DNA of 64,000 bases from NCBI GenBank assembly GCA_001600355.1, contig BCJU01000001.1:2253178-2317177 (forward strand). Direction: 5' to 3'. This DNA is from Meira nashicola (taxonomy: Eukaryota; Basidiomycota; Exobasidiomycetes; Exobasidiales; Brachybasidiaceae). Of the stretch, positions 1 to 64,000 are shown in pieces. Both the position numbers and the translations under genes were made by a program. Position 1 is the stretch's first letter, and the number at the start of each line of letters is the position of its first letter. The notes under the pieces are model-generated. The model made no database searches. It saw nothing but the letters and a program-made list of their open reading frames with translations, and had not been told where the DNA came from.

Positions 1-333
1 CTGCCTCAAGGTATTCCTCCTTTAGATTTAGATGATGAATTCACTATTGCACGAAATCAAAAATGGAATAGTAATCCTTATGCATTACCTTGGAGCTTAC
101 GTGGTTTATTCGAAGATGAAAGAGTTCGACATTATTTTTCACCACAAATCGATAAGCTCGTTCGTGATTATTTGGATTGGCAACCTACAACAAAGACTTT
201 GAAAGACGTTCAATTCAGATTAGAGCCAATGCGTTTCATCGCAACAAGCAACAAAAATTTCAAATCCGATGAATCAGCTCCATCTCGTACGCTTTCGGGA
301 AGCACTGCTACGCCTTCTAATTCGAAGTTGTGA
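1..333 (+). CDS. C-terminal end of an unrecognised protein (5' partial)
   Basis: Frame 1 is open from the first base of the window to a TGA at 331-333, giving the last 110 residues of a protein that starts outside the window. The segment is rich in aromatic and acidic residues (motifs such as NPYALPWSLRGLFEDERV and IDKLVRDYLDW), which suggests a folded alpha-helical C-terminal domain. A short serine/threonine-rich tail follows. I do not recognise the family. Its stop lies about 180 bp from the stop of the opposing SWP1 gene, so the two converge. Confidence 0.7.
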   Translation: MPQGIPPLDLDDEFTIARNQKWNSNPYALPWSLRGLFEDERVRHYFSPQIDKLVRDYLDWQPTTKTLKDVQFRLEPMRFIATSNKNFKSDESAPSRTLSGSTATPSNSKL

Positions 334-511
334 GACTACACACAAAGACCTTTTTTCCCTTTCACTTCCTCAACGGGAGTCAATTCTTATGCAAAACAAA
401 ACATGTATTTTTACGATTTCAATTGCATCATATATATACCATCGTATACAGATTTTAATTCTATCCTTCTTCTAGATAGATGGGCATGCATCATTTGACT
501 GACTGATTGAC

Positions 512-1426
512 TTACGTCGTCTTTCCCAATCTGACCTTTCGCATCTCCTGTAATGCATTTCTTCCAGCAAAGAGGGTCAAGGTAGAGAAAGCCAACAGCC
601 ATGGGATCAATTTGAACAAAGTCAATCCGAATCCTTGCCAATAGATAAATGCCAATAATTCTAAAGCCACCAAAGAGATGACAAAAGGTGAAGCTTGTGG
701 TGAAGGAGTTTGAATGTTGAGAGAAGGAGCGATTTGCTTGTACAAAATGAAGAAAAATGCCCAAGGAATGACTAATGTCAAAAAGGCAACCGTTGTTGTG
801 ATGCTCTTTGAAGGCATATGATCAGCAGCGGATTCTGAGAATGTATGAAAATGATCTTCATGGCGTCCGAAACCTTGTTGTGCCTCTTTGCGTTGACGTG
901 GTGTGAGAGGAGCTGAATCTTGCAAGAGAGAAGCAGGAAGTTGGATCGTTGCCAGCGGTAAACGAACAGGTGCAGTAGAATGCTCAAATGAACCGATTAA
1001 AAGTGTAGCTTTAAGCAATCCGCTCTTAGATTGGGTTAATGAAGTAGGGAGACGATTGAATTTCTGATTCCATGTTGCTTTTCCTGAACTGCGCTTAACG
1101 GTAACGATGCTCGTATATGCAATCTCTTCATTCTCTGCATCAGTTAGACTAACAACGATTTGATGAGGTTGTTGAATTGCCGGTAGCTTTTCGCCATCTG
1201 TACCTTGTAAAGTGAAAGCCAATCGAAGAACTTCGTCGGATTCGATCGAAAGAGGTGATGGAATTTTGGGAGATGTATTCAAATCAAAGCCTTGAGAGAT
1301 CCGTGCTGAACCATCAATCGTTGATATAGATAATTTTGCACCTGAAAGTACGATTTGTGATCCACATACAGTTGTGCATAGCAATGCCAGCAAGCAAAGT
1401 AGCACTGTTTGAATGAGCCGTATCAT
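512..1426 (-). CDS. SWP1: Oligosaccharyltransferase subunit Swp1 / ribophorin II
   Basis: Predicted protein of 304 aa. It would be a subunit of the ER oligosaccharyltransferase, which transfers the lipid-linked glycan to asparagine in nascent secretory proteins. The frame is open further upstream, but the ATG at 1426 is preferred because it is followed directly by a classic signal peptide (MIRLIQTVLLCLLALLCTTVCG). A lumenal beta-rich region follows, with the conserved stretch around the 'LTPRQRKEAQQGFGRHEDHFHTF' segment typical of ribophorin II C-terminal domains. Three C-terminal hydrophobic segments then follow (starting near TTTVAFLTLVIPWAFFFILY, PFVISLVALELLAFIYW and LIPWLLAFSTLTLFAG). 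This is the Swp1/RPN2 layout and close to the fungal length. It has no intron. Assignment rests on topology and motifs. Confidence 0.78.
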   Translation of the reverse strand: MIRLIQTVLLCLLALLCTTVCGSQIVLSGAKLSISTIDGSARISQGFDLNTSPKIPSPLSIESDEVLRLAFTLQGTDGEKLPAIQQPHQIVVSLTDAENEEIAYTSIVTVKRSSGKATWNQKFNRLPTSLTQSKSGLLKATLLIGSFEHSTAPVRLPLATIQLPASLLQDSAPLTPRQRKEAQQGFGRHEDHFHTFSESAADHMPSKSITTTVAFLTLVIPWAFFFILYKQIAPSLNIQTPSPQASPFVISLVALELLAFIYWQGFGLTLFKLIPWLLAFSTLTLFAGRNALQEMRKVRLGKTT

Positions 1427-2268
1427 TTTTACGGAAACTTGATTTGGTTGCGAGAAAGAAGGTTCTGCGAATTCTAACGATGTGATATTCTTGAAATGTG
1501 GCCCAAGCTCGGCCATTCTTCTCAGTTTACACATGCGCTGGAACTTTTAGCTTGGATTAGCGTGCAAGCTCGCAACACGCGTACCGGCATACAATCTTCT
1601 GTTCTATGTTCATGTGTACTTCCCTGACCTCTCTCTATACTATGAATAAATACGACTGTTTTACTGCGATTTCATTCGTTGCTTTAAAGCCTTGCGAATT
1701 TAATCAAAGCTCCTTTTGAGAGATGGCATAGTCTACTTAGACTTTTCATATGTAAGTGTTCCAAATAGAATATAAATCAGATGATACTCATAATGACATC
1801 ACAACAAACAAATCGAGCTTAAATAATTGCAAACCTTAGCCAGAAGCAATTTCGGCGCCCTTCAGTAAATTTCGCGCCAAGCGCAAAGCATACAGCGCCT
1901 TGAGGGCTTCTTATGTCATTTTTGGTTTAGGGCCCGTACAGAACATGTCATCGTCGGAGAGCCGTGCTAATCTTTCATTGATTAAGGCTTTCTTTGGTGC
2001 CCGTCAATAAGGCCTGATATATTTATAGACTGCACTCCACCTGCGCACGCAGTGCCTGCATTTAGCTTACATATAAACGTAGAAAATGTTACGGCACTCA
2101 GACCCTGCATGATTTTCTATGATGGAGATTTGAATTGAATTTCGAATCTTTCTTCAATTCGTCCAGGAGCTTAAAGCTGATGACGACAATTTCAGCGAGC
2201 TGGTCGCCATCAAGATATTTTTAATATCAGAAAACAGTATCGGCAATGTTTCAAGATTAGTAAGCAGA
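1427..2268. other. Intergenic region, divergent promoters
   Basis: About 840 bp between the SWP1 start (-) and the serine-rich gene start (+), so it must hold both promoters. I see no convincing ORF, RNA gene or repeat. One ACGCGT hexamer lies near 1578. Confidence 0.5.
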
Positions 2269-4107
2269 ATGTATGCAGCTCGTGTGCCTCGTGAGAGGTC
2301 ACGATCCGATTATGGCGCCCCTATAAGGACGGAGAAGGAGCAGAAAAGATTGGAGTATGGAGATAATCAATCCGGTATATCACGCTTCAAGATGGGAAGT
2401 TTTAGTGCTTTAGGTGCAAAGATGCGCTCCTATACATCAAGCAATAATCAAACAGTACCCAGTACCAGACCAGACACCCATCGATCTCAATCTTCCACTG
2501 AACGAATGCCAAAACGCTCGATGAGTGGCTTGTCTTCTCATCTTAATCTGGCAAAGCTCGTTGATGGTAATAAATCCCAAGAAGATCTAAAGAAAGAACG
2601 CAGAGGTAGTCGTTTCTTCTCACCGTTCTCCGCTTCGTTGAAAAAGACTGGTTCCACTTCTAAAAAAGACAGACCATCTTCTTCGATTGATTCTTCCTCC
2701 CTCGAAAATGCAGGAGAAGGCTCACTACATCAATATGATATTGCTTCAATGGACACAAGCGAGGGCGATGTCAAACTATATGCGGACTGGAAAGCGGGAA
2801 AACGAATCGAGGATACTTCAGATGTACATCTCCAAGATGATTCACACGTCAGCTCGGCAACTGCGTATGTGAGCAATGATAGTGTCACTCAAGTTGCGAA
2901 TCCTGTCGTCGAAGAATTAGCAAAAGGTGCTCCTATCGTGGATGGTAGGAGTAGAAAATTCTCAGTCGCTGCTCTAACGAGGCGATTGAGCAGAACGGAT
3001 TTGTTTGAATCTCTCAATGTCGAAGTACAAAATGAAGATCATCACAAAGGTGTACATGAAGGTAGCAATCCACAAGCTGAAATGGTTCAAAATTCAAGCA
3101 CATTCAACCTTCGATCATTTCGTAATGTGAGAGGAAGCTCCGTGTACTCTCAAGAGGTCTCCTCCCCGACTAATGAACGGACTCGAAGCAGGACAGCAAG
3201 TGTATATTCAACGGAAGACAATGTATCCTTTTCGAAGCCCTCATTCAGCGCTGCTGGCGAGACTTTCGTCAATTCTAGGCGAGGCAGTATAATCACAGCT
3301 TCTGGACCGCTTTCAGCTGTGCCTGATCATGTACAAGCGAATCGGATATCGGTGTATACAAGCAGTTTGGCTACAAGTCCTTCGGCAAGTAAACCAACCA
3401 GCCCCCGACCGGAGTCTAGAAGGTTGTCCACATCTGGAGGCGGAACAATGACTGCTGGCTTATTCTTAAGGAATGCAGCACGCTCTAGACCGGATTTGAC
3501 ATGTGCCATTGATGATGAGCCTGGTAGTCCATTGACACCCCTCTCGCCCATATTACCCGGCGGAGGCAGTACAAGTGGTCGTAATAGAACATCTTCTATT
3601 GGTGGAACGCCTTATCGCCCTTTGACACCGCTTGGACAAGGTGCTTGCAGTCCAAGCGAAGAATTAGCATTATTGGAAGCAGATCTAGCAAGGGCGAAAA
3701 GTAATTCTTCGATCATGTATTTGGCACAACTAGAGGAAGAACAAGCGGCGATCAAAAGACGACAACAAAGACAAGATAAAAGAAATAGTAGACAATACAG
3801 TTCTTTAGGATTAGCAGAAAGTCCCGTCATTAGTACGCCGAATGACAGCTATTTTCCTGCTTTCCAAAGAAGCAGCAGCATTGGGGACCACCTTGCCCGA
3901 TCTCCCGACGACATCACAAGACAATCTCTTTCACCCCGACCGCCGCAGACGTTATTCGAACGATTAGTTCAATTAGAAAAAGAAGCTTTGCAGCAAGAAG
4001 GTCGAAGCGGTCTTGGGTTGCAGCAAGAAGGTCGAAGCGGTCTTGGGTTGCAGCAAGAAGGTCGAGGAGCAAAGACAAATCGCTCCACTTCGCCAATCTC
4101 ACGTTAG
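2269..4107 (+). CDS. Serine-rich low-complexity protein, unrecognised
   Basis: Intronless ORF of 612 aa starting at an ATG. Most of it is serine/proline/threonine-rich and probably disordered, with many basic-S and SP sites typical of kinase-regulated cortical or signalling proteins. Two short charged helices stand out: one around residues 465-510 (SEELALLEADLARAKS through a QRQDKR stretch) and a C-terminal one (FERLVQLEKEALQQEG). The C-terminal helix runs into a decapeptide repeated in tandem (LQQEGRSGLG), encoded by an exact 30-bp DNA repeat. No known domain is visible and no function is assigned. Confidence 0.75.
   Translation: MYAARVPRERSRSDYGAPIRTEKEQKRLEYGDNQSGISRFKMGSFSALGAKMRSYTSSNNQTVPSTRPDTHRSQSSTERMPKRSMSGLSSHLNLAKLVDGNKSQEDLKKERRGSRFFSPFSASLKKTGSTSKKDRPSSSIDSSSLENAGEGSLHQYDIASMDTSEGDVKLYADWKAGKRIEDTSDVHLQDDSHVSSATAYVSNDSVTQVANPVVEELAKGAPIVDGRSRKFSVAALTRRLSRTDLFESLNVEVQNEDHHKGVHEGSNPQAEMVQNSSTFNLRSFRNVRGSSVYSQEVSSPTNERTRSRTASVYSTEDNVSFSKPSFSAAGETFVNSRRGSIITASGPLSAVPDHVQANRISVYTSSLATSPSASKPTSPRPESRRLSTSGGGTMTAGLFLRNAARSRPDLTCAIDDEPGSPLTPLSPILPGGGSTSGRNRTSSIGGTPYRPLTPLGQGACSPSEELALLEADLARAKSNSSIMYLAQLEEEQAAIKRRQQRQDKRNSRQYSSLGLAESPVISTPNDSYFPAFQRSSSIGDHLARSPDDITRQSLSPRPPQTLFERLVQLEKEALQQEGRSGLGLQQEGRSGLGLQQEGRGAKTNRSTSPISR
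3991..4066 (+). repeat. In-frame 30-bp tandem repeat, about 2.5 copies
   Basis: Two identical 30-bp units (3991-4020 and 4021-4050) are followed by a third copy that matches for its first 16 bases and then diverges (GTCGAGG). The unit is a multiple of three and encodes QQEGRSGLGL in frame near the C-terminus of the serine-rich protein. Perfect nucleotide identity points to recent expansion or ongoing length variation. Confidence 0.95.
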
Positions 4108-5811
4108 ACTGAATTGCATCATCAATCTTTGACGAGACAGAATTTGTGGGTCTCAAGATGATGATTGACAGGGGCATGTGCATACATTTTAGCAATCGTA
4201 CCCCTATATTTTGGACATTATTATCCCGTTTGGTTGCTTCATCTTTCTTATCGATTTATCCTATCAGTCATGTATGTATTTTATGCAGTCTTTTATGTAT
4301 GTATGTAGATCAGATTCAAACTTACGACTCTGTTGTGCGTGGGAGAGATAGTATCTTTTTACAGGTTAGTGCTTGGCTTTTTTCAGGGGTGCATACATGA
4401 AGATCATTGAATGCTAATTCTATAAGCTAAGATTCAATAAAGTGTCAATCATGCGCCAAGATTAGCCTAATTTTGTGGCTAGAAAGAAGAAGTTCTATCA
4501 TCATAATGTCTTTTATTCAAACCCACAGATGAAACCAATAATTGCACTGTATCTTTACTCTCCCACGTTGTTGTGGCGCTCATTTGCATGCATACGCACA
4601 CCGTAGTAAACCCAAGACAAATACAGTGTGTGTAGTCTATGTGTAACTTTATGTTTAGTAATCATTTCTCATAATCTCACCCAAACAATCATTTCTTGAT
4701 ATTATCATAAGCCATTTCGATGACGTTTTGTGATGCGGATCTAGATTGCTTTGTGGGCGTAGAATACGGTATACCACGTTGATGGGGCGGCGTTTTCTGT
4801 ATATGTAATGGCGTCAAAAATAAGAATAGCGTAACAAAAAAAAAGGGTTTCTGAGTGATAATGTACAAATTGTATTCATCTGCAAGCGACGGGCCGAGAG
4901 GGGGCACTGCAATTTGCCAAGAGAGATAGGGAACGTGAAATGATACTGGAATACTAGGAAAGACGCGTTTCTTAAAATACATTTAATACACGCAATACAA
5001 AACGCGTTTTCTAAAATCCATTAAATGAAAGGTACAATAATTGATTAGGGGCCGTTCAAATAGATAAAATCTTTTTTCTATGCAAACAAAATGCATGCAT
5101 AATACACATCTTGGAACTCGCCAAGGAGTCACTTTATGGCTTATTAGCTTTTAGACTCTTTTCTTTAAAGAGAGTCGAAGTGGAAACGGCGGTTCAAGAT
5201 AGCGGCAATGCGCCGCGCAAAACCCTGCACTTTGACTGAGCTATCAAGTGTGGATTCGTGCGTACGTTTTAGCTTCCGGAGCTTAGACTTTTTTTGCTTT
5301 TTGTTCACTTAAGCCGTGTCTCATTCAATTTTTAGCTTCCGTGCATAAGCTCAAATGCAGCAGGAAAAAAGTGATGATGGGCAAGAGCATCTAATGAATT
5401 CATACAATACCCCTACTCCTTAATATAGTCGTCCACCATCACTTTTCAATCGTCATCGTGACGATTTCTTACATCAATACTTGGATGGGTGACGTGAATC
5501 ATCTTCTATTCCATAGTCACGAAATTTAGCCCGGCAGGACCGGACATTAAAGCATATAGCACAGAAACCTCTCAATTTGCAAGGCATTTTCACCATCTTT
5601 GGGACGTGGCGATAGCCTTCGAGCACTCTTTTAGAGAGATTCGTTTGGACAGCGCTACCTTACTAAAAATTCGGGGTTCTAAAATTTTCACAGCGGGCGC
5701 CGCGGCATAAGAAGCAATTCATCATAATCCAGCACTTCAAACAAGAAACAAAGCACAATATTTTCCCGTTGATACCTCTTCTCACCATATCACTATCACA
5801 ACATCTCAAAA
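4108..5811. other. Intergenic region upstream of the flippase gene
   Basis: About 1.7 kb with only short, unconvincing ORFs on either strand. It contains an imperfect direct repeat: 4963-4987 and 5002-5025 both start ACGCGTTT and run into a TAAAAT..A.T segment. It also has a 12-base repeat (ttttagcttccg at 5267-5278 and 5330-5341) and runs of TATGTATG near 4271-4308. The last few hundred bases are presumably the flippase promoter. Confidence 0.5.
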
Positions 5812-8800
5812 ATGGTTTTTGGCAATCATAGCGGCGTACGAGCTCCAGAAATGGACGAAAATGGTCACTTTTTCGATCCGAATAATACAACTCCATACGA
5901 TGTAGGACCATCGAATCGTGCATACATTTCTGATCCTACTCATCCAGAATATGATCCTGCGATCGATCCGAATCTTCAATTACGTACAGTTCGCACTGCT
6001 GCTGAAAGTATTGCGGAAAGTCATCGAAGTGAAGCAAGAAGAGAAGCCAGACAGAAAGCCAAAAGAAGTGGAAGCATTTTGAATCGGCTAGGTAGAGGTA
6101 GAACATTATTGCGCAAAGAAGGTAAGTCTGGCTCTCGAAGGGGGCAAAATGCAAGTGGAATAGTAGATTTGGTGCAGGAAGAGCTCGGTAAGATTCGACA
6201 AGGTTACCCACAAGGAACTGGAGCACAAGGAACGGGAGGCGAAGGTGTGGGTGTACCATTTGATTCTGCACAACAAGGTCAAACACCTGCTTATCCAACA
6301 GAAGATGCATACGGAGAAGCAGAAGAAGAGGCAGCAAAAGAAGCATCAACAGCAGTTCCTGATGCTACACTTAAGAAGAAGAAAAAGAAGCCTGCTAAGA
6401 GGAGAAATGTCTATCTCAACATTCCGCCTACATCACCCAATGAAGTTGGAAAGAATGGTCAACCGATTGCAAGGTATCCGCGTAATAAAGTACGAACGAG
6501 CAAATATACAGTGGTCACCTTCTTACCACGTTTCTTATCTGAGCAATTTAGACGAATGGCAAATGTTTATTTCTTGGGATTGGTTGCTTTGCAAGCTTCA
6601 GACAAATTTGGTGCAACTGTTCCACAAATTGCCATGCTTCCTTTGGTTGCCATTTTGACGATCACAGCTATAAAAGACGGCATTGAAGATTATCGTAGAC
6701 ATGTTCTAGATAACGAAGTAAACAATTCTGCCGTTACTAAACTTGGTAATTGGCGCAATGTCAATCAACCAATTGATCCTAGAAATTGGTTTGAGAAATT
6801 GTTGGGGATGAAGAATCCAAACAAGATTTCAAAAGGTGTTCGTAAGTTACGTGAAAAAGAGGATGCCATCGGCCTACGGGTTGTAGGAGCACAAGCTCAA
6901 AGGGATGTAGAGCAAGGTCAATCTGGTGGTGTGATATACCAAGGCGGTCCACTCTCACGCGCAAATACGACTAGGTCAGGTCGCAGCGATAGTGTTACCA
7001 GTGGATATACAAACAATCTTGAAACGATTGCATCGGAAAGCGAAAGAGGCGGAAGCATTATGAAACCGTCTATGAATCGCAGTAACAGCACAAATATCTT
7101 GTTGGCAAGCACAACGGAATTTGGGGAAGCATCTCGAATGAGTCTACCCGAAGCAAACGGGGTAGTTGACTATCATCGTCAAACACCAGGAACGGCGCGA
7201 TGGGAGAGGACTTTGTGGAAAAAGTTGGAAGTGGGAGATGTGGTATTGTTGCGTGATAATGAACAGGTTCCTGCTGATATCGTCCTTCTTAACTCATCTG
7301 ATCCCGATGGCAATGCTTTTGTCGAAACAAAGAATTTGGATGGAGAAACGAATTTGAAAGTACGCAAATGCCTAAAAGCAAGTGCAGGTATTCAAACGGA
7401 AGAAGACATCGAACATGCCCGATTCGTGATCGATAGTGAGCCGCCCCATGCAAATTTGTACTCTTATAATGGTGTCTTAAAGTACAACAAACCCTTGCCA
7501 AAAGGTTATGATACCGACGTTCCTATTGACAGTAGTGCGCATGCTGCCCAACAAGCTGCAAGTCGTGCGGTAGAGCCAATTACTGCAAACGAATTGCTCT
7601 TACGTGGCTGCATAATGCGGAATACAGATTGGATTATTGGTATCGTAGTTTTTACCGGAAAAGATACAAAGATCATGCTCAATGGTGGTGATACCCCTTC
7701 CAAACGATCCAAGATTGAAAAAGAAACAAACGTTAATGTTGTAGTCAATTTCTTAATCTTGTTGATCATGTGCGTCGCATGCGCTGTGATTGGAGGCATT
7801 ATTCTCAATTGGACAGATACAAGTAGAGATTATTATGAACCTGGATCAACCGATAGCTCAAGTAATATTGTCAATGCTCTCTACATCTTTGGAACATGTT
7901 TGGTTTTGTATCAAAACATTGTGCCCATTTCACTATACATCAGTATCGAACTGACAAAAACGATTGCGGCATTCTTCATTTACACGGATATCGATATGTA
8001 CTATGAACCTCTTGATCATCCTTGTGTTCCAAAAACATGGGGTATCGTAGATGACCTAGGTCAAATCGAGTACATCTTCTCCGATAAGACAGGTACCCTT
8101 ACCCAGAACGTGATGGAATTCAAAAAATGTTCTATTAACGGTATACAATATGGTGAAGGAGTCACAGAAGCAATGCTTGGTTCAATGAAACGAGAAGGAA
8201 AAGATATTTCAGGTTTTGATGCCGATGCACAAGCTGCTAAAATGGAAGTGATGAAAGAAGAAATGGTGACAAAATTAAACAAAACATTCAAAAATCGTTA
8301 TTTACGAAAGGATAAAGTCACCTTGATCTCACCCGATTTGGCCGATACTCTTGCTTCAACATCTGCTCTTGAGCAAAGACGTAATGTGACCAACTTTTTC
8401 CGTGCATTGGCGCTTTGTCATACCGCCTTGGCAGATCGAGCAGATCCAAATGATCCATATACTATCGAATATAAAGCACAAAGTCCCGATGAAGCGGCTT
8501 TAGTGGCTGCTGCTCGTGACGTTGGTGCCGTTTTCTTGAACAAAAACAATCATACAATCGATTTGGAAGTTTGTGGAGCACCTGAGCGTTCAACTCCATT
8601 ACGTGTGCTGGAATTTAACAGTACCCGAAAAAGAATGAGCGTTATCATTCGCGAAGCAGACGGTAAGCTTTTGTTGATTTGCAAAGGTGCTGATTCCGTA
8701 ATTTATCAACGATTACGATCCGATCATCCTCCGGATCTTAAAGCAAAAACGCAAGCAGATTTGGAAGATTTTGCCAATGCGGGTTTGCGAACTTTGTGTA

Positions 8801-11277
8801 TCGCATACCGCTATTTGGAAGAAGGCGAGTATGTCGAATGGGCCAAATTGCATGATGAAGCTTCCGCAAGTTTGAACGATCGTGACGAAGCTGTGGATGA
8901 AGTTAATGAAAAAATTGAAATCAATTTGACATTAATTGGTGCAACTGCTTTGGAAGATAAATTACAAGTAGGAGTACCTGAAGCAATTGAAAAACTACAT
9001 CAAGCTGGTATTAAATTATGGATCTTGACGGGTGACAAACTTCAAACTGCTATTGAAATTGGTTTCAGTTGTAATCTTTTATCTTCTGATATGGAGATTA
9101 TGATCATTTCTGCAGATCACGAACAAGGTGCTCGAGCACAACTGGAAGCTGCTTGTAACAAAATCGCCGCTTCCGGTAGACCGATTGTCGTTCGACCCAA
9201 GAGGAAAGGCGTAATGCGTAAGCGACAAGGAGAAAAACAACGATTTGATGGATCAGATGGAGAAGCTTCAGACAAATCCGCATTTGCCGTCGTCGTTGAT
9301 GGTGAAACTTTGAAATTTTGTCTTGATAAGAATCTCAAGCCACTCTTCTTAGCTCTTACAACGCAATGCGAAACTGTCGTATGCTGTCGTGTTAGTCCTG
9401 CACAAAAAGCATTGACCGTGCGATTGGTCAAGGACGGTATTGATGCAATGACATTATCAATCGGTGATGGTGCAAATGACGTAAGTATGATTCAAGAGGC
9501 TCATATTGGTGTTGGAATTGCAGGATTAGAAGGTGCACAAGCTTCTATGAGTGCAGATTATGCTATCGGTCAATTTCGTTTCCTTACAAAGCTACTTTTG
9601 GTTCACGGTCATTGGAACACGTATCGGATTGGAGTTTTGCACCAAGTCTTCTTTTACAAGAACTTGATTTGGACATTCTCTTTATTGCTATTCCAAATCT
9701 TCTGTCAAGCCAATGCCACATATTTGTTCGATTACAGTCTTGTTTTACTTTACAATCTCGTTTTTACCAGTTTGCCCGTCATTATGTTGGGTGCTTTGGA
9801 CCAAGATCTTCGCGCTCCCGCTTTGATGACATTCCCGCAAACTTATGCTCCTGGACGAGAAGGAAAATTGTATACCCGTGCTCAATTCTGGTTGGCTTGC
9901 ATCGATGGTGTTTATCAAAGTGTTATTTGTTTCGGAATCTCAGCGGCTGCTTATTACTTTTTCCCCATTGTTAATTCGGATGGAATAAGTCTTGATCCAC
10001 TCTCCGCTTTAGGATCAACGGTTGGTGCATGCGCAGTGGTGTGTGCTAACTTGTATTGCGGATTGATGGTACAAAATTGGTCGGCCATCATTTGGATTGT
10101 GATCATTATCAGCAATTTGGCGTATTTTGTCTGGATTTTGCTCTACAGTGCACCTGTTTGGGGCTCAATGTTCTCTGGTACAGCGTTTGTCGTTATGAGC
10201 ACGATTCAGTTCTGGGCTACATTGTTATTGTGTGTAGTAGCATCTTTATTACCACGATTCACTTACCGCGCTTGGATGAGCTCGTTCTACCCAACACATA
10301 TTGATCATGTTCGACAAGCATGGGTCAAAGGTGATTTGAAGAGACGTCTTGGTCTAAGATCAGGTCCTTTAGATAGCGAAAAAGCGGCAAGTATTATGGA
10401 ATCAGGACAAAAAGTTCAATTATATCATGACGAAAGCACGTATGACTTGACGCCCAATTCTCATGATCCTGCGATCTTGCACTACTCCCAACAACCTGGA
10501 GCAGGAGGCGAGAACACGAATGATTCATATGGTAATAAATTGGGTGTCGATGAATATGCAAGAAAGAGCAATCCTCAACGCAACAGTTTGAACGTAGCTG
10601 GAGAAAGTGCTATGCCACGAGCAACATCATCTTTCAGCTTTTATGATCCTGATCGCTTACCAAATTCCTATACTCCTGAACCGGGTATGAGTAGAACTCC
10701 AATGCATACTCACGCGGAAGAAGATGGTATGCATGACTATGAACAAAATCAATATGGAATACAAACTTCTTCTGGTCTTCCTGCGCCAGAGATTTACGTC
10801 CAAAGGGCATCAATGAACAGTACTCGCAATCCAAAGACGAGTCCTTATCGTGCAGACTTTGATGATGAAGTGATGAATAGCCGCACGGCTCTAGCGGCTG
10901 CTACCAGTGTTGATTCATTTGAACAACAATTCCGAACAGCATTTGTACCGGGCGAAGAGCAAAGACGACAACCAAACCCTTCTCCTTTACATGAAGAAAT
11001 TGCAGATGAACAAGAAAGAGATGTAAGAATGTCTCCACTTCAAAAATTCCATAACAGATTTCAACAAAATCAAGCAATCACACCTTCAAATAGCTTTCCT
11101 TCTATAGATTCACAAGACAGTATGGATGCCTTGCGTGCGCCAATGAGGCCATTTGCAGGTAGACAACAACAAGCTTCTTCTGCTTCTGCGGCTGATAGTG
11201 AAGCAGACGGATTCCATACACCTCAAGGCATTCATAGTCCACAGCCAAGCGGAGCTGATGGACAGCAACCATATTAG
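5812..11277 (+). CDS. DNF1: P4-type ATPase, phospholipid flippase (Dnf1/Dnf2-like)
   Basis: Intronless protein of 1821 aa. It is a P4-ATPase, which moves phospholipids from the outer to the inner leaflet of plasma or endosomal membranes. Visible motifs in order are the actuator DGET at 510-513, the P4-specific PISLY in TM4 at 705-709, the phosphorylation motif DKTGT with catalytic Asp758, the nucleotide-binding KGAD, TGD at 1073-1075, and the hinge GDGAND at 1218-1223. A C-terminal bundle of hydrophobic helices follows. The stretch around Asp758 (LGQIEYIFSDKTGTLTQN) and the FKKCSING that follows resemble the Dnf1/Dnf2 branch more than Drs2 or Neo1. The start ATG has a good AAAA-ATG-G context. 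The protein is longer than yeast Dnf1 (about 1570 aa). The excess lies in an acidic/basic N-terminal region with a K-rich patch near residue 190, an insertion before DGET, and a long disordered tail after about 1520. Confidence 0.93.
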   Translation: MVFGNHSGVRAPEMDENGHFFDPNNTTPYDVGPSNRAYISDPTHPEYDPAIDPNLQLRTVRTAAESIAESHRSEARREARQKAKRSGSILNRLGRGRTLLRKEGKSGSRRGQNASGIVDLVQEELGKIRQGYPQGTGAQGTGGEGVGVPFDSAQQGQTPAYPTEDAYGEAEEEAAKEASTAVPDATLKKKKKKPAKRRNVYLNIPPTSPNEVGKNGQPIARYPRNKVRTSKYTVVTFLPRFLSEQFRRMANVYFLGLVALQASDKFGATVPQIAMLPLVAILTITAIKDGIEDYRRHVLDNEVNNSAVTKLGNWRNVNQPIDPRNWFEKLLGMKNPNKISKGVRKLREKEDAIGLRVVGAQAQRDVEQGQSGGVIYQGGPLSRANTTRSGRSDSVTSGYTNNLETIASESERGGSIMKPSMNRSNSTNILLASTTEFGEASRMSLPEANGVVDYHRQTPGTARWERTLWKKLEVGDVVLLRDNEQVPADIVLLNSSDPDGNAFVETKNLDGETNLKVRKCLKASAGIQTEEDIEHARFVIDSEPPHANLYSYNGVLKYNKPLPKGYDTDVPIDSSAHAAQQAASRAVEPITANELLLRGCIMRNTDWIIGIVVFTGKDTKIMLNGGDTPSKRSKIEKETNVNVVVNFLILLIMCVACAVIGGIILNWTDTSRDYYEPGSTDSSSNIVNALYIFGTCLVLYQNIVPISLYISIELTKTIAAFFIYTDIDMYYEPLDHPCVPKTWGIVDDLGQIEYIFSDKTGTLTQNVMEFKKCSINGIQYGEGVTEAMLGSMKREGKDISGFDADAQAAKMEVMKEEMVTKLNKTFKNRYLRKDKVTLISPDLADTLASTSALEQRRNVTNFFRALALCHTALADRADPNDPYTIEYKAQSPDEAALVAAARDVGAVFLNKNNHTIDLEVCGAPERSTPLRVLEFNSTRKRMSVIIREADGKLLLICKGADSVIYQRLRSDHPPDLKAKTQADLEDFANAGLRTLCIAYRYLEEGEYVEWAKLHDEASASLNDRDEAVDEVNEKIEINLTLIGATALEDKLQVGVPEAIEKLHQAGIKLWILTGDKLQTAIEIGFSCNLLSSDMEIMIISADHEQGARAQLEAACNKIAASGRPIVVRPKRKGVMRKRQGEKQRFDGSDGEASDKSAFAVVVDGETLKFCLDKNLKPLFLALTTQCETVVCCRVSPAQKALTVRLVKDGIDAMTLSIGDGANDVSMIQEAHIGVGIAGLEGAQASMSADYAIGQFRFLTKLLLVHGHWNTYRIGVLHQVFFYKNLIWTFSLLLFQIFCQANATYLFDYSLVLLYNLVFTSLPVIMLGALDQDLRAPALMTFPQTYAPGREGKLYTRAQFWLACIDGVYQSVICFGISAAAYYFFPIVNSDGISLDPLSALGSTVGACAVVCANLYCGLMVQNWSAIIWIVIIISNLAYFVWILLYSAPVWGSMFSGTAFVVMSTIQFWATLLLCVVASLLPRFTYRAWMSSFYPTHIDHVRQAWVKGDLKRRLGLRSGPLDSEKAASIMESGQKVQLYHDESTYDLTPNSHDPAILHYSQQPGAGGENTNDSYGNKLGVDEYARKSNPQRNSLNVAGESAMPRATSSFSFYDPDRLPNSYTPEPGMSRTPMHTHAEEDGMHDYEQNQYGIQTSSGLPAPEIYVQRASMNSTRNPKTSPYRADFDDEVMNSRTALAAATSVDSFEQQFRTAFVPGEEQRRQPNPSPLHEEIADEQERDVRMSPLQKFHNRFQQNQAITPSNSFPSIDSQDSMDALRAPMRPFAGRQQQASSASAADSEADGFHTPQGIHSPQPSGADGQQPY

Positions 11278-11616
11278 CATTCCATCTTTGCTTCAATCAG
11301 CATCCCTTTTCTCCTCTCTTTTTAGCACGAACAATTTCTGGGTTTCGAAATAATCATTGTTTCATCGTTTCCTCTTTCTTTCATTTTCTGTCTATGCGCT
11401 CATTAATGCACTGCAATTCTCTCATGTTTATTAACGGTTCTCTCTAGAATGATGATTATTTTGCGAATAATATGATGCTAATGTGTCGAAGTGTCAATAT
11501 TGAAATATGAATGAGCAATGTGACAATAGCATTGCAAAAGGTATATGATTAAAAGTACATGAAAGGGTTATTCATACATCCAGCGATCCATTTGAATAAG
11601 GGTGGGTAAAAAGATT
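11278..11616. other. Short convergent 3' intergenic region
   Basis: About 340 bp between two converging stop codons. It is T-rich on the flippase side, as expected for a 3' UTR. No other feature was seen. Confidence 0.5.
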
Positions 11617-14600
11617 TCACAATTCGCTCTCGTCATCGTCATACACAATCTTGGTAATAATGATCTTCTTTCGTCTGACTAGTGGTGAACCTAAAGGTTT
11701 GCCAGCTTGTGGCACGTTACCAAATCGATCTAGAGCAGCTTGGCCAGCATCGGCTAAACAACTCTTGATTGGCTTGGAATGAGATTGAGCTTTGAAGGAT
11801 GAGTCGTTCGTGCTTGCTTTACTTGTGCCTAACACATTATCACTCGGACCGGCAAATAATGTCTTGTGCCAACGAACTGCTTTCTTAAGTGAGATTCTAC
11901 GTGGCGGAGTTGAATAGACTTCATCATCACCTGCAGCAAGTCGATGTAATTGAAGCGTTTCATCTTCTTGTTCTATAGCTGACGAAGAAGAATCTGCTGC
12001 AATGCCACCACTAAGACGTTCAGCACGTTGTGCAGCACGATTCTTTCTGGCTTGTTTTGATTGCGCTTCTTTTGCTTCTTTTTGAGATTTACTTAGAGCT
12101 GTAGAAGCGTTTGCTACTTCGACGTTCTTGCGGAATTTCGAGCTTGGACTTGGAGGTCGTAATTCGCCTTGTTTGCGAATGACGATCAGTTCGAGTTGAG
12201 CAACACCGGTCTCGTTGCATCTGGTATGTAAAGATGTTAGCCGAGAAAGTTCCATACTAGAAATCGGAATCGGTCTAGGTGCTGGTGTGATTTTCGGTCC
12301 AGATGTGCTGCCCATTGGAGGTGCTGCTTTGAAGGGCAAGGAAAGAGCTTTGGGTGAGTTTGAGGCGGATGATGACGTTCCGCTAGATTTGAAAGCACTT
12401 TGCTGATCTGGCTGCTTCCTCTCTCGAAGCCCTTGGTCAACTGCTGAACTTTGATTTTTCATGTCAGCTAGAATAACTTCTTGCTTGCCCAAATTCTCTG
12501 ATTTGACACTTTCTGGCGCATTAAAGTTTTCTTGCTGTCGTGAAGGTGAAGATAATGAATGATCAACCTTGCGAATGAAGTCATTGATCCTCCGCATTGG
12601 ACGTGCTTTGGTTACACTTCTTTCTTTCATCATCGCCATTTGGGCTATTGGAGCAGCTTCCTTCATGCCCAAACGACGTAAAGAATTAGATTTGCCAACA
12701 TTTTCGCCCGTTGCAGTTTTAGAAGAATTCTTTTCATCCGACATCTTCCTTTGGCTTGCAGGTTCTACCTTTGACACAGCGACTGCTCCACGCATAACTC
12801 TTCTTGCACCTCCTACACTGCCGGCTTTGGAGGCAGTCACCATTACTGCCTTTGGTACGTCAGAAACCTCGGAAAGCTTCACGTTCATTGCTGTGCTCGC
12901 TGCTTCTTGATTTTCCGTCGACTTCGAATCGATGTTGTCAGGTTTAGTATTTGAAGAAATTGGTTTTGCGTTTCGGCCAGCTATCAGTCGAGCATCACGA
13001 ACAATTGGAGCATTGGATTTGGCAACTTGCTTTACCGGTGATGAAGACGAAGAGGAGCTATGACTGGAATGTGTGCTTAGAATTCTTTTGCCATTGATTC
13101 CTGTATCGAGGTTTCGGAGCGGCTTTGATTGAGAGGTCGCAAGCTTGGATACCTGTGAGGGATTTGGTCTTGCTGCAGGTCTTCTTTCAACATTCACAGA
13201 CGTCTTCTGATTCACGCTTTGCTTCGAGTCTGACAATCCAGATTTGAGTTGTGGCTGTGATTGACTTTTTGAAACACTTAGCTTAAATGGACGTGGCAAT
13301 TTTGAGACGGCTGGAACTGGTAGTCTGGAGGTACGCAAAGATACATCAGAGCGTATAGGAGAAGCACGTTGCGTCATGTGAGATGGTGTAGACTCTGGCA
13401 TCTGTGCAAGTAGGCCTTTTGATGAGGAGTTTGCCAATTGTGCTTTGATTGGCGATAAAGGCAACGGGACCTGTGAAGCAATATCCAATAGATCATATGC
13501 TGGTTGAAAATGAGATGATTTGAGAGTAGGACTGAATGACTCTGGTTGAATAGAAGATAGTCTCATTGCATCGAATTCTTTCTTTTCTGGACTTCGAGGT
13601 GTTTTCACTTTCGCATCTGCCCATGCAGCCAGCTTCGAGCGAACTTCTACTTTTGTCGGTGAATATAGCGAATTGGCAGCATTGGCTTTGCGAGGACTTT
13701 CTCGTAGTATTGGTCCAGATCTCGAGACAGAAGCACGTTGCGAAGAGTGACCTTCATTTTCTATGTCAAATTGGGGAGAAAAGTTTGACGTATACGACAT
13801 TGCTGGTGAATTAATGTAAGGCGAATGTTTACCACGAGAATTTGCATAATTCATGGGAGAAGGTCTGGACGAAAATGGATAAGGAGCAAGTGCAATACCG
13901 GGAGAGCTGTCCGCTTCAGAAGGTGCCAAGGATGCTCTACATCTATCCAACGCTGTATTGAATCCTTTGTTACGTGTCGGTGTACTTGGCAAAGACGGAG
14001 GCTTTGGAGACGAGAGAGGTAAGGTTTTGTTTCCAGACTTGATACCAAACCAGTCAGCTTCTTCCGTTGCATCTGGATCATCTTCTGGGGTTTCTTTCAT
14101 TGTACTGACGTTAGTTGATGTTATTTGCGCGATTTTTGGAGTTTCACAATCCATCAACACTTGATCTTCAACTTCCTTCGAGCTTACTTGATTCTCATAG
14201 TCCGCTAGCAGATCGGCTCGATCATCAGCTGCCGCTTCAGGCCTTTCAACATCTTCATCTTCATTAAGGACTGAGTTTGTGACTGCAGTATCAATAGCCA
14301 CTCCATCTTCCTCCTCTGTTGTACGCTCTTCTTCATTTTCTGACACAACATTCTGCTGCTCGTTCGCATTATTGAGTTCCACCTTCTGCGCATTAGGCTG
14401 TATGCTGTCGATTACGCTCTCCTCATCCTCCCTCTCTTCACAAGTATCCGCAATGTGAGATTGAACTGCATCAATTTCACTCTCAGATTCATCATCGTCT
14501 TCCACTGTGCGATCTGTTATAGTTTCGTGGCCTTCCCAACCCCCACTCTTCCTTCTCGTGAGCTCTATGCTATCTTTTCGCAACAATCTCCTTGTTCGTA

Positions 14601-14997
14601 ATTTGGCTTGATATTTATGTCTACGATCATGCTCCGCTTTTGATGGAGTTCCGAAAAAGATTGGTGGAGGAGCTCTGGTTCTTTGTTTGGATGTAAACGT
14701 TGCTGCTGATATATCTCCAATTTCGTCATCTCCTCTTTCACTACTTGTGATGTCATTCTCCTCATCATCATCTTCTGTAAATGCATCAGATTCGGATGCC
14801 GTCAATAAACTTTCTTCCGTATCGAAGCTAGAACCATTTTGATGATGAGGACTGTGAAGGATGGGCGATGATAAGCTCTTTTGACTGATTTGCAGTGTAG
14901 TCTTTGAGGATGAAGGTTGTGATTTGGATGGAGTGCATATTGATAATTGATTGACCGAATTGGTAATGTCTCCCAACGACCTTTCGAGTGTGGTCAT
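11617..14997 (-). CDS. Large disordered protein, unrecognised
   Basis: Intronless ORF of 1126 aa from the first true ATG at 14997; the frame extends upstream only through a TTG. The N-terminal third is acidic, with D/E runs and SDAFTEDDDEEND. The middle is S/P/K-rich with many SP, TP and SPRK-type sites, as in CDK-regulated proteins. A short lysine/arginine helical stretch follows (KSQKEAKEAQSKQARKNRAAQRAE). The C-terminus has a compact conserved-looking block, PIKSCLADAGQAALDRFGNV, then GKPLGSPLVRRKKIIITKIVYDDD. A sequence near residue 1040 (KKAVRWHKTLF) fits the RVxF protein phosphatase 1 docking pattern. A nuclear or mitotic role is an inference only. Confidence 0.75.
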   Translation of the reverse strand: MTTLERSLGDITNSVNQLSICTPSKSQPSSSKTTLQISQKSLSSPILHSPHHQNGSSFDTEESLLTASESDAFTEDDDEENDITSSERGDDEIGDISAATFTSKQRTRAPPPIFFGTPSKAEHDRRHKYQAKLRTRRLLRKDSIELTRRKSGGWEGHETITDRTVEDDDESESEIDAVQSHIADTCEEREDEESVIDSIQPNAQKVELNNANEQQNVVSENEEERTTEEEDGVAIDTAVTNSVLNEDEDVERPEAAADDRADLLADYENQVSSKEVEDQVLMDCETPKIAQITSTNVSTMKETPEDDPDATEEADWFGIKSGNKTLPLSSPKPPSLPSTPTRNKGFNTALDRCRASLAPSEADSSPGIALAPYPFSSRPSPMNYANSRGKHSPYINSPAMSYTSNFSPQFDIENEGHSSQRASVSRSGPILRESPRKANAANSLYSPTKVEVRSKLAAWADAKVKTPRSPEKKEFDAMRLSSIQPESFSPTLKSSHFQPAYDLLDIASQVPLPLSPIKAQLANSSSKGLLAQMPESTPSHMTQRASPIRSDVSLRTSRLPVPAVSKLPRPFKLSVSKSQSQPQLKSGLSDSKQSVNQKTSVNVERRPAARPNPSQVSKLATSQSKPLRNLDTGINGKRILSTHSSHSSSSSSSPVKQVAKSNAPIVRDARLIAGRNAKPISSNTKPDNIDSKSTENQEAASTAMNVKLSEVSDVPKAVMVTASKAGSVGGARRVMRGAVAVSKVEPASQRKMSDEKNSSKTATGENVGKSNSLRRLGMKEAAPIAQMAMMKERSVTKARPMRRINDFIRKVDHSLSSPSRQQENFNAPESVKSENLGKQEVILADMKNQSSAVDQGLRERKQPDQQSAFKSSGTSSSASNSPKALSLPFKAAPPMGSTSGPKITPAPRPIPISSMELSRLTSLHTRCNETGVAQLELIVIRKQGELRPPSPSSKFRKNVEVANASTALSKSQKEAKEAQSKQARKNRAAQRAERLSGGIAADSSSSAIEQEDETLQLHRLAAGDDEVYSTPPRRISLKKAVRWHKTLFAGPSDNVLGTSKASTNDSSFKAQSHSKPIKSCLADAGQAALDRFGNVPQAGKPLGSPLVRRKKIIITKIVYDDDESEL

Positions 14998-15479
14998 AAT
15001 TATACGAATAAGTAAAAGGTCATGAAGCAAGGTGTACTTCTGATGTATGGATGGATTCAATGCAGGCGCTCAATCTTGCTATTATTAATCATATACATCC
15101 GATCGTATGTGCATGTAAATGGAGAGTATGGTTGATGCTTACCTGATGAGAACAACACGCCTTAAACAATTGGATTTTTGGTGTTAATTGTGGAAATTGT
15201 TCATACACGCGCGAATAAAGGCAAGCTTTACTTTCACAGCTTCAAAGCGCGTTTTGTCACGTGTAGATATGCATTAGCAATGAGATTTAAATGTGAAGAT
15301 CAACTAGACTACTACAATCATTGTGGAACACCTTGACTATCTTCATCCACATCACAACATTGCCAGACTCCCCGTCAAAGATTGCTATAGAACATAACTT
15401 TAGCTGTTTATACATAAGCTCCTATTCAAAGACGGGGTCAAGGCTTTCTCATAAATATCAACATAGCATTTATGACAAG
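14998..15479. other. Intergenic region, divergent promoters
   Basis: About 480 bp between the starts of the large disordered protein (-) and SMD1 (+). The plus frame of SMD1 is open upstream to 15321, but that segment does not resemble an Sm protein N-terminus and is probably 5' UTR. No RNA gene seen. Confidence 0.5.
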
Positions 15480-15860
15480 ATGAAGTTGGTCAGATTTTTG
15501 ATGAAACTTCAAAATGAAAGTGTTACAATTGAATTGAAAAATGGAACAATCGTTCATGGAACAGTAACAGGAGTGGACGTTCAAATGAATACACATTTGA
15601 AAACTGTCAAAATGACGGTAAAGGATCGTGATCCACTATCTTTGGATACTTTAAGCATTCGTGGCAACAATATTCGTTATTGGATTTTACCTGATGCCCT
15701 CCCTCTCGATATGCTACTCGTAGATGATGCTCCAAAACCAAAAGGAGGAAAGAGACGTGATCCTGCAACCCGTGCACGTGGATTACCAGATCGTGGAGGA
15801 CGTGGAGGTGGCAGAGGTGCACCAAGAGGAAGAGGTAGAGGACGCGGAAGAGGGTTCTGA
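15480..15860 (+). CDS. SMD1: Small nuclear ribonucleoprotein Sm D1
   Basis: Protein of 126 aa and core member of the heptameric Sm ring on U1, U2, U4 and U5 snRNAs, required for pre-mRNA splicing. The start is set at the ATG giving [20 protein letters not shown], which is the universal SmD1 N-terminus; the frame is open 53 codons further upstream. The Sm1 motif ([20 protein letters not shown]) and the Sm2 motif ([13 protein letters not shown]) are intact. The C-terminus is a long RG/GRG tail, the usual site of symmetric dimethylarginine and SMN-type recognition. The length is near the usual 115-125 aa and the gene has no intron. Confidence 0.97.
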
Positions 15861-15952
15861 AAGAGATAATCGTAATCGCTTCTCTCACAAATAATTGTAC
15901 TATTTCATCATCAAAAGAACATCAATTGTATTTGTTTTGTGTACATCTTTTA

Positions 15953-17350
15953 TCAAACGCGAAACACGAGTGCTACCCCTTCATCTCCAGCAGCTACAAC
16001 TTTCCATCCTTTACTGGCCTCTAAATTAGCATAAGCTCCTACACCACCTGTTTCAGCTCCTTGGGTATATCCATCATCCGGTCCGGCGACTACATTCAAC
16101 ACTGCATCAGTAAATCCATGATGAACAACAACATGATTTGCATTTCTTGCATCAAACGTGACCACTTTTCCATCGGATGTGGATGTGGTGAACAGAGGCC
16201 CAGATCCATGTACTACTAAATCGGTAATAGCCTCCTCCAAATGTGCTTCACATCGTACTTTTCCTGTCGAAAGATCCCAGATAATTGCCTTTCCATCTGT
16301 ACTGACAGATACAACATTTGTGCTCGTTGTGGCCTTTGGTGCAGGTTGTGTTGCTTGTCCGTTTGGATTTCCAAGCAAATCGATAAACGATATGCGTTCT
16401 ATAGAATCACCATCATTATGCCCTGATAATGCTGCTACCACTAATGCTGCACCTCCATCTTCGATATTAGACAAATTCACCACACGGATTGCGCCTGCAG
16501 CTCCACCAACAACTGCAATTTTACCATCAGAGCTAACGGCGAGTGCCGTAATGCCCGTTTGCAGATTAAATCGAGCATCTCCAGACTGTAGCTTAGATAG
16601 TGCATTTGCATCTTTTGGATCCCATACGATCAGTGATCCATCGTCAGATGCAGTGATAAGTCTTCTTCCATCTGGGGAGAATTGACCGCAAGAGACGGCT
16701 GCTGTATGACCTGAAAAAACATTCATCACTTTTCCGCTTGGAATATGCCACATCCAAACCGTTGAATCAGAAGCACCAGCCGCAAGAACGTTATCACCTT
16801 TAGGGTGCCAATCAAGCCAAACGATTTCATCAGGGCCTTCTAAAGTAGTTATGAATTCGCAATGGCCCCATTCGGTCGTAGGAGCAGCTCCCATTTCCAC
16901 AGGTGCAAATGTTCCGCTTGCAGGTGCATGTAATTTCCAGATCCGTATCCGACCATCTAATCCACCAGTAGCAACGAAACTACCTGTTGCGCTGAATCCT
17001 CCAGATACAACACTATCTTCATGACCAGTCAATTCAACAATATTTGCACCCGTTCGTGTATCCCATAATCTTCCTTTATCATCAGCACCTCCACTAAAGG
17101 CAATCGGAATTTGCGGAAATTTCGGGTGCAATTGAAGTGAAAAGACGGAATCCCTATGATCATACAATGCTGCTATACTTGAATCTTGAAACTGATCATC
17201 TCCATTTTCCTCGCCTCCTTCTCCGTCTTCGCCACCATCATCGGAATCCTCTTCCATTGGTGCTTGACCGCCTTCTAATTCTGCATCTAGAATCTCGTGA
17301 ACTTCATCTTCGTTCACTTCTCCTCCTTCAAGTCTGTCTGATGACTGCAT
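15953..17350 (-). CDS. SQT1: WD40 ribosome assembly protein Sqt1 / AAMP family
   Basis: Intronless protein of 465 aa. Sqt1 is the dedicated chaperone of ribosomal protein uL16 (Rpl10) in late 60S assembly; AAMP is its animal homologue. After a strongly acidic N-terminus (about 55 residues with EEDSDDGGEDGEGGEE), a run of WD repeats begins with LYDHRDSVFSLQLHP and includes GRLWDTRTG, GRIRIWKL, STVWMWHIPSGKV and GSLIVWDPKD. The phrase DEIVWLDWHPKGDNVLAAGASD is diagnostic of this family. It converges with SMD1, with 92 bp between the stops. Confidence 0.88.
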   Translation of the reverse strand: MQSSDRLEGGEVNEDEVHEILDAELEGGQAPMEEDSDDGGEDGEGGEENGDDQFQDSSIAALYDHRDSVFSLQLHPKFPQIPIAFSGGADDKGRLWDTRTGANIVELTGHEDSVVSGGFSATGSFVATGGLDGRIRIWKLHAPASGTFAPVEMGAAPTTEWGHCEFITTLEGPDEIVWLDWHPKGDNVLAAGASDSTVWMWHIPSGKVMNVFSGHTAAVSCGQFSPDGRRLITASDDGSLIVWDPKDANALSKLQSGDARFNLQTGITALAVSSDGKIAVVGGAAGAIRVVNLSNIEDGGAALVVAALSGHNDGDSIERISFIDLLGNPNGQATQPAPKATTSTNVVSVSTDGKAIIWDLSTGKVRCEAHLEEAITDLVVHGSGPLFTTSTSDGKVVTFDARNANHVVVHHGFTDAVLNVVAGPDDGYTQGAETGGVGAYANLEASKGWKVVAAGDEGVALVFRV

Positions 17351-17705
17351 GACGTTTGATTGTGCTTTATGAGAAGGGTTATGTGAGAGTAAGAAGGTAC
17401 GTTGAACAGAATGTTCATAAATTCTATAGGCCGTTCGAAGAATTGCTTAAATTCCAAAAAATTTATCTCTCGCTTTGAGAAAAAATCACGGCAGAAAAGC
17501 AGAGTGTAAGTGTTTTTGGCTCAGCGCTAATACAGTATATGCTTTAAAGCGTGCAAAAAACGCGACTCTTTGCGGCCGTAAGGGGGATTCACCTAAGAGT
17601 TGCATGTTTGGCTACGCACACTCAAATCAACGCATTCATTCTGCTCCTTTCGAAATCAAGCTCACGGTCACTTCCACCAACACCCATACTTACACCAAAT
17701 TTGAC
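17351..17705. other. Intergenic region, divergent promoters
   Basis: About 355 bp between the SQT1 and MSH4 starts. The MSH4 reading frame is open back to 17475, but the extra 77 codons are not MSH4-like, so the region is read as promoter and 5' UTR. Confidence 0.45.
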
Positions 17706-20700
17706 ATGTCAAGATTTACTTCTCCATACCAATCTTCAATGCCGAAGCGCAGCAGATCGGTTCTATCCGATATTTCTGTAAAATCAGATTTTTCGACACA
17801 GACTTTTTCCATACCAGGCATTCGAGGACCTCCTAGCTCGTCATTTGCAAGATTGTCAAATATTCGAAAACAGGAACAAACCGCAGAGGCTTCTTCAAGT
17901 GCATCGATTCCAGCTTCTTCAACGGCACATTTAGAGTCTCAAGAAATCCAGACTTCGACCAATACACTGAGTAATCCCGAAAAGCCGTGGATCTGTGCCA
18001 TTTCCGAAGGTAGATCCACAGGTAAAGAACTTGGCATCGTAATGAGGAATATCGAGACTGGTCATTGCTTTCTAAGTCAGGTAAGTGGTACTGATCAAAT
18101 TATGAAATTTGAGCGCATACATTGACGACAAATCCCTTTTTTGCATATATCTTAAAAGTTCGCAGATACATCAGTGAGTTAAATAAAACGCGCATATACT
18201 GTCAATGAAATGGATACTAAGATCAATCTACAGATGTATGGTCATCTTCAACATATGCTTGCGTCCAGACCATGTTGCTTGGTGCTTTTACCAAGCTCAC
18301 AGCAGAGCAAGAAGCACTTCACGATTCAAAAACAATTGAGAGAAGACCCACTTCGAAAAGTATTAAAGCAATCTCATGAATTTTCTGTTGTGGATGCTCC
18401 ACGAAAGGACTTCGACCAGTCTTTGGGTATGGTTTCCTTTTGATTTTTCAAACAAATAAGCCAGTTCTGACTCACTACATTTTATTTCATCAGGTCTGCA
18501 ACATTTAGACAGATTGATCTCAATTGCGAGCACTGATGGACAATCCAGCAGTGCAACCGAATCTGTTTTTCCAAGTGTTGTAACTTTGGCAGCAGTTTCA
18601 GAAAAGTATTATGCGCTGAGCGCTTTTTCGGCTTTGGTCTCGTAAGTTCGAGAGGTAAAGGGTATGGACTTAGCATGAGTTTGTCTCACGATTACTGTCC
18701 ACCAGATACATCGAAAGCAGCCTCAATCAACACTTGGAACCACATACAGTGTTTATTCAATATGTTCCACCAGAAGGTAAGATCGATCATGAGAGACTAT
18801 GAATTTTTTTCTGACGTTAAATTCCCGCGTTAACTCCATTTTCAAAGGTACCGTATTGATCGACTTTCACACTGTTAAAGATCTGGAACTCGTTCGTAAT
18901 GCGGTAAACAATAAGCAGATTGGGTCTTTGATGGGTAAGTATTTCCGTCCTATGGATCATAGCACCGCTTAAACTGACGGATCGAGGCACATTGACCGAT
19001 TCGCAGGCATTTTGAATTTTTGCAATACACCTATGGGCGAGAGATTATTACGTATGAATATTTTACAACCGTTGTCAGGTGAGTGCATGCGTGCTGATTG
19101 AAAAAAGAGAGGAGATCTTAAGCGCCTGCACCTGAAGATACTAGCGCAGTGGAATTTCGACTTGAAGCAGTGGAACAATTGAGCCAAAATTCAGGCGTAA
19201 GTTCTTTTCAGTCACAAATTCGTCTATTTGCTTATTATCTGGGTACTTTTCGCAGCATTTTTACGACCTTCGCGAAAGCCTAAAACCTCTCGCAACAAAT
19301 AAAATTGATTTCGACAAGATTATCGCACAGTTGCTCACCCCGAGCAAGGTGTCGATCAAAGGAGAAGCAAGAGCAGTTGAGGGAATGTTAAAAGTTATCA
19401 TTCAATTATGGTCCTCGTTGATGTGTTTTAAAGGCGGTGAGTGAATGATAATCACAGGTAATAATTGGGGGAGTTACTGAAGACTTTACATGATACAGTA
19501 CACGGAATGTTGCTCGAGATGAATTCCAATGCAGTGCTGTTACAGACAATCGCACCAATTCTCAGCAATCAGCATTTGGATACTATCATTGCAAAAATCG
19601 AAGAGTGCATAGATATGACAGTGCTTAACGGTACTTCAAAGTCAAACTTTGCTTCTAAGAATGCTCGGTTATTTTCTGTCAAGGTAAGTGTGCTGCTTAC
19701 TATCTGTGATTTGCGGATGTTAACAGCAAGACACATGCTCTCTCTTATTTGTAGACAGGGCACAATTCAATCCTTGATGCTGCTCGTCGTACTTACACGG
19801 AAAATACAGCCGATGCGATCAATCTTTGTGATGAGCTTAAAGAAAAATACGAGCTTCCTTTGAAACCTATTTTTTTGAGTGGGTTCAGTACAGGTTATGC
19901 ATTGGAAATGCCATCAGGCAGTATCAGACTACAAAATTTGCCAAAAGAGTTCATCACCGTTTCCAAAAAGAGAAATGGAAAAGTGATCTCGATGACCACG
20001 GTCGATTTGAAAAAGATTAATCAACGTATTCAAGATTCTACTACAGAGATTTTTTTAATTTCCAAAGAAATTGTTGAATGTCTCCGTTTGGAAATTTTGC
20101 GGGAAGTCGGAAATCTTTATTTGGCATCCGAAGCTATTTCCCTTGCGGATGTGGTTTTATCATTGACTCAGTATACGATGTCAGGTGACAATGTTCGACC
20201 ATCATTCGGCGCAACAATTTCCATCTCTGAAGGACGTCATCCATTACTAAATGACGCTGAGCCTGAAGGGACAGTTCCAAACGATACAGAGCTCGGACAG
20301 GACAAAACTTTTTTGGTATTGAATGGGCCCAATAATAGCGGCAAAACGACGTATTTGAAACAGGTAGCATTACTTACCATTATGGCTCATGTTGGCTGTT
20401 TTGTTCCTGCACTTAATGCTCTAATCCTCCCCGTGAGACAAATCTTCTCTCGCCTCTCAAATCGAGATGAAGCGGAGGCGAATCTTTCTACGTTTGCTAG
20501 TGAGATGAAGACGATGGCGCAAATAATTGAGTCTGCTGGTCCAGAAAGTCTTGTGCTCATTGACGAATTGGGAAAAAATACGAGCACACATGAAGGAATA
20601 GGTATGGCACATGCGATCTCCGAAGTGTTGATAGGTAATGGCGTTCCAACCATCTTTGCAACCCATTTTGTTCAATTGAACGCAACTTTGTCGCCATATC

Positions 20701-21281
20701 CAGCCGTTAAGGTTCAGCAATTTTCGGTAGAGCTGAATAAAAGCCAAGAGGGCGATGGCCTTCTTTTTCAGCATAAATTGTCATCGGGAGGGCATGAATT
20801 TCAACACTACGGCATTGCATTGGCCAAGGCGTGCCAATTGCCTCGAGAGCTTTTACGAGATGCGGAAACAATTGCAGATCAACTTCAAGTATCGAAGAAT
20901 TTGAAAGAAGATCAAGGCGAGGATCGCACGCATCAAATGGTAAAAAGGAAGGACACCATCGGTGAGGTATGTATTTAATTGCAGTATCAGATCAAAGTTG
21001 TGGACGTTCGATGCTGATATAGACCAATTTCTGATTTATAGACGTTTGAGCGATTACAGTCAATCATGAACAATTCGGCAGATATTTCTCCAAATGAGCT
21101 GCGAGATACCCTAGCACAAGAGCAACGAAAGTGTATTTTGGCTATTGAAGGAAGCTTTACAAGACCGGAACTTGATTTGGACATGGAAGATGCCAATTCA
21201 ATCGTAGAATTTGACGGATTTACAATTCAAGACACTCAAGAGGCAGCAATGGATGTAGGCTGGGGTTCGTCAAGTGGCTAA
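17706..21281 (+). CDS. MSH4: MutS homologue Msh4, meiotic crossover protein (12 exons)
   Basis: Msh4 pairs with Msh5 to stabilise recombination intermediates in meiosis. I reconstruct 12 exons: 17706-18080, 18159-18173, 18234-18426, 18494-18641, 18706-18776, 18848-18934, 19007-19078, 19123-19196, 19256-19436, 19499-19683, 19755-20966, 21042-21281. All phases agree and give 950 aa, near human MSH4 (936). Family signatures are ICAISEGRSTGKELGI, the FADTS of the microexon, KYYALSAFSALVS, the ARRTYTE lever segment, the Walker A at 658-666 (GPNNSGKTT) and the Walker B/signature at 737-743 (DELGKNT), then ATHF. The mismatch-sensing N-terminal MutS I domain is absent, as in other Msh4 proteins. The Walker A (usually GPNMSGKST) and signature (usually DELGRGT) are both altered. 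Eleven introns of about 60-78 nt in one gene contrast sharply with its neighbours. Exon borders are inferred from frame and homology. Confidence 0.92.
18159..18173 (+). other. MSH4: 15-nt microexon of MSH4
   Basis: Exon 2 is only TTCGCAGATACATCA (FADTS), between an AAAAG acceptor and a GTGAGT donor. It is phase 0 on both sides. The residues match the F-[AS]-D-T motif found right after LSQ in Msh4 proteins, so the exon is needed for the family sequence. Reading on past 18173 hits a stop. Skipping it keeps the frame and deletes five residues. Confidence 0.8.
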
Positions 21282-21549
21282 TCATCGCGACTTTCCATTC
21301 TTAATGATGAATGTAGACCCTTAAATGTAGAACATGGTACATACTCTCTTGATTCCAATCCCGACCTTGACGCGTAAATTGAGAGTGGCGGCTTTTAGAA
21401 ATCTCATATTATTTCCTCCACTACGGTTACTTAGGAAGCCGGTATGGACCGTGCGATAGTGTTGCGTGATTGTATGAATGCCCATCACTTATCTGCCATC
21501 AAAACCACCAACTTCTCCCCATCGAACAGAAAGAATAATATCTAACAAA

Positions 21550-22050
21550 ATGTCTCTCGGTCCAAACTTCCTCGGCAAAACGCCTGGTCCCGAATCCGGA
21601 CCATTCAGTGCTGTTGCCAACGTTACAGCTAAAAGTGAAAGTGATTTGCAAGAGATTCTACCACTTTTGTTGGCCGTTCAAAAGTATGCAAATTCCGACA
21701 ATGAACCTGATTGCACTGAGGTGTGTAGAATGTGATGCAATTATGATGCTAGAAGCAGAATGTGGTTAACTAATACCTTTTCTTTTTTTACACACAGTAC
21801 AAAGTCATTCAAGCACATGATGATCCTTTGTCAATCGTAGTTTATGGTATGTTTTGAAATTTTAAGCTTATGTTCAATAAGGATAATAAACTAATAATCA
21901 ACACTATTGATAAATTCTACAGAGCAATACAACAGCGGTGAAGCTTTAGCCTTTCACTACAACCAAGAAGTCTTCCAAAAGTTCGCTAAAGCTGCCGGCG
22001 AAAAAACTTCTGTGGCCCATTTGCGCTTTTACAAGCACATTACCCAATGA
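21550..22050 (+). CDS. ABM-domain (antibiotic biosynthesis monooxygenase-like) protein, copy 1
   Basis: Small 115-aa protein from three exons: 21550-21720, 21798-21846 and 21923-22050 (171, 49 and 128 nt). It is a single ferredoxin-like ABM/YgiN-type domain: an N-terminal beta strand with FSAVANVTAKSESDLQEILPLLLAVQKYANSDNEPDC, then YKVIQAHDDPLSIVVYEQYNSGEALAFHYN, and a C-terminal strand with HLRFYK. Such proteins are usually cytosolic dimers acting as heme- or quinone-related monooxygenases or isomerases, but many have no known substrate. None can be assigned here. Introns have clean GT..AG ends and a CTAAT-like branch. It is followed 196 bp later by a tandem paralogue. Confidence 0.8.
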
Positions 22051-22246
22051 ATGTACAGAACATCTTGCGATCTATGTAGGGTAATGACGATAATGAGCGC
22101 TCAATATGATTCGAGTATTTCTAAAAGATTGCGTGTTCTAATTTATTCTATATTCCCCACACGCGTCTTTCCCCAAAAGAGGAATGAAATGTAACAATTT
22201 AGCCCTTTCATTCATTACTGTCACAACCCTTTCCTTCTTTTTCATA

Positions 22247-22736
22247 ATGTCTCTCGGACCAAATTTTATCGGTACATTGCCATCTTCTGAAGCAGGTGCT
22301 TTTATCACTGTTGCACATTTAATTGCTAAAGGAGAAAGAGAATTAAAGATTTTGCTCTCAATCTTGTCCAACGTTTACAAAAGCGCAAATTCCGATGCTG
22401 AACCAGATTGTATAGGAGTGTGTATCTGGACTTAAAAGTGTTTCTTATTTTATAAAATATATTGAAAGCTGACATTTTGGACTCTCTATCTTTAGTATGA
22501 GGCTATTTAAGCACATGACGATCCTCTATCAATTATCGTATACGGTAAGTTTTTGAGCAGATATCCTTTCGAATTGCAGTCAATTTATGTGTGAGTTTGT
22601 GTGTATAGAGAAATACAGATCCAGTGAAGCATTAGAATTTCATCGGACGACAGAGGCTTTTCAAGACTTCGCTAAACAAGCAAAAGATTTGACAAGTTTG
22701 AGGCATATTCGCTTTTACAAACCTTTGACTCCATAG
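22247..22736 (+). pseudogene. ABM-domain copy 2, disrupted by one in-frame stop
   Basis: Tandem paralogue of the gene at 21550 with the same start (MSLGPNF) and the same exon structure: 22247-22417, 22496-22544 and 22609-22736. Exon lengths are identical to copy 1 (171, 49, 128 nt) and intron positions and phases match. The only disabling change I see is TAA at 22508-22510, where copy 1 has CAA (Gln) in the YKVIQAHDDP motif. Translation would stop after 61 residues. The rest of the frame (AHDDPLSIIVYEKYRSSEAL to HIRFYKPLTP) is intact, so the loss is recent, or the base is an assembly error or polymorphism. The stop lacks an obvious readthrough context. Confidence 0.8.
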
Positions 22737-22831
22737 TTGCATTCTCAAGTAATCTATTGCATGGTATATCAAAACACAAGATAGAAGACATCACCTCTGA
22801 ACGCCTTTTGCATGAACAAACTTGTTCATAT

Positions 22832-23851
22832 TTACATAACACAACAATTCTCATCACCTCCCATTCCTGGCATATTCTCCAATTCGGGCGGTAGATCTCC
22901 AATAATTTCTTGAGGCGGTGCACCTTGATCTTGCATTTCGTTCATCAATCCTTGTACTTTACTCTTCAATGCTGCTCTTTCCGCTTCAGTTCCATTATCG
23001 AATTTAGGATCATCAAAAGTAGCCACAACTGCATTGACAATCTTTTGTTGTTCTTCATATCTTGATCGATCTTCAGCGGAAAGTTGAGCAGGCGGATTTG
23101 CAAGATAAGCGGGATACTTGTCACGAAGTTCTTTCAAAGGTTCATATAACACTTCTTTACCCATCAATTCGCTCATCATATTTTCCAGCATTGCCGCAAC
23201 ACCTTCTTCTCCTTCTGCGCCTGAAACGTCACCTAATGCTTCCATCAATTTTTCAAAGTCCATCTCATTTGCTTGACTTGCATTTGATGTTGCTGTTTGA
23301 TCGGATTCTCTTAGTCTTGACATTGTACTCTTGATTGCATCTTGAAAGTTAGCTGGAGGTGCAGCAGGCCCTTGTTTAGATCCTGAAGCTGTTGGACCTG
23401 ATCCACTTGCACCTGTTCCTGAGCCATTTGGCGCACCACCAAATCCCATATCTGCCATCATTTGTTCAAATTGTCTCATCATCTCTTCTTCGTTTGGCAA
23501 ACCTTCTGATTCTCCTTCACCTTGTCCAGCTGCCGGATTCAAGCCACCAGTTGGTAAACCTTCAGGATTTACACCTTTCATCAAAGCCTCCATTCCTTCT
23601 GCCAATTCTCTAGCGAATCTTTCATTTAATTGATCTTCTGTTTCTTCTTCTCCTCCATCATCGGTTTCTGCAGTAGCTTTACTCATTTGAGTGTTTGAAG
23701 ATGACGCTACAGCTTCACTTGATGGCTTTTCAGATTCTACTTTTGTATTCGTTGTAGCTTTTGCAGGTTCATTGAATTCGTCTAAGATATCATCTAGATC
23801 GTCCAAATCATCAGCAGTTTCTACTTTTGCATCATTCTTTGACGAAGACAT
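22832..23851 (-). CDS. PEX19: Peroxin Pex19, peroxisomal membrane protein receptor
   Basis: Intronless protein of 339 aa. Pex19 is the cytosolic chaperone and import receptor for peroxisomal membrane proteins and docks on Pex3. The N-terminal acidic motif (ADDLDDLDDILDEF) is the Pex3-binding segment. The C-terminal domain carries the family block EVLYEPLKELRDKYPAYLANPPAQLS, then a helical region ending in MPGMGGDENCCVM. The last four residues CCVM form a CAAX box with Cys336, so farnesylation is expected, as in other Pex19 proteins. A predicted farnesyltransferase alpha subunit (RAM2) lies about 8 kb away. Confidence 0.95.
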   Translation of the reverse strand: MSSSKNDAKVETADDLDDLDDILDEFNEPAKATTNTKVESEKPSSEAVASSSNTQMSKATAETDDGGEEETEDQLNERFARELAEGMEALMKGVNPEGLPTGGLNPAAGQGEGESEGLPNEEEMMRQFEQMMADMGFGGAPNGSGTGASGSGPTASGSKQGPAAPPANFQDAIKSTMSRLRESDQTATSNASQANEMDFEKLMEALGDVSGAEGEEGVAAMLENMMSELMGKEVLYEPLKELRDKYPAYLANPPAQLSAEDRSRYEEQQKIVNAVVATFDDPKFDNGTEAERAALKSKVQGLMNEMQDQGAPPQEIIGDLPPELENMPGMGGDENCCVM

Positions 23852-24274
23852 TGTGGGATATTTTTCAACCTTTGAAGGTGATGATGGTTAGAGCATACAT
23901 TCTTGCACTTTTCATTACTGCAATACCTTATCGGCCAAAACAATAGCCGACGCTTGCTTTTCTCAAGTCGCTTAAAGCATACGACAGACAATCTCTCCCC
24001 ACGCGTGGGGGAATGCTTAGGCTTTCAGCTTAGACTACCTGCACGTTTTGCCTTCAGAGTTCTGGCACGCGTTCAATTAAAAACAGAAAAAAAAAATTGG
24101 GCCTTGAGCGGAAATCGGGTTGGAGAAAATTGCGAACCTAAATTTTTTGATAGGTTGAGAATGTTGGACTAAAAGAAAAAAAAAGTTAGTATTTGCTACT
24201 TCTCTTCATCATCAGTACACGCAGATCGTCTTTGTGTTTCTCGCTCTTTAGGCAGAGAGAAAGAAATTTCGATA
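23852..24274. other. Intergenic region, divergent promoters
   Basis: About 420 bp between the starts of PEX19 (-) and PWP2 (+). It contains a short inverted motif ccccacgcgtgggg around 23998-24011 and an A-tract near 24087. No gene seen. Confidence 0.5.
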
Positions 24275-27200
24275 ATGAAGGCATCTTTCGCCTTTTCCAA
24301 TCTATGTGGAACAGTGTATAGGCAAGGAAATGTGATCTTATATGATGCACCAGAAGGAACATTACTCCTTTCGCCTTGTGGCAATAGGTTGAGTGTTTTC
24401 AACCTGACGAACAATACAGCAACAACACTTCCATTTGAGATGCGAAGACCAATCAGAAGGATAGCACAAAACCCAAAACAAGGTGATATAATATTGGCAA
24501 TCGACGAAATTGGTCAAGCACTTCTAGTGAACGCGCGTGCAAGGGTGGTCTTGGCTCATATCAATTTCAAAGCACCCGTTCGTGATGCAGCATTTAGTCC
24601 TGATGGAAAATATGTTGCTATCACTCATGGAAATCGTATTCAAGTATGGGGAATTCCAAACGCTTTAGCAAGAGATTTCGCACCTTTTGTCTTACATCGC
24701 GTTTATACTGGTCATTTCGCCGATGCTTTATGCGTTCGTTGGACCAAAGACGGAAGGTGAGTTGTGTTAGAGTATATTTTCTAATAGCAAACAGCAATCA
24801 TCGAGGATGCCTAAACTTTATACTGATTTAATGAGGCCGCTGACTAGCGGAAAATCTTCGCATAATGCCTGAGACTCGATTGCTGTTTAATGAGATTGTG
24901 GATGAGTTTCATTTCTGACCATTTCTCTCTCCTCTGGATCACATTTAGATTCTTTCTATCTACTTCAAAAGATATGACCATTCGGATATATTCACTTGAT
25001 CCTATAGCGGTACCTTCAGCACCCTTGGGAAGATACAAGCCTAAATCTCTTGGAGGACATCGAGATGCAGTGATTGCAGCATATTGGAGCGAAGATGAGA
25101 CGGAAATATACTCGATAGGACGTGATGGCTCATGCTTCACATGGAGGGATAAGGACGAAGGTGATGACGACGAAGAAGATGAGGATATGGAAGAGTATGA
25201 TTTTGGCGAAAAGGATGGAGCTGCAGCTGAAAAGGATATTGCAAGTACATCGACAGAGGCGCCACCTGCAATAGCAACAAGAAGATGGGGCTTGGCTTCT
25301 CGTAATTATCTCAAAAAAGTTTCATCAACAGTGGTCTGCTCAGCATTCCATGCGCCAACATCATTACTCGTTGTCGGTTTTTCCACAGGTGTATTCGGTC
25401 TTTACACATTGCCAAACGTCGATTCCTTGCATACACTCAGCATATCTGCCGACAAGATAAGTTCTGTTTGTACTTCTGCTGATGGCGCTTGGCTAGGTTT
25501 TGGATGTGCAAAGTTGGGTCAATTGCTTGTATGGGAATGGGCTTCTGAGTCTTACATTCTCAAACAGCAAGGGCACTTTCTCGATATGAATGCTCTATGT
25601 CATTCTCCAGACGGACAAATCATCGTTACTGGAGGTGATGACGGGAAGGTGAAATTATGGAATGTGGCCAGTGGCTTTTGTATCGCAACTTTAAGCGAGC
25701 ACACTGCACCTATTACAGCAGTTGAATTTGCCAAACGTGGTAAAGTCTTGTTTACTGCCAGTATGGATGGAACGATTCGTGCGTGGGATTTGGTACGATA
25801 CCGTAACTTCCGCACCTTCACAAGTCCAAGACCGGTACAATTTGGCTGTTTGGCGGTAGAAGCCAGTGGAGAGATTATTTGTGCAGGCAGTGGCTATGGT
25901 GGCGATTCATTTGATATTTTTATGTGGAGCGTTCAAAGTGGAAGATTGCTTGATATTCTCAGCGGACATGAAGGGCCTGTCTCTTCAATCGCTTTCAGTC
26001 CAACGGGAAGTGGCATGTTGGCAAGCACAAGTTGGGATAAAACTTTGAAACTTTGGGAATGCTTCAAAGGAAAAGCTGCTGTTGACTCAATAACGCTCAG
26101 CGCTGACGCACTTTCAGTTGCTTATCGATTCGATGGAGCAGAAATTTGTGTGGCCACATTGGATGGTCAATTAGGATTCTTTGATCCTCGCGAAGGTGCT
26201 AGGCAAACGGGTGTTTTGGAATGTCGACGAGATATTTCCCCTGGTCGCAAATTGGATGACAAGGTTAGCGCTCGTGCAAATGCTGGAGGAAGTCATTTCA
26301 ATACCTTGGCCTATAGCGCTGATGGTAGCTGCATTTTAGCAGGAGGTAATAGCAATTGGGTATGCTTGTACAATGTCCAAGAGAAAGTTCTTCTCAAAAG
26401 ATGGCCTTTAACGCATGATTCATCTTTGGACGGTGTTACGGATAGACTAGACAATCGTAAATTAACAGAAGATGGAAGACATATTGATTTGGTGGACGAT
26501 TTTGCCGAAGATGACGAAATGACATTTGCAGAAAGGGCAGATTCATCCTTGCCGGGTGGAAAGCGAACAGATCCAACGCAACGAACCACAAGAGCTGTTG
26601 CACGTTGCAAATCTTTGCAATTCAGCCCTTCCGGTAGCAGTTGGGCAGCGGCGAGTACGCAAGGTTTATTGATCTATAGTTTAGAGGCACGCAATGCGGC
26701 AGGAATGGGAGGAGGCGCAGAAGCATTTGATCCGATCGATTTGGATATAGATTTAACACCTGATAACGTACGATTTGCAATGAATAATGGACAAAGTGTG
26801 ACAGCTATTATTGGTGCTTTGCGTTTAGGAGATCAAACGTTATTGGCAGAGGTTTATGAGCATGTCAAGCCACAAGATATCCCTTTGGTGGTTCAACAAT
26901 TGCCTTTGATTCATTTGCCAGCGATTTTACGTTTGGTAACACGAAGAATGGCACCTTCTACCTCTACACAGAAAGCAATTCAGGAAAAGGAAAAGGAAAA
27001 TTCTACCAACGGAGATGTGGTCTCAGCCAGAATGACAACCACCTCCAGCGGAGGATCTCCACACGTTGAATTTCACTTACTTTGGCTTGCTTCTATTTTG
27101 GGTATTCATGGATCAACTTTGAGAAAGTCGGCCAATTCGGGCAACTTTGCTCCTATTTTACGTTCAGCCGCTGCTGCTTTACAAGAAATTTCTGCAAACG

Positions 27201-27289
27201 TTAACAGAATGGCAGAAGATAATCTTCATTTGATGTTGTATTTGTGGGGAGCTATGCGAGAATCAGGGCAAGAAATTGAAGTTGCTTGA
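24275..27289 (+). CDS. PWP2: Pwp2 / Utp1, WD40 subunit of the U3 snoRNP (UTP-B)
   Basis: Two exons, 24275-24756 and 24949-27289, joined across a 192-nt intron (GTGAG..TTTAG) to give 940 aa, close to yeast Pwp2 (923). Pwp2 is a scaffold of the UTP-B subcomplex of the small-subunit processome and is needed for 18S rRNA maturation. The N-terminus (FAFSNLCGTVYRQGNVILY, LLLSPCGNRLSVFNL) and the junction WTKDGR|FFLSTSKDMTIRIYSLD are family hallmarks. Two tandem beta-propellers of WD repeats follow. An acidic insertion lies near residue 235 (DEGDDDEEDEDMEEYDFGE). The C-terminal helical domain ends with LHLMLYLWGAMRESGQE. Confidence 0.95.
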
Positions 27290-27364
27290 GAAGATTTAGG
27301 AGGAAATTCATTGTATTATACAATATGCAATTTTATATTTGTACAAGAAGATAGTATTCAGTTA

Positions 27365-28138
27365 TTAAAGATCTAAGTAGTATGTCTTTGGTCCGATTGT
27401 GATGCCAATTTGATTGATTGATATAGCGGAGCATGCTCGCAACCTTGTTCCGTATCGTTGTTCAAGTTGTTGGACGGTTGATCTGATCGGATCTTGTGTA
27501 TCATTTGTAGGTTGAGCATCTACAAATGCAAATGACGTATGAAATCGTGCTTGATCATGATATTTTCTAGAATGTAATTTGCTTTTTAGCACTCTATCTA
27601 ATTCCGCTGTCAGACTTTGAATACGATCCCATCCTTGACCTAGCTCAGCAGTCCAGTATGATCGTTTGGCGTCTTCGCTAGGAAGAAGTGCGAATTGCGA
27701 GAAAGCTATGAGCAATCTCTGTACAGATCCAAATAATCCTTTGCGAAATGTCTGAAGTGCTTCTTTCACAATCGGTAACAATGCGTCACATTCATGCCTT
27801 CGTAACAAGATCGGTCGTGTGAGCGAGATATGTGGTTTTTCGACCTGTTGCACGACCGAATCAGACGGTATGTCAATAAAAAGATCTTTTCTTGACAGAA
27901 ATCGACTACATTTTCGCAATAAGTCCACGATGTCTGATTCTAAAGGAAGAGGTAGAAATACAAAGCAAAGCCAATCACCTTGAATTGGCTCTGATTGGAC
28001 GATACCTAGAGAAGTGTATACCACTTTGTCTGCACCTTGAACACTTTTATCTTTCTTATTCACTTGATCTTCCTCATTATGTGCTTCTGCGACTTCCCCT
28101 TGATCATCATCCGAATCATCGTAAGGGACGAGTGACAT
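27365..28138 (-). CDS. USB1: U6 snRNA 3'-5' phosphodiesterase Usb1
   Basis: Intronless protein of 257 aa. Usb1/Mpn1 trims the oligo(U) tail of U6 snRNA and leaves a protective terminal phosphate. It is a 2H phosphoesterase, and both catalytic HxS/T motifs are visible: HIS at 103-105 (KPHISLTRP) and HTS at 200-202 (ARFHTSFAF). The acidic N-terminal 35 residues look disordered, and the start MSLVPYDDSDDD is typical of the family. It converges with PWP2, with 75 bp between the stops. Confidence 0.9.
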   Translation of the reverse strand: MSLVPYDDSDDDQGEVAEAHNEEDQVNKKDKSVQGADKVVYTSLGIVQSEPIQGDWLCFVFLPLPLESDIVDLLRKCSRFLSRKDLFIDIPSDSVVQQVEKPHISLTRPILLRRHECDALLPIVKEALQTFRKGLFGSVQRLLIAFSQFALLPSEDAKRSYWTAELGQGWDRIQSLTAELDRVLKSKLHSRKYHDQARFHTSFAFVDAQPTNDTQDPIRSTVQQLEQRYGTRLRACSAISINQIGITIGPKTYYLDL

Positions 28139-28326
28139 CTGTTAGAAAGCGTCAGGGTCGTCGTACGAAAGCAAGAAGCTGTGCACTACAAAAGCCACAA
28201 AAATAAAGTTCGTCACACGCTAAAATTGCATCTTTATTCGCCGAGCATTAAAGATGAATTTCGTACTTTGGCACTAGCATTAATTATATGGTACAAATGA
28301 ATTTTCTCAATTCTCATAAGGATGCA

Positions 28327-29368
28327 TTAGAGAGCGCCTTTACTTGGTGTTGTGGAAGCAACGATCAATGTTGCTCCCCCACCGCCTGCTTCGTAATCAT
28401 CGCATCTACCAATGCTTGGCTGTATTTTCAAAGATTGCCAGAAGGATCTGCTATCCAACACCCTTTCCAATTCGCGAGGAACATCTGGTTTATCATCTTT
28501 TGGCCATGGTCTAGGTAATGAGTTGACATTATTTTCACTCATCAGTTCTTCGACCCATTGTTGCCCATTCGGAATCGGTGTAGGTTTAAGGCTTTGCAGA
28601 AGTTGCCACCAGTCATACACTTGGCCGTCTGCGAGATTATTAAGAAATTTGAAACATTCAGTGAAATCCTCTTTTTAGCTTTGTTTGATCATGCTACCTA
28701 CCTGTTACAATCCATCTTTTACCCCACATCTTTCTCGCATGTTCTTTATCATGCAAAGATCTATACATTCCTAAAATAGCTCTGGCAACATCTTTCCCGT
28801 GCACAAGATGCAAACTAGTCTTTCCCTTTAGCTTTTCCTTCGTATCAGCAGCCCTTTTGGCAAAATTGGCTGGATTGCGTTCATCACCATATAGACCAGC
28901 CAAATTGAGTACTGCTACTTTTCTTCCTGCTTCTTTTTGTTTAGTATGCATTCCCAACAAGATCTCTTCAGCCTGTGCACGTTCATTGTCTGTATTGACA
29001 GGTGAATCAGAATTGGACATGCCTGGCTTTTGCCATGCGCCTGTAGATCCTAATGCAAGCCATGCTGGTGAACAAGATGTTGCTTCTTCGTAACAGCTTA
29101 CCATTTTTTGAACAAGATTTGTTTTTAATGGAAATATTGTCACAACCATTTCAGCAGCAGGTAGATGCTGACATTCTTGGACAGTAATTGAGTCATCTAG
29201 CGAGAATGAGAATAATTCTTTTATATCAACATCATTACCGCTCTCTTGAGAAATACTTCTCCTCGTTCTAGCAAATGAGATATTATTCGATCGTAATTCG
29301 GGTATAAGGAATTTTGACGACCAACCTGAGCCCAATAACAAGATCGAAACTGGCTGAGGTCGAGCCAT
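28327..29368 (-). CDS. NAD(P)-binding Rossmann-fold protein (SDR/epimerase-like)
   Basis: Two exons, 29368-28702 and 28628-28327, joined across a 73-nt intron to give 322 aa. The junction restores a continuous VTDGQVYDWWQLLQSL. The N-terminus SILLLGSGWSSKFLIPEL is a glycine-rich dinucleotide-binding loop after a beta strand. The middle holds the nucleotide-sugar-epimerase-like phrases LALGSTGAWQ and VLNLAGLYGDERNPANFAKR. The conserved HGKDVARAILGMY is the segment before the C-terminal substrate region. No clear catalytic YxxxK motif is visible and the substrate is unknown. The start at 29368 is chosen because the loop begins ten residues later; the frame is open further upstream without homology. 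Confidence 0.75.
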
Positions 29369-30014
29369 GATCAATTCTTGTAGGAAGAAAGAGGTTGAAT
29401 ATTGGTGCGTTTGTAATGCATAGTCAATATGTGCAGAATCTATGCTTACGTACGCATGAATGTCTTCGGTTTTGCGAGGCAGGCAAATGCTTAAAGATGG
29501 CCCTTTAAGAATTCTTGGCACAGTATAAACTTACGATCCATAGAATCTACAATGATAGTGCTTCGATGCCGATTTATAAACAAAACGCGTTTTATCTCGG
29601 GCTCTACTTCCTGCCTTTTTTTTGACAAATTTATTTTTTTATTTTTAGCCCCTAGCAAAGCATAAGCACCCAAGAAACCAAAAATATCCTTACATCTACA
29701 ATTTCTTTTGTCTGCATCTACGCGGGAATGAATAAACATCAATTGCATAGCCTGCCGCGAGTGTACACATCCTCTGCCGCTTATACATGAAGTTTCCACT
29801 TAAAGCTGTACGCGCACATATGTAGATCTCTCATGACTGGCGCGCAGGTTATCACTTTCTTGTTCGCCATCTACAACCATTGTTCTCTTTCTCGACAATC
29901 AATACAAAAGATATAGATAGGATTCACATCGGCAAAATAACTTGAACGATCGTACTTTTCATCGATTACGATATCCTGGTTCTATTCACTCTCAATTTTA
30001 TATACATATAGACA
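29369..30014. other. Intergenic region, divergent promoters
   Basis: About 645 bp between the Rossmann-fold gene and ROT1. It contains an A/T tract near 29620-29650 and a TATATACATATA stretch just before the ROT1 ATG. No gene is supported. Confidence 0.45.
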
Positions 30015-30644
30015 ATGCTTTCACAATCGTCTAGAATACAGACAATACTAGTCATAGCGACAGTATTTCTCACTGCATTTTTAACATTCACAAAAGCTCA
30101 AATTAGAACACAAGCTGATGATCCTATCAATATTGTCGGAACATGGTCAACAGGATCAGGACAAGTAGCAACCGGTTTAAACTTTTTTAACCCTCTAAAT
30201 CAAACATTCAATGTTCCCAAAGTTGGAGGACAATCTTACAGTTTCACAGGAGACGGTCATTGGGAACAAGCATTGTTCATCTTTACTCCTGATCCCGCTA
30301 ACCCAAATTGCGCTCAAGCACAATTGATCTGGCAACACGGTACTTATCAAATGAACTCAAACGGTTCCCTAAGTTTGACGCCCTTTGTTGGTGACGGAAG
30401 ACAGTTGGTTCAAAGCGGGTGCACTGAAGTATCATCATCTATTACAGCTTACGATCAGTCCGAATTTATGCAATCATTCTATATCCGTCAAGAATGGCAT
30501 TTCGGATCAGGAGGTTATTATTTGCAAATGTATGCTTTCGACGGAACGCCAAAGCCATGGATGTGGTTGCAATATAAACCACCACAAATGTTGCCAACAC
30601 AACAGTTGAAGCAAACAGTGTACGGACAAGTGAATCATGATTAG
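30015..30644 (+). CDS. ROT1: ER chaperone Rot1
   Basis: Intronless protein of 209 aa. Rot1 is an essential fungal ER chaperone required for folding of cell-wall and glycosylation factors, including beta-1,6-glucan synthesis. A hydrophobic signal sequence (ILVIATVFLTAFLTFTKA) is followed by the family core: INIVGTWSTGSGQVATGLNF, the SYSFTGDGHWEQALF block, CAQAQLIWQHGTYQ, and LSLTPFVGDGRQLVQSGC. Four lumenal cysteines could form disulfides. I see no hydrophobic segment at the C-terminus (it ends GQVNHD). The protein would therefore be soluble or held by an uncleaved signal, unlike descriptions of yeast Rot1 as membrane-anchored. Confidence 0.9.
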   Translation: MLSQSSRIQTILVIATVFLTAFLTFTKAQIRTQADDPINIVGTWSTGSGQVATGLNFFNPLNQTFNVPKVGGQSYSFTGDGHWEQALFIFTPDPANPNCAQAQLIWQHGTYQMNSNGSLSLTPFVGDGRQLVQSGCTEVSSSITAYDQSEFMQSFYIRQEWHFGSGGYYLQMYAFDGTPKPWMWLQYKPPQMLPTQQLKQTVYGQVNHD

Positions 30645-31095
30645 AATCGATCACTTGATTTCATTTACGCCCCTCATTCAACTCATACACCTTACACGTC
30701 CTTGTATACCAGAATATCGGCCCTTATCCCGCTACAAATCTCAAACATGCCAAGCTTAAAAGAACTCTTCCTCATCAGCACCCCTCCGATTCTCTAGATG
30801 GATTTCGGATGACATTTATTTTCCCCAAACATTGCTACCTATTATTCTCTCGGATTGTTTTCTCTTCTTCAAATTGTACTTTGACAAACATTTTTGACAT
30901 TTTTTCTAACATATTCAACGAACCCCTCTGCATGGATGAACGATGACACTCCTGTCATTCTTCTCATGAACCGTTTGCCTCTTGCTTAGAATCATGCAAT
31001 AAAAGGACTTTATCTTATACATTTTGATTTCGAGAGAAGATGAAGTAGAATAGCATTATTATAGTATACACACATAGACTAGATACGTAAAATAC
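30645..31095. other. Convergent 3' intergenic region
   Basis: About 450 bp between the stops of ROT1 and RAM2. It is C/T-rich after ROT1 and holds no recognisable gene or repeat. Confidence 0.5.
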
Positions 31096-32280
31096 TCAAG
31101 TTTTCTTGGCTTTTCTACGAATCATCGTGAGACGATATTGCCAATAACGTCTACGTATGACATCTGCTACAATCAAACGAGCTACAATCGATTCTGCTTG
31201 CTTGTCCAGCTCCTTTTTATTAGCCTCCTCTTCTTCGCTCACCAATTTTGCCTCTACATCATCAAGCAGCCACTCCAAAGCCAGTGGAGGGGATCTTGGA
31301 GGAGCGTCAACTGATGGATCTTGCGATACCTCTTCTGGAGTGGGCAAAAGACTCAATGCCAAATCACTTGCGACCGAATATGGATTGTCATTTGCTTTTA
31401 AAAGAGGAACAATGCCACGAAGATAATTCCAAGCACTGGCGTTATGCGGAATCATTTTGATGCAATCTTTTGTGAATGCGATCTCATTGTTGATGCACTC
31501 TTTCTTTGTTTTGCCCACTTTCCAGGCATCTCCGCATAATTGTTTTGCTTTTGTATCATCTTCAACACTTTGCACCCATTTGCTGGCAAACAAACAAAAG
31601 TAACGATGATTCCAAGCCGAATTATTACGGGCATCAATTTGTAACATTTGCGCAATGTATTGCCCTTCTCCTTCCCAAATCTGAGGAAATTTTCCAGCAA
31701 ACGAAGAAGATGGTTCATCATCGGTAGGTCGATTAGAGGAAAGATTATCTGGTTGAGTTGGCAAGCCACCAAAGTAAGAAAGTACCCATTGTCTGTAGAC
31801 CCAAGTGTTATAATTTTTGCTATCTTCTTGCAATACACGAGCAGCGAATTCAAGTTCGTTTGATGGATCGCCAAGAGCAGTGACTATTAACTTTCTATGT
31901 TGCCAAACTTGATAATTTTTCATATTATTCTTTGCAAGATCGTTGAGGTAAATTAATTCATTCTCAAGCCTTTGCTTTTTGTTACCCAAACCGTTTGGAC
32001 CATCTTCTGGACCGTTGATCAAAATTCTTGCCCGGTAAAACCAAACCGTATAACTAGATGGACATAGATTGGAAAGATGTTGAGTCAAAGCGAGTGTACG
32101 AGGAGAAAGTTCATCTTTTGGTAACAATGCTCTCAACAAATCCATAGCTTGTGAATAATTGGGAGCATATAGAATTGGACATAATGGTGCTGGTCCATCA
32201 TCTTGTGGAACAGGTGTTACGTCATCCCAAACGGGAGATTTGGCGTCGAATGGAAGAAAGGCTTCACTGATAGTCGTCAT
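31096..32280 (-). CDS. RAM2: Protein farnesyl/geranylgeranyltransferase type I alpha subunit
   Basis: Intronless protein of 394 aa from the ATG at 32280. It is the shared alpha subunit of CAAX farnesyltransferase and geranylgeranyltransferase I. The N-terminus WDDVTPVPQDDGPAPLCPILYAPNYSQAMDLLRAL is diagnostic of FNTA/Ram2. Prenyltransferase alpha (PPTA) helical repeats follow with their S/N-x-x-x-W-x-x-R core: SYTVWFYRARIL, NYQVWQHRKLIV, NYNTWVYRQWVL, NNSAWNHRYFCL and NASAWNYLRGI. It is somewhat longer than yeast Ram2 (316 aa), mostly through loops and an acidic helix near the C-terminus. Confidence 0.93.
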   Translation of the reverse strand: MTTISEAFLPFDAKSPVWDDVTPVPQDDGPAPLCPILYAPNYSQAMDLLRALLPKDELSPRTLALTQHLSNLCPSSYTVWFYRARILINGPEDGPNGLGNKKQRLENELIYLNDLAKNNMKNYQVWQHRKLIVTALGDPSNELEFAARVLQEDSKNYNTWVYRQWVLSYFGGLPTQPDNLSSNRPTDDEPSSSFAGKFPQIWEGEGQYIAQMLQIDARNNSAWNHRYFCLFASKWVQSVEDDTKAKQLCGDAWKVGKTKKECINNEIAFTKDCIKMIPHNASAWNYLRGIVPLLKANDNPYSVASDLALSLLPTPEEVSQDPSVDAPPRSPPLALEWLLDDVEAKLVSEEEEANKKELDKQAESIVARLIVADVIRRRYWQYRLTMIRRKAKKT

Positions 32281-32649
32281 CTTCACAAGAAAGATGTAAA
32301 AGTGTGATGATGGAAGAATGAATGAACCCTAGACTATATAAAGTCTGACATTGCAAGCCCTTTGTTGGTTATTTTAACAAGAAAGTTTAGAACAAAGGGA
32401 ATTCAATTTTATCCGCTAAAGAGCTTTAATTTAATGTACGAGGGCCTGTGCATACATACTCGAGAAGAACTAACGCGGTGCATTCTCGTGTAGTGCATCC
32501 TCATCAATTATTCTGCATAAAACTGCTGGCCTTTCACTCCAACACACAAATTGTCTAGAGTAGAGCGGAGAATAAGAAGGATCTTGACGTTTACTTACTC
32601 CGATCAGCATTCAGATAGAGCAGCAGAATCGCAAAGAGAGGATGCGATC
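32281..32649. other. Intergenic region, divergent promoters
   Basis: About 370 bp between RAM2 and the VanZ-like gene. The plus frame of the latter is open upstream to a TTG at 32551, but no ATG precedes 32650. No other feature seen. Confidence 0.45.
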
Positions 32650-33600
32650 ATGCCACAACTCGACACAGATGCTCCCCTGCCAAGCTATTTACATTCTTTC
32701 GCTTCCATTTTTTCCAGACATCCCGATACACCCAGAAAGGATGTATTTCGTCAATTGATGTTACGCTCGGTACGATTACACCTTAAACGTTCCAATTCAA
32801 GAGCCGAAGATGAAGAGCAATTGGATGGTTTCAGAGGAGGAGTACTTCCACTTCGAATTCGTCCAGCTTTTGTCGTTCTCAATATTTTGGCATTAATCGT
32901 ATTAGCCGTGCTAGGTTTTCATCCTAAATCAGGTTCTTTCGTTCCAATAAACGATAAATTGTTACACTTTATTTGCTTCTTCTTTGCTACAGGATTATTT
33001 TATTTCATTTGGGATGTAGATGAACCTGCAAGAAGGGTTTGGATATGGCGACATGCGGCACTCATTCTTACTTGGTTCGTTTGTTTTGTTGCAGGTGGAT
33101 TAGGATCAGAGATTGTACAATCAGCTTTACCTTACAAAACTTTTCAATGGGGCGACGTCTTGTCAAATCTTTTAGGATCCGCTTTGGGACTTTTCGTTTC
33201 GTATCATGCAGAAAGAAGACATCGATTGAGAAGGGAGATTGCCCGATTATATGAACCTTTAGACCAGGAATTGTATGGAGATGAAGAGGAAGAAGATGAT
33301 TTGAATGACTGGGATGATGATGGTGGAGATGCAAACGATCCTTGGCGCAATGTTCGGCCTACAACGAAAAAGCTCTCTAACAGCAGTAATTCCGCACCTA
33401 AAGCAGTCCGGATCAATGGAACGGGAAATGGAGACATTGAGGGTGGTAGACCGACCGAATCAACATCTAATCACAATCAATCTACATCACCAAAAGCACC
33501 TTCAAGGCTACCGAAAGAATCGCTGTTCAGTATTGAAGATGAGGATCATGAGGATGATGAGGATGATGAGGCAGCTGATGCATGGAAAGCGGCCCGGTGA
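32650..33600 (+). CDS. VanZ-like integral membrane protein
   Basis: Intronless protein of 316 aa. Four hydrophobic segments are visible: FVVLNILALIVLAVLGF, LLHFICFFFATGLFYFIW, HAALILTWFVCFVAGGLGSE and WGDVLSNLLGSALGLFVSYH. The pattern NDKLLHFICFF ... SEIVQ ... F.WGDVLSNLLGSALG matches VanZ-like proteins (P-D-K-x-x-H, E-x-x-Q, D-x-x-x-N-x-x-G). Fungal members are poorly characterised. The C-terminal 110 residues are acidic and disordered, ending with EDHEDDEDDEAADAW. The start is the first ATG. The function is unknown. Confidence 0.78.
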   Translation: MPQLDTDAPLPSYLHSFASIFSRHPDTPRKDVFRQLMLRSVRLHLKRSNSRAEDEEQLDGFRGGVLPLRIRPAFVVLNILALIVLAVLGFHPKSGSFVPINDKLLHFICFFFATGLFYFIWDVDEPARRVWIWRHAALILTWFVCFVAGGLGSEIVQSALPYKTFQWGDVLSNLLGSALGLFVSYHAERRHRLRREIARLYEPLDQELYGDEEEEDDLNDWDDDGGDANDPWRNVRPTTKKLSNSSNSAPKAVRINGTGNGDIEGGRPTESTSNHNQSTSPKAPSRLPKESLFSIEDEDHEDDEDDEAADAWKAAR

Positions 33601-34721
33601 AGCCTTTTTAAAAAGAAATCTTTACTCTATTTTGTATTTTTTATTATCGCATATACTGTTCAATATTGCTCTTTGTGGAAGGTTAATGATTAGAGACTGT
33701 CAATCAAGCTTACGCTGCTTACATGACAACCTCTAAATGAACCCGAAATGCAATAATAACGTTTCATTTATCAATTCCTATCCAACGCCAATTTTGATCT
33801 CCTGACCCACTCATTCATTGTTCCAAACATTCATCTGAAAGTACTGTACATTAGGATACATGCCCCCTCTTGTCGAGTGCTGTGCCTTTATTAAAGTCAC
33901 AAAAAAAGATCTTTCCGTGCTAACCTTCTTATTTGGCGGGGAGCGGCTTTATGAATAGGCATCTTTCTTCTTTATTAACGCTAAAAAGGGCCAATTTAGC
34001 GTTTACAGAGACAACAAACATGAAAGAAAAGGTGGCGTTTCCGCTACGAACCTTTTTTTTAAAGGCTGAATGTGCGTGTGCGTGCGTGCGAACGTAAATG
34101 CGTAAAAGAGCGTGGACCGGTTATAAAGTTAAAAGGGCGAATGTGCCCAAATATTCACCCTTACTGATCGAAAGTAGGGGTTATTTAAGTGCGTAATATC
34201 AGTGTGTAAGCATTAAAGATTCGTGAAATACATAGTGAATGTGAACATGTGTAACTTTCCACATACATACATTCATGGTGCTTCTCTTTCTTCCAATGCT
34301 TTCATCTTTAAGCATAATCTTGGATAAGAAGATACTAATTACCGTCTTCAGATCGAATTTTTTGACGACATTTTACGATTCACGAATTAAAGTCAACACG
34401 GATACCCATATCTAGTAGTAACATTGCTAGCAAGTCTTTCCGCTTTGTTTCGGTAGACATTGGAGACTTTAAAAGGCAGCGCAAATATTGGTAACGGAAC
34501 GAAGTGCGTTCTGAAGATAGCAGCTATTTTGATTGTGCAGTTTATAGAAGATTATTGGTCATAAAGTAACTTGACATCATTGGTCACATTTTATACTGCT
34601 GTATAATTAAGAAGGCCCGAGCGGCAAAAGTTCAAGCATATAGGCGGAGGTGACGCCCTACAAATCCTTGCGCTCATCGTTACGTCAATTGTATTTTCAA
34701 GAAGATAAAGCCCGTTTCAAA
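33601..34721. other. Intergenic region upstream of the split-start gene
   Basis: About 1.1 kb without a convincing ORF. It contains a TG-rich stretch (gtgcgtgtgcgtgcgtgcg near 34072-34090) and an ACATACATACATTCATG motif at 34261-34277. The end is promoter and 5' UTR of the next gene. Confidence 0.45.
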
Positions 34722-36865
34722 ATGTGAGTTCTGTAATCAGCCATCAGTTTTAGTTTCAAAATGTCTGACTAATCTTTAACTCTTTTCTTTATAGGTCTGA
34801 AAATCTAGATGCACAGGTACCACCTATTACTCCCAATCCAGTCGAAATGGATGGAGGTGAGGAGAAACGAGAGCTATCAGAAGTTAACGCTGACTCTGTT
34901 TCGCAATCCGAACAACCCTCTACACCGCGATCTCAATTCACCAATTTGAGCGATTCAACAGATATATCGTCAAAGAGCAGTAAAGCACCACCTCCCGGTG
35001 GAGAAACAGTACCAAGAAAGCCGGGTGCATTACCTGCAAATGCTTCACTGGCTGATCGCATTGCTGCTCTACAAAAAAGCAGTAGTATACGTAGAACCGA
35101 TCGGAGTGCAAGCAGTGCGGTTCCCGGCACATCTAATTCAAATGGATCTGGTAATGGAGCTGATGCGCTAGCTGGACAATCGAGAAGCGTTTCATCAGGA
35201 GCAAAGATTGGATCGGCAGCAGGAGTTAGGGATCGTATTGCAAAGTTTCAAACTACCGAAGCTAAACCTCTGATCCCAAAGAGCAGTTTTGGGTCACCCG
35301 CACCAATGCACGGCGAAAGAAATCAGAATGCATTACGACCGTACCCGGGTGCAAACGCATCTGGAGGTGGCAGCGGATCATGGGGAGAAGGCGTTTTGCG
35401 GCCTCAGGCTACAGGAGGTGCATGGGGACCGGGAGCATGGCAAGGAAGTGATACATTTGCAGGTGCAGGTGCGAATGTTCGGCCACAAATGACTGGAAAC
35501 GCATGGCTTGGTGTAGGTGGATCTTCTCCCTCACATGGTAGAGGAAAAAGTCCTGGACCAAGACCTGTTTCACCTGGCAGCTCATTATCACGCTCTCCTT
35601 TAAAGCAACGAGACGCTTTCCTTGAGTTAGATGAAGAAACCGAATCAAACCTTTTGAGCGTAAATGGATCACCACAAAAGCCAAAGCCACCATTGCGCCG
35701 CGATCCAAGCTTCTCAGAAGCACAATTGGCTGCTGCTCAGGTAGGTTTAGGCACTATATCTCGTGCTGCTAGTTCTGACGGCTCTTCGGATCCTCCTGGT
35801 TCTCAGCCTCGAAGAGCAGCAAGCTCAGATGGATATTCTGCGAAAGCATCTGGACTACCTCGAATGCCGGATCCTCCCAAATCAGAAATCAAAGTTGGAA
35901 GTTTAAGCGATGAACAGAAGAAGATTGGTTTGCAAATTCCTATCATGCCACCTGCGCCTTCATCAACCCCCAAACCTCGTTCACCGTCTGGCGAAGCAAG
36001 TACAAATGATGTTGAAATTGGCGTTGCAAATGTTTCTCCTGAGAAATTGGAAATATTACGTAGATCTGCTGGCGAATCATATGCCGATTCCTTCTTGACA
36101 AGCCCTATTAGCGATTCAAGCCACGATTCTAGGGTGACAAAAGAAGGAGAAGATTCTTCTACTGTGAATGGGCGTTCTGCATTGATGTATGATATCCAAT
36201 CAAGGAGACGAGAAAAGGCAGCAATTTTAGCAGCTAGAAGTGCACAATCTCCCGACGAAGCGACTTCGGATATCGGCAGATTGATTATCGGATCGAATGG
36301 AACGGATGATGGATCGGCAACTGATAGTCCAGCATTGCGAACTCAAGATTTGCCTGCGCGAGCTCATGTACAAAGAACGGATAGCGACCGTGTGGATCCC
36401 GCTGATCCGAATGCACATAAAGTCATGGGTGCAAGCTTGCTTGTACCGCAGGATGAGATTGCAACAGCCGCTGAGAATGATGGGCAACAGAGGAAAGCTT
36501 CGATTCCTACAATCACAACTCCTATTTCTCAAAGTTCAAATGGTAACCGCACAAGTCATGATGATTTGTACGAAAATATTCGGCCAACATCAGGTTCTCA
36601 CGATTCTTATTCCGTGCGAATTCTAGATCCAACGGGAATGAAGAAGAGCAACAGTGAAGGATTGAATGAGCAACAAAGTGCGACCGTTGCATCTGCCACG
36701 CAAGCAAAAGATGCCATCACAGCGGCACGCAGTAAAAGTCAAAGGATCAAAAGACCACCGCCTGGCAGAATGATGACTGCAGCTGAGATGGATGCAAGTG
36801 ATGATGAATATGAACCCGGTTGGGTAAGCGTGACAACAGTTATGTCTTCTAGCAGAAAGAATTAG
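34722..36865 (+). CDS. Disordered protein with intron-split start codon, unrecognised
   Basis: Best model: exon 1 ends with AT at 34722-34723, a 71-nt intron runs 34724-34794 (GTGAGT..TATAG), and exon 2 starts with G at 34795, making ATG TCT GAA and a 690-aa protein. A simpler model starts at the internal ATG at 34847 (672 aa). The protein is S/P/G-rich and mostly disordered. It has two related amphipathic motifs, LADRIAALQ and VRDRIAKFQ, several proline-rich stretches suited to SH3 binding, and a conserved-looking C-terminus (MTAAEMDASDDEYEPGWVSVTTVM). These features recall fungal cortical actin or endocytic adaptors, but I cannot assign a family. Confidence 0.7.
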
Positions 36866-39092
36866 AAATTTCGTCATCTCCTCTTTCACATTCATTTATT
36901 TTCATTTGGACTTTCCTATGGTTGTACTTGCATTCTTTTAGCCATTCTTTTGAAGATCTTTTTGATCACAGGAATGATTGACACAAGAAGCTTATTGAGA
37001 AATGTGTTAATACCTCTCACGTGAAAGTATAAAGATAGGGTCTTGCATTTAATGCATGGCGCTCACTATAAAACGCGTCTAAGTTCGTGCAATAAAAAGA
37101 GATTGGACCCTAGGGTTCTCTAATGCGTACAATGAAGCGGACATGTGCGAATTAGATGTGTGCTTGAAAAAGCAAGAGTTGATTGTACGACCTTTTCTCC
37201 AAAAGCATAGTCTAGGAGTCTGCATACAACAGCTTTTCGGCTTTTCTGAATGATCATATCATGATAGGGCTAGAAAGCGCCATTGTCGGCGCAAGTGAAC
37301 AGGATGCGTAACTACAATGTAAAATGGGAAATACACATGTTGGAAAGGGCGTACGAGTCCGTAGTCTACATACATGGACTATGTTCATACATGAATACAG
37401 ACTCACCCCCTGCTTCTCCTTTATTTCTTAATGCCAGCTGACCTAAGAAAGGCTTTTTGTAAATACATAAATACATACAAGAAGTAGCGCCGTAGAAGAG
37501 GTGATGTAAGTACTGACTATTTTACCGTTCTAATTCTTTCTCCGATTTAATTGCACATTTGTATACCAATGCAGGTCCTTATGAAGTGCCCGATAGTAGG
37601 GGGAATCCAAACACGCAAAAAATATTGCATGAATGCGCATGAAACTGGTTAGAATGCATGAACGTTGGGAGTAAGTAATACTCCGTGTATGTAGATCCCA
37701 TCCCGAATATTACGAAAAGACTTCACTCTGAAAAGAAGAACTTTCATTACGACAAATGCGCGCAGGCTAAATAATTGCACTTTTGGCGTGAATGTGTGTG
37801 CGTGTTCCTCGAAACAGTGTAACGAAATACAAATCCGCATTTTAGTCTAGTGACAGTTTACCTGTTACGCGTGTCAGTAACGGCACGCCGCGACTACTGT
37901 TTCGTTTCCTTTTTTATTTGACTTGTCTCTTTTGTATGTACACAGTACACCTGCACTGCGCCGCGCATCTTTAAAAAAAAATATTGGCACAGGGTAAAAA
38001 TCCCTTTTTTAAGCGCGCCTCTCGGGCATGTGTGAACCTAATATGCACGCTCACTGGGGTCCATAATAATTCTTTTTTTTAGTGTCAGCGTCGGAGTGCG
38101 TACGAAAGAGCAAGATTGGATTTACAGCGTAGAGCATCTTTTTTTTTGTTAAAGGTCTGAGCACATGATCACCTTTTTGATTGATCATCATCTTCTTCGA
38201 TCTCAATTTGTGATTAGGACAAAGTTAATCGATTCGAAAGAAGGAAAGAGACGACACCTCTACGAGATCAACAATCGCTATACGACACAAGAGATTGAAT
38301 GGAATGAATCGATAAGGCGTTCAGATTGCGGCTATCCTTATCTCATCTATTTCCTTAATCAGCTTCTATTTTCTCTTTTTTCTTTTTGCGGATAAATCAA
38401 TGTGTTATCTTGGTGAGTATGATGAACGCTAGTGCTGCTTGGCAGTCGAATTCAATGAAACTTGAGATGGGAAAGTAGAGGAATAAAAATGGCAAATTTT
38501 CATGGCGGATGGCCGTTGCTAAATGCTGATGTGATCTAATAAAGACCAAAACGGTACTTTTCGTTCCGGCTCACATCGGATTGAGCATGGCTAATGCCGG
38601 CCAAAAAGAGAAACACGCTGTGAATTACGCCACATAAAATTTAGTACTGTCAAGACAGACTGTGGTAAAAGGTCTAGATCAACTCGGGTTGTTCTTGCTT
38701 TTTTATTGTCTTTTATTTTCCGAACAAAGATCTAACTTGCTTGCAATTTCTTCATTCCGACGTTTTACAGCAATCATTTTATTTTATGATCATTACACTT
38801 CCACCACAATACATTCTGACAACCAACAATATTGCGGCACAATTCTGCCCTGTTAATTACGTCAATTGTGGAAAGGAAAGGTAAAGAGAAAATCAATTCT
38901 GTTTAATACGTCGTTCGAATATTCATTCAATCGATTACCGACAGCTTAATCGTCAATAGACTTATATTTATTTCTCGACTCGGGAAGTGTGCTGGTAAAA
39001 AAAGAAGCACAACTTCCCCCCAAGGAAACAATTTAGCGGATCGAACACTCTTTGGTGCTTTTGTGTTCTTTCATCCAACGAATAACGACATC
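36866..39092. other. Long intergenic region upstream of WC-2
   Basis: About 2.2 kb without a supported protein gene. It holds scattered ACATACATA motifs (near 37376 and 37461-37480), A/T tracts near 37973 and 38143, and a segment at about 37506-37574 (GTAAGT donor, CTGAC-like branch, AATGCAG acceptor) that looks like an intron without flanking coding sequence. The size fits a long regulatory region and 5' leader of the photoreceptor gene, or an unrecognised non-coding transcript. Confidence 0.4.
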
Positions 39093-42000
39093 ATGTCTTT
39101 TGGTTGGCAGCAGCAGCAACCTAATCAACATCAAAACCAACAATCTCAACAAAATTTTCATATTCATTCACAAAAGCCTACATTTTCCGAACCTTTTGCT
39201 CCAGTACAGCAGCAACAACAGAATAATATGAACACAGCAACAGGCGCAATGTCTAATGCGATGCCCGGCATGTCTCACTCAGCATCATTCTCTGGAATAC
39301 CTAATGCTTTTGGAAGTAGTAATCAGGATCAAAGTAATAATGTTGACCTGAACAATATTTTATCAAATTATAATCCAAAGATGATTTCTACACAATTGCA
39401 ACAACATCATCCATTCTCACAGCATCAACAAGATCAAATGCAGCAACAGCGGATGGATTCAGCAAGTGCAGCAGCAGCAGCAGTGGCAGCATATGGTCAT
39501 CTAGGAATGCAACAGGGTCAAAATTCTGGCAATATAGGCACTTTCAATGCAGGTCCTTCGAATGTTATGTCAATGAATCAACAACAGATACAACAACAAA
39601 ACGGGTCTATGCAAGGATCTATAGGACAAATTCCAAGAGCGATGTCAGGAGCAACATGGACTGCAATGCAAAATCAACAAAATTATCCTACACTTTCGCA
39701 ACTTCATACACAAATGATGAGTGGAACGAAAGGAGTATCAGGTGCCAGAGGAGCGGGCGGATATGAAGGAGATGCTTCGAATACATCTTCAACTCAAACG
39801 CCAGGAGCGAGTAGTGGTGATGATGGAAATGGAGGTGGAAAAAAGAGAAGCAATACTATCTCACATGCACCAAATGATCCTTCTATTACCGCTCTTGCCA
39901 ATTCAGGATACGTTGGAGGAAGTTCAACGTCTTCGGAAGCATATGCTAATGATAATGGTCAGAATGAATCATTCAATCGTGGTAGAGATACGTTGAAAGC
40001 ACCACCTCAAAGGCCTTCTTTACGACATAGGCGATCTCATAGTGGTTCTCAAGCGATAAGCTCAAATAGTGTTAGCTGGGCCAGTGAAACGACTCAAGGA
40101 GGGAAGAGATTATCGGGACCGAATCTAACATTTAATACGATCACTAGTCCTGTAGCACCCTACGCTCCAAATTTGCATGGACATGCCGCAAGTCATCCAC
40201 CTGGCCTTGGCGGCCAGGTCTTACGTGGAGTGGATGTAGGAACAGGAGGTAATAATGCAGCGACTGATTTCACTAAACGTAAAGGATGGCATAATCGAAT
40301 CGTGGACGAATTGCTAGATTTCGTTCATGTTCTTGATGAGAATGGAAAGGTAGTACATGCTGCTTCAAGCGTTGGAACGTTGACAGGTTGGAAATTGGAA
40401 GAATTACGAGGAAGGATGATTACAGATTTCATTCATAAAGATGACGCAAAAGCATTTATGGACGAATTTAAATCTTGCCTTCAAGAACGCAAAGAGATGA
40501 CAATGTATTATCGTTTCCGCAAAAAGCCACAAACAGCTGAAGATAAGAAAAGGGTGAGAGAGCAAAGAATTGCATCGAACGTTGGACTTTCAACTTCAGG
40601 TTCTGCATCTGAAGGTGATTCATCCTCTAATCAAGATTCTGTGAAGAAAAGCATGACAGCTTTCGCGGATGGTATGACAGAAGCTAGAGCAGATAACAAT
40701 GATGACGATGAAGAAGCAGAATTTCGCGATGATAGAATAGAAAAATACGTCGTATTTGAGGTTACAGGTCATCCTTACTTTTCCGATGAACAAGAAGATG
40801 TCGCCTTGGAACAAAGTGTCGGCGGAAAAACTCTTGATGGATTAGAGCCCACTTCACCACTAATGAGATCTAACGTCAATTCTACACAAACGTCACCTAT
40901 AGGTAAAAAGATGAACGTCAATGAAAGCAGTATTTCTGTGAAGAAAGAGGAAGACGATCAGACGAATAATCGCATTCAATGTTTCTTCTTGTCGGGAAGA
41001 GTATATCCGACCAAGAATATTGGCATGCTGGACAGCTTCTTAGAATTGAAATTGGAAAATGAAAGGTTACGTCTTCTTCTTGGCGAATTGAGCGTGAATG
41101 ATGGTACGATGCCTTTGCCTGCAGATGGAAGTAGTGATGGAAGAAGAAGTTTGGATGAAGTAGCATATCCGATCGATTATCCGATTGATCTCGAAAGTAA
41201 TAAAACTGGTTCAACAGGACATGGTGGTATGGGTCATACTGGAAATGGCTCTATGGAAGACCTTTCTGCAACTCGAAGAGGATCGCTCACTAGCCCGCGA
41301 ACAAATGCAAGTGCACCTACCAGTCCACAACAAATGCAAATGGAACGATCTATGACTAGCAATACAATTGGTGGCGCTTCAACGGCTGCAGGTGAAGAAT
41401 CAGATGAAGCTGAGAGTCCTTTATTGGATGGAACAGATGATCCAAAAAGGAAAAAGAAGAAACCTAAACAAGAAGAAGGTGATTATGTTTGCACAGATTG
41501 TGGAAGAGTTGATTCTCCTGAATGGCGAAAAGGACCTTTGGGTCCTAAGACGTTGTGTAATGCATGTGGATTACGTTGGGCAAAGAAGATTAAAAGAAGT
41601 GGCGGTGATCCGAATGCAGTTTCAAAAGCAGGAGCTGCAGCTAAAGCACAAGCAGCAGGAAAGGTATTAGGCTCAAATTCTATACCTTCTTTACCGTCAA
41701 ATTTGGGACAAAGGCAGAATTACGTCAATGCAAGCGGACCAATGGAAAGGCCACAAATGACTTCAAGTCAAAGTAGTAGCGCTGCAATGTTTGCAAGTAT
41801 GCATCAACCTCAACATCCTCCTTTGCCTCATTCTGCTTCTTCTTTCGATACCAGCTTTTCAAGCATGCAAGCTGCAATGTATAGTGCATCTCCAACACAA
41901 ATTGCATTCGGTCCCCATCCAGGTCCGCCTCCAGGTCATATGGATCATCCAGGTTCTATGCCTCCTTTAATGCATCATAATAGTAGCTTCATTTCTCAAT

Positions 42001-42122
42001 CTCCTGTTGCACCGCAAATGAGTAATCAAATACCATCACAACAGCAGCAACAGCAACAGCAGCAGCAGATTCAATTTGGTCAAGGTCAAACAGGACTACC
42101 TCCAAATCATATGATGTATTAA
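39093..42122 (+). CDS. WC-2: White Collar-2-like PAS/GATA transcription factor
   Basis: Intronless protein of 1009 aa from the ATG giving MSFGWQQQQ. WC-2 partners with the flavin photoreceptor WC-1 to activate blue-light genes. The N-terminal 300 residues are Q/N/S-rich. The PAS domain begins near residue 397 (KGWHNRIVDELLDFVHVLDENGKVV, GWKLEELRGRMITDFIH) and is split by an acidic insertion before IQCFFLSGRVYPTKN. A coiled-coil-like LDSFLELKLENERLRLLLGEL follows. The GATA zinc finger has Cys800-x2-Cys803-x18-Cys822-x2-Cys825, with the basic tail LRWAKKIKRSGG. The C-terminus has a polyglutamine run from a CAG/CAA repeat near 42041-42069. No flavin-binding LOV motif (NCRFLQ) is present, which fits WC-2 rather than WC-1. 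Confidence 0.92.
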   Translation: MSFGWQQQQPNQHQNQQSQQNFHIHSQKPTFSEPFAPVQQQQQNNMNTATGAMSNAMPGMSHSASFSGIPNAFGSSNQDQSNNVDLNNILSNYNPKMISTQLQQHHPFSQHQQDQMQQQRMDSASAAAAAVAAYGHLGMQQGQNSGNIGTFNAGPSNVMSMNQQQIQQQNGSMQGSIGQIPRAMSGATWTAMQNQQNYPTLSQLHTQMMSGTKGVSGARGAGGYEGDASNTSSTQTPGASSGDDGNGGGKKRSNTISHAPNDPSITALANSGYVGGSSTSSEAYANDNGQNESFNRGRDTLKAPPQRPSLRHRRSHSGSQAISSNSVSWASETTQGGKRLSGPNLTFNTITSPVAPYAPNLHGHAASHPPGLGGQVLRGVDVGTGGNNAATDFTKRKGWHNRIVDELLDFVHVLDENGKVVHAASSVGTLTGWKLEELRGRMITDFIHKDDAKAFMDEFKSCLQERKEMTMYYRFRKKPQTAEDKKRVREQRIASNVGLSTSGSASEGDSSSNQDSVKKSMTAFADGMTEARADNNDDDEEAEFRDDRIEKYVVFEVTGHPYFSDEQEDVALEQSVGGKTLDGLEPTSPLMRSNVNSTQTSPIGKKMNVNESSISVKKEEDDQTNNRIQCFFLSGRVYPTKNIGMLDSFLELKLENERLRLLLGELSVNDGTMPLPADGSSDGRRSLDEVAYPIDYPIDLESNKTGSTGHGGMGHTGNGSMEDLSATRRGSLTSPRTNASAPTSPQQMQMERSMTSNTIGGASTAAGEESDEAESPLLDGTDDPKRKKKKPKQEEGDYVCTDCGRVDSPEWRKGPLGPKTLCNACGLRWAKKIKRSGGDPNAVSKAGAAAKAQAAGKVLGSNSIPSLPSNLGQRQNYVNASGPMERPQMTSSQSSSAAMFASMHQPQHPPLPHSASSFDTSFSSMQAAMYSASPTQIAFGPHPGPPPGHMDHPGSMPPLMHHNSSFISQSPVAPQMSNQIPSQQQQQQQQQQIQFGQGQTGLPPNHMMY
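42041..42069 (+). repeat. CAG/CAA polyglutamine tract in WC-2
   Basis: A run of ten glutamine codons (mixed CAG and CAA) near the WC-2 C-terminus. Length may vary between isolates. Confidence 0.85.
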
Positions 42123-42725
42123 TTCATGACTGGAAATAACGCTCTTTTCCTTCTTTCGATTTTCAACCTTGTGCTATGTATAAAGGACACCCTCTGTTCT
42201 TATTCTTTCTTTCTTTATGTACTATTCTGGATGGTTTGACCACCACCCTTGTTCAACATTTGCAACGTGTCACCTTTTTCCTTTTTTCTTCCTATCACGT
42301 TTACATTTCGCCCTTTTTATTCTTATAATTATTGTATCATCGTCAATACCCAAAATACACGTAGGATCGACTTCTTCTTTTTTTCTTCTTCATTTCACTC
42401 TCTTTTATTTACAAAAAACTGAAGGGCAAATCGATACGAAGAAAAAAGAGATTAAAGATGCAATCAATCAATTGATTTAAAAGAAATATCCCATTGTTTT
42501 AATGTGCGAAGAATTTTTGTGTAAAGGAGAGTATGCTAAAACGCAATATTAGAAGAAAATAGTACACGGAAAGAGCGTTTGGATATTTGGGAGAATGAAT
42601 GAGATCTGTTTAAAGTGTCCAAAATAACGAATGATGATATGAGCAAACGGGTATCGATGCATGTGTTGCATTAGAATGAAGGAAAAAAATCATAAAGAAT
42701 GTTCTAAAAGAAAAAATCATCCCGC
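42123..42725. other. Convergent 3' intergenic region
   Basis: About 600 bp between the stops of WC-2 and the giant disordered gene. It is T/C-rich on the WC-2 side, with no supported gene. Confidence 0.5.
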
Positions 42726-45700
42726 TCAATCTCTTTGCTCTGCAGTCTTATCGGCTGAAGAGGAAGAATGATTTTGATTATTGAATTCGGCAGATGGATT
42801 TGGCGGTGTTGGCCAAACACGACTTCTGACCATGTTCATTATACCATCACTTTCACGTCTTCTTTCGGCGGGAATGCTTGTATCAGATCTTTGTCGTTGA
42901 ACATTGTAATCGCTTCCGCTTTCACTTCCTGAACTGACAGGTGATTGCCTCAAATGTGTTTGCCAAGCTGATGGAGGTGCAAGATGACCACCAGATGTGC
43001 TGGGTTCCGTGGTTTGTTGTAAGATACTACCAGTTGCAACTTCATCAGCCAATGATAATGGCCTTGGTGCTGCTGGAGATGCGAAATCGATAAAACCTGT
43101 TTCGCCTTCTCCTGATTCTGTTGAGGTTTGTCTCGTATATTCTGGTTCCAATTGCCTTACACCCGTTTGTTCGGGAGAATTGGGTTGAGTACCTTGTTCA
43201 CTTGTAGGGTACATCAAAACACTAGCAGCAAAACTTTCAACCCTTGGTCTTTGCGTTTGCGCTTCTCTTGCCAAAATTTCATGTGTCATTTGTGAAGAAT
43301 GTTGATCATCTTCCATCATTGCACTTTCATCTTCTTCTTCTTCGTCATCGTTCACATCGCTAAGTCCAGTATCAACACGATCACGTAATCTTGTACTAGG
43401 TCTGCTATTCGTATCATCGTGAATTTGAGGTTGTCTTCCTCCATGTACTCTGCCTAAACGCATTCCCAAAATTTGATCAATTCTTGAGACAGGAGCAGAC
43501 GACGAGCCTGAAGCTTGAACGGGACTCTCAGCAGCACGAATTGATCCAATATTGATCGAACCTTGTGGAGGAGCATAATGCTCTCCGATACTACTCTCAT
43601 TCCACGCTGAGTCATTATCATCTAAAGCAGAATCACGACCTAAACGAGTAGAACGATCCAAGCTTGTTCGACTTTGAGATTGAAAGCGTAAAAGGTTGCT
43701 CATCATTCGTTCAATTGTCGTATCAGCAGGTTGTGTTGAACTAGTTTCTGTAGCATTCCCTACTTCTTCTCCTTCATTCAGATTTTCTCCACGATCCATC
43801 TGCTCTAAATCGGGTGATTCTTCGTCAAAGAGGTTTTCAGTGGTAGGATGAATGGAAGAAGATTGATGTGGCAGATTAGTATTTGATAATCTACGGTCTG
43901 GAACTGGAGTTGAAGAAGTGTTGCTTGGTAAAGAATAGATGGAAGCCAAACCTGAAAGATCACGAGACATACTTTGAGAAGGTTTGCGGAAAAAGAGTGA
44001 GTTAAATGCTTCATCTCCATGTTCATCCGTATTCCATAACATCTCACGTGAATGTTGTGAAGCTGTATCATCTGATGAGATTCTGCCCGAACTTGAATGG
44101 CTACGTTGAAGTCCGCTCGTTTGCAAATCTTGTTCGTCAAGTAGTGAGGCTGGAACATGAGTACCTCGGAGAAGAGCTGGCTGTTGTCTGTTACCTGTCC
44201 TTAATGGAGAAGAAGTTGTCATCGTGATTGATCGGATCGATCGATCTTGACTTCTCAATTGACTTTCTTGACTTCCGAACCAATCACCATCATCAACAGG
44301 TTGCACCAGTGGTGGCGTTTGGAATGCGCCACTTTGAGCGTTACTAAAGCCAGTTTGAAGGTTAGTGAAAGGTGAATGTGGGATACCAATTTGTTTTGAC
44401 TTGGTACTTGTCATTTGCGTAGAAGAAGAAGAACCCACTTCAAGATCAATAGGAGGACTATTAGATGGTGACAAACCAGAAGTACCAGGAGTACTACTTG
44501 AACGTTGCCTTCTCGGCGGTACAGGCAAAGATTCTTGAGGTCTGCTTCTCATCAAAATTTCGGAATTAGGCGTAGGTCGCAAATTAGATGATTGTTCTGT
44601 ATTGGTGGAACCGTCAATCATTCGACTCATGCCTAGACTTAACCTTCGTTTTTCCGCTTCTTGATCACCAGAATCAACACTTGGACGTGTTGGTCTTTGT
44701 CCTTGATACGAACTTCTTTCATTTGACGATGAAGTGATAGAATTAGCCGTTTGACCTTGTCTTACTTGCACACTCGCACGATTAGCAGCTGCTAGATTTA
44801 GATATGCAGCCAATTCGTCACTACTACTAGGCCTATGATATCCTTTTTTCGTTGCATATCTGCCTGGAGTTGAAAATTCTTCTTGTGACTTGTTTGTCAA
44901 ACCTATATCGGGCCTTGGTGAAGAAATTGCCGCGCCAAATTGATCAACAGTCGATTGTGTAGCTTGAGAAGGTGGCAATCGTAAATCTACAATCGGCTTG
45001 TCGGCAGAAGAGCTTGTCGTATACCAACTAGGATGACGGATTTGGAAAGGACCTTTTCCTAATCCTGGACTTGTACTCTTCTCATCCATCTCTCTTCCGA
45101 TGACAAAAGGTCGATCATGCATTATCCTCTCGTCTGATGGTAGTGAAGCGCGTTTCTCGAAATCGTATCTAGATAAAGTCACTGCACGACTTCTTCGTGA
45201 TCCTGATTTAGACTTTCTGCGATCGGCATCCTTTTCAGTCTCTTTCTTTTGAGAAGAGGTTGATTGTCCCACACAAGGTGCTGCAAATGAAGTAGCAGCG
45301 GCAATAGCACTTGCTCTCAAACGCGAAAGACCTTCCATACTCTTTGATCTTGTTCGAGTAGAGCCAAGTCTTTCTTCTTGATCATTTCCAAGCTTTTTAG
45401 TCGGTCTTGGAAAACAGGAAGTTGGAGGGGGAGGACTCGGCATTGGTGGTGGGACAGAATCCTTTTCTTTTGACTTTTGTCGAAGATCAGGTGTACTCTT
45501 TGCTTGTCGCAAATTTGCTTGTTCCTTTGGAGTGGATCTTTTGCTCGAAGATCGATTACTTTTCTGACTTTTACGATAAGATGGATCGGTAGCTCCAAAG
45601 CTTTTGCGATGTTGCTCTCGCCACTTTTCTCTCTCTTGTTCTAACTCTCGTCCTTGAGCAAGCACCAACGATGAATCAGGTATATCTTCATCATCAGAGT

Positions 45701-48299
45701 CAGAGATCAGATTTGGCGTTAGAGCTGGCGTAGATGGAACGCGGGCGTTTGTTGAATTTTGAGCCCTTCTCCTATGACCATGTCGAGATGATGTTCGGAT
45801 AGGAATTGCAGGTCTCTCTTCTGCCATCACCCATTGCTCTTGATCAGAAGGTCCTAAACGACTGTCATTTTCATTAGCAGGAACATCAGGAGGCATACGA
45901 TGATGAAAGAATGGTCGATTTCTACCATTTGCGCTACCGAATGTATCTGTTTGATCTTGTGCAAGTAAAGCTTGTGTCCGACTTGCATTATGATCATCAT
46001 CATTACGTGGGTAAGCAGCAGGCATCCTTCTATTTCGTTCAAATGCTGCCGATCGTTGAGCAGCTCGAATTGAACGTCGTGATGCTTGACCACCTTCACT
46101 GTGATAACCTTCAGCTGTCTCATCTTCATACCTATCCAAGCTACTCCTTCCACCTCTCAATGTTGGTCTCGGCATCAAAACACGTTCACATCCATTCTTT
46201 GGCTCAAGCCATCCTCCTGCTTCCGGCGCATGTGATGTTAATTCATCCAAATGCAATTGTTGTAGTAAAGTGAACCTCCTATGTGCTTCCGCTGCTGCAT
46301 CTCTTCGGATGTTATCTGCTCCAGCTCCAGCCCCAGCTCCACTTTCAGATTCTTCTGCGATTGCATGTTGCTGTTGTTGCGCTTGTTCCTCTGCAAAATG
46401 ACTAGGAGATGAGGAAGCGAATGGAGTCCTTTGTTGACTGATTTGTGCTGAAGGAGATAGATTTTCTGACCAAGTTTGACTGATTGATGCAGAAGCAGGT
46501 TCAAAACGTTCACTTTGCGACAATTGTCCAGTTTCACCTGATGATGATGCAGCAATGGGTGATAGTGTTTGGATGAAACGAGGAGGAACAAGTTCACCGG
46601 GTTGAAAGCTTGAGCGTTCTGAAAGCTGTGTCCCTTCTAAGCCCAATCCACGCGTTTCTTCGGGTAAAAGATGAGCTATCCTGTGACTACTAGATGGACT
46701 TGAAGATGAACCAAAAGCATCAGATGATTGTAATGATTGAATAGAACGTACTGATCCAGATCCACTGACAATTTGCGAGAAATTTGTAGATTTTCCTTTT
46801 GCATCTTTAATTGCTGCTTCTGTTTCACGATCACTAATTGAAGGTCTTGTAATTTGTGAATTGATTGTTGATCGTGAATCTGCCTTTCGATGTTGTACTC
46901 TAGGCTGTTGTATGGAAGTGCGATGTACACTTTTTTGTTGATCTATCGATGTTCCACGTACACCTGATCCACTCGCTTTGAAATTAATCGATCCATCACG
47001 CAAGCTTGTTAAACTTGTAGATGCGCTTCCAAGTCCTTTAGCAGGTGCAGGATACGTTGTAGTAGCAAAAGAGCCAGAATGACCTTCAGATGAAGAGCCT
47101 ACTGAACTATCATGACGATGCATAGACGTATTTCCGATCAATGGACTGCTTGAAGCACTGTTACTTGCGCCCATTCCAGTTCTTCTGGTGCTGCTGTTCA
47201 TTGTACTACTTGATGTTTTCGCTTTCATATCTCTCGCTTGTCCAGAAGAAGATGGAGGGAAGGCAGTCGTTCGCTGTTGTGTACTTGGTCCTGCTTGTGT
47301 TTGTTGTCCAGGATAGAATGGATCTCTGCGAAAAGGCCAAGATCCAGAAGAAGTGATCATAGAAGGACTTTGTTCTTTATCAAATCGCATAGAGGAAGGC
47401 AAAGAATCTTTTAGCGCTCCTGATCGAGGTGCATAAAAATCCAAAGGTGCATTACCACCATGGGTATAGGAAGTCGGTAATCCTGATCCCATAATCGCTC
47501 CACTTTTTTTGCCTAAACTACTACTAGCCTGCATTGCGGTGGATGAAGAAGCTGTTTGACCGAATTGAGTTGATGGACCACTTGTTTGTTTTGATCGTTG
47601 AGAGTGTGACATGTATGAAGGCGTATACCGTGAAATACTTTGATTTGTATCGCTCAATCCTAAACCGATCAAAGATGATGATGATGTTGTTCCTTCGTTT
47701 CCACTCGTTCGCGATAAAGATGCTTGCGGTTGAGATGACGTTTGCGGATGACCCACAAGACCAGACGGTCTAACAAAAGATTGTTTTTCTGTGCGAGGAG
47801 ATATTGGTCCATGGTAGGGAATATAATTTGAATCTGCCGCTTGTTGTTGAGGACTTTCATTGTCTTCCGATCGACTTCTCCTACGTGAAGATATGGATGA
47901 TGGATCCCAAGCCTTGCCTAAAGAATGTTCTTTAGAACGTCTCGTTCCAGATTGCATTGTAGGTTGTGGATATGCTATTATTGGATTTTGTCCGCTATGC
48001 GGCAAAAAATAAGACGATTTTCCAATCACGCTTCCGCCGCTTTGATGTAAAATTGCGGGCGGTGAATAAGATAAAAGAGGACTCCTTGGCGATCCAGTTA
48101 ACTCTAATTGCGGAGGACCAGGCGAAGCGATCCGACCAGCGGCAACATACTGCTCTTGCGAAAGATGACCTAAATCTTTCGATTGATTGGATTTCCGTAA
48201 TGGGTTTAAAATATTTGTCATCTTTCCTCGATTATTGTTTGATGAACTACTTTGATTGCCGCCGCTTGGCTGACTAGGCTGAGCGCCAACAGAATCCAT
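42726..48299 (-). CDS. Giant disordered serine-rich protein, unrecognised
   Basis: Intronless ORF of 1857 aa from the ATG at 48299; upstream the frame offers only a TTG. It is one of the longest ORFs in the window and is almost entirely S/T/Q/P/R-rich, with no visible globular domain or membrane segment. Notable parts are a conserved-looking N-terminus (MTNILNPLRKSNQSKDLGHLS), an alanine/glutamate helix with RRDAAAEAHRRFTLLQQLHLDELTSH, a basic RRKSKSGSRRSRAVTLSRYDF segment, and a proline-rich SVPPPMPSPPPPTSCFPRPTKK. Many RxxS and SP sites suggest heavy phosphorylation. A scaffold or cortical signalling role is speculation. Confidence 0.75.
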   Translation of the reverse strand: MDSVGAQPSQPSGGNQSSSSNNNRGKMTNILNPLRKSNQSKDLGHLSQEQYVAAGRIASPGPPQLELTGSPRSPLLSYSPPAILHQSGGSVIGKSSYFLPHSGQNPIIAYPQPTMQSGTRRSKEHSLGKAWDPSSISSRRRSRSEDNESPQQQAADSNYIPYHGPISPRTEKQSFVRPSGLVGHPQTSSQPQASLSRTSGNEGTTSSSSLIGLGLSDTNQSISRYTPSYMSHSQRSKQTSGPSTQFGQTASSSTAMQASSSLGKKSGAIMGSGLPTSYTHGGNAPLDFYAPRSGALKDSLPSSMRFDKEQSPSMITSSGSWPFRRDPFYPGQQTQAGPSTQQRTTAFPPSSSGQARDMKAKTSSSTMNSSTRRTGMGASNSASSSPLIGNTSMHRHDSSVGSSSEGHSGSFATTTYPAPAKGLGSASTSLTSLRDGSINFKASGSGVRGTSIDQQKSVHRTSIQQPRVQHRKADSRSTINSQITRPSISDRETEAAIKDAKGKSTNFSQIVSGSGSVRSIQSLQSSDAFGSSSSPSSSHRIAHLLPEETRGLGLEGTQLSERSSFQPGELVPPRFIQTLSPIAASSSGETGQLSQSERFEPASASISQTWSENLSPSAQISQQRTPFASSSPSHFAEEQAQQQQHAIAEESESGAGAGAGADNIRRDAAAEAHRRFTLLQQLHLDELTSHAPEAGGWLEPKNGCERVLMPRPTLRGGRSSLDRYEDETAEGYHSEGGQASRRSIRAAQRSAAFERNRRMPAAYPRNDDDHNASRTQALLAQDQTDTFGSANGRNRPFFHHRMPPDVPANENDSRLGPSDQEQWVMAEERPAIPIRTSSRHGHRRRAQNSTNARVPSTPALTPNLISDSDDEDIPDSSLVLAQGRELEQEREKWREQHRKSFGATDPSYRKSQKSNRSSSKRSTPKEQANLRQAKSTPDLRQKSKEKDSVPPPMPSPPPPTSCFPRPTKKLGNDQEERLGSTRTRSKSMEGLSRLRASAIAAATSFAAPCVGQSTSSQKKETEKDADRRKSKSGSRRSRAVTLSRYDFEKRASLPSDERIMHDRPFVIGREMDEKSTSPGLGKGPFQIRHPSWYTTSSSADKPIVDLRLPPSQATQSTVDQFGAAISSPRPDIGLTNKSQEEFSTPGRYATKKGYHRPSSSDELAAYLNLAAANRASVQVRQGQTANSITSSSNERSSYQGQRPTRPSVDSGDQEAEKRRLSLGMSRMIDGSTNTEQSSNLRPTPNSEILMRSRPQESLPVPPRRQRSSSTPGTSGLSPSNSPPIDLEVGSSSSTQMTSTKSKQIGIPHSPFTNLQTGFSNAQSGAFQTPPLVQPVDDGDWFGSQESQLRSQDRSIRSITMTTSSPLRTGNRQQPALLRGTHVPASLLDEQDLQTSGLQRSHSSSGRISSDDTASQHSREMLWNTDEHGDEAFNSLFFRKPSQSMSRDLSGLASIYSLPSNTSSTPVPDRRLSNTNLPHQSSSIHPTTENLFDEESPDLEQMDRGENLNEGEEVGNATETSSTQPADTTIERMMSNLLRFQSQSRTSLDRSTRLGRDSALDDNDSAWNESSIGEHYAPPQGSINIGSIRAAESPVQASGSSSAPVSRIDQILGMRLGRVHGGRQPQIHDDTNSRPSTRLRDRVDTGLSDVNDDEEEEDESAMMEDDQHSSQMTHEILAREAQTQRPRVESFAASVLMYPTSEQGTQPNSPEQTGVRQLEPEYTRQTSTESGEGETGFIDFASPAAPRPLSLADEVATGSILQQTTEPSTSGGHLAPPSAWQTHLRQSPVSSGSESGSDYNVQRQRSDTSIPAERRRESDGIMNMVRSRVWPTPPNPSAEFNNQNHSSSSADKTAEQRD

Positions 48300-49012
48300 A
48301 TTGATTTTATCAGAAGGCGGAACGCTAGAAAGAAGCGGAAACAATGTAATGTTGTTGTGAAATTAGGTCCGCTTTGATACCAGAAAAGATGAAAACATTG
48401 ATTCTTTGCTAGGTTTGACGATCGATTAATATAATGATGGTGTCAAGAGTTAAATTAAGTCAACTTCCAAAAAAAATTGTTTTAGAAACAAAGGAACACC
48501 AAAGATAGGAACTGCCGAAACGGAAAGTTTTCCTCCGCCTTGATTCAAACTCAATTACGGGTACGGTGGCGTCAAGTTTGTTTAGACACCGCGGCGTTTA
48601 TTTTCACACAATAACTCGTTCGGTAGCTGGATTGAGGGCGCTGAATGTGTGGCAGTGGCAAGTCTTTTTTTCTTTTGACGTTGAGAAGTTTGAAGCTAGA
48701 TTATCGTATGCTGATTCCTTTCGTAGGTTTGTGCGTCAGGATTGAATTGGACTGCAAAGGAATGTTGGCGTAGAAATAAAGAATGATATCGAGTAGAGGT
48801 CCGTGTGTTCCGAATTCGTGGGAAATTTGAATGCATATAGAATTATTGTTCATATATGCACTTTTTACGGGCGAAAGAGATAGGTTGCACTCTCTTTTGA
48901 TCAAACGGGCTTCAATTGAGTGGCGAAGTTGTGCGCTCGAATGGAACGGGTATGTCGGGTTGCTTGTCTCAAAAGAACGATAGTCTGATCGAAGTTAATG
49001 ACGGACCAAGAT
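48300..49012. other. Intergenic region
   Basis: About 710 bp, presumably the promoter of the giant disordered gene. No convincing ORF, repeat or RNA gene seen. Confidence 0.45.
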
Positions 49013-49270
49013 TTAGTCAAGTATGTTAGTTGAATTCTCTATACGATCATCGAGAGTGATACTGCAAAGTGATCTGTATTTGTTGGAGATTGATCCTGTT
49101 TGTGACTCACTCTCCTGCTCATTCACCTCTGGCTCTGTTGTTGAACTTCTATTTTGCTTTTCAAAGACAGACCCTTGAGGCGGATCAACCCCTAAGATTT
49201 GAATGAAGTCAAAGTTTTCAGTGAAAGAAAGTGTTGATGTGGTCTTATCAAGAATCAATTTCGGCGCCAT
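49013..49270 (-). CDS. Possible small protein of 85 aa, unrecognised
   Basis: Short ORF starting MAPKLILDKTTSTLSF in a favourable ATG context (ATGGCG). Acidic and serine-rich in its second half, without a known domain. A GTGAAT or GTGAGT donor and a TTTGCAG acceptor inside it could shorten it by splicing, but either version ends soon after. It may be a real small gene or a chance ORF in an intergenic region. Confidence 0.25.
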   Translation of the reverse strand: MAPKLILDKTTSTLSFTENFDFIQILGVDPPQGSVFEKQNRSSTTEPEVNEQESESQTGSISNKYRSLCSITLDDRIENSTNILD

Positions 49271-50162
49271 TGACGTTGGAAAAAAAACCGCTCACACTTT
49301 AGGATGTATGTGGATGTATGTATCTGTGTGCGGACATGTGGATACTTAATTTCCATCAGTCCGTTTGAGCGCATACATACAAACATACAGTATTTCTTAA
49401 GAAGAAATAATGCATGTTCCTTTTTATCAATTTTAGCCTCTCTAAAATTAAATGGAAAAACATGCCGCTTCAGTGCTCGGGATTCATCTAAAGCGGCACA
49501 TATCCAGGCAACTAGAACACTGTCACCAGGCTTTGCTTGAATTTAGGCGCATAATAAATTCTCCTATTTCCAGATGTATACCAAAAGTACCTTAAATGAA
49601 AAAAAGCCCTTACTTAACAAATAAAGTCCCCACTCATTCTTATACGCGTCTAGTAGTATATACTCTATAATACACAATGCTTTTGTACCGTCTAAAAAAA
49701 ATTTACTAGTGCGTGCGTCATTGTTTGTTTGTTTGTTTAACAAGCAAACAGTCTATGTATAGAACTTCTATCCCGGCTAGCCTTGTACGCGTTCAGAAAG
49801 GACGCTTCTCGCGATTTTAAAGGTGATTTCACTGATGCACGTACGCTAAATCCAGTTCCCGCTGTAGCAGCGATTGTTCTACGTGCATGTGACACTCCTC
49901 AATGTTCGTGACATAATCGTACAGGTTTATTTTGATAAAATCACATTCACCCAGATTTGTTATCGTATCCTGCAGGCGAATTAAGGTTTCTTCAATTAAC
50001 AATAGTGACGAGGAAATGATGCATCGCGGTTTCATCTATCACCCCAAAAACGTGTTTTGCCTAGATGACGTCAACGACTGTCATGCAAATAGACAGTCAA
50101 TTGCTAAAGAATTATAACATCATAATATATTATTTCATCAGATCTTGTCTCTGCTTTTATCA
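49271..50162. other. Intergenic region downstream of DOA1
   Basis: About 890 bp with short low-quality ORFs only. It has TATGTATG/CATACATAC motifs near 49303-49390 and a GTTTGTTTGTTT..AACAAGCAAACA imperfect inverted repeat near 49723-49750. No gene is supported. Confidence 0.45.
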
Positions 50163-52580
50163 TCACATAAATCCACTCTTACTCTCGATTTCTTTTAGTA
50201 GCGATTGAATTCGTGCTTCATTGACCGTGGCAGATGCTGTCTTGATTGTTTGCAATACCTTTTGTACCTCAATCACTTTAAGTGATCCAGCAGCCGAAGA
50301 AATTATCAAATTACCGAATCCCATTTCTGAACGATAGATTGTTTCGGTATCACGATCGCTACTTCTCGATTCTGTCTCGATGACGTTATTGATTAAGGGT
50401 AGAATTTGAGTAGCTAATGATTGCTTTCCCTTTTCCTCACCTTTGACTAATGCTATAGATGCATTCAGCAAAACGGTAGCATAAGCTGTCTTGCCTGGCT
50501 TAGAAAGTTCCTTGAAATGGCTTGCTTGATCCAAGAGTGCAAGTGCTTTAGAAGAATTGTCGACATCATTTGATACAGATAATGCGTTGGCGATCGCTCT
50601 CAAAGCAAGCAAGGATAGTGTTACCCTACCTTTCGCCTCTGCGAGCGATAGAGGCCAGGAATCGTTCCACTGAGCTGCTTTGAGCGAAAATTTAGCTACC
50701 TCGGCAGCATTTGTACTTGTTTGAATACTGACCAAACGGTAAATATCCACTAGAGGGAATCGGTGCGTGATCGGCCAGCGCTCAATAATATTCTGCAAAG
50801 AATTTACCTGATCCACACCAATCGCGAATTGTGATTGCGATAGCTTGGATAGTATTTCTTCAACAACACTGGACTCCTGTGCCGAAAAGGCAACGTCTGC
50901 CGGCAATTGAGCATTGAGCTCTGCAATCTTTGATCTCGCTCCTTGTACGTTAAGCTGCTTAAACGTCAGTGCAATTGTATGAGGAAGGATTGAAGTGGTG
51001 CTTGACGCCGTTGAAGATGCTTGTGGGGTCGAAGCTACGGGTGCAGCTTGCGTTGTTGCAGCAGGAGCGCCACCACCTGGTCTATAACTTGTGCCACCAG
51101 TGTACGGATCGCGGAATTGATCACCTCCACCCAGCTGCACACCTCCAGAATTCTTCTCAATGAAGTTAACCACTTGATCCAAGTACCCCAATGGTAATTC
51201 ATTCTTCTCTAAAAATCGCTGAGCAGCAACGTAAGGATTTTCGGAAGCGTTGTAAGGAAGCTTTAAAGGAGGTGCCCCATCTTCAATGTCCACATCGAAT
51301 ACATAGTCATACTCTTTTCCGTCATGAAGCTTCTTTTGTGAAGAGCCGACACCGCCTACTACCTCTCCAATTTTCACCCATTGACCTGAGGATGAACTAT
51401 ATTGATGTGCTTCTACCAAATCACCATTCCGCACCATTTTCACTTGGCCCTCCTTGCCTGGATCGGCTAGCGCTTCCGCACCTGGCAGGCTATCCTTTTG
51501 AACATCGCCGACTTGCGCCTTGTTGAGTGATTGAGATGAGACTGCTGCATCATAGGCTTGTAACACATCAGGATCGGCATACTTTTGTTCAACAGTGGTG
51601 AAAACGCGAACAGAACCATCGCTGCTTCCACATGCTAGATCTCCATTTGGCATTCCTGTAACGGACCAGACGGAGATGGCAGGAATCGTGATAGTTTGAT
51701 GTAAAGAACCATTTCGCCATATACGTACACTACGATCTTCTCCTGAGCTTATCAGATTACCGGATCCTAAAAGCGAAAGAGAGTAAACGAAACTTGTATG
51801 ACCTGAAAGTGTTTGGATGGGCTGAACAGGTGATTGTGGATTTGCTGAAGCAGGGTCGAAGATTGGATATATATTGATGTTACCGTCATTTCCACAACTA
51901 GCAAACGTCTTCTCACTCAAGCGTACCAGTCCCCTTACTGCATCTGTGTTTCCTGCAAATGTGGCAATTGGCTTGCTCTTTTCGCCTTCTTTTGCAGCTT
52001 TTGAGATAGAAAAAAGTCTAACGATCTTATCTGCTGCGGCAGTGAGTACGAGATCTTCGCTCAAAGCGAGTACTGCCCAGACAGCTTGTGTGTGACCCGC
52101 TAAGATAGCAGCGCATTCCCAATTTTTCCAAATTCTTGCTGTTTTGTCCCAACTTCCGCTGACAATGTAACCATTAGTACCTTGAAAGACGTCCAAAGCG
52201 CATACATTATCATCGTGACCAAGAAGTGTAAAGTCCGGTGTGAGGGCGGAGGAAGATGAAAGTCCCGATTGCGGAATGATATATGCATTCACTAAGTGAT
52301 CCTGTCCACCAGATAGAGCGATCGAGCTACCATCTTGCTCCCTCATCCAGGCACAACTGTTCACAAAACCAGCTTGTCCTTCGAGAACGAACTTACAGTG
52401 TAAATCTCTCTTGTTCGCTTGATTTGGAGCATTTCCCCATACTCTTGCTGTTCCATCTCTGGACCCGGATAAGATTAACACATCAGAAGATGATGAGCCT
52501 TGTGTTGAAGCAACACTACGAACATCGGCAGTATGACCCTCTAATTGAACTGAGAGTTTGAAAGGCGAAGTACCTGCCAT
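50163..52580 (-). CDS. DOA1: Doa1/Ufd3 (PLAA), ubiquitin-binding Cdc48 cofactor
   Basis: Intronless protein of 805 aa. Doa1/PLAA is a Cdc48/p97 adaptor that binds ubiquitin and acts in ubiquitin recycling, mitochondrial and endosomal protein turnover. Three parts are visible. A seven-bladed WD40 propeller fills roughly 1-330 (LEGHTADVRSV, GSRDGTARVWG, GSWDKTARIWKN, GEDRSVRIWRNG). A PFU domain lies around 420-500 (KEYDYVFDVDIEDGAPPLKLPYN, NPYVAAQRFLEKNELPLGYLDQVVNFIEKN). A C-terminal PUL armadillo-like domain starts near 540 (FKQLNVQGARSKIAELN). The order and length match the family. Confidence 0.95.
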   Translation of the reverse strand: MAGTSPFKLSVQLEGHTADVRSVASTQGSSSSDVLILSGSRDGTARVWGNAPNQANKRDLHCKFVLEGQAGFVNSCAWMREQDGSSIALSGGQDHLVNAYIIPQSGLSSSSALTPDFTLLGHDDNVCALDVFQGTNGYIVSGSWDKTARIWKNWECAAILAGHTQAVWAVLALSEDLVLTAAADKIVRLFSISKAAKEGEKSKPIATFAGNTDAVRGLVRLSEKTFASCGNDGNINIYPIFDPASANPQSPVQPIQTLSGHTSFVYSLSLLGSGNLISSGEDRSVRIWRNGSLHQTITIPAISVWSVTGMPNGDLACGSSDGSVRVFTTVEQKYADPDVLQAYDAAVSSQSLNKAQVGDVQKDSLPGAEALADPGKEGQVKMVRNGDLVEAHQYSSSSGQWVKIGEVVGGVGSSQKKLHDGKEYDYVFDVDIEDGAPPLKLPYNASENPYVAAQRFLEKNELPLGYLDQVVNFIEKNSGGVQLGGGDQFRDPYTGGTSYRPGGGAPAATTQAAPVASTPQASSTASSTTSILPHTIALTFKQLNVQGARSKIAELNAQLPADVAFSAQESSVVEEILSKLSQSQFAIGVDQVNSLQNIIERWPITHRFPLVDIYRLVSIQTSTNAAEVAKFSLKAAQWNDSWPLSLAEAKGRVTLSLLALRAIANALSVSNDVDNSSKALALLDQASHFKELSKPGKTAYATVLLNASIALVKGEEKGKQSLATQILPLINNVIETESRSSDRDTETIYRSEMGFGNLIISSAAGSLKVIEVQKVLQTIKTASATVNEARIQSLLKEIESKSGFM

Positions 52581-52846
52581 GATGTCAAAATGCCTTGCTT
52601 AGAATGATGGTTGTTAGGTTGGAAGTAGTACTACATAGAGCCAAAGACGCGCGGCATGTAATCATGAATTCTTTCTTCCCTTCGTCATCAAAATGGTCCG
52701 TGCCTGTGGAAGCTTACTTTGAATATATGCATTGATTGTGGAGATTTTCTGACGCGTTGCTTTGAGAAAGTTTATTTTTTCATTGATACATACTTGGAAA
52801 CTTGCTTGGATATCATCTTTACAAAGCTGATATTCTCAATTGAGCA

Positions 52847-55771
52847 TTGATAAGCTCTCAATTTTTTCACGTTGTCAAAGTGACGGAAACTGATGAGCGT
52901 TTCGCGCAGTTGGCGCTCGCCTCACGCGGACCGGTAAGCATATCTGTCAAGAGAGATCAGGGAAGAAGTGACCTGGCAGAAGCCGAGAATGAGGATGCAT
53001 TACAAAGCAATGCACCAACATGGTCTTTTCCGAGGTCATTCAGAAGTATTGAACATCAATATCGTGTCCTTACAAGTCCAACAATAATCAATAACCCTCC
53101 CATCTCTGAGACAGATCCTTTATCTGGAGGTGATGAAGAAATTGAATCGAATGCATACAGTATACAGGAACAGCGAGGCATCCCAAGTGAAGTATTACGC
53201 CATGTATCTGACTCTGAATTAAGATTAGACGATCAATATCAAGAAGCGAACAATTGCTATGTCGTGCTTAAATTGGATCAAGGTGTAGAAGAATCACAAC
53301 GGATGGCATTATTGCGTGCAGGAGGAGTACATGGCAACAAACTTTTAGCTGGCTATATTGAGACACTTGAGGAAGATGGAGAAGAAACTCTGTCATTACA
53401 AGAGAACGTCTTGCACATCTTCCCTACACGTATCTGCTCTATTTATTCCGGCAATCAGGAAGACACATTACAACGTGGCGGTAATCGTAGGAGAATATGC
53501 GTGCGAACCGTTTCTTCAACCGTATTTGCGGACGTGAGCATTGAAAAAGGGTTAAAGAGAGGTATGTCACACATTCATTTAATCGGCGTTCTGGAGATCA
53601 TGCATGGAAAATCAACTTTGTCCTCTGGCGTACAAGGTCGCAAGAAGAAGAATGGCTTCGATCAGATGCAGATAAAGAGATCCAAATCATCAATAAGCGA
53701 TGTCATGTTTCATCCAAGCTTGGGCGATCAAGCTTTGACAATAGATAGGCAGGGCAGTTTGAGTCTATTTCAGGTCGAATCAGTATCTGTTACCTCAAGC
53801 AGATGGACCACTCGTACACGATGGGAGAAAGTTTCAGAGGCTGATCCGTCCGTTGTACTTCCGGAAAGTAGCTCGTATGATCAACAATGGTCGCTCGATT
53901 GGCTAGCAGATGCAGGCATTGCAATCTTGACGTGCCCAAAAGGCATCTTCACTGTTCATTTGCCAACAAGGGGACGTGAATGCATTTTTATCGCTCCCAT
54001 AGGAAATCGTATCTGGTCTTGTAAGCTCTTGCATGAGCCACGCCCGTTGCTATGGATAATTACAACTACGGAAATTTGTATACTTGAAGCGGATCCAGGA
54101 CTTGAATTTCGGCAATTGATATCCTTTGCGCATGAAAGGAGCTCAGAAAATGGGCTTTACCTTGTAGCCTTGGATTCTCAGCTGACAAGTCAAACGGTTG
54201 CTGTGTGGGACTGTAGCAGCCAGTTCTTGCTTACATATACAGTATTCTTTGAAGGTGTTCATGGCCCAATATCCATTCAAAGTAGACAAGATGATCTCCA
54301 CACCATGAAGATTGGCGTCCTGGAACAGCGGGCAGGACCGCCTCTGTTTGTTGGCGCAGGCAATCATCAGGTATTGAAGCACATTCATAGACAGGATCGA
54401 AATCTTTCATCTTACGACATCGATTCCATCTGGTTTGTCATTGAATTCTCCTCCAGTGGAGATGTATGGATAAGCACAATAATTCAAGATGAAGTGCAGG
54501 AGAATAGCAAGGGGATAAATGCTGCAAATCATTTCACACAATCGGCGATCTCTTCTAATCATGAGATTTCGGCTGCTCGTACGTTACATTCGCTCAGCGA
54601 GGTGTACAGAGCTCTAATGAAAACAAACATTGAAGCAGGAGCACTGCACGGCTCTGATGAAGTGTTTGAAGGAATCAATGGTGCTTTGCAAGGCTGGCCA
54701 AGCATACTAAAAGCGGAACACACAAGCATGAGCACAGCCTTTTTGCCAATTGAACTTTTTGCATCTATTTTGCAGAAATCGATGACTGGTGAGGATGTGA
54801 ATTATACATCGAAGCCTCTATCGTTGCATGTTTGCGTCAACTCTCAGCATTTGATCTATGAGCATTTACGAACCTTTTTAGACAGCTTTCTTCACTCAAT
54901 CAATGTCGAAGAAATAGGTTTGATCAAAAAGTATTCTTTTGCACCTGAAGATATCCTTTCCGAATCAGGTGATGCTTTGAAGATAAGAGACATTGTGAAA
55001 AGGTTGGCTACTCCTTTTTATGGTCAGCTGGCGCAACAATCAGGCTCATTGAAAGATAACATTCGAACAGCATCTCAAGAAGTGGCAACTGATCTAGCTT
55101 TGACTTCAATCTCGTTAATGAAAAAGCCTACAATAGATGATTCAGCGCCAATTAGCTGGGAAGAGAGCGCAAGATCGAAAAAAGGAAAAGGCAAACATAT
55201 TCCCGATGATGTACCAGTCTTCACTCGTTCGTTCTTCAATTCTGCAGGCGGAGAGTCTGCTGAACCGATGACGACAAGCAAGAAGACATTTAAGTCTAAA
55301 GTTGGCAAAGTCTCATTAGCAGCGCATTTGCTTTTGGATGAATGGACCGTTGGAGACGATCCGGCCGAGTATCAATTCAGCCATCCATACGATGATGATG
55401 ATGAAGAGTATATGAGCTATCAAAATTATTCTTCTTCTGGAAGGACAACGCCAGATAGTAATAGATCTTCTTCTGTAAGACCGTCGCAAAATCGAAGCAG
55501 AACGTCTAGCCAAGTACCACCGGATGCTTTACTCCAAGGATCTGATTCGAACCATCTTCTACGATCCTCTCAAACGATCGAATCGGCTCCCTCTCTATTA
55601 TCGAGTTGGGATCATCATTTAAGAAGCAATTCAATAAATTCTCCTTTTCATTATCCTGCTTCAACATCAAATTCACTTCCTGCGCCAGAATCTGCTCCGC
55701 AAACGAATACATCAAGCAGTCAAAAGCAAGCAAACAAAGTTCGAAAGAAGAGACGTGTAGGTGGATTCTGA
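52847..55771 (+). CDS. RRN6: Rrn6-like RNA polymerase I core factor subunit (start unresolved)
   Basis: Open frame of about 970 codons ending at 55771. Features of the Rrn6/TAF1C family are a long propeller-like region with few charged loops, the late block VSLAAHLLLDEWTVGDDPAEYQF (the family's L-L-x-E-W-x-x-G-x-D-P motif), a serine-rich linker, and a basic C-terminus (QANKVRKKRRVGGF). Rrn6 would recruit Pol I to rDNA promoters. The frame has no ATG near its 5' end: it opens with TTG at 52847 and its first in-frame ATG is far inside. A short upstream exon seems likely. An ATG at 52664 is in the same frame but separated by stops, and I could not find a convincing intron joining them. Coordinates are therefore those of the open frame. 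Confidence 0.6.
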   Translation: MISSQFFHVVKVTETDERFAQLALASRGPVSISVKRDQGRSDLAEAENEDALQSNAPTWSFPRSFRSIEHQYRVLTSPTIINNPPISETDPLSGGDEEIESNAYSIQEQRGIPSEVLRHVSDSELRLDDQYQEANNCYVVLKLDQGVEESQRMALLRAGGVHGNKLLAGYIETLEEDGEETLSLQENVLHIFPTRICSIYSGNQEDTLQRGGNRRRICVRTVSSTVFADVSIEKGLKRGMSHIHLIGVLEIMHGKSTLSSGVQGRKKKNGFDQMQIKRSKSSISDVMFHPSLGDQALTIDRQGSLSLFQVESVSVTSSRWTTRTRWEKVSEADPSVVLPESSSYDQQWSLDWLADAGIAILTCPKGIFTVHLPTRGRECIFIAPIGNRIWSCKLLHEPRPLLWIITTTEICILEADPGLEFRQLISFAHERSSENGLYLVALDSQLTSQTVAVWDCSSQFLLTYTVFFEGVHGPISIQSRQDDLHTMKIGVLEQRAGPPLFVGAGNHQVLKHIHRQDRNLSSYDIDSIWFVIEFSSSGDVWISTIIQDEVQENSKGINAANHFTQSAISSNHEISAARTLHSLSEVYRALMKTNIEAGALHGSDEVFEGINGALQGWPSILKAEHTSMSTAFLPIELFASILQKSMTGEDVNYTSKPLSLHVCVNSQHLIYEHLRTFLDSFLHSINVEEIGLIKKYSFAPEDILSESGDALKIRDIVKRLATPFYGQLAQQSGSLKDNIRTASQEVATDLALTSISLMKKPTIDDSAPISWEESARSKKGKGKHIPDDVPVFTRSFFNSAGGESAEPMTTSKKTFKSKVGKVSLAAHLLLDEWTVGDDPAEYQFSHPYDDDDEEYMSYQNYSSSGRTTPDSNRSSSVRPSQNRSRTSSQVPPDALLQGSDSNHLLRSSQTIESAPSLLSSWDHHLRSNSINSPFHYPASTSNSLPAPESAPQTNTSSSQKQANKVRKKRRVGGF

Positions 55772-56000
55772 TTTTACCCACGCATTGTATTTTTACTGTA
55801 TATTATCACCATTCACTCGAATCGAATCGAATCACATAAAGATGGCATAAGCTGAAATTGACATGATCAATAAATTACAGGGTTGTCAAGACACTTCCCT
55901 GGGTCGTGACAGTCATGAAAAAAAAAGAATGCATATTCAAATCGTGGCTCTGCTTGCAGGAGGAAGGGCATGGGATGTCCTTAAAAGACGAGTATCGCGC
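55772..56000. other. Short intergenic region
   Basis: About 230 bp between the Rrn6-like stop and the stop of the first peptide gene. Nothing further recognised. Confidence 0.4.
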
Positions 56001-56215
56001 TTAGTAAGCAGGGCATCTGAAGATAAAGAGGAAGAGAGAGGGATGATTTATGATCAGTTGATGTAATATGACGTGACACGTAAAACCAACTATACATACC
56101 TTGCGCGGCAGAATTGTCTCTTGTCACCGGCAACTTCATTTTCTGCTGGGACAGGTGCAGCGATAGCACTGGCGACCATAACGGCGGCAACGATTGCAAC
56201 AAAGCTGAAACGCAT
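56001..56215 (-). CDS. Secreted kexin-type peptide precursor, copy 1 (43 aa, spliced)
   Basis: Two exons, 56215-56100 and 56016-56001, flank an 83-nt intron with a strong AAG|GTATGT donor, a CTGAT branch-like site and a long pyrimidine tract before TTCAG. The product is 43 aa. Residues 1-20 are a signal peptide (MRFSFVAIVAAVMVASAIAA). A short acidic pro-segment (PVPAENEVAGD) ends in Lys32-Arg33, and then comes the ten-residue end QFCRARCPAY. Kex2-type cleavage after KR would release a decapeptide with two cysteines spaced C-x3-C and an N-terminal Gln able to form pyroglutamate. Without splicing the product ends CRARYV with only one cysteine, and the match to copy 2 supports splicing. A TATATAAAAGG box lies on this strand about 250 bp upstream (near 56463). 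I do not recognise the peptide. Confidence 0.75.
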
Positions 56216-57491
56216 TTTGATGATGATATTTGAAGTCTGTTTGTGTAAAAAATTGAGAGTGGAGGAAAACGGGTGAGCAAAATGAACAATACTATGACTC
56301 TACTTAAGCGCGCCAAACTCAATCGTGATATGGAGAAAGATTTGAATGGTGAAACTTACTATAAGGGGTATGTGATCAAAAGATCTTGATTTGAGAGAAT
56401 AATGGAGTGAAAGTAGGATGGGTTATGCAACGTTCCACAATTTTGGTAAAAAGACAATCCTTTTATATATCCTTTTCGAAGACCAACCCTGAACCTCTGA
56501 GAGTTTTATGCAAGTTGCGGATATGTGGATAAACCCAGGTACAATTTGCTCGAGTGAGCAAAATGGCGGTATAAGACTTTGTAAGTGTGAATTTAAATCG
56601 AATCGATGATGCATAAATTGGAAATTTTATTCATTCTTAGCGTAAAAGGGCAAAAGACGCGTGTAAAGAAAAAGAATTGATTCTTTCTTTTCTCTCAAAA
56701 GGAACCAATAGATTAAAAAATAGATTAAAAAAAAAACAAGCCGAATCTTTTAAGGCTTTATATCAGATGATTTTTTTTATCCCTTTCACTTTACCACTGT
56801 TATGACTTTCGGTAAAATTCCTTTAGGATTGAATTACGAATTACGCCGCCTACATCAAAAGTGGGGAACCAACGTGTTCTACCGTATGTACATACATATG
56901 TACAGAGTATCTTGATTCTTTTCCGTTTTGCCTTGCATTACGCAGGTACTTCATCCTATCCATCTCAACGGTACCATGTACAGATAATTCGATCAGATGC
57001 AGATTGGTGAAATAACGAGGTGGTGTTGAAACGTTGGATCAATCTAGCAGCATTTTTCATTAAACTTTGATTTTTCTAATTGATGCATGGATTTAATTAA
57101 GACGAAAGTGGCGATCACAATAAAGTCTATATGATTCATACAGTTCAGCGCCACGATAACCAAAAGGTACATGTATGTAGCCATTGCCGTTTTGCTGCAT
57201 GTCCACTTTTCATTCATACGTACGATAGGATTATCTCATCAATCTTTGGCTTCTTTGCGTGGCTGATCACTGGCTTAAGAGAATATGGAAAATGTCCATC
57301 AGACAACATCAAGATTGTACACAGAAAAGAATTCTCCTTATACATATTAAGGGTTTACGATAGATTCTGGAGTAGAGTAAAAGAAAAAGGTGATGCGAGA
57401 AATTGTTGACGCTTATTCAGCGTTCCCAAAGAAAAGAAAGAGGGAGATTTTGTATCGGATCGAGGTAACACTACAACAGTATTAACTGGAT
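56216..57491. other. Intergenic region between the two peptide genes
   Basis: About 1.28 kb. It holds the presumed promoter and 5' leader of copy 1 (TATA near 56463; a possible leader intron with a GTAAGT donor near 56361). It also contains A-rich runs near 56717-56740 and a palindromic GTATGTACATACATATGTAC at 56884-56903. An ORF at 57131-57409 (+) has no recognisable features and I do not call it. Confidence 0.45.
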
Positions 57492-57623
57492 TTACCATCC
57501 TGGACAACGAGGTCTGCAGAATTGACGTTTGTCACCGGCAACTTCATGTTCTGGTGGGTTGGGTGCAGCAACGGCAGCAGCGACCATGACAGCGATGACG
57601 AGAGCGACAAAGTTGAAACGCAT
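57492..57623 (-). CDS. Secreted kexin-type peptide precursor, copy 2 (43 aa, intronless)
   Basis: Single-exon 43-aa paralogue of the gene at 56001. Signal peptide MRFNFVALVIAVMVAAAVAA, pro-segment PNPPEHEVAGD, dibasic Lys32-Arg33, then the C-terminal decapeptide QFCRPRCPGW. The core EVAGDKRQFCR is identical to copy 1, and ATCAAAATGCGTTTCA around the start codon is shared exactly. The C-x3-C-P-x-aromatic pattern is kept while other positions vary. A GATATAAAGG box lies about 225 bp upstream on this strand (near 57848), at a spacing like that of copy 1. The Q-aromatic-C...C...W layout superficially recalls alpha-type pheromones of filamentous ascomycetes. Those usually come from precursors with repeats, and I see no proof of homology. 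Confidence 0.78.
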   Translation of the reverse strand: MRFNFVALVIAVMVAAAVAAPNPPEHEVAGDKRQFCRPRCPGW

Positions 57624-59539
57624 TTTGATCTGTGGTTGTTTGTTTGTCTAAAAAAGAAAAAGAAAGAGGGAAAACTTGGGTCAATAAGAATCTCTTAGAG
57701 TCAAATGGATCAAGGATGATCATACGCACTGTAAGTAGTTTTGAGAAATACAAAAGGTTTCCTCGGTTGTCAGGAAGAGGTCAAACGTTTGAAAGTTGTT
57801 GTGGGAGGGAAAAAAGTTTGATTAAGGTTGAATCCCAGACAGCCTTTATATCACTTTTTGCAGCAAGTAAAAATTGGCTGCAACCAGGAATGCGGATAAT
57901 CTAGGTACAAAGGAAGGGGTGGGGGAACACATACGTAAATGTATGCATTACAGGTGTTTAATTACGTTTTTGCTTCTTCATCCAATGAACTTGCTCTTCG
58001 ACTTTAAACTTCATGTGTTCGTCATTTAACTTCAATGAAATGAAATTAATCGATCGTGCATCAATGCATTGCGCATGTATGTGGGTTATGAATGAATTAC
58101 CGATAATGAGGGAAAAAAAGTAGGGCCCCGACAAACCGGGGGAAAAGGACCGGGAAATTTAAATAATAAAAATACAAAATAAAAAAACCAATAAGATACC
58201 GCGGCAAGGAAGGCGAAAAATGAGACAAATCAACCTTCTATCTTTTCGTCGGAGTTTATTCCGGTCTTCAAGGGAAGCAGTCCAAAAAAAAATTAAGGGT
58301 AAACAACACTGAAACAGCGCCTCCTTACAGTACATACATGCATTCAAATCGGTGAGGTTAACCTATTGATTCGCGGGACGGACGATTTGCGAGCTTGCTT
58401 CGGTAGTCAGGCTTCTCTTCCCTTACATTTCGGCTGAATGTTTGCTCGAATAATGCGCTTCTGACAACGAGGATCGGGTGCATTGTGCGTATATCTTTGA
58501 GTGCGAATGCATGACACTTGGTTGATGTTAAATAATCCAGGTACGTTGGCAAGGAAGTTACGTATATGTACCTTCTTGTGCAACATCGAAAAAATAATCA
58601 CAAAATACCGTACATCGAGGACAATGAATTTACCAGTAAATATCTTGGCGCGCATGAACCTGCATGAAAATGATAAGACGTTAGTGTGTCCATACAGCGC
58701 AGCGCCCACACCTGTCAAAAAAAACCAAAGGTTAAGAGAGCAAGTTTAAGTTATTATTACATACATGTGCTTGCAGATATTACAGAAGAGGTGCGTCGCG
58801 TATCCACACAGAATCTACAAATAAAACTGAATCATCCAAAACCACGCTAATGTTTTTAACACGCTAATTGAAAGCATATTGTTCAATTAAAAAGCCACTT
58901 GATCACAGCAAGAAAAAAAGGCACACAAGAATATATGTACAAGGAGTCAAAGCAATGCATGGTATACTTGCATCCAACTCATCCTCATGGTCATTGAATT
59001 TTGAAAATTAATTAAGGGGAATCTTTCCCAGCATACATGTACATAGACTAGTTCATGATTGCAAACTATATTGATACGATAAGCATGGTGAACTGTAATC
59101 GGGCAACTATTTTCTTAATTTTTGGCTTACTTTCTTCTTTCGCCTGTGACTAAAAGAAAAGCGGATAACTGGTCTTTGCATACCTTTGTTCCTCATCGAA
59201 GAATTGAAAAAATCAAGGTACCGTGCATCGATGGACCGAACTTAATTTCCTCTGTTTGATCACGGGTAGAAATGGGTCGGATTTCAAATAATTTATCCGT
59301 ACAAATGTAGTTTATGCATGCGCGCCTTCTATTTCCTTTTTGGATTACGGTGGCTTTACTCAGCTTTCAAGGAGCATTTAATTAATTCTGCACTACTAAA
59401 CTTAAATGTGATGGAGAAATTTAATTAAAGGAAATCTACTATGTGTAAAATACAAATGCTTAATAAGGAAACACTGTGAGAGTGTACATATACAAATATG
59501 TAAAAGCGGATATAGCTGAGTTTAATTCGATGCCGGTGC
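57624..59539. other. Gene-poor intergenic region
   Basis: About 1.9 kb upstream of peptide copy 2 and downstream of the WAPL-like gene. Only short ORFs without features are present. It has TACATACATG motifs near 58330, 58758 and 59031-59046. I searched it for further KR-containing small precursors and saw none. Confidence 0.45.
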
Positions 59540-61834
59540 TTACTCTTTGAACTTTCGGAGTCGGTCAGATAATTGCCGGATCATTAGAGTTTCTTCTTTG
59601 TGTGTCGAGAGTTGCTCTTTCGCTTCATGCAGTTCTTTGCTTGAACCGGCAAATTGATCCAAGCTTTCCGTCAGAATGTGGTTGATGGAAATTTCTTTTG
59701 GAGTTGCGTTTTTCATCTTTTCACTTATAGTATGGCTGATGAGATTCTCTCCCATATCTTGAGCTTTGACAATCAAAAGAGACAGAAAGAAAGCTAAACA
59801 GCCTGAAAATAAGGTCGAATGTTGATTATTTGTCTGCTGTGATGTATGCAAGAATAAAGTTGTCATCTTGGTTATAGCACAAGAATTCGAAATTTTATCA
59901 TTCAACAATTGACCAATCGTTTGCCTAGCTTCGTTTTGCAATAAGTCTGTCAAGATACCCAATGCTAATGCAGCTAGATCGAGTAATCGAATATTGTGAA
60001 TATCGTCACGGTTGATATCTTTGGTCAGATCGACAGACTTGATGATAATTTGGGTCAAATGCAAAGCAGCCGTTTCCGAAACACAAAGCATAGTGTTACA
60101 ATTTTCACTTTGCTCTTGATTTGTCAGGCTAACTTGATATTGCAAGCATGCTTGAAGCGTTTCTGCACTTGCGTGAGACAAATCCTCATCCTTGCCTCCA
60201 ATACGTTCATTTAGACGATCATTAAGCTGCACCAATTCACCCATCTCCTTGTAATCGATCGAGAGAATATTACGATATCTTGCACCCAAAAGGCTTAATA
60301 TGATACAAATCTGACGAAGGGAAAGACACTTGCTAGCAATTTGATTTGTATTTGTGTCTTCTCCTTCCACACGTATGTCTGCTGACAGTTCAAATACTCG
60401 ATCCCACAATGCTTTTCGCACAGTTTGTAGATCTTCCAAAATGCCATGCGAGAATGCAGGTGTTCCCGCATCTTTGGGTTGAACAGAGAGCATCATGATC
60501 ATAGCTTGAAGGATAACTCGATCCGGTTTCAAAATCTCATCTGACAGTCGAAATGTTTGCAAGAAGTTTGCCAAACGTTGCAAGAGAACGTGGTGCTTAT
60601 CGCGTTTGGGTGGAATTTGATATGTTGCTGAGAGGATTTGCTTCACGGTGCTCAGAAAATTTGGACAGGTGGTCACAACTTCATTCAAGCTGTTGCCTTC
60701 GAATAGTAGCATATAGACTAAACCGATCGACATATCGAAAATGAATTCTTTTCCTTCTCCAGCGCCGGCTTTATGTAGAGCAGAGAGAAGTGCAGAAGTA
60801 GAATTTGTTCTTCGAATAGCCGTTATGAAGGTTGAGGATGAAATCGGTTTAGGATTCCAGTCGATGGGAATCTCTCCATCATGAGGCACATCCATTAGAA
60901 GCTTAATCAGTTCAACGCTAGTTGCTTTGCGAGCGCCCAATCGATTCTTACTAGCTAAGCCACTCAAGATGTCATCAATCTCGGCTGTGCTTCGAAGATT
61001 TGTGCCTGCAGTGCGTAAAGTGACGACCGAACGTATATCATTTGATCCTTCAATAACATTCTCTTCATCCATCTCTTCAAGATTTTTCCAATCTGATTGA
61101 ATTGTAATTGCTCCCGAAGCCATGTCCATTTCTTCTGTCTTTTGGCTCCATCTTTCTAGACTTTTGTTCGATAGTGACTCTGTATCAAAAACATCTTGAG
61201 TGAGCACTTTGTTTATAGGGTTTGTTCTGCTATTATCTCCTTCAGCCTCTGTTTCTTGAGAATCTTTCTGCGATTTCCAAGTGCCAGTCGCATTATCTAA
61301 GTCAGAGCAAGGAGATGATCGTTCGACTGGTTCTTTAACCTTTTTGGGTGCCATTCGAGAAGCATATGCTAAACGGGATGGTCGTGATACAAACTTTTCC
61401 TCATGCGGTCCAGATTTAAGTTCATCTTCATCTTGTCTACCATCTTCTTCATCTTCAGCAAGAAGGAGCTGTAATCGATGATTTCTTCTTGCATCAGCTG
61501 GACTTTTACTGTTTCGATTCAATTTAGCCTTCTTTGGGCTTAAACGTTCAAAGATATCTCTGGAAAGATCAAGTTCACTATAGGGGGAAGAGCTTGGCGT
61601 AGATAAATTACTGGTCCTTTTTTTGGGCGTTGATGGAGATGAAGTTGCGTTTGAATGTCTAGCCGGAGAAGAAATCGAAGGAGAGTTGGCTATACGATCT
61701 GAATTATGTAGAATGGGTTCTTTTTCACTGTCCGCAACCTTGCGTTGAGTTCGAGGCTTTCCGCCACGCTTTCCAAACACTCGCTTTTGAGGCCTTTGCT
61801 TCTTGTCAGACGTACCCTCATCCGGTAACATCAT
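59540..61834 (-). CDS. WPL1: WAPL-like cohesin release factor
   Basis: Intronless protein of 764 aa. Wapl opens the cohesin ring and removes it from chromatin. The N-terminal 270 residues are basic then acidic and disordered (KKQRPQKRVFGKRGGKPRTQRK, SSPSTPKKR, ERLSPKKAKLN), as in other Wapl proteins. From about residue 285 a helical-repeat domain starts with the family opening IDDILSGLASKNRLGARKATSVELIKLLMD. It continues through ISSSTFITAIRRTNSTSALLSALHKA and IGLVYMLLFEGNSLNEVV to a HEAT-like C-terminus. The short family motifs match but I have no alignment. It is divergent from BIR1 with a 331-bp shared promoter. Confidence 0.7.
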   Translation of the reverse strand: MMLPDEGTSDKKQRPQKRVFGKRGGKPRTQRKVADSEKEPILHNSDRIANSPSISSPARHSNATSSPSTPKKRTSNLSTPSSSPYSELDLSRDIFERLSPKKAKLNRNSKSPADARRNHRLQLLLAEDEEDGRQDEDELKSGPHEEKFVSRPSRLAYASRMAPKKVKEPVERSSPCSDLDNATGTWKSQKDSQETEAEGDNSRTNPINKVLTQDVFDTESLSNKSLERWSQKTEEMDMASGAITIQSDWKNLEEMDEENVIEGSNDIRSVVTLRTAGTNLRSTAEIDDILSGLASKNRLGARKATSVELIKLLMDVPHDGEIPIDWNPKPISSSTFITAIRRTNSTSALLSALHKAGAGEGKEFIFDMSIGLVYMLLFEGNSLNEVVTTCPNFLSTVKQILSATYQIPPKRDKHHVLLQRLANFLQTFRLSDEILKPDRVILQAMIMMLSVQPKDAGTPAFSHGILEDLQTVRKALWDRVFELSADIRVEGEDTNTNQIASKCLSLRQICIILSLLGARYRNILSIDYKEMGELVQLNDRLNERIGGKDEDLSHASAETLQACLQYQVSLTNQEQSENCNTMLCVSETAALHLTQIIIKSVDLTKDINRDDIHNIRLLDLAALALGILTDLLQNEARQTIGQLLNDKISNSCAITKMTTLFLHTSQQTNNQHSTLFSGCLAFFLSLLIVKAQDMGENLISHTISEKMKNATPKEISINHILTESLDQFAGSSKELHEAKEQLSTHKEETLMIRQLSDRLRKFKE

Positions 61835-62165
61835 TTCATGTGTAAGTCATTTGAATCTTCGTTATGATGAGAAGAAATGAAAATTTATTTACTCAAAGGA
61901 AGACTCTCAGTGCAAATGCAATGCTAGCCTACTTGCTCTAAATATTCCAACACTTTTGTGCATCTTTGGTGCATAATACTAAGTGACCCTATACGCGTCT
62001 CTCCCCACTGACACAAGTTGGCCCACGTGTGAATAACAAAAAAGACGCGTCAATTGTAAGGCCCTACCAAAGAAAGACCAACACCTGGTGTCAAAAGTGT
62101 TGGACGAATCCTAGATCAACTCCACCATTCCGCATTCGATTAAAACGTTTTCTATCAAAGTCACA
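61835..62165. promoter_or_regulatory. Shared divergent promoter with two ACGCGT (MCB-type) boxes
   Basis: The 331 bp between the WAPL-like and BIR1-like start codons contain ACGCGT at 61993-61998 and 62045-62050, plus CCACGTGT near 62023. ACGCGT is the MluI cell-cycle box bound by MBF (Swi6-Mbp1) in yeasts, which drives G1/S genes. Two boxes 47 bp apart between two chromosome-segregation genes suggest shared cell-cycle control. This is an inference, since ACGCGT also occurs about a dozen times elsewhere in the window. Confidence 0.45.
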
Positions 62166-63686
62166 ATGACGAATGTTAATCGATCAATGAGTAGCTACGA
62201 AGCACGTCGTGCAACATTCTTTGCAGGAGCAGAAGAATCAAGTAAATCTCGAAAAAAGGCAGTCCCAGTCTGGCCTCATCCTATCAATTTATCAGAAGAT
62301 GCATTGGAAGATGATAATAACGGTTCAGGCTCATCGTCAACATCTTTAATCTTGAAAGAGAAGCGTACGAAAAGATATCCAACACCTAGCGAACTTGCAA
62401 ATTTAGGATTGTACTTTGATCCAACTGCTTCAGACGAACAAGATGCATGTGTCTTGTTCCCAGAGAATGTTGTTTTTTCCGGTTGGAAATTGGGGGATGA
62501 TGTAGCAAAAAAGATTCGAAAAGTTGTTCCCAATGCAACCTTACTCACAATTCAAGAAAGCAAAGATGCAGCTCAACAAGATGATCCAAGGAAAAATACT
62601 TGGTCATGGAAAGATGAAGATCTTCTTCCTACTAGTAAATCAATGATTACAGTGCGTTTAAAGACCTTCACTTCCACTTGGCCTTACGATAGCAAAAAGG
62701 GTTGGAAACCAACAAGCAAAAAATTAGCATCTGCTGGATTTCATTACTTCCCAAACGAAGAAGAAGATGATTGTGCAAGATGTCAATATTGCGAATTGGT
62801 TTTGGGAGGTTGGGAAAAGACTGATGATCCTATGCACGAACATGAAAGGAGAAGACCGACTTGTCCATTCTTTAATTGTTCTTTATCAGATATTCCTTCT
62901 GTGGAGATCGTAAAGAGTCCAGTGGTAGAAATCGGCAAAAAGACAAGAAGCACATCTACAGCTACAAAACGAGCTCGTGCTGTGTCCAAACGTAAAGCCA
63001 AAGAAGAGGATGAAGTAGAAGTACAACAAGATGAACCTGAACAGAAAGAGCAAGAGCAAGAGCAAGAGCCTGTTGAGGAACAACAAGAACAAGAAACACA
63101 GCAAGTAGCCTCCAAAGCAACTCGTACTCATAAAGAATCGGCACCTCAGAACATAGAAGAGGATGAAGCGCCGAGAAAGATTGCAACTTCTCGAAAAGTT
63201 TCTCGCAAGATTCAAAAAGTGGAAAATCCAGAAACAAGCCCTGCTCGACCCTCCTCTCAGGCAGAAACAGTAGCAAATGCGGGAATCGAAGAGGAAATTC
63301 TAGAGGAGATTGCGACGGAATCTACACCACCACCCGCTGCTGCTGCCGAGCTATCTCAGAAAAAAAGAAAATCATCAGACCGCGATCAAACATCCAGTCA
63401 AAAAGAAACAGAGTCAGATCAACCTACTTCAAGTTCCAGTCCAAAACGTTTCAGTGAACCTGATCCATTCATGATCGAGCCTTTGAGAAAGATTCCTAAG
63501 CTCACACCTGCTGAAGAAGATATGACAGTTGAAGCATGGTTGAAAACACAAGTTATAAGCGCATGCCAAGAGATGGAAAACGAAGGAAAGGAACGAATAG
63601 AAAAATTACGTCAACAGATCGGCAAAGGAAGATCAGAAATTGAAGCAGTCTTGAGAGGAAGGTCGCTCAACGCGACAGTTTCATAG
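62166..63686 (+). CDS. BIR1: BIR-domain protein, Bir1/survivin-like chromosomal passenger
   Basis: Intronless protein of 506 aa. Bir1/survivin targets Aurora B and INCENP to centromeres through its BIR domain, which binds phosphorylated histone H3. Two BIR-like units are visible. The second is complete: RLKTFTSTWPYD, LASAGFHYFPNEEEDDCARCQYC, and zinc ligands Cys206-x2-Cys209-x16-His226-x6-Cys233 with GGWEKTDDP. The first (about 10-120: RRATFFAG, VWPHPINL, LANLGLYFDP, VVFSGWKLGDD) keeps the fold cues but lacks the CxxC, His and final Cys ligands. The remainder is disordered, with an E/Q run around residues 280-320, and a C-terminal helix (MTVEAWLKTQVISACQEMENEGKERI) that may be the passenger-complex contact. 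The two-BIR layout matches fungal Bir1. Confidence 0.88.
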   Translation: MTNVNRSMSSYEARRATFFAGAEESSKSRKKAVPVWPHPINLSEDALEDDNNGSGSSSTSLILKEKRTKRYPTPSELANLGLYFDPTASDEQDACVLFPENVVFSGWKLGDDVAKKIRKVVPNATLLTIQESKDAAQQDDPRKNTWSWKDEDLLPTSKSMITVRLKTFTSTWPYDSKKGWKPTSKKLASAGFHYFPNEEEDDCARCQYCELVLGGWEKTDDPMHEHERRRPTCPFFNCSLSDIPSVEIVKSPVVEIGKKTRSTSTATKRARAVSKRKAKEEDEVEVQQDEPEQKEQEQEQEPVEEQQEQETQQVASKATRTHKESAPQNIEEDEAPRKIATSRKVSRKIQKVENPETSPARPSSQAETVANAGIEEEILEEIATESTPPPAAAAELSQKKRKSSDRDQTSSQKETESDQPTSSSSPKRFSEPDPFMIEPLRKIPKLTPAEEDMTVEAWLKTQVISACQEMENEGKERIEKLRQQIGKGRSEIEAVLRGRSLNATVS

Positions 63687-63756
63687 TATTTCAATCAAAT
63701 GTTTTGTACAATATCAATAATTCTCATTTAATGTATAAGCTATTTTTCGGACACTC

Positions 63757-64000
63757 TTAGGTCTCCTTCCAAAGAGCAAATCGACGAGCAAATTCGATGA
63801 TCGCGCGAGTAGGTCTACCCGTCATTCCACCCTTGTCTTGATATGCACAAGCAGCAACAGCGTCCATTGGCCCTGCGATGTCCAAATGAGCATAACGAAC
63901 GGTTGCTGGTTTACCCTTTGCTCTATCTTCTAATCCTTCTACGAATTGCTTGAGGAAGATAGCAGCCGTACAAGCACCCGCCGGTAAACCACGATTGATC
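63757..64000 (-). CDS. M17 leucyl aminopeptidase, C-terminal end (5' partial)
   Basis: The minus strand is open from the window edge to TAA at 63757-63759, giving the last 80 residues of a protein that starts outside. The segment GLPAGACTAAIFLKQFVEGL, then RYAHLDIAGPMDA and GGMTGRPTRAIIEFARRFA, is the C-terminal catalytic region of M17 (leucyl) aminopeptidases, which are di-zinc/manganese hexameric exopeptidases. The metal-binding NTDAEGR loop would lie beyond the window. It converges with BIR1, with 70 bp between the stops. Confidence 0.93.
   Translation of the reverse strand, partial: INRGLPAGACTAAIFLKQFVEGLEDRAKGKPATVRYAHLDIAGPMDAVAACAYQDKGGMTGRPTRAIIEFARRFALWKET

Follow-up and report, generated by a model that had tools for sequence, protein, structure and literature searches.

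The window, that is, the whole stretch of 64,000 nucleotides analysed here (G000:C1:2253178-2317177), carries two short genes on its minus strand, and a divergent relative, gene 3, lies on the plus strand about 10 kb before it. In genes 1 and 2, a signal-like segment is followed by an acidic pro-segment, a KR and a C-terminal decapeptide, to make a product of 43 aa in each case. The features are the following:

Gene 1, complement(join(56001..56016,56100..56215)), minus strand: 43-aa product after removal of a putative 83-nt intron.
Gene 1 exon 1, 56100..56215, minus strand: signal-like residues 1-20, the pro-segment up to DKR, then QFCRA and two nucleotides of an Arg codon.
Gene 1 intron, 56017..56099, minus strand: 83 nt, GTATGT..TTCAG, containing a branch-like CTGAT, as read from the sequence.
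Gene 1 exon 2, 56001..56016, minus strand: the remaining base of the Arg codon, followed by C-P-A-Y and the stop.
Gene 1 upstream region, 56216..56480, minus strand: TATA-like TATATAAAAGG, and perhaps an intron in the 5'UTR, as judged by eye.
Gene 2, 57492..57623, minus strand: intronless 43-codon ORF ending in DKR-QFCRPRCPGW.
Gene 2 upstream region, 57624..57860, minus strand: TATA-like GATATAAAGG, and perhaps an intron in the 5'UTR, as judged by eye.
Gene 3, G000:C1:2242936-2243067, plus strand: 43-aa product MRIHIFATLAIILATFTIAAPVPSDKNAPLEPRQFCKRICAPY, ending in EPR-QFCKRICAPY.

Without splicing, gene 1 is an ORF of 41 aa that ends in QFCRARYV; with the 83-nt segment removed, its end reads QFCRARCPAY. 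The segment has GT..AG borders and sits within an Arg codon. We infer that it is spliced out, because the ORF of P0003, a gene-1-like database protein, departs from the family pattern at the same codon, where it reads K-Y-V, as expected from GTATGT, and because gene 2 has the same layout without an intron. A preliminary description of this DNA had announced two precursors of 43 residues, and both are present, gene 2 directly as an ORF and gene 1 through the 83-nt splice, which the coordinates given for gene 1 imply and the earlier text leaves unmentioned. The gene 2 product is the same protein as database entry P0001, and a Pfam scan of it gave no family. The 16-base start context that had been reported as common to genes 1 and 2 is correctly described, since ATCAAAATGCGTTTCA is read in both sequences; ATCAAAATGCGT also stands at gene 3. 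Upstream likeness between the genes is not significant, shuffles scoring as high in 72/500 cases for genes 1 and 2, 28/500 for genes 1 and 3, and 377/500 for genes 2 and 3.

Genes 1 and 2 match each other at E 4e-14 in a translated search of the 17.9-Mb genome. The balance of synonymous and nonsynonymous change, to which the preliminary description had pointed, was computed over the coding sequences: dN is 0.21 and dS 1.02 (Nei-Gojobori, own script), a dN/dS of about 0.2. These values show purifying selection between the two genes; therefore, both frames have been kept. Within the core, six synonymous changes fall on about 6.2 sites and six nonsynonymous changes on about 24, and Q-F-C-R-x-R-C-P is retained. 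The layout alone is not rare, since a loose search (signal-like ORF, [KRP]R, two-Cys tail) yields 2 ORFs in 163.5 kb and 0-2 in each of 20 shuffled sets (7 in total). Nevertheless, it is hardly credible that these are chance small ORFs without function, given three homologous loci of equal length, the dN/dS of about 0.2 and a database relative.

Gene 3, about 66 kb from gene 1, was matched at E 0.199 with gene 2 as query, and its own product as query matches gene 1 at E 0.0085 (translated genome search), values that are weak alone. We regard it as a third, divergent paralogue because, besides these E-values, its product has exactly 43 aa, 12 columns are invariant among the three genes (RQFC included), its start reads ATCAAAATGCG and it lies nearby. 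Its product is database entry P0002, found on 5 contigs. Judged by eye, a ribosomal-protein-like gene lies upstream, a SET-domain-like ORF starts about 3 kb downstream, and a 144-aa minus-strand ORF lies between. About 7 kb from gene 3 there is also a Pro-rich ORF of 428 aa (L011, 559-1845), to which Pfam assigned no family; a hydrophobic stretch lies close to its start, and it contains two long repeats that are nearly identical (PKKQGR.LLRYTDEGQPKPLKSPPASGPTGSR).

The precursor part of P0003 is identical to that of gene 1 at 31/33 positions. Its DKR is followed by AF, Ala replacing Gln1, and 3/6 readable core residues differ from gene 1, the third of them within the intron-split codon. The seven residues of P0003 beyond K-Y-V would require at least 12/21 nucleotide changes from the gene 1 intron, no fewer than random peptides need, in an ungapped comparison where an indel could hide likeness. 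Since these residues are unlike the gene 1 intron while the prepro part is so nearly identical, P0003 belongs either to a diverged relative or to a further paralogue. Genes 2 and 3 lack the gene 1 intron, but P0003 seems to have it, which suggests that it may have been gained in the gene 1 lineage, or lost separately.

The prepro part and the core of gene 1 and P0003 differ at 2/33 and 3/6 residues, respectively (Fisher p 0.019, for a single comparison picked after the data had been seen), and this one pair suggests that the core changes while the precursor stays constant. Among the three genes, the corresponding differences are 8/33 and 3/10 (genes 1 and 2), 22/33 and 5/10 (genes 1 and 3), and 25/33 and 6/10 (genes 2 and 3). 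The earlier view that the mature part is kept while the signal peptide drifts does not survive these counts, by which the core shows no clearly stronger conservation than the precursor. P0003 is the one protein on which cross-species conservation of the family rests.

The database protein search relies on shared 5-residue words, and more distant relatives may exist; it retained 3 proteins from 12 candidates and the same 3 from 30 with a wider alignment, two of them being the products of genes 2 and 3 of this genome. Across the genome (17.88 Mb, 20 contigs), translated searches in which the products of genes 2 and 3 served as queries detected no loci beyond the three genes. The KRQFC pattern occurs 3 times and its reverse once; the third occurrence, L003, is in a different frame of a long open frame. 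For [R/S]-Q-[F/L/W/C]-C-x3-C, there are 23 places versus 16 reversed, with a signal-type N-terminus in frame solely at genes 2 and 3; the intron-type pattern gave 9 places versus 3 reversed, with such an N-terminus in frame at gene 1 alone. At L020, L026, L031 and L037, a stop falls at most one residue past the second Cys and there is no signal-type N-terminus in the same frame, though splicing from an upstream exon could supply one. A scan of 163.5 kb for further precursors returned genes 2 and 3 alone, spliced gene 1 being invisible to it, and 0 of 35 pattern matches in viral contigs were confirmed. The search for relatives proposed earlier thus brought a third paralogue and P0003, and with them a correction, as neither Gln1 (Ala in P0003) nor KR (PR in gene 3) is constant.

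Residues 3-19 of the precursors are hydrophobic, with a mean Kyte-Doolittle value of 2.2-2.6 (the signal was judged by hydropathy), the pro-segment is net negative and all cores carry a charge of +2. Each of the three genes encodes a single core. The site before it is KR in genes 1, 2 and P0003 (as DKR) and PR in gene 3 (as EPR), where a KR lies instead within the putative ring (CKRIC). The kexin P domain is matched once in the genome. The open frame that contains it also has DDGVD, HGTRCAG and GGTSAAAP, the catalytic motifs of subtilases, and a hydrophobic segment towards its C-terminal end. Together, these features identify a Kex2-type protease gene. There is also one match to DPPIV_N, a Ste13-type family. 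The PR of gene 3 could work as a kexin site, because PR44 of killer toxin K1 is a moderate to weak Kex2 signal, according to the available portion of PMC7021474.

From these sequences, we infer that the three paralogous precursors would enter the secretory pathway, and that kexin would cut after (K/P)R to release one C-terminal decapeptide from each: QFCRARCPAY, QFCRPRCPGW and QFCKRICAPY. The decapeptide would close a Cys-x3-Cys ring and be secreted with an aromatic C-terminus, and in peptides that start with Gln this residue may be converted to pyroglutamate. In the accessible text of PMC9769878, KEP peptides of Agaricomycetes are processed and many are pyroglutamated. Once secreted, the peptide would act as a signal read by a putative receptor, which is the least certain part. 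We put at roughly 0.48 the probability that the family consists of Cys-x3-Cys ring peptides, one per precursor, that kexin releases, that are secreted and that most likely serve as a hormone- or pheromone-like signal. Against a simple model of this kind, KR is not universal, the KR within the gene 3 ring could itself be cut by kexin, and Gln1 is Ala in P0003. Of the secreted one-copy kexin precursors seen earlier, what stands is the homologous one-core design with its signal-like N-terminus and two-Cys C-terminus, together with a Kex2-type gene; the KR is limited to 2/3 genes and P0003.

If, on the other hand, no cut took place at KR or PR, the secreted product would be the chain of about 23 residues after the signal peptide. 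The prepro part is indeed the best-kept part relative to P0003 (31/33), and gene 3 has PR for KR as well as a KR inside its core. This alternative is improbable, however, as genes 1 and 2 and P0003 all retain DKR, no residue of RQFC varies among the three genes, and a kexin gene is found in the genome.

For the role of the released peptide, a secreted signal is our first choice, followed by an antimicrobial or killer-like role and then a host-directed one. The cores would suit competition or defence peptides (cationic, Cys-bridged, antimicrobial or killer-type) in their net charge of +2, their two Cys and their aromatic end; in addition, P0003 keeps the precursor and alters 3/6 readable core residues, as diversification would. 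Such a function nonetheless appears rather unlikely. The cores are very short, the core of genes 1 and 2, with six synonymous changes on about 6 sites and six nonsynonymous ones on about 24, indicates constraint, not diversification, and Pfam revealed no immunity or partner gene in the 19/22 window ORFs of at least 150 aa that were scanned.

Host-directed effectors, acting on a plant or animal with which the fungus is associated, would be small and of secreted type, with few relatives found and a core that varies, as it does relative to P0003. The window argues against this, and we consider it distinctly unlikely: the Pfam-named neighbours are of housekeeping type (Ribophorin II, Pex19, WD40/Utp12, Rot1, PPTA, PFU/PUL, Rrn6, BIR, PAS-GATA and MutS, in a scan where some ORFs had no family at all) and therefore offer no guilt by association. 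Long single ORFs make up many of the genes in the window, and the fungus is probably a basidiomycete.

Secreted, kexin-released peptides of the kind we favour have known counterparts. In the available parts of PMC6339444, PMC7329392 and PMC9769878, KEPs likewise have a secretory precursor and a dibasic site that releases a short peptide, and those of basidiomycetes include pyroglutamated and Trp-ended peptides (PMC9769878). Unlike KEPs, there is one core per gene here, and PR in one gene. The KEP pipeline, as given in the available text of PMC6339444, requires at least three repeats, that is, at least three cores between KR/RR/KK sites, and each of the three precursors has one. The same source reports basidiomycete peptides that resemble alpha-pheromones, for example Trichosporon oleaginosus QSWGGCGGRGTPCW. 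With this look-alike and the two-Cys ascomycete alpha-type pheromones, as presented there, the family shares an aromatic residue and a Cys close to the N-terminus, a second Cys near the aromatic C-terminus and a preceding kexin site; it differs from them in its Cys-x3-Cys spacing, its single core and the two residues from the last Cys to the aromatic end. The kexin site is followed by QF in genes 1-3 and by AF in P0003, and not by the XA/XP (STE13) signature. Hence, the likeness to alpha-pheromones drawn earlier fails on Cys spacing, XA/XP after KR and copy number, by criteria taken from the accessible text of PMC6339444. A genome search for PF02116 (STE2) gave no match, in a setting where no control genome matched for this family and the same method found STE3.

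Membership of the KEPs or the alpha-pheromones was rejected on the features tested (single core, Cys-x3-Cys spacing, no XA/XP after KR); on its predicted processing, the family is a variant of kexin-released fungal peptides outside both groups. No such family was found described in the literature searched, which consisted mostly of open papers and did not have the sequences themselves as search terms. A genome search for PF11807 (UstYa/DUF3328, ustiloxin/dikaritin) gave no match, with no control matching, and none was seen in the 19/22 window ORFs of at least 150 aa scanned. To our knowledge, Qsp1 of Cryptococcus is without a Cys ring. It is alike in being a short secreted basidiomycete peptide and differs in being imported through Opt1 and acting inside the cell, as far as the available text of PMC7537855 goes.

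The last four residues of all three products begin with the second Cys (CPAY, CPGW and CAPY, or C-x-x-[YW]). Basidiomycete lipopeptide mating pheromones have a CaaX end and STE3 receptors, and their precursors are of similar size to the three 43-aa products. The usual CaaX has an aliphatic middle and a permitted last residue, not a Tyr or Trp end or a Pro middle. A variant of such a precursor, in which the second Cys would be prenylated as in CaaX, would account for the small size, the one C-terminal peptide and the Cys at -4, and STE3 receptors are encoded in the genome. This is nevertheless very improbable: Tyr or Trp is last and Pro is in the middle, the hydrophobic, signal-like N-terminus, foreign to lipopeptide precursors, would place the Cys in the ER lumen, and a second Cys is conserved. 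In addition, the STE3 pair is on the same contig but at a distance of about 1.15 Mb, on which mating-type linkage was rejected.

It is possible, if doubtful, that the putative secreted signals would form a peptide-hormone system previously undescribed in basidiomycetes, made of single-core kexin-released Cys-x3-Cys rings, with a constant precursor and a core changing between relatives, and independent of the STE3 lipopeptide mating system. Joint divergence of ligand and receptor would be expected to produce such a combination of constant precursor and changing core. Because the survey of PMC6339444, in its available text, asks for repeats, single-core precursors would escape it. The existence of secretory peptide signals in basidiomycetes is a question raised in the portions available of PMC6339444 and PMC9769878; if real, the family would provide a cheaply synthesised ligand set for testing such signals besides lipopeptide pheromones.

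The two STE3-type receptor genes lie about 6 kb apart in a single assembly (G000:C1:3456532-3457259 and 3463025-3463672; L007-L009, L052). The first is in pieces, one of which has two in-frame TGA, possibly introns. A third, weak STE3-like match at G000:C1:4675843-4676154 (L010; 22.8 bits, below the cut-off of 29.2) is a possible orphan receptor. A CaaX filter that excludes Tyr and Trp ends listed 3 short ORFs in 50 kb around the STE3 pair. One of these, a 32-aa ORF on the minus strand near the pair (C1:3454920-3455018), ends in CVVL and may be an ordinary pheromone precursor.
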